From: a bacterium | GTDB lineage: Bacteria > JALSQH01 | Direction of reading: 5' to 3' | DNA length: 21,174 nucleotides | Assembly (NCBI GenBank): GCA_026985515.1 | Contig: JALSQH010000007.1 | Location: forward strand, 1-21,174 | Shown here: positions 1 through 21,174 of the stretch, piece by piece | Layout: each line of letters begins with the position of its first letter | How positions within the stretch are numbered: position 1 is the stretch's first letter | Notes under the pieces: model-generated | What the model was told of the DNA's origin: nothing | Seen by the model: only the letters and a program-made list of their open reading frames with translations | Database searches by the model: none | Position numbers and translations under genes: made by a program

Positions 1-270
1 ATTTATCTTCGCAAGAACTGGGCGATAACGGATTTGACGGAGTATGAGTATTTGATAGAGATAAAGCATGTGAGGAGTGGTAAGAGGGGGATAGGTAAGG
101 AGAGGGTGAGGAGGTTGAGGGTGGAGGCGGAGGAGCAGATAAGGAGGTATGCGGAGAAGCTTGAGAGGAAGTTGCCCTCTTATGTGAAGGATAAGGGTTT
201 GCCAGAACTTAAAAAGATAGTGATAATCACCTCCTCAAAGCGTCTTGAGTGGATGGGGGAGGTGGAGTAG
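1..270 (+). CDS. C-terminal part of a PD-(D/E)XK nuclease-like protein (5' truncated by window edge)
   Basis: The frame is open from base 1, so the gene begins outside the window; the internal TTG at 34 is unlikely to be a real start. The visible 89 residues contain YEYLIEIKHV, which fits the strand with the E-x-K catalytic pair of PD-(D/E)XK nucleases. A helix follows with the pattern EAEEQIRRYAEKL, then a hydrophobic strand (KKIVIITSS). This order resembles the C-terminal nuclease domain attached to the AAA-ATPase-like (DUF1703/PDDEXK_9) families, but the upstream aspartate and any ATPase domain cannot be seen. Codon use is unlike the genes that follow: G-ending codons (AGG, GAG, GTG, TTG) dominate, where neighbours prefer AGA and GAA. 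That suggests recent acquisition. The family is inferred from one motif and the helix pattern. Confidence 0.6.
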   Translation: MYLRKNWAITDLTEYEYLIEIKHVRSGKRGIGKERVRRLRVEAEEQIRRYAEKLERKLPSYVKDKGLPELKKIVIITSSKRLEWMGEVE

Positions 271-279
271 CGTTTGTAG

Positions 280-308
280 TTGAATTCACTCTCGAAAAAT
301 GGTATAAA
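280..308 (+). promoter_or_regulatory. Sigma70-type promoter for tRNA-Val and thrS
   Basis: TTGAAT (280-285) and TATAAA (303-308) are separated by exactly 17 bp. The predicted start point, near 315, lies about 5 bp before the tRNA 5' end. There is no space for another promoter between the tRNA and thrS, so this one probably serves both. Confidence 0.7.
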
Positions 309-319
309 TATACCCGGTT

Positions 320-395
320 AGGCACGTAGCTCAGCTGGTAGAGCACTACCTTGACGCGGTAGGGGTCGGCGGTTCGAGTCCGCCCGTGCCTACCA
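320..395 (+). tRNA. tRNA-Val (anticodon GAC)
   Basis: The cloverleaf folds completely. The acceptor pairs AGGCACG with CGTGCCT, followed by discriminator A and an encoded CCA. The D arm is GCTC/GAGC, the anticodon stem CTACC/GGTAG encloses loop TTGACGC (anticodon GAC), and the T arm is GGCGG-TTCGAGT-CCGCC. A run of seven T begins right after the CCA, and the Shine-Dalgarno of thrS lies 15 bp beyond it. The tRNA is therefore the first element of the thrS transcript. Confidence 0.97.
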
Positions 396-422
396 TTTTT
401 TTATTTTATAAGGAGTTAAATT

Positions 423-2330
423 ATGCCCTTCATCGTATTTAAAGGGGAAAAGATCGAGATTCCTGAAGGTGTCAAAGTTTCAGACTGGTTAAAAGAAAAC
501 AGGCCAGAAGTCTATAAAAAGGCCGTGGTTCTGAGAAAAGGGGATAAATTGTTAGATCTCGCCTCTACACTTTCCAGTGAGGAGGAAGCAGAGATTCTTA
601 CAGATGAAGACCCTGAATCCCTTGAAGTTCTCCGTCATTCTACTGCTCATCTTATGGCTCAGGCAGTGAAACATCTCTTCCCGGATGCAAAGGTGACCAT
701 TGGACCTGCAATAGAAAACGGATTTTACTACGATTTTGATGTTCCGGAGCCCTTTACCCCTGAGGATCTCAAGAAGATTGAAAAAGAAATGAAAAAACTG
801 GCCTCACAGAAAATCCCCATTGTCAGGGAGGAGATACCCCGTGAAGAAGCCATAAAAATGTTCAGGGAGATGAGGGAAGATTACAAAGTTGAAATTATTG
901 AAGAGATAGATGACGAAAAGGTTTCAATATATAGACAGGGAGATTTTGTTGATCTGTGCAGGGGACCCCATCTTGATCATACCGGTAGAATAAAACACTT
1001 TAAACTCCTCTCAGTTGCCGGGGCATACTGGAGAGGAGATGAAAGAAACAAGATGCTTTCAAGAATATATGGCACTGCGTTCTTTAAAAAGGAGGATCTT
1101 GACAATTATTTGAAATTTCTTGAGGAAGCCAGAAAGAGAGACCACAGAAAACTTGGTAAGGAACTTGATCTCTTCTCCTTCAACGAACATATTGGACCGG
1201 GTCTCGTTCTCTGGCATCCAAGGGGAGCACGGATCAGGAGAATAATGGAAGATTTCTGGGTGGCGGAACATTATAAAAATGGATATGAACTTCTCTATAC
1301 TCCCCACATAGCGAGGGAGGACTTGTGGAGAATAAGTGGTCATTTGGATTTTTACGCAGAGCACATGTTTAAGGGGATGGAAGTTGAGGGGCAAAGGTAT
1401 CTTGTTAAGCCTATGAATTGTCCTTTTCACATTCAGATATACAAAACAAAAAAGAGAAGTTACAGAGATCTTCCCTTCAGGTGGGCAGAACTTGGAACAG
1501 TTTACAGATATGAAAAATCGGGAGTACTTCACGGGTTGCTGAGGGTCAGAGGTTTTACCCAGGATGATGCTCATATCTTCTGTACCCCGGAGCAGCTGGA
1601 GGATGAGATAATTGAAGTGATACGGTTCAGTCTCAAGATATTGAGGACTTTTGGTTTTGAAGATTTTCATGTTTTCCTCAGTACAAGACCAGAAAAATAT
1701 GTGGGTACTCTTGAAAACTGGGAAAGAGCCACAGAAGCTCTCAAAATCGGGCTCGAAAAGGCTGGATTAAAGTATGACATAGATCCAGGTGAAGGGGTTT
1801 TCTATGGTCCGAAAATAGATATCAAAATCAAGGACTCTCTGGGGAGGGAATGGCAGTGTTCCACCATTCAGGTTGATTTTAATCTTCCTGAGAGGTTTGA
1901 CATGACATACATCGGGCCGGATGGGAAGGAACACAGACCAATAATGATTCACAGAGCTCTGATGGGTTCCTTTGAGAGATTTTTTGGAACCCTTATTGAA
2001 CACTATGCTGGTGCCTTTCCCATGTGGCTTGCACCTGAACAGGTGGTTGTTCTTCCACTGAGTGAAAAGTTTGAAAAATACGCCGAAAAAATATACTCAA
2101 TCCTCCGGGAAGAGGGAATCAGGGTTGTTCTTGATAACAGAAGTGAAAGTCTCGGATACAGAATAAGGGATAATCAGAAAAAGAAAGTGCCTGTTATGGT
2201 GATTGTGGGAGAGAAGGAGGAATCCACAGGCACAATTTCGCTCAGATGGAGAGATGGAAAGCAGGAGCATGAAGTTAAAGTTGAGGAATTTATTGCAAGA
2301 ATCAGGGAAATTATAGATAATAAAACCTGA
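423..2330 (+). CDS. thrS: Threonine--tRNA ligase
   Basis: This cytosolic class II synthetase charges tRNA-Thr. At 635 residues it is the normal bacterial full length. An N-terminal TGS domain (about residues 1-60) is followed by the second additional/editing domain with its metal-type motif HSTAH (H72, H76) and DLCRGPH. The catalytic core shows motif 1 (around LWHPRGARIR), the zinc Cys in KPMNCPFH, motif 2 (RWAELGTVYRYE), DDAHIF, and motif 3 (IMIHRALMGSFERF). A C-terminal anticodon-binding domain starts around LAPEQVVVLP. The ATG start has the Shine-Dalgarno TAAGGAGT 7 bp upstream. The gene lies directly behind tRNA-Val without its own promoter, and infC follows after 22 bp. No T-box leader is present, so control is by the shared promoter or by means not visible here. 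Confidence 0.98.
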   Translation: MPFIVFKGEKIEIPEGVKVSDWLKENRPEVYKKAVVLRKGDKLLDLASTLSSEEEAEILTDEDPESLEVLRHSTAHLMAQAVKHLFPDAKVTIGPAIENGFYYDFDVPEPFTPEDLKKIEKEMKKLASQKIPIVREEIPREEAIKMFREMREDYKVEIIEEIDDEKVSIYRQGDFVDLCRGPHLDHTGRIKHFKLLSVAGAYWRGDERNKMLSRIYGTAFFKKEDLDNYLKFLEEARKRDHRKLGKELDLFSFNEHIGPGLVLWHPRGARIRRIMEDFWVAEHYKNGYELLYTPHIAREDLWRISGHLDFYAEHMFKGMEVEGQRYLVKPMNCPFHIQIYKTKKRSYRDLPFRWAELGTVYRYEKSGVLHGLLRVRGFTQDDAHIFCTPEQLEDEIIEVIRFSLKILRTFGFEDFHVFLSTRPEKYVGTLENWERATEALKIGLEKAGLKYDIDPGEGVFYGPKIDIKIKDSLGREWQCSTIQVDFNLPERFDMTYIGPDGKEHRPIMIHRALMGSFERFFGTLIEHYAGAFPMWLAPEQVVVLPLSEKFEKYAEKIYSILREEGIRVVLDNRSESLGYRIRDNQKKKVPVMVIVGEKEESTGTISLRWRDGKQEHEVKVEEFIARIREIIDNKT

Positions 2331-2342
2331 CCTAAACACCAC

Positions 2343-2350
2343 AGGAGGTG
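2343..2350 (+). promoter_or_regulatory. Strong Shine-Dalgarno that sets the non-standard infC start
   Basis: AGGAGGTG lies between the thrS stop and the infC frame. Only ATT (2353) and ATA (2356) are at usable distance in the frame. The first TTG, at 2428, is 75 bp further in and has no such site. Confidence 0.8.
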
Positions 2351-2352
2351 AA

Positions 2353-2931
2353 ATTATAAGAAGACCGGGACCACCAAAGAAGAAAGGCCCACCGGTTAAT
2401 CGGGAAATAAGGGCAAAAGAGGTAAGATTGATTGACGAAAATGGCAAACAGATTGGAATAGTTCCTTTTTTTGAAGCCCTCAGGATGGCTGAGGATAGGG
2501 GACTTGATCTTGTGGCTGTTAATCCAAATGCGAATCCTCCTGTGTGCAAGATAATGGATTATGGGAAGTACAAATATGAAATGCAGAAAAAGGCGAAGGA
2601 GGCAAAGAAAAAGCAGACAATCATAAAGGTCAAAGAAATCAAATTTCGACCCACCACAGAGAAGAATGATTTGATGATAAAGGTCAAACATATGTTGAGA
2701 TTTTTTGAAGATGGAAATAAGGTTAAGGTTACTGTCAGATTCAGAGGAAGAGAACTTGCCCATCCAGAAAGGGGAGTTGAAGTAATTGAAGAAATATATG
2801 AAAATGTTAAGGATGTTGCTTTGATGGAAAACACCCCCAAACTTGAGGGGAGGCAGATGGTTGTCGTTTTTTCTCCACGGCCTGAGTATCTTAAAAAGTT
2901 AAAGGCAGAAAAAGAGAAGAAAGAGGAATAG
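2353..2931 (+). CDS. infC: Translation initiation factor IF-3
   Basis: IF-3 binds the 30S subunit, prevents premature 50S joining and rejects wrong start codons. The product is about 192 residues, with the N-domain signature NREIRAKEVRLIDENGKQIG near the N terminus, a lysine-rich linker, and the C-domain (KVKEIKFRP, then VTVRFRGRELAHPERG). No ATG, GTG or TTG is available before the conserved N-domain. The conserved sequence continues upstream of the first TTG (2428) to ATT (2353) or ATA (2356), right behind AGGAGGTG. Such a start is the known device by which infC of E. coli (AUU) is autorepressed by IF-3, and the same control is inferred here. I use ATT as the start by that precedent; ATA three bases on is equally possible. 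The gene is followed closely by rpmI and rplT. Confidence 0.95.
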   Translation: MIRRPGPPKKKGPPVNREIRAKEVRLIDENGKQIGIVPFFEALRMAEDRGLDLVAVNPNANPPVCKIMDYGKYKYEMQKKAKEAKKKQTIIKVKEIKFRPTTEKNDLMIKVKHMLRFFEDGNKVKVTVRFRGRELAHPERGVEVIEEIYENVKDVALMENTPKLEGRQMVVVFSPRPEYLKKLKAEKEKKEE

Positions 2932-2946
2932 ATTAAGGAGGAGAAA

Positions 2947-3144
2947 ATGCCAAAGATGAAAAGCAACAGTGGAGCTAAAAAGAGATTCAAAGTAACAGGA
3001 AAGGGAAAAATAAAAAGAAAGCACGCATACAAGAGCCACCTCCTTGCCCACAAGTCAAGAAAACGGAAGAGAAATTTGAGAAAATTTGGTTTGATTTCAA
3101 AAGTTGACGAGAAACAGATTAGAAGATTGATTCCATACCTTTAA
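2947..3144 (+). CDS. rpmI: 50S ribosomal protein L35 (bL35)
   Basis: This is a 65-residue, very basic ribosomal protein. It opens with the family signature [20 protein letters not shown] and continues with [12 protein letters not shown] and a KRKRNLRKF stretch. Length and position between infC and rplT are standard. The Shine-Dalgarno AAGGAGG ends 5 bp before the ATG. The gap from infC is only 15 bp, too short for the long L20-binding pseudoknot of E. coli, so any L20 autoregulation would need an RNA element within coding sequence. Confidence 0.97.
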
Positions 3145-3158
3145 AGGAGAGGTGAAAA

Positions 3159-4534
<1,376 letters not shown>

Positions 4535-4543
4535 AGGTGGATA

Positions 4544-6940
4544 ATGCTCATAAGTTTTTCCTGGCTTAAAAAATTCATACCTCTTGATGCTGATCCTCAT
4601 GATGTGGCATACAGGCTAACTATGGCTGGACTTGAGGTTGATGTTGTTGAGGAAAAATGGGGTGAAGGCTGGGAAGATGTTGTGGTGGTGAAGGTGGAAG
4701 ATGTGGCTCCCTTTCCCGGAAGAGAGGGAAAACTTGTTGTGGGTAAAATTTTTGACGGGAACAATTATTTCAGCATTGTTTCTGCTGATGTTACCATAAA
4801 AAAGGGAGAGAAACTTCTCGGAGTGGTTAAAGGTAAAAAGTTTGATGGAATAGAAATTAAATCCCGCAGGTTTGGCGAATACCTCTCTGAGGCAATGCTG
4901 ATTGCTGCTGAAGATCTGGGGTGGGAGGAAAAGAGTACCCGGCTTCTCAGATTTTCAGATGATTTACCACCCGGCACAGGTTTGAAGGAAATAATAGAAA
5001 TTCCTGATACCATTATTGAAGTTGAGATAACCCCCAACAGGGGTGATTGTCTCAGTCATCTTGGTGTGGCCAGAGAGTTGAAGGCGATTTTTGGACTGGA
5101 GGAGGTGGTCCTGCCTGAAGTTAAAATAGATGAGGAAGATCCGCCTTCCTCTGAATTTTTCAAGGTGATAATTGACTCGCCTGAGAAAGGACCATATTAC
5201 ACTGGCAGATACATCGACAATGTGAAAGTGGTTCCTTCTCCCCTCTTTGTTCAGGCTCAACTGGCAAAAGTTGGAGTGAGGTCTATAAGCAATATCGTTG
5301 ACATTACAAATTTTGTTTTGATGGAACTGGGCCAGCCCCTTCATGCCTTCGATGCAACTCGCATCGGAGGGAAAATAATCAGGGTGAGATCTGCCAGAGA
5401 GGGAGAGAAGATCCTTCTTCTTGATGGCACTGAAAGGGAACTTTCTGGTAGAGATCTTGTGATTGCTGATGAAAAGAATCCCGTTGCTCTGGCGGGAATC
5501 ATGGGAGGTGAGGAAAGCGGAGTTAATGAGAGTACCGGATCAGTCATCCTCGAAAGTGCCTACTTCAATCCAGTGGTGATAAGACATACTGCAAGAAGGC
5601 TTGGAATTCAGACAGACGCCTCCTACAGATTTGAGAGGGGAGTTGATCCTCTCATGATAGATTTCGCTTCAGATAGGGCCTCCTATCTGATACAGAAGTA
5701 TGCGGGAGGGAGAGTGCACAGGGGCATTGTAAAAGCTGGGGAGCTCCCTTATCGTGATAAAATTGTTGAATTGAAGTGGTCGGAACAGGAAAAATTACTG
5801 GGATTGAAAATAGAGAGGGAGAAAAGTACGAAGATCCTGGTGGATCTCGGCTGTCGGGTGGCGGAGAAGTGTGAAGATGGGATAAAGATTATCCCCCCCT
5901 CCTGGAGATATGATCTGGATAGAAGTGTGGATTTAGTTGAAGAGGTGGCAAGGATATATGGTTATGACCAGATTCCTGTAACATATCCTGCCATAAGGGT
6001 GAAGGAATTTTCTCCCGTTTCAGATACTGTTAAATTTTTGAGACTCAGGGAGTATTTCACTCAGTGGGGGTTCAATGAGGTAATTAACTACAGTTTTATA
6101 CCGGAGGATGCTCTAAAGCTTCTTGGGTTAAGTGAGGAGGACAGTCGGCTGAAAGTTGTGAGAATAGTCAACCCCCTCACATCACAGAATGTAATGAGAA
6201 CCACACTGTTACCTGGCATGCTTGAAAATCTACGCACCAATTTGAGTATGCAGTTTTACAATCTGAAGCTGTTTGAAATTGGGAAGGTTTATTTTAAAGA
6301 GGAAAACTATGTTGAGGAGTATCATCTTTCCCTTGCAATGACGGGAAAGAGATTTCTCCCTCACTGGGGGTGGGGAAACGAGGATGTGGACTTTTATGAT
6401 TTGAAGGGAGTTGTTGAAGCTTTTCTTGAAAGAGTTTTCAACGGCTCCTATCAGTGGAGGGAGGAAGCGGAAAGCTTCTATCACCCATATCAGCAGGCTT
6501 CTCTGTGGATTAAAGGTGAGAAGGTTGGTAATATTGGCCAGATTCACCCGGAGATTCTTCAGAAGTTAAAGATTAAACAAAAGGTTTATTATGGAGAAAT
6601 CAATCTCACAAAACTTTTTTCTCTGCCCCAGCAGAAGGTCAAATACAGGGAGATTTCAAAATTTCCTGCTGCTGAAAGGGATCTTGCAGTGGTGGTTCCT
6701 GAAGATCTACCTGTAGAAAAAATTTTGAGAATAGCAAAAGAGAGGGCTGGTGATCTTGCCTGGGATATAAGGATCTTTGACCTGTACAGGGGTGAGAAGA
6801 TTCCACCGGGAAAGAAAAGTGTGGGAATAAGATTCTACTTTCAGAGCAGAGAAAAGACATTGACAGAAGAGGAAATTTCAGAAATAATAGATTCTGTTCT
6901 TGCTGGGCTTGCTGAGGTAGGTGGAGAATTAAGGGAGTGA
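4544..6940 (+). CDS. pheT: Phenylalanine--tRNA ligase, beta subunit
   Basis: This structural, tRNA-binding and editing subunit of PheRS has 798 residues, the full bacterial length. It opens with the typical SWLKKFIPLD and an EMAP/OB-type tRNA-binding domain (about 40-150). The B3/B4 editing domain follows (HAFDATRIGG, VALAGIMGGEESGV, ASYRFERGVDP), then the B5 domain, a catalytic-like core, and a C-terminal ferredoxin-fold anticodon-binding domain (FPAAERDLAVVV, ending near ISEIIDSVLAGL). The AGAGGTGG Shine-Dalgarno lies at the end of pheS. No frameshift or missing domain was noticed. Confidence 0.98.
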   Translation: MLISFSWLKKFIPLDADPHDVAYRLTMAGLEVDVVEEKWGEGWEDVVVVKVEDVAPFPGREGKLVVGKIFDGNNYFSIVSADVTIKKGEKLLGVVKGKKFDGIEIKSRRFGEYLSEAMLIAAEDLGWEEKSTRLLRFSDDLPPGTGLKEIIEIPDTIIEVEITPNRGDCLSHLGVARELKAIFGLEEVVLPEVKIDEEDPPSSEFFKVIIDSPEKGPYYTGRYIDNVKVVPSPLFVQAQLAKVGVRSISNIVDITNFVLMELGQPLHAFDATRIGGKIIRVRSAREGEKILLLDGTERELSGRDLVIADEKNPVALAGIMGGEESGVNESTGSVILESAYFNPVVIRHTARRLGIQTDASYRFERGVDPLMIDFASDRASYLIQKYAGGRVHRGIVKAGELPYRDKIVELKWSEQEKLLGLKIEREKSTKILVDLGCRVAEKCEDGIKIIPPSWRYDLDRSVDLVEEVARIYGYDQIPVTYPAIRVKEFSPVSDTVKFLRLREYFTQWGFNEVINYSFIPEDALKLLGLSEEDSRLKVVRIVNPLTSQNVMRTTLLPGMLENLRTNLSMQFYNLKLFEIGKVYFKEENYVEEYHLSLAMTGKRFLPHWGWGNEDVDFYDLKGVVEAFLERVFNGSYQWREEAESFYHPYQQASLWIKGEKVGNIGQIHPEILQKLKIKQKVYYGEINLTKLFSLPQQKVKYREISKFPAAERDLAVVVPEDLPVEKILRIAKERAGDLAWDIRIFDLYRGEKIPPGKKSVGIRFYFQSREKTLTEEEISEIIDSVLAGLAEVGGELRE

Positions 6941-6944
6941 TTTC

Positions 6945-6972
6945 TTGAAGTTACCTCTGTAATGGATAAAAT
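6945..6972 (+). promoter_or_regulatory. Candidate promoter for ihfA-merR-tRNA-Pro
   Basis: TTGAAG (6945-6950) and TAAAAT (6967-6972) are 16 bp apart in the only sizeable gap of this block. The element would supply ihfA independently of the synthetase operon. This is a prediction from spacing and match only. Confidence 0.45.
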
Positions 6973-6993
6973 ATAAAAGGAAGGAGGTTGAAA

Positions 6994-7278
6994 GTGACAG
7001 TTACAAAAGCGAAGATTGCTGAAAAGATCAACAGAGAAGTGGGTCTCCCTCTGAAGGAATCAGCAGAGGTAGTGGATACTATTCTTGAACTTATAAAATC
7101 CACCCTTGAGAAGGGAGAAAATGTAAAGATAAGCGGGTTTGGAAATTTTATTTTGAGGGACAAGGGCAAGAGGATAGGGAGGAATCCAAAGACAAAAGTG
7201 GAAATTGAAATTCCACCTCGAAGAGTGGTGGTTTTTCATCCGAGTCAGGTGTGGAGGAGGGAAATAAATAGAGGATGA
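6994..7278 (+). CDS. ihfA: HU/IHF-family DNA-bending protein (IHF alpha-like)
   Basis: This 94-residue nucleoid protein bends DNA as a dimer. It has the helical N-terminal dimer region (TKAKIAEKINREVGLPLKES), the ISGFGNF turn and the DNA-binding arm GRNPKTKVEIEIPPRRVV, then FHPSQVWRREIN. The first TTG of the frame (6988) overlaps the Shine-Dalgarno AAGGAGG. The GTG at 6994, 6 bp after it, is the better start. The position behind pheT matches that of ihfA in many bacteria, which supports the IHF alpha assignment over HU. Its stop overlaps the next start in an ATGA. Confidence 0.92.
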   Translation: MTVTKAKIAEKINREVGLPLKESAEVVDTILELIKSTLEKGENVKISGFGNFILRDKGKRIGRNPKTKVEIEIPPRRVVVFHPSQVWRREINRG

Positions 7279-7583
7279 ATGAAAAAATTCTCTATCGGAT
7301 AGGAGAAGTGAGTAATAAACTTGGTGTTGAAACTCATGTTCTCAGGTACTGGGAAAAAGAGATTCCTTTTTTGAAGCCCTCTATGAGGGGAAAAGGTGGG
7401 CAGAGATTGTATACAGAGGAGGATGTGGAAAAGTTTGCCCTTGTCAAGAAAATGCTCTATGAAGATGGTATGAGAATAGAGGGAGTCAAAAGATATTTCA
7501 GGCGTGAGGAGAAAAACTTCCACGATATTTCCAGAATAAAGAACATTCTTATTGAAGCAAAACAACTGCTGGAAAAAATTTAG
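7275..7583 (+). CDS. MerR-family transcriptional regulator (short form)
   Basis: The 102-residue protein consists almost only of a MerR winged helix-turn-helix (about residues 4-75). It has YRIGEVSNKLGVETHVLRYWEKE at the recognition helix, GGQRLYTEEDVEKF, and a C-terminal helix that would form the dimer coiled coil. There is no effector-binding domain and no metal-binding cysteine. Genes of this short type occur next to ihfA in delta-proteobacteria-like genomes. Its target is unknown. It is translationally coupled to ihfA by an ATGA overlap, and tRNA-Pro starts 2 bp after its stop. Confidence 0.88.
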   Translation: MNEKILYRIGEVSNKLGVETHVLRYWEKEIPFLKPSMRGKGGQRLYTEEDVEKFALVKKMLYEDGMRIEGVKRYFRREEKNFHDISRIKNILIEAKQLLEKI

Positions 7584-7585
7584 AT

Positions 7586-7662
7586 CGGGGCGTAGCGCAG
7601 CCTGGTAGCGCACACGCTTGGGGTGCGTGTGGTCGGCCGTTCAAATCGGCTCGCCCCGACCA
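7586..7662 (+). tRNA. tRNA-Pro (anticodon GGG)
   Basis: The acceptor CGGGGCG pairs with CGCCCCG, followed by A and an encoded CCA. The D arm is GCGC/GCGC, the anticodon stem CACGC/GCGTG encloses loop TTGGGGT (anticodon GGG), and the T arm is GGCCG-TTCAAAT-CGGCT with one G-T pair. The gene starts 2 bp after the MerR stop and is followed by six T and then the surE start region. It appears to be part of a mixed mRNA/tRNA transcript. Confidence 0.97.
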
Positions 7663-7682
7663 TTTTTTATTTAGAGGTGAGT

Positions 7683-8462
7683 TTGGTAATCCTTATTTCC
7701 AACGATGATGGAATATATGCTCGTGGCCTTCAGGTTCTCTATGAGGAGTTAAAGTCTCTTGGTAAAATTTATGTCGTGGCTCCTGACAGGGAGCGTTCTG
7801 CTGTAAGTCATGCCCTCTCACTTCATCGGCCACTCAGGATCAAGGAGGTAAAAAAGAATTTTTTTGCTGTGGATGGAACTCCCACAGATTGTGTGAATAT
7901 TGCCATTAACGGGTTGCTTCCAGAAAAACCTGATATGGTTGTTTCAGGAATAAATTTTGGTCCCAATCTGGGTGATGATATAACCTATTCAGGAACAGTC
8001 TCGGCGGCCATTGAGGGATGTCTTCTCGGAGTTCCATCAATTGCCTTTTCCCTTGCTACCCTTGATCCTCCTGCCTATTTCAGACCTGCTGGGAGAGTTG
8101 CCAGAAGGATAGTGGAAAAGTTTCTTGAGACCGGCATACCTCAGGGAACAATAATAAATGTCAATTTTCCAAATAAGAGAAGGTGCAGGTACTATAAAGG
8201 GTTGAAGTTTACGAGGCAGGGAAAGAGGAAGTATGGGGAGGCAATAGTGGAGAAGATTGATCCAAGGGGTAAGAAATATTACTGGATCGGGGGGAAAGAT
8301 CTGGGTTATGAAAATATACCAGATTCAGATATTGTGGCTGTGGAGGAGGGATATGTTTCAATCACACCAATTCACCTCGATCTTACCAATTACAGGTTAC
8401 TCCAGGAATTAAAAAAATGGGAAGATCTCTGGAATCAACAACTTTTAAACAACCCGGGATAA
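7683..8462 (+). CDS. surE: 5'/3'-nucleotidase SurE
   Basis: SurE is a metal-dependent phosphatase of nucleoside monophosphates, linked to survival under stress. The 259-residue product opens with the family signature ILISNDDGIYA, whose two Asp bind metal. VAPDRERSAVSHALSL, VDGTPTDCVN and VVSGINFGPNLGDDITYSGTV follow. The frame is open into the tRNA, but conserved sequence begins at the TTG at 7683 with GAGGTGA just upstream. A GTG at 7677 would overlap that site. The end overlaps the next frame by 46 bp. Confidence 0.95.
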   Translation: MVILISNDDGIYARGLQVLYEELKSLGKIYVVAPDRERSAVSHALSLHRPLRIKEVKKNFFAVDGTPTDCVNIAINGLLPEKPDMVVSGINFGPNLGDDITYSGTVSAAIEGCLLGVPSIAFSLATLDPPAYFRPAGRVARRIVEKFLETGIPQGTIINVNFPNKRRCRYYKGLKFTRQGKRKYGEAIVEKIDPRGKKYYWIGGKDLGYENIPDSDIVAVEEGYVSITPIHLDLTNYRLLQELKKWEDLWNQQLLNNPG

Positions 8463-9040
8463 TAAGGAGACTTTACGACTGGGTTCTGGGGTGGGCTGAT
8501 ACTCCCTATGGTCCTGCTGCACTTCTTTTCCTTGCTTTTGCCGAAGCATCTTTCTTCCCGGTTCCACCAGATATACTGCTAATGGCTCTTGCCCTTGGAG
8601 AACCTCTTAAATCCTTCTGGTACGCCTTTCTCTCAACTGTGGGTTCAGTAACTGGAGGATTGCTTGGGTACTACATCGGTTACAGTTTTATGAACACAAT
8701 TGGTGTGAGAATTCTCACATTTTACGGTGCCATGGAAAAATTTGAATATCTCCGTCACCTCTACAACGAATATAATGTCTGGTTCCTTGCTGTTGCAGGA
8801 TTTACCCCCATCCCATACAAGGTGTTCACCATTGCGTCTGGAGCTTTTCATTCTCCAATTCTCCTCTTTATTGTGGTTTCAGCTGCAAGCAGAGCTGCGA
8901 GGTTCTATCTTGTCGCTCTGTTTTTTTACTTTTTCGGAGAGAGGGCAAGGGATTTTATTGACAGGTACTTCAATCTTCTCACAATTCTTTTTGTGGTACT
9001 GCTTATTGGCGGTTTTCTTGTGGTAAAATATTTAATATGA
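8417..9040 (+). CDS. DedA/VTT-type membrane protein (YqaA-like)
   Basis: This 207-residue inner-membrane protein belongs to the SNARE-associated/VTT superfamily. The family motif FAEASFFPVPPDILL (about 41-55) and the re-entrant GFTPIPYKVFTIASGAF (128-144) are both present. Further hydrophobic spans lie at about 66-90, 147-173 and 186-206. Relatives act in lipid translocation or envelope integrity, and the substrate of this subfamily is not established. The ATG at 8417 sits within the end of surE with AGGA 9 bp before it. A later start near residue 14 is possible, because family members tend to begin close to IRRLYDWVL. The next gene overlaps by 4 bp (ATGA). Confidence 0.87.
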   Translation: MGRSLESTTFKQPGIIRRLYDWVLGWADTPYGPAALLFLAFAEASFFPVPPDILLMALALGEPLKSFWYAFLSTVGSVTGGLLGYYIGYSFMNTIGVRILTFYGAMEKFEYLRHLYNEYNVWFLAVAGFTPIPYKVFTIASGAFHSPILLFIVVSAASRAARFYLVALFFYFFGERARDFIDRYFNLLTILFVVLLIGGFLVVKYLI

Positions 9041-9915
9041 AAAGGATCCTTGTGAAGACACTGATAGTGCTTGCCTTTTTCTTTTCAGGGTGTTTCACAC
9101 CTCATGGCATTTACCACATTGTAAAGCCCGGGCAGACTCTCTACACAATTGCGAAAACTTATAATGTGAGTCTGTATGAGCTGATGAAGGTAAATAAAAT
9201 CAGGGATCCCACAAAAATAAAACCTGGCGACAGAATTTTTATTCCCGGTGCCACAAGGCAGAGATATGTTCCAAGTACTGTAGGAGATATTATAAGAAAT
9301 TCAGGAAAAGGAGAAAGTGCAAGCAAAAAAAAGTCTTCTCCTGTCCAAAGGAAGAAAAAGGTTGAAACTGCTGGAGAAATTGATTTCACTGTCCCGGAGG
9401 TAAGGTTGCCAGATTTACCTGGAGAGAGGCAAAATAAAAACAGGAGGAAAGAAACATCAAAAGAGATTCAACGAGAGAGGAGCAAGGGTGCACCTTATCC
9501 AGTTAAGAAGAAAAGAAAAAAAGTTCTGGCTTTGAAAATTCCCGAGTTTATATGGCCTGTTGAGGGGGTTGTGACTTCTCCATTTGGCTGGAGAGGCCAT
9601 GAACATCACGATGGAATAGATATTGGAGCACCCCTGGGAACACCTATCAGAGCTGCGGCGGATGGAGTGGTTATCTACAGTGGAAACGGTTTAACGGGAT
9701 ATGGTAACATGATTGTTATTAAGCATACCCCCCGAGTTTTTACCGTTTATGCTCACAATAAGCGAAATCTTGTGAGAAAGGGTCAGAGGGTTAAACAGGG
9801 CCAGATAATAGGTTATGTGGGGAAAAGCGGAAGAGCCACAGGGCCACACCTTCACTTTGAAATCAGGATAGGGACAAGGCCTGTGGATCCCCTCAGGTAT
9901 CTTCCCCGCCGGTAG
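9037..9915 (+). CDS. NlpD/EnvC-type LysM and M23 peptidase lipoprotein
   Basis: This 292-residue envelope protein is probably involved in peptidoglycan hydrolysis at cell division. A lipoprotein-type signal (MKRILVKTLIVLAFFFSGC) places the lipidated Cys at 19. A LysM domain (about 26-70) binds peptidoglycan, a long Lys/Arg-rich linker follows, and the C-terminal M23 domain ends at PVDPLRYL. Unlike E. coli NlpD, which lacks catalytic residues, the zinc ligands are intact: HHDGIDIG (H and D), YAHN and HLHFE. Direct endopeptidase activity is therefore inferred. The start overlaps the DedA-like stop, and the order surE-(membrane protein)-nlpD echoes E. coli surE-pcm-nlpD. The 3' end overlaps perR on the other strand by 23 bp. 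Confidence 0.9.
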   Translation: MKRILVKTLIVLAFFFSGCFTPHGIYHIVKPGQTLYTIAKTYNVSLYELMKVNKIRDPTKIKPGDRIFIPGATRQRYVPSTVGDIIRNSGKGESASKKKSSPVQRKKKVETAGEIDFTVPEVRLPDLPGERQNKNRRKETSKEIQRERSKGAPYPVKKKRKKVLALKIPEFIWPVEGVVTSPFGWRGHEHHDGIDIGAPLGTPIRAAADGVVIYSGNGLTGYGNMIVIKHTPRVFTVYAHNKRNLVRKGQRVKQGQIIGYVGKSGRATGPHLHFEIRIGTRPVDPLRYLPRR

Positions 9916-10333
9916 TCATATTTTTTCTGCAATCGGAACAAACACCGTAGAAGTAAACATGGGCGTCATTTACAATATGGCCCTCTATGTCTTTCAATCC
10001 TTCAAGCTCTCTGCAAATTGGAGGGGAGACATCATAAATTTTACCGCAGACTGTGCATTTGAGATGAAAGTGGGGATAAATGTTTGAATCGTAGTAAACC
10101 TTACTTTCATCTATCATCAGTTGCTTTACAATTCCAATTTTAGCAAAGAGTTTCAGTGTGTTGTAAACTGTGGCTATGGATATACTTGGATACTCTTTTT
10201 TCAGAGTTTCGTAAATGCTCTCCGCTGTGTGGTGAGTTTTGTGTTCAAGCACATATTTGAGGATAGTCATTCGGGGCATTGAAATTATGTTCCCCGTGTC
10301 TTTTAATTTTTTCAGTGCCTCTTCATAAGTCAT
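9893..10333 (-). CDS. perR: Peroxide-responsive repressor of the Fur family (PerR)
   Basis: This 146-residue metal-dependent repressor has a winged helix at about 1-80 (PRMTILKYV, SIATVYNTL) followed by the dimer domain. Two CxxC pairs (C93/C96, C132/C135) form the structural zinc site. By recalled alignment with Bacillus PerR (H37, D85, H91, H93, D104), the regulatory ligands are all kept as H34, D82, H88, H90 and D101. The Asp at 101, rather than the Glu of Fur, favours PerR. The frame extends upstream to a GTG at 10342, but that codon overlaps the Shine-Dalgarno (AAAGGGGTGG), so the ATG at 10333 is chosen. It is divergent from a peroxiredoxin and shares a palindromic promoter region with it, consistent with control of both genes. 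Confidence 0.9.
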   Translation of the reverse strand: MTYEEALKKLKDTGNIISMPRMTILKYVLEHKTHHTAESIYETLKKEYPSISIATVYNTLKLFAKIGIVKQLMIDESKVYYDSNIYPHFHLKCTVCGKIYDVSPPICRELEGLKDIEGHIVNDAHVYFYGVCSDCRKNMTTGGEDT

Positions 10334-10370
10334 TGTTACCACCCCTTTCTTTAAAATTTAACACACTTTA

Positions 10371-10399
10371 ATTATACCATTTCAAAAAAAACTTGACAA
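10371..10399 (-). promoter_or_regulatory. perR promoter
   Basis: On the minus strand, TTGTCA (10399-10394) and a perfect TATAAT (10376-10371) are separated by 17 bp. The -35 hexamer lies inside the central palindrome and overlaps the -35 of the opposite promoter. Confidence 0.75.
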
Positions 10400-10402
10400 G
10401 TT
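10390..10402. promoter_or_regulatory. Putative PerR operator palindrome shared by divergent promoters
   Basis: AACTTG-A-CAAGTT is a perfect 6-1-6 inverted repeat centred on 10396. It contains both -35 hexamers, so one bound dimer would block both genes. The architecture suits Fur-family operators, although the sequence differs from the classical Bacillus PerR box. Assignment to PerR is by position. Confidence 0.65.
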
Positions 10403-10421
10403 AAAAATTTTATTTTATAAT
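10393..10421 (+). promoter_or_regulatory. Peroxiredoxin promoter (full consensus)
   Basis: TTGACA (10393-10398) and TATAAT (10416-10421) with 17 bp between them match the sigma70 consensus at all twelve positions. Start point near 10428. Such a strong promoter fits a gene kept off by a repressor and needed fast. Confidence 0.85.
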
Positions 10422-10458
10422 GACTTCAAAACTAAAACTAATAAAAGGAGGTTTAAAA

Positions 10459-11103
10459 ATGGAACAGAGATTCCCATTAATTGGTGAAAGGTTTCCAGAA
10501 CTTGAGGTCAAAACAACTCACGGTGTGAAAAAATTACCTGATGATTACAGAGGGAAGTGGTTTATCCTTTTCAGTCACCCTGCTGATTTCACCCCGGTTT
10601 GTACCACTGAATTTGTTGCATTTCAGAGAAGGTATGAAAAATTCAGAGAGATGAACACAGAGTTGATTGGGCTCAGCATTGATCAGGTTTTTTCTCATAT
10701 CAAGTGGGTGGAGTGGATCAGGGAAAAATTAAATGTAGAAATCCAGTTTCCCATTATTGCTGATGATACTGGTGCTGTTGCAAACAGACTTGGATTGATT
10801 CATCCTGGGAAGGGTACCAATACTGTGAGGGCAGTTTTTATCGTTGATCCAGAGGGAATAATCAGGGCTATTCTTTACTATCCTCAGGAGATAGGAAGAA
10901 ATATGGATGAGATTTTGAGAATGATTGATGCCTTTCAGGTAAGTGATAAGAATGGAGTCGCCATACCTGCCAACTGGCCGGAAAATGAATTGATAGGAAA
11001 TGAAGTGATTATACCGCCTGCTGCTGATGTGAAGACTGCAGAGGAAAGACCGAAGCAGTATGAGTGTTTTGACTGGTGGTTCTGTCACAAATCTCTTGAA
11101 TGA
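10459..11103 (+). CDS. Peroxiredoxin, 1-Cys/Prx6 type
   Basis: This 214-residue thiol peroxidase reduces H2O2 and organic peroxides. The active site is [12 protein letters not shown] with peroxidatic C48. A Prx6-like C-terminal arm carries the pair ECFDWWFC (C203, C209). This is the layout of the archaeal and thermophile enzymes such as that of Aeropyrum, which use the C-terminal cysteines in resolution. The ATG at 10459 has AAAGGAGG 7 bp upstream. An earlier in-frame ATG at 10420 overlaps the -10 box and is ruled out. Monocistronic, followed by a hairpin terminator. Regulation by the divergent PerR is inferred from the shared operator. Confidence 0.93.
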
Positions 11104-11124
11104 CCTCTACCTGCCCGCCCTTTG

Positions 11125-11148
11125 AGAGGGGGATAATTCCCCCTCTTT
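11125..11148 (+). terminator. Hairpin terminator after the peroxiredoxin gene
   Basis: AGAGGGGGA-TAAT-TCCCCCTCT forms a 9-bp perfect stem with a 4-base loop, 21 bp past the stop. The following T run is short (TTT), so termination may be incomplete. Confidence 0.6.
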
Positions 11149-11203
11149 CATTCCAGATGTTCTTCGGAGATGTCAAGTTTATAGCGTTTTGTTTCTTCTT
11201 CTA

Positions 11204-11527
11204 TCATATTTTTTTTCCTTCCATAAGAGCTGTTCTTATGAGACTCCCTGGAATATTCTTCCTATTATTAATTTCACACTCCGATTTTATTATCACGTCA
11301 CATGGTATCAGATTTTTCCCAAGGCTTTTACGAATAAGATGACCGATTTCACGTTTCTGTTTTAATGTAAGTGAATCTCTGGTGATAACGAGTATATCCC
11401 AATCACTTAGATTATCAAAATCTCCTCTGGCACGTGATCCAAATAGAATAATTTCTTTTAAAGAAATCCTTTTCATCTCGAAAATTGTTTTAATGGTCCC
11501 TTTGATTTTTTCAATTTCGTTTTTCAT
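11204..11527 (-). CDS. MNT-type nucleotidyltransferase-domain protein, without HEPN partner
   Basis: The 107-residue protein has the minimal nucleotidyltransferase signature ILFGSRARGDFDNLSDWDILV (GS motif and D-x-D) at about 27-47, then a basic helix. A second acidic position may lie in IPCDVII. Proteins of this size are usually the antitoxin half (AMPylating MNT) of HEPN-MNT toxin-antitoxin pairs. Here neither flank has room for a HEPN gene: the minus strand ends near the peroxiredoxin terminator, and upstream lies a divergent gene. It is therefore an orphan in this window. ATG at 11527, with AGGA about 6 bp upstream. Confidence 0.85.
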   Translation of the reverse strand: MKNEIEKIKGTIKTIFEMKRISLKEIILFGSRARGDFDNLSDWDILVITRDSLTLKQKREIGHLIRKSLGKNLIPCDVIIKSECEINNRKNIPGSLIRTALMEGKKI

Positions 11528-11570
11528 CTGAATCCTACACTTCAGTCATTCATTTTCCTTCTTTCCTAAT

Positions 11571-11602
11571 ATTATAGTATAATGATTGTAAACTGATGTC
11601 AA
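11571..11602 (-). promoter_or_regulatory. Candidate promoter for the MNT gene
   Basis: On the minus strand a consensus TTGACA (11602-11597) is followed, after 17 bp, by TACTAT. TATACT and TATAAT overlap it within 5 bp. The region has several possible -10 boxes, so the exact one is uncertain. Confidence 0.5.
11578..11583 (+). promoter_or_regulatory. Candidate -10 box of the lipase/ArsA operon
   Basis: A perfect TATAAT lies 36 bp before the operon start, but the -35 position (TTCCTT at 17 bp) is poor. It forms one half of the palindrome ATTATA-G-TATAAT (11571-11583) shared with the opposite strand. Confidence 0.4.
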
Positions 11603-11618
11603 AAGTGGAGGAGGTAAA

Positions 11619-12446
11619 ATGGCTTTCCTGGAATTACTGCTCTGTATCTATATATTCTTCCTTTTTTTTACTTTTCTTCTCAACCAGTATGAGAGAATGA
11701 ATGCACCTTTAGAGGAATCTTTTGACCTCTTCATCTTCTTCTCCATTGTATGGGAGGGAATCACCACAATCTTTGTTTTTATCCTTGATCTGATTGGTTT
11801 TTTCTTCAATTACGATTCTCTCTTCAGGGAAGGCTGGAGGGAGTATCCTGTTATTTTTATCCCCGGATACTCTGCCAACAGGGGTTACTTTTTTCCCTAC
11901 GCTTTTTTCCTTAACCGTGCAGGATTTAGAGTTTTCACAATGCCTCCTGTACCATTTTACTGCAATATTTATTACCTTTCAGAAATTCTTCAGAAAAAAG
12001 TGGAATCTGTTTTGAAACAAACAGGAGCCAGTAAAGTTATTCTGATCGGTCACAGTATGGGTGGGTTAATTGGAAGATATTACATTCAGAGGCTTGGTGG
12101 TGACGAAAAAGTTGCGGCCCTTTTCACAATATCCACCCCTCATCGCGGTACAAAGGTTTCAGTTTTCGGGTCAGGATACAGTGCGAAGGAGATGGTTCCT
12201 GAATCAAATTTTCTTAAGGATCTCAATAGAGATATGGGAAAATATTTTAAAAAAGTGAGACTTGTTTCGCTTGGAACAAAGGCGGATAATCTTGTGATTC
12301 CTTATACTCACTCTTTTGCAAAAATTGGAAGAAGGTATACACTCGATTTTCTGGGACATAACTCAATGATGTTTTCACTTAAAGTGTTTGAGATAATCGT
12401 TGCAGAAGCTGAGGAACTGGAGAGGATTTCAGGTGCAAAAAAGTGA
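11619..12446 (+). CDS. Membrane-anchored lipase-like alpha/beta hydrolase
   Basis: The 275-residue protein is predicted to be an esterase or lipase of the triacylglycerol lipase/PGAP1-like kind. Two hydrophobic segments (about 4-21 and 45-64) precede the hydrolase fold, so it is probably anchored in the membrane. The fold begins at YPVIFIPGY. It contains the nucleophile elbow GHSMGG (S146), a cap region after STPHRGTKV, an acid candidate D223 (GTKADNLV) and H247 (GHNSM), giving a complete triad. The ATG has GGAGGAGG 4 bp upstream. It leads a four-gene set and overlaps the next gene by 14 bp. The natural substrate cannot be told from sequence. Confidence 0.87.
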   Translation: MAFLELLLCIYIFFLFFTFLLNQYERMNAPLEESFDLFIFFSIVWEGITTIFVFILDLIGFFFNYDSLFREGWREYPVIFIPGYSANRGYFFPYAFFLNRAGFRVFTMPPVPFYCNIYYLSEILQKKVESVLKQTGASKVILIGHSMGGLIGRYYIQRLGGDEKVAALFTISTPHRGTKVSVFGSGYSAKEMVPESNFLKDLNRDMGKYFKKVRLVSLGTKADNLVIPYTHSFAKIGRRYTLDFLGHNSMMFSLKVFEIIVAEAEELERISGAKK

Positions 12447-13362
12447 TTTTTTCTCTAAAAGACTTCTGTGGGTAACCGGAAAAGGCGGAGTTGGTAAAAC
12501 CACAGTAGCAATATCTCTTGCGCTTCTTGCCGCGGAATCGGGTAAAAGGGTTTTGCTCATAGAAGTTTCACCCACATCAAGAATTTCAAGATTCCTCGGA
12601 ATTCCAGAGATCGTTTATAAAGAAAGAGAGATTTTGCCAGATATCTTTGCGTTGAATATTGATCCGAGATACGCTGTTGAAGAGTATATGAAGCTTCAGT
12701 TGAAATTCAGGTTTCTCTACAATAGAGTTTTAAAAAATAAACTTTTCAGAATTTTTGCCACTGCTCTGCCAGGGCTTGATGATTTGACCACTGCCGGAAA
12801 AATCTGGTACATGGAGAATCTGAAACGAAAAGATGGTTCCCCACTATTTGACCTTGTGATAGTAGACGCTCCTGCGACGGGACACTGTTTCAACCTTCTC
12901 CGTGTACCCCGGGCGACCATTGAAACAGTAAAATTTGGACCCATAAAAAATCAAACCCAACCCATTCAGGACCTCTTTACTGATCCTGAAAGAACGCTTG
13001 TCAATATTGTGGCTCTGCCGGAGGAGATGCCTGCAAGTGAAACTCTGGAGTTTGCTGAAAAGGTAAGATCACTCTCAATTCCCCTGGGAGTTGTTTTCAT
13101 AAATGGTGTTTATCCTGAGGTTGATGAGGAAAGGTTCATGGTTCTGAGTCAGAAACTGGCAAATGAGGGTATGGAAGATGTGGTTGAGATTCTCTCATCC
13201 ATTGAGAAAAAGGGTACGATGCAGAAAAAATATGTGAAAATACTTGAAGAAAATTTTGCTCCAAATGTAGTTAAAATTCCTTTTCTCTTCACACCCTCCT
13301 TTACACGGGAGGAACTTATTAGAATTGCAACTATCATAAATGTAGAGATGAGTGTGGGATGA
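12433..13362 (+). CDS. ArsA/Get3-like ATPase, member 1 (with signature lysine)
   Basis: This 309-residue cytosolic P-loop ATPase is of the deviant Walker A class (ArsA, Get3, MinD relatives). GKGGVGKTT spans 16-24, with signature lysine K17 and P-loop lysine K22. Switch II appears as VIVDAPATGH, and VALPEEMPASET is the family's C-terminal motif. No arsenite-binding cysteine cluster is seen and no ars genes are near, so arsenic export is unlikely. The GTG at 12433 is preferred, with AGAGGA 6 bp upstream. The longer TTG start at 12400 lies deep in the lipase gene. Its ATGA overlap with a second, different ATPase suggests a heterodimer, like the paired Get3-like proteins of actinobacteria (Rv3679-Rv3680). 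Confidence 0.88.
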   Translation: MQKSDFFSKRLLWVTGKGGVGKTTVAISLALLAAESGKRVLLIEVSPTSRISRFLGIPEIVYKEREILPDIFALNIDPRYAVEEYMKLQLKFRFLYNRVLKNKLFRIFATALPGLDDLTTAGKIWYMENLKRKDGSPLFDLVIVDAPATGHCFNLLRVPRATIETVKFGPIKNQTQPIQDLFTDPERTLVNIVALPEEMPASETLEFAEKVRSLSIPLGVVFINGVYPEVDEERFMVLSQKLANEGMEDVVEILSSIEKKGTMQKKYVKILEENFAPNVVKIPFLFTPSFTREELIRIATIINVEMSVG

Positions 13363-14477
13363 GTTATCTTCTTGACAGATTCATTGATGAGAAAGAGATA
13401 ATTATATGTGGAGGAAGTGGCGGGGTGGGAAAAACCACCACTTCTGCTGCCATAGCCATAAGAGCTGCACAGAGGGGGAAAAATGTTCTCGTTCTCACCA
13501 TTGACCCTGCAAGGAGACTTGCCGATGCACTGGGTATCAAAATTGGAAACGAGGAGACGGAGGTGCCACTGGGGGAACTGGGGCTCAATGCACCGGGTAC
13601 TCTGCATGCGATGATGCTTGATATGAAGAGGAGTTTCGATGAATTAATAGAGAAAATTTCGCCCACAAGAGAGGTGGCAGAGAGGATTTTTTCAAACAGA
13701 TTGTATCAGAACATAACCACTGCTTTTTCGGGCAGCCATGAATATATTGCAATGGAAAAGGTATATGATATTCACAGAAGCGGAAGGTATGATCTGATTG
13801 TGCTTGATACTCCTCCAACCCGCCATGCCATCGATTTCCTTGAAGCTCCTAAAAAGATGGTGGATTTTCTCAACGCAGGAATTATCAATATAATGCTGAA
13901 GCTCTATTTCCAGACAGGTAAAATTGGACTGAAGATTTTCAGAGGCGGGATTGAAAGCCTGTTTATGCTTGTAGAGAGGGTAACGGGAGGAGAAATTTTA
14001 AGAGAGGTATCTGAATTTTTTCTCTCTTTTGAGGGACTCTACGATGGTTTTAAAAACAGGTCAGATGCAGTGATGAAGTTGCTCAAGAGTCAGAAAAGTG
14101 TTTTTCTCATTATTATGGGTCCTCAGGAAGTTAATCTGGATGAAGCTTTTTTTCTGTACGATAAAATCAGTGAAATGGGGTTGCCATTTGGATTTTTCAT
14201 TATGAACAGGGTCCACCTTTTACCCGAAGGGTTTAAGTGGGACAGGGATAAAAAGAGGAAACTTGAATCACTGATTGAAGAAGATGAGAAGTTCATTTTT
14301 GACTGGATTGAAAAGTATATATCTCTGAGTAAAAGGGACAGGGAAGTTGCCATGAATGTAATCAGCAGGACAAAGCAACCTCTGTATCTTGTGCCGGAGT
14401 TTCCTGAGGATGTCCATGATATTACTTCACTTAAAAATTTTATTGACAATTTAATGTCAGGGGAAATTCTCAGGTGA
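13359..14477 (+). CDS. ArsA/Get3-like ATPase, member 2 (signature lysine replaced)
   Basis: The 372-residue partner ATPase has GGSGGVGKTTT at 18-28. The lysine that normally precedes GGVGKT is Ser20, while the P-loop lysine K25 is kept. TIDPARRLADALG, a switch II of the form LIVLDTPPTRHAIDFL, and a helical insertion rich in hydrophobic residues (about 160-215) follow. That insertion is where Get3-type proteins bind clients. Without the signature lysine, a homodimer could not complete the usual cross-subunit contact, so pairing with member 1 is inferred. Both ends overlap neighbours by 4 bp, so all are translationally coupled. Confidence 0.88.
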   Translation: MSYLLDRFIDEKEIIICGGSGGVGKTTTSAAIAIRAAQRGKNVLVLTIDPARRLADALGIKIGNEETEVPLGELGLNAPGTLHAMMLDMKRSFDELIEKISPTREVAERIFSNRLYQNITTAFSGSHEYIAMEKVYDIHRSGRYDLIVLDTPPTRHAIDFLEAPKKMVDFLNAGIINIMLKLYFQTGKIGLKIFRGGIESLFMLVERVTGGEILREVSEFFLSFEGLYDGFKNRSDAVMKLLKSQKSVFLIIMGPQEVNLDEAFFLYDKISEMGLPFGFFIMNRVHLLPEGFKWDRDKKRKLESLIEEDEKFIFDWIEKYISLSKRDREVAMNVISRTKQPLYLVPEFPEDVHDITSLKNFIDNLMSGEILR

Positions 14478-15229
14478 AAAGGGCGATTTTTCTGGTAGTA
14501 TTGTTTTTTCTTCTGGGTACAGTTATTTTTTTCCTGCACAGGAATTCAGAAAAAGAAGGTGTTGTTACACACAGCGAAAAGGTTTCCCGTAAAGTTGCTG
14601 TGAAAAAAGAAGCAACACAAGTTTCATCTCATTATTTTAATAATTCAGTAACTCAGGAAAATGAAAGATTCAGTATTCTGGAGAAGAAATGGAGCGATAT
14701 GGTTGAAAAACTTGAAGGTATTCTTGATGAGGATTTTTTCATGCCAGTTTCAAAATATAATCAGGATCTTGCAGGTTTGATGGTGGATTATTTTATCAAC
14801 TACTTTAAGAAGGGATTCAGATACTTTTACTCCAGTTATGTTACTGCCACCAGGAATCTTTCTGGATACAAACTTACAGGAAGGTTAAATTCATATGAGG
14901 CGAGAATTTTTAAGAAATTACCAGGTATCATTATCAGAAATAACAGAAGAATGAAAGAGGGAAAAATTCCCTACTATAAAATTGAAGAAGAGTTTAAGCC
15001 AGTACTGTCAGATAGCATAAAATTTATTTTTTTCATGGTCAAAAGGTATCCATCTGATGAGATCAGAGCTGAAGAAGAAGCATACAGGAAAGGGAGCGGA
15101 TTTTACAGAAATGAAAAATTGCTTATGCGGATGCCCTTTGTTGCTATTCCAGTTGCATTTAAAATTGAGATTGACTACATTGCGGAAACGATAGATTTAT
15201 TCTTTGAGGAAAATGAGATTGAAAAGTGA
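14474..15229 (+). CDS. Unrecognised protein with N-terminal membrane anchor
   Basis: I do not recognise this 251-residue protein. It starts with two positive charges and a hydrophobic span (about 4-21), then a polar linker (22-65) and a mainly helical, charged domain without cysteine or obvious catalytic motif. This reads as a signal anchor with the rest outside the cytoplasm; a cleaved signal peptide is possible, but no clear cleavage site stands out. The start is GTG, overlapping the stop of ArsA-like member 2 (GTGA), with AGGGG 10 bp upstream. The tight coupling to the ATPase pair suggests a shared function. Confidence 0.75.
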   Translation: MKRAIFLVVLFFLLGTVIFFLHRNSEKEGVVTHSEKVSRKVAVKKEATQVSSHYFNNSVTQENERFSILEKKWSDMVEKLEGILDEDFFMPVSKYNQDLAGLMVDYFINYFKKGFRYFYSSYVTATRNLSGYKLTGRLNSYEARIFKKLPGIIIRNNRRMKEGKIPYYKIEEEFKPVLSDSIKFIFFMVKRYPSDEIRAEEEAYRKGSGFYRNEKLLMRMPFVAIPVAFKIEIDYIAETIDLFFEENEIEK

Positions 15230-15239
15230 AGAATTTGTC

Positions 15240-15269
15240 TTGTAGATGACCTGTTTCTTATGATATAAT
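15240..15269 (+). promoter_or_regulatory. Candidate promoter for the EF-G-like gene
   Basis: TTGTAG (15240-15245) and a perfect TATAAT (15264-15269) are 18 bp apart. A second TATAAT at 15285-15290 lacks a fitting -35. Confidence 0.5.
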
Positions 15270-15306
15270 TGCCATTGGTGTAACTATAATTTAAAAGGGG
15301 GAAGTT

Positions 15307-17388
15307 ATGACGGATAGAGAAAAGTTGAGGAATGTAAGTTTTGTTGCCCATGATGGAGCGGGGAAAAGTGTTCTTATTGAGGCGCTTCTTTTTGATGTTA
15401 AGGCTGTTAAAGGGTTCCGAAAATATAATGGTGGAGAACCAATAGCGGATATGGAAGAGGAGGAGAAGAAGAGAAATTTTACCCTTTACACGCAGGTTTA
15501 CAATTTCAAGTATGGTGATTATGAATTTAACGTACTTGATACCCCCGGTTATTCAAATTTTGTCTTTGATGCAAAAAATGCTCTTTTGGTCAGCGAAGGT
15601 GCGGTGATACTGGTAAGTGCAATTTCTGGCGTGAAGGACCAGACAATAAGATTCTGGGAGTATCTTGATGAGTATGAGTTGCCGAGGCTCATCTTCATAA
15701 ACAAGCTTGATATGGAAAAGTCTGACTACTTGAGAGCTGCTGATGATGTGGAAAAGAACTTCGGGATAAAGCCTGCTCTTCTTCAGATACCCATGGGTAA
15801 AGAGGGAGAGTTTCATGGCTTGATTGATCTTCTCGAGAATAAAGCATATTTCTATGAAACTGATGGGTCAGGAAAGTTTAAGGTTAAGGATATCCCCGAT
15901 GAGTATCAGGATCAGGTGGAGGAATTCAGGAATTCCCTCATTGAGACCATTGTGGAGCAGGATGATGAAATGCTCGAGAGATACCTTGATGGAGAGGAAA
16001 TCCCGAGTGATGAATTGAAAAAAAAGTTGAGATACGGTGTCCTGAGCAGGAAAATTATTCCTGCTGTTATGGGTTCAGCAGCGAAAAATATTGGTGTAAT
16101 CCAGCTTGTTGAAGCAATCAGAGATTATCTTCCATCACCTGTTGAGAGATCCCCCATCCCTGCAAAGGATCCAGATGGTAATGAGGTGGAAATACATCCC
16201 TCCAAGACAGCTTTCCTGTCAGGTATTATTTTCAAAACCACAATAGATCAGTTTGCAGGAAAGGTCAATTATGTGAAAATCTTTTCAGGAACACTTGCGC
16301 AGGATTCTGTGATTTATATACCAAACAAACATTACAAAGATAAGGTCACCCAGATAAACAAAATTTTAGGTAAAAAGTTCATACAGGTTACAGAAGCTGG
16401 AGCAGGAGATATTGTGGCGATTCCAAAGTTAAAGGAGGGTTCCACCGGCGATTCAATTTCGTCTGATAAAAATCCTGTTATTTTCGATCTCATTCATCCA
16501 CCAGAACCTGTCCTTGCCTATGCTGTAAGACCGAAGGGAAAGCATGATGAAGAAAAAATGATCAATGCTCTCAATAGACTGGTGGAGGAGGATCCATCTC
16601 TCAGGCTTGAAAGGGAACCGCAGACAAAGGAATTGCTACTTAAGGGACTTGGGCAGGTTCAAATTGAGGCGGCAATTGAAAAGTTGAAGAGAAAGTACGG
16701 AGTTGAGGTGGAACTCCTTGCCCCAAAGGTTCCATACAGAGAAACAATAAAGAAAAAGGCAAGAGCCCAGGGCAAGTATAAAAAGCAGACTGGAGGTCAT
16801 GGTCAGTATGGTGATTGCTGGATAGAGATTGAACCCCTGGAGAGAGGTAAGGGGTTTGAGTTTGTTGATAAAATTGTTGGTGGAGTTATTCCAAGACAGT
16901 TTATTCCCTCAGTTGAGAAAGGTATCAGAGAAGCCATGCAGAAGGGTCCCCTTGCAGGTTATCCAGTCGTTGATGTTAAAGTGACTCTTTACGACGGAAG
17001 TCACCACCCCGTTGATTCCTCAGACCTCGCTTTTCAGATTGCTGGTTCTCTGGCTTTTAAAAAGGCTGTCGTAGAAGCTCAGCCTGTCCTTCTTGAGCCC
17101 ATAATGAAGATGGAGATTGTGGTTCCTGAAGAGTATATGGGCACAATCACAGGAGACCTCAATGCGAGAAGAGGAAAAATAGTTGGAGTTGTTCCCAAGG
17201 CAGGTGCACAGGTTATAACTGCCTATGTGCCTCTTGCTGAAGTTCTGACATACGCACCTGACCTCAGATCAATGACTCAGGGAAGAGGATACTTTTCCAT
17301 GGAGTTCAGTCACTACGAAGAGGTACCAAGTCACCTTGCCAAAAAGATTATTGACCAGGCAAAGGCTGAATCGGAAGAGAATAAATAA
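15307..17388 (+). CDS. Elongation factor G-like GTPase (EF-G2 type)
   Basis: This 693-residue translational GTPase has all five EF-G domains but altered G motifs. G1 is AHDGAGKS (14-21) instead of GHVDAGKT. The switch I stretch that normally reads RGITI is RNFTL (56-60). G3 is DTPGY (78-82), so Tyr replaces the catalytic His. G4 NKLD (132-135) is normal. Domain IV carries GGHGQYGDCWIEIEP and the C-terminal domain LNARRGKIVGV. These traits mark the EF-G2/EF-G-like subfamily, whose role is not settled; a mycobacterial member is reported to lack ribosome-stimulated GTPase activity. It is not the main EF-G, which normally sits in the str operon. A good terminator follows its stop, inside the facing gene. 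Confidence 0.9.
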   Translation: MTDREKLRNVSFVAHDGAGKSVLIEALLFDVKAVKGFRKYNGGEPIADMEEEEKKRNFTLYTQVYNFKYGDYEFNVLDTPGYSNFVFDAKNALLVSEGAVILVSAISGVKDQTIRFWEYLDEYELPRLIFINKLDMEKSDYLRAADDVEKNFGIKPALLQIPMGKEGEFHGLIDLLENKAYFYETDGSGKFKVKDIPDEYQDQVEEFRNSLIETIVEQDDEMLERYLDGEEIPSDELKKKLRYGVLSRKIIPAVMGSAAKNIGVIQLVEAIRDYLPSPVERSPIPAKDPDGNEVEIHPSKTAFLSGIIFKTTIDQFAGKVNYVKIFSGTLAQDSVIYIPNKHYKDKVTQINKILGKKFIQVTEAGAGDIVAIPKLKEGSTGDSISSDKNPVIFDLIHPPEPVLAYAVRPKGKHDEEKMINALNRLVEEDPSLRLEREPQTKELLLKGLGQVQIEAAIEKLKRKYGVEVELLAPKVPYRETIKKKARAQGKYKKQTGGHGQYGDCWIEIEPLERGKGFEFVDKIVGGVIPRQFIPSVEKGIREAMQKGPLAGYPVVDVKVTLYDGSHHPVDSSDLAFQIAGSLAFKKAVVEAQPVLLEPIMKMEIVVPEEYMGTITGDLNARRGKIVGVVPKAGAQVITAYVPLAEVLTYAPDLRSMTQGRGYFSMEFSHYEEVPSHLAKKIIDQAKAESEENK

Positions 17389-18000
17389 TCAGCGGATCCC
17401 GATTTTTCGGGACCGCTTTATTTTTATCGATTTTTCTTCTTTCACAGAGTGATCTTCATATCTGATCTGTGCTTTTATTGCTTCATCAGTTATTTCTAAA
17501 AGGGCATATGTTTGTCTGCTCTTTTCCAGAAGGGAAAAGTGCCCCGGATTTACAAATAATCTCCCTGAAAGAACCTCTATTTGAGGTATGTGTGTTGCCC
17601 CGTGGAGAAACAGATATCCATTTTGAATATCCTCTCCAGTAAGATTCTTTATATCATGGACCGCCACAGTAATAACTCCGTTGAGTACAATGTATTCTAT
17701 CAGTGGTGCCAGTCCCTTCCTGGCTGCTTCTTCATTCGCCCCTGCAACCTGAACAATCCTCCTGATTTTTGACAGAGGAGAGTCATCTTCAAGCAGTACA
17801 CTGGCAAGATCTGAGAAAAAGGTTGTTTCTTCCTCCTTTAACCCTGACTCAATTGCCTGGAGGTGGGCTTTTTCAACATCAGAAAAGTTGTGACCAAGAT
17901 GGATAAATCTCTTTATCTGCTCAATTTCACGGAGATAAATGTAGAGTTCCTTTAACCCGGAAAAATTTCCATGTGTATCACTGATAACTGCAATCTTCAT
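17389..18000 (-). CDS. Metallophosphoesterase-like protein (YfcE/MJ0936 type) with altered metal ligands
   Basis: The 203-residue protein has the calcineurin-like phosphoesterase fold. It opens with MKIAVISDTHGN (D8, H10). Further motifs deviate. The usual G-D is HLGHNFSD, with His37 at the bridging Asp. The usual GN(H/C)(D/E) reads AGANEE, and the last GHxH reads GATH, followed by NPGH. It may bind other metals, work on an unusual substrate, or be inactive. The frame continues upstream into the tRNA, but the family N-terminus fixes the ATG at 18000. Its Shine-Dalgarno (AGGA) uses the last base of the tRNA-Arg CCA. The stop abuts that of the EF-G-like gene with no gap. Confidence 0.8.
   Translation of the reverse strand: MKIAVISDTHGNFSGLKELYIYLREIEQIKRFIHLGHNFSDVEKAHLQAIESGLKEEETTFFSDLASVLLEDDSPLSKIRRIVQVAGANEEAARKGLAPLIEYIVLNGVITVAVHDIKNLTGEDIQNGYLFLHGATHIPQIEVLSGRLFVNPGHFSLLEKSRQTYALLEITDEAIKAQIRYEDHSVKEEKSIKIKRSRKIGIR
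17391..17425 (+). terminator. Intrinsic terminator of the EF-G-like gene
   Basis: AGCGG-(A)-TCCCGA-TTTT-TCGGGA-CCGCT forms an 11-bp stem with one bulged A, followed by TTATTTTT. It begins 3 bp after the stop and lies inside the 3' coding end of the facing metallophosphoesterase gene. Confidence 0.88.
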
Positions 18001-18010
18001 TTTTTTATCC

Positions 18011-18087
18011 TGGCGCGCCCAGGGTGATTCGAACACCCGACCCCCGGATCCGCAATCCGATGCTCTATCCAGCTGAGCTATGGGCGC
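18011..18087 (-). tRNA. tRNA-Arg (anticodon GCG)
   Basis: Read on the minus strand, the acceptor GCGCCCA pairs with TGGGCGC, with discriminator G and an encoded CCA. The D arm is GCTC/GAGC, the anticodon stem TCGGA/TCCGG (one T-G pair) encloses loop TTGCGGA (anticodon GCG), and the T arm is GGGTG-TTCGAAT-CACCC. Most bacteria read the CGN box with an ACG (inosine) tRNA; a GCG anticodon is less common. Confidence 0.95.
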
Positions 18088-18101
18088 GCTTATCTAATTT
18101 T

Positions 18102-18129
18102 ATTCTAACCGGATGGACAAAACTTGCAA
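18102..18129 (-). promoter_or_regulatory. Candidate promoter for tRNA-Arg and the phosphoesterase gene
   Basis: TTGCAA (18129-18124) and TAGAAT (18107-18102) are 16 bp apart on the minus strand, with a start point near 18095, a few bases before the tRNA. Confidence 0.55.
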
Positions 18130-18133
18130 GTTT
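18120..18133. repeat. Perfect 14-bp palindrome AAACTTGCAAGTTT
   Basis: It covers the -35 of the tRNA-Arg promoter and the stop codon of the repeat-protein gene. The half-site AACTTG is the same as in the perR/peroxiredoxin palindrome, but here without the central base. Confidence 0.6.
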
Positions 18134-18524
18134 ACCTTCTGACAATTTTCAGCACTATGACAGCTGCCCATACCGGATCAGGAAGGTCTCCTGAAACTTC
18201 CCAGATATCTCGAGAGGTATAGTTATATTTGGGTCTGATTTCTCTACCCTGTTTTACCCAGATATCTTTTGATGTGTAGTTGTACTTTGGCCTGAACTCT
18301 CCTCTGTCGAATACCCATATGTCCCGTGATGTGTAGTTATATTTAGGCCTGAATTCTCCCCTTTCATAGACCCAGATATCGGTTGATGATCCGCCATATT
18401 TGGGCCTTAACTCTTTTCCATCAAATATCCAGATATCATTCGATGTTGCGCCATACTTTGGCTTGATCTCCCTTCCATCAAAGACCCAGATGTCATTTGA
18501 AGTGTAACCATATTTTGGTCTCAA
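18132..18524 (-). CDS. Small protein of six tandem 19-residue repeats
   Basis: The protein consists of six near-identical repeats of the form RPKY-x-x-(T/S)S-x-DIW-V-(F/Y)-(D/E)-x-G-(R/K/E)-E-(F/I/L), period 19 residues (57 bp). A short tail with a hydrophobic stretch (DPVWAAVIVLKIVRR) follows. Conserved Tyr, Trp, Pro and Gly at fixed spacing, with alternating polar and nonpolar residues, suggest a regular beta structure. The function is unknown to me. The listed start is TTG (18524), 14-15 bp from the Shine-Dalgarno AAGGAGGG. Coding character continues three codons further (V-E-L, fitting the repeat) to an ATA at 18533 at ideal distance, with a stop just before it. No cysteines and no N-terminal signal peptide. 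Confidence 0.8.
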   Translation of the reverse strand: MRPKYGYTSNDIWVFDGREIKPKYGATSNDIWIFDGKELRPKYGGSSTDIWVYERGEFRPKYNYTSRDIWVFDRGEFRPKYNYTSKDIWVKQGREIRPKYNYTSRDIWEVSGDLPDPVWAAVIVLKIVRR

Positions 18525-18552
18525 TTCTACTATTTAATCCCTCCTTTTTAAA

Positions 18553-18582
18553 ATGGTAGATTATTTTTGATGTTTCTGTCAA
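18553..18582 (-). promoter_or_regulatory. Candidate promoter for the repeat-protein gene
   Basis: On the minus strand TTGACA (18582-18577) and TACCAT (18558-18553) are 18 bp apart. The start point would fall at about 18546, right at the Shine-Dalgarno, giving a very short leader. Confidence 0.45.
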
Positions 18583-18664
18583 GTGCCGAAAGACTGAAAT
18601 CCTCAAATAGAAATCTGGTTAATACAGCGTCTGCCTTTTTATCCCTATAAATCGGCACCTCACG

Positions 18665-18687
18665 GCCGTCACCCTTTAGGTGACGGC
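18665..18687. repeat. GC-rich perfect hairpin between genes
   Basis: GCCGTCACC-CTTTA-GGTGACGGC has a 9-bp perfect stem in otherwise AT-rich intergenic DNA. An overlapping 8-bp palindrome ACGGCCGT (18663-18670) and an alternative CACCT/AGGTG pairing are also present. No T run follows on either strand, so a simple terminator is unlikely. Confidence 0.6.
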
Positions 18688-18729
18688 GGAATATAAGGCA
18701 TGTGTTTTGAAATAATAAATCTTTAGTCA

Positions 18730-18757
18730 CCCAAAATCTCCTAATTGAGATTTTGGG
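18730..18757. repeat. AT-rich 11-bp perfect hairpin between genes
   Basis: CCCAAAATCTC-CTAATT-GAGATTTTGGG. It lies 42 bp from the first hairpin and 51 bp before the TadE-like start. Neither strand gives a T run directly after the stem. Confidence 0.6.
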
Positions 18758-18770
18758 AATAAAGAATTTC

Positions 18771-18798
18771 TTGAAAAAAAAACAATAAATTGTAAAAT
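18771..18798 (+). promoter_or_regulatory. Promoter of the TadE-like gene, giving a near-leaderless mRNA
   Basis: TTGAAA (18771-18776) and TAAAAT (18793-18798) are 16 bp apart. The start point near 18805 is only a few bases before the ATG at 18809, and no Shine-Dalgarno is visible. Confidence 0.55.
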
Positions 18799-18808
18799 AT
18801 GAACTATC

Positions 18809-20914
18809 ATGGTTAGAGGTCAAGTTCAGCTTGAGTTTTTAATTGTTTTCCCTGTGTTACTGTTGGTCATACTTGGAGCAGTTCAATTATCTTTAATAAT
18901 TGCGGCACGCTCCTCTCTCTCCGCTGCTTCATACGCAGTTGCACGGGAAATAATGATGAATCCTGTAAAGGTACTGCATTCAGAAAAGGGTGAAATTTCG
19001 GGTGAAAAATTAAAATTACTGGCAATAAAAAACTTGATTCCTCTTTCTCCGCCTCTGAGTGAAGTGGCTGTTAACTCCTTGGGAAGTGTGGGAGGGTTCT
19101 TAGATTTAAAGAAGGTTGCAGACCTTAAGGAAAAGCTGGGAAATCTTTTTAACCAGCTTAAGAACAGAGGTCCTTCTGAACTTGTTGATGCTCTGGACAG
19201 GGCAATCTATGCGGCAATTTTTACAAAAGTAAAAATTATCCCTCCTGAAAATTTTGATCCCAGGAAAATAAAAGAGGCAGTCAGTAAAGGTGTTTTTAAC
19301 GACATTTCAATACCTTTCCCCTTCGAGGTAACTGTAGACTTTAACTATCCCCTTTTGCCAGTCTTTGGAAAAATTTACTGCACAAAGTTTACCATAAGCA
19401 GGGGAGAAATTGAGGAGAGGGTTGAGGACTGGATTGATGATCAGATGGGAAATGTGAATATGTTTATTTCTGAAAAGGTGGAGGAATACTACTCAAAACT
19501 CCTTACAGGAATTGGAGAGGGGGTAAGGGAATTTTCCGATTCATTTGGAAAGATTGCTAAGAACTTTTCAGATCAGGTCAGCAGTTTCACCTCCGGAATT
19601 GATAATTTAATGGATTCTTTTTCTGGATATGTAACCAGGGTTTCGGGTTATTGTTCTGATCTTACAGCGGTAACTGAAAAAATCCAGTCAAAAATTAATA
19701 CAAAACTTGGGGAAATTGATAGTAAAATCAATGACTTTGAAAATCTCTGTCTTTCTGCGGGAGATGATCAATTTGATACGGTGATTAACAGGTTTAATTC
19801 TGTGGCGGGAGAGATTACCCGGGTTGAGAATGAGATTAAAAGGGGCGTGAGAAGTGTGAAAGGTTATGGCCTGGTGATAAGTAACACTATTGCAGAGGGC
19901 TGTGGTGAGATTGAGAAAATAGAAATTCCTTCAATTCCAGAGTTCAATGTTCCCTCGTGTGAGGAGATAAATTTACCCTGTGATAGGGCAGATATTGATT
20001 TTAAAGATTACTATCCCCCCTCTGTCAGTTACGAAGAGTATATCTCATACTTTGGAACAGGAAGAAAGGTTCTTGATGGTTACAGGAGGATCACATCTTC
20101 GACAGTGAGGGTTATAAACAGAGTTGAGGAGAGAAAGAATGAGATTATTGACATCTGCAGTAAGAGTGTTAATGAGGGGAAGAGGTACTGTGAAATGATT
20201 ACAGATGAGATTGTTGAGGGAGCGAAAAATATCCAGGGATTAAGTGGAAAGGCAAAGGTGTATAAGGGAGAAATCCTCAGGAATTGTGGAAAAATAGGAA
20301 AGGAACTGGACAGCTGGGTGGAGGAAAGTGAGAAAATATCTGCTTCTCTGGATTACGCAGAGAGGGTATCCAGAAGTGTTTATGGAAGAATTGAAGAGTT
20401 CAGAGAAAAAAGAGAAAAATTCTGTTCCATGAGTGCAGGAAAATTAAGGCAATTCAGGAAATTTATTGTCCCTGTTGTTGAAAAAATCAACTCAATGAAT
20501 GGCAGAATTGTCGGGATATGCAGGGATGATGTAGGTGAATTTGTCAAAAAATACCGTAAACTTTCAGGGGGTTACATATCTTTGAAGAAAAGGGTTAATA
20601 GTTATCTGGAAAAAATAAAGAATGTCAATACAGACCCCGTTTCATACCTGGATAATATCTTTCAAAATAAATTGCAGAGCTTCTGGAGCCGGGTGTATGG
20701 GTATGAGAATAGCATTAAAGGAGAGGTAAGGAGTTTCCTTGAGAGAAATATTCCCGATTTTCCACAGTTCAGTGTAGTTGATAAGGATAGATGCAATCCC
20801 TACCTTTACTACCTTGGAATTTATGCTGTGAAACTTTCCTCATCTGAAATTGTTCCGGTTAATTTTGCATCACTTAAAGGGTTAACTGAGGATGAGAGAA
20901 AGAGGATTCATTAA
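18809..20914 (+). CDS. TadE-like protein with a very long extracytoplasmic helical domain
   Basis: The N-terminus VRGQVQLEFLIVFPVLLLVILG (residues 2-23) is the classical TadE/TadG pattern: a short polar lead, Gly, then Glu at the start of the hydrophobic stretch, as in class III prepilin-like pseudopilins. Known TadE proteins are about 150-250 residues; this one has 701. After residue 35 it becomes a long charged, heptad-like helical region. An interruption (about 370-415) is rich in Pro and acidic residues. Twelve cysteines are spread over it, which would suit disulfides outside the cytoplasm. No ATPase, prepilin peptidase or secretin gene is in the window, so a Tad pilus role is unproven. 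The next gene overlaps its end by 23 bp. Confidence 0.75.
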   Translation: MVRGQVQLEFLIVFPVLLLVILGAVQLSLIIAARSSLSAASYAVAREIMMNPVKVLHSEKGEISGEKLKLLAIKNLIPLSPPLSEVAVNSLGSVGGFLDLKKVADLKEKLGNLFNQLKNRGPSELVDALDRAIYAAIFTKVKIIPPENFDPRKIKEAVSKGVFNDISIPFPFEVTVDFNYPLLPVFGKIYCTKFTISRGEIEERVEDWIDDQMGNVNMFISEKVEEYYSKLLTGIGEGVREFSDSFGKIAKNFSDQVSSFTSGIDNLMDSFSGYVTRVSGYCSDLTAVTEKIQSKINTKLGEIDSKINDFENLCLSAGDDQFDTVINRFNSVAGEITRVENEIKRGVRSVKGYGLVISNTIAEGCGEIEKIEIPSIPEFNVPSCEEINLPCDRADIDFKDYYPPSVSYEEYISYFGTGRKVLDGYRRITSSTVRVINRVEERKNEIIDICSKSVNEGKRYCEMITDEIVEGAKNIQGLSGKAKVYKGEILRNCGKIGKELDSWVEESEKISASLDYAERVSRSVYGRIEEFREKREKFCSMSAGKLRQFRKFIVPVVEKINSMNGRIVGICRDDVGEFVKKYRKLSGGYISLKKRVNSYLEKIKNVNTDPVSYLDNIFQNKLQSFWSRVYGYENSIKGEVRSFLERNIPDFPQFSVVDKDRCNPYLYYLGIYAVKLSSSEIVPVNFASLKGLTEDERKRIH

Positions 20915-21174
20915 TGTCTTAGTTGCATTGAGTTTGATTGTTGTGACCTTTGTGGGGTTATGGAGTATGGAGTATATCAGGAGGATAAGACTGGAAAGAG
21001 AATTTCAGAGGAATGTTGACAGGTTAACCCTTGAAGCTTCATCCTATCAGGCTGCGATTCTGAATAGTGTGGCTATCACAAATGATGTAATAATAGGTGG
21101 GGATCTGCTGGCCGGTGTGGTTGCATCTCTCTCAACCGTTGTTGGGATTTTTACTCTTCAGTTAGAAGTGGTTA
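20892..21174 (+). CDS. TadG-like membrane-anchored protein (3' end outside window)
   Basis: The frame opens at the ATG at 20892 within the end of the TadE-like gene and stays open to the window edge (94 residues seen). It begins MRERGFINVLVALSLIVVTF, a positively charged lead with Gly followed by a single membrane span (about 7-25). The segment after it (RRIRLEREFQRNVDRLTLEA) resembles the region behind the anchor in TadG/TadE and Flp-type pseudopilin-like proteins. A second hydrophobic stretch lies near the visible end. The overlap of 23 bp implies coupling with the TadE-like gene. Family is inferred from the N-terminus only. Confidence 0.65.
   Translation, partial: MRERGFINVLVALSLIVVTFVGLWSMEYIRRIRLEREFQRNVDRLTLEASSYQAAILNSVAITNDVIIGGDLLAGVVASLSTVVGIFTLQLEVV

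Follow-up and report, generated by a model that had tools for sequence, protein, structure and literature searches.

The intergenic region between perR and the peroxiredoxin gene prx raises the question of whether a palindrome shared by two divergent promoters is the binding site of the regulator or a consequence of how these promoters overlap. The stretch of DNA analyzed, called the window here, is 21,174 nucleotides long, and the features discussed are listed in Table 1. The original prediction took the palindrome AACTTGACAAGTT, which contains both −35 boxes, as a possible lineage-specific PerR operator at which one repressor dimer could shut both genes. We prefer a different reading, with a probability of about one half: the locus would be a divergent regulator/target pair of a known kind, in which polymerases exclude each other at the shared −35 region and PerR probably acts at the −10 box of prx.

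Table 1. Positions of the features of the perR–prx region in the window.
Feature	Position	Strand	Basis
perR, Fur family, PerR type	9893..10333	−	Pfam FUR passed; alignment to B. subtilis PerR
perR promoter TTGTCA-17-TATAAT (TGGTATAAT)	10371..10399	−	11/12 consensus; −35 10399–10394, −10 10376–10371
Palindrome AACTTG-A-CAAGTT, both −35 boxes inside	10390..10402		exact, 13 bp
prx promoter TTGACA-17-TATAAT	10393..10421	+	12/12 consensus; −35 10393–10398, −10 10416–10421
Candidate degenerate Per box TTATAATGACTTCAA, on prx −10 and start site	10415..10429		11/14 of TTATAATNATTATAA
Ribosome-binding site of prx AAAGGAGG	10444..10451	+	read from sequence
prx, Prx6-like peroxiredoxin, PRK13189, 214 aa	10459..11103	+	profile and Pfam matches

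Judged by alignment, the regulator is a genuine PerR type. Among proteins of solved structure, it matches PerR of B. subtilis best, and the two share the Fur-family fold, the CxxC zinc sites, Asn61, and the five regulatory ligands. The original prediction already listed these ligands as intact, and the alignment confirms all of them (HDHHD; H37, D85, H91, H93, and D104 in B. subtilis numbering). The recognition helix ATVYNTLKLF aligns with ATVYNNLRVF, and the retained Asn61 is an arginine in Fur. Asn61 and Asp104 are described as canonical PerR residues, and Asn61 is reported to make PerR prefer the PerR box over the Fur box (PMC8638851). The best NCBIfam PerR equivalog model, TransRegPerRClab, gave 113.8 bits, which is below its cut-off of 180. 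By their names, the NCBIfam models look lineage-specific, and this shortfall appears to weaken such a model name only and not the assignment to the PerR type. perR is the sole Fur-family gene found in its genome (G000), and a single one was likewise found in the relative from the same family, G001. The start codon of perR is more likely the ATG at 10333, behind AAAGGGGTGG, than the GTG at 10342, because the Shine–Dalgarno sequence overlaps this GTG and perR of G001 begins at the same place.

The divergent gene encodes a Prx6-type peroxiredoxin. It has both the AhpC-TSA and the 1-cysPrx_C domain of Pfam and scores 373 bits on the PRK13189 equivalog model (cut-off 211), and it is the likely PerR target. 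A second copy (prx2), 86% identical, is located behind a nuoN-like gene elsewhere in the genome. In G001, the orthologue precedes a superoxide-reductase-like gene.

The two promoters are real outliers, beyond chance, because a perfect TTGACA-17-TATAAT occurs just 7 times in the 2.36-Mb genome, the prx promoter being one of these sites. With up to one mismatch, the whole genome holds 63 sites compared with 16 for the reversed pattern, and both promoters of the window fall within the 63. The perR promoter also has an extended −10 element (TGG ahead of TATAAT), and the TGn is kept in G001, G059, G060, and G062–G065. The −35 hexamers lie on opposite strands with an offset of one base, as had been described, and have five bases in common, so that core elements of the two promoters overlap. 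The symmetry of the layout, first called almost perfect, has no exception: the hexamers and the −10 boxes of both promoters mirror each other about base 10396. A survey of 386 genomes for such mirror layouts gave 6 matches compared with 6 in the control; its pattern encoded 18-bp spacers and thus misses the window itself, and it gives no more than a hint that these layouts are rare.

Taken alone, the palindrome is not more than chance, because 23% of dinucleotide shuffles of the 116-bp intergenic region (80% A+T) hold a perfect 6-1-6 palindrome. Its center, TTGACAA, is the obligatory spelling of two −35 boxes that overlap in this way. Beyond it, there are three extra symmetric pairs (C-G, A-T, and A-T), for which p is approximately 0.04 from base composition. 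With one base added per side, the palindrome becomes a 7-1-7 element with one mismatch (AAACTTG-A-CAAGTTA). That the palindrome arose as a by-product of the overlap is more likely than that it is a new site for a repressor. AACTTGACAAGTT does not recur at two other oxidative-stress genes of the genome, being absent upstream of prx2 and of the rubrerythrin-like gene. A regulon defined by the palindrome was rejected because a second intergenic exact copy of ACTTGNCAAGT is lacking in G000 and in G001, where the remaining exact copies sit inside coding sequences, and because genome-wide matches were rarer than in the reversed control.

A scan of named genomes with the PerR protein found three loci, of which L037 is that of G059, a metagenome-assembled genome labelled Acidobacteria. 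Six genomes outside the family of the window (G059, G060, and G062–G065) have a PerR whose recognition helix is nearly the same. Each of them has perR divergent from fprA, which encodes a flavodiiron protein; in G060 this was read from two contigs with common ends. The fprA strand carries a promoter of the form TTGAC(A/T)-17-TA(T/G/A)AAT in each of them. In G059 and G060, the fprA promoters are TTGACA-17-TATAAT and TTGACA-17-TAGAAT, and their TTGACA overlaps the TTGTCA of perR as in the window (perR spacers of 16 and 18). In G062–G065, the fprA promoter (TTGACT-17-TAnAAT) is kept, and the −35 box of perR has decayed to AAGTCA with a spacing of 19. The outer arms of the palindrome are lost in G059 and G060, though TTGTCAA stays, and in G062–G065 the palindrome is gone, its left arm including the TTG having been lost. 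Across these relatives, what is conserved is the divergent target promoter and the overlap, and not the outer arms, because the fprA promoter is kept in 6/6 genomes and the outer arms are lost in 6/6. That −35 boxes overlap again in G059 and G060, where fprA stands instead of prx, argues for the preferred reading. At four loci (L077, L078, L079, and L080), a Per box (for example, ATTATAATAATTCTTGA) abuts or overlaps the apparent −35 box of perR, and autoregulation there looks direct for this reason.

A de novo search for palindromic motifs in the regions upstream of the PerR relatives, for which neither the window nor G001 was used, found TtaAnAATnATTnTtaA, a Bacillus-like Per box. It reached 66.4 bits in the non-redundant set, whereas 20 shuffled sets averaged 33.1 and did not exceed 36.8. 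The PerR proteins of the relatives that bear this box are 58–68% identical to that of the window in the DNA-binding domain. In the fprA genomes, the box covers the −10 element of fprA. On this motif, the −35 palindrome of the window scores −24. The best site of the window is the 17-mer TTTATAATGACTTCAAA (10414–10430), at the place homologous to the Per box of fprA. This site is weak (score 4.5), with p = 0.27 when taken as the best in the region and approximately 0.06 given the fixed −10 box. The relatives carry a clear 7-1-7 palindrome like the B. subtilis Per box TTATAATNATTATAA on the −10 element of the target, whereas the box in the window is degenerate and its 11/14 match is not significant. 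A further difference from B. subtilis is that PerR and a Prx6-like peroxiredoxin are encoded divergently in the window. The intergenic regions of G000 yielded no intact Per box, nor did the sequences upstream of its own oxidative-stress genes that were looked at. An exact Per-box regulon was rejected as well: there are 17 copies of TNANAATNATTNTNA in G000 and 0 in the reversed control, but 17/17 lie inside apparent coding sequence.

In the preferred reading, perR would be read leftwards and prx rightwards from two strong sigma-70 promoters. Because the −35 hexamers overlap by five bases, there would be room for one polymerase at a time. The palindrome would be mainly the TTGACAA of the overlapping boxes plus a few symmetric flanking bases. 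Metal-loaded PerR is expected to repress prx at the degenerate Per box, and peroxide would oxidize PerR and free the promoter, as suggested by the intact ligand set and by what is established for PerR in general. When prx is blocked, polymerase may shift to perR, or the overlap may lower both promoters. Against this reading stand the weakness of the Per-box candidate, the lack of an exact intergenic TNANAATNATTNTNA in G000, the retention of ACTTGTCAAGT in G001, and the placement of the Per-box-bearing relatives outside the family of the window.

In the closest competitor, the palindrome would serve this family as its PerR operator, with one dimer on the 7-1-7 element, which has Fur-family spacing, covering both −35 boxes and shutting both genes. 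We consider this unlikely, but it does have evidence in its favor. The same-family comparison consists of one genome, G001, in which the perR promoter is ACTTGTCAAGTTTTTTTCAAAATGCTATAAT. Here, prx is absent beside perR. Its place as the divergent gene is taken by the lipase-like gene, found in the window beyond both prx and a small ORF, and the divergent −10 box is lost. Nevertheless, ACTTGTCAAGT, with 11/13 palindrome bases, is kept at the −35 box of perR, and a mere by-product of overlap would not need to be. The same holds for the extended −10 element, the −10 box, and the greater part of the spacer. This is the best evidence for an operator at the palindrome, yet it comes from one genome and from a stretch whose role as promoter and spacer keeps it conserved anyway. 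The predicted conservation next to perR therefore holds in part, in G001, and fails in the six genomes outside the family. The 7-1-7 symmetry with its single mismatch, the unique intergenic occurrence of ACTTGNCAAGT in both genomes, and the missing intact Per box at the oxidative-stress genes looked at also fit a palindrome operator, as does the TTGnCAA core, which matches predicted PerR operators of Desulfuromonas, PerR signals being variable between lineages (PMC545781). The Desulfuromonas sites themselves contain TTGACA, however, and may be promoters instead of operators. Most of the palindrome follows necessarily from the two −35 boxes, and its outer arms are missing in relatives with near-identical recognition helices. 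With the Per box of the relatives placed elsewhere, Asn61 kept in the window PerR, and no second intergenic copy that would make a regulon, the proposal of AACTTGACAAGTT as a PerR operator does not find support beyond one relative. It is rather improbable that the operator of this isolated bacterial family has moved, with the helix nearly unchanged, from the −10 box of the target to CTTGnCAAG at the shared −35 region, where a single dimer would silence both genes.

The locus could also lack a functional PerR operator, so that the promoters merely exclude each other through the shared −35 region and prx is nearly constitutive. Both promoters are near consensus, the Per-box candidate by itself is not significant, and there is a documented case of overlapping promoters that exclude polymerases from each other (PMC4207663). 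We nonetheless regard this as doubtful indeed: a PerR-type sensor adjoins a peroxidase, and relatives keep the regulator/target pairing, where the partner is FprA, another enzyme that reduces peroxide or oxygen. There is very little to recommend a PerR that acts through other contacts, such as the Per-box-like AGTATAATGATTGTAAA at 11576–11592, or an unrecognized site. The former lies on the −10 box of the lipase-like ORF (11619–12446) and matches 12/14 positions of the Bacillus box; as GTATAATGATTGTAA, it is the better Per-box match nearby (7.2 on the motif, p = 0.06), and an alignable site, TTAAAATTCTTGTAA, is present upstream of the lipase-like gene in G001. However, it is 1.2 kb from perR, its score is marginal, and it is mostly the −10 box of the lipase-like gene.

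Two systems are useful for comparison. The PerR operators of delta-proteobacteria were predicted to differ between lineages (Rodionov et al. 2004, PMC545781), and in Desulfuromonas the predicted operator is GgnnTTGnCAAnncC, at katG and perR3 (PMC545781). Like the element in the window, it is a 15-bp 7-1-7 site with a TTG-n-CAA core and TTGACA inside, beside perR and a peroxide gene. It differs in its outer bases, it is a prediction only, and the comparison covers the sequence of the site. Both Desulfuromonas sites hold a −35 hexamer, and the same by-product trap may apply to them. A TTGnCAA operator of PerR, if true, would not be wholly new given this prediction (PMC545781). The second system is plasmid pLS20, where the overlapping divergent promoters Pc and Pr show polymerase exclusion (PMC4207663) and where, as in the window, a regulator and its target are read from such promoters. 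In pLS20, the promoters coincide to a greater extent, with DNA looping by a tetrameric regulator, whereas in the window the overlap is limited to the −35 boxes.

Palindromes can arise merely from the overlap of −35 boxes, which is a trap for operator prediction from one genome. The locus also offers a comparative case in which PerR has either fprA or prx as its target, without a change in the divergent promoter or in the position of its Per box. If the operator has really shifted, it would be a test bed for the drift of Fur-family specificity.

Some further observations concern the surroundings of these genes. In G000, fprA is split over two contig ends (C95:6732–6968 and C14:4559–5455) in a neighborhood other than that of perR, and no Per box was found in the 250 bp upstream of it. 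On the minus strand at 18132–18524, an ORF is built from tandemly repeated peptides such as RPKYGYTSNDIWVFDGRE. The small ORF between prx and the lipase-like gene (11204–11527, minus strand; GSRARGDFDNLSDWD) is nucleotidyltransferase-like, and in G001 neither this ORF nor prx separates perR from the lipase-like gene. Contig C254 of G000 has a further near-consensus pair at 5766–5809, with one promoter on each strand and −35 boxes that interleave (TTGACATTTTTCAA).
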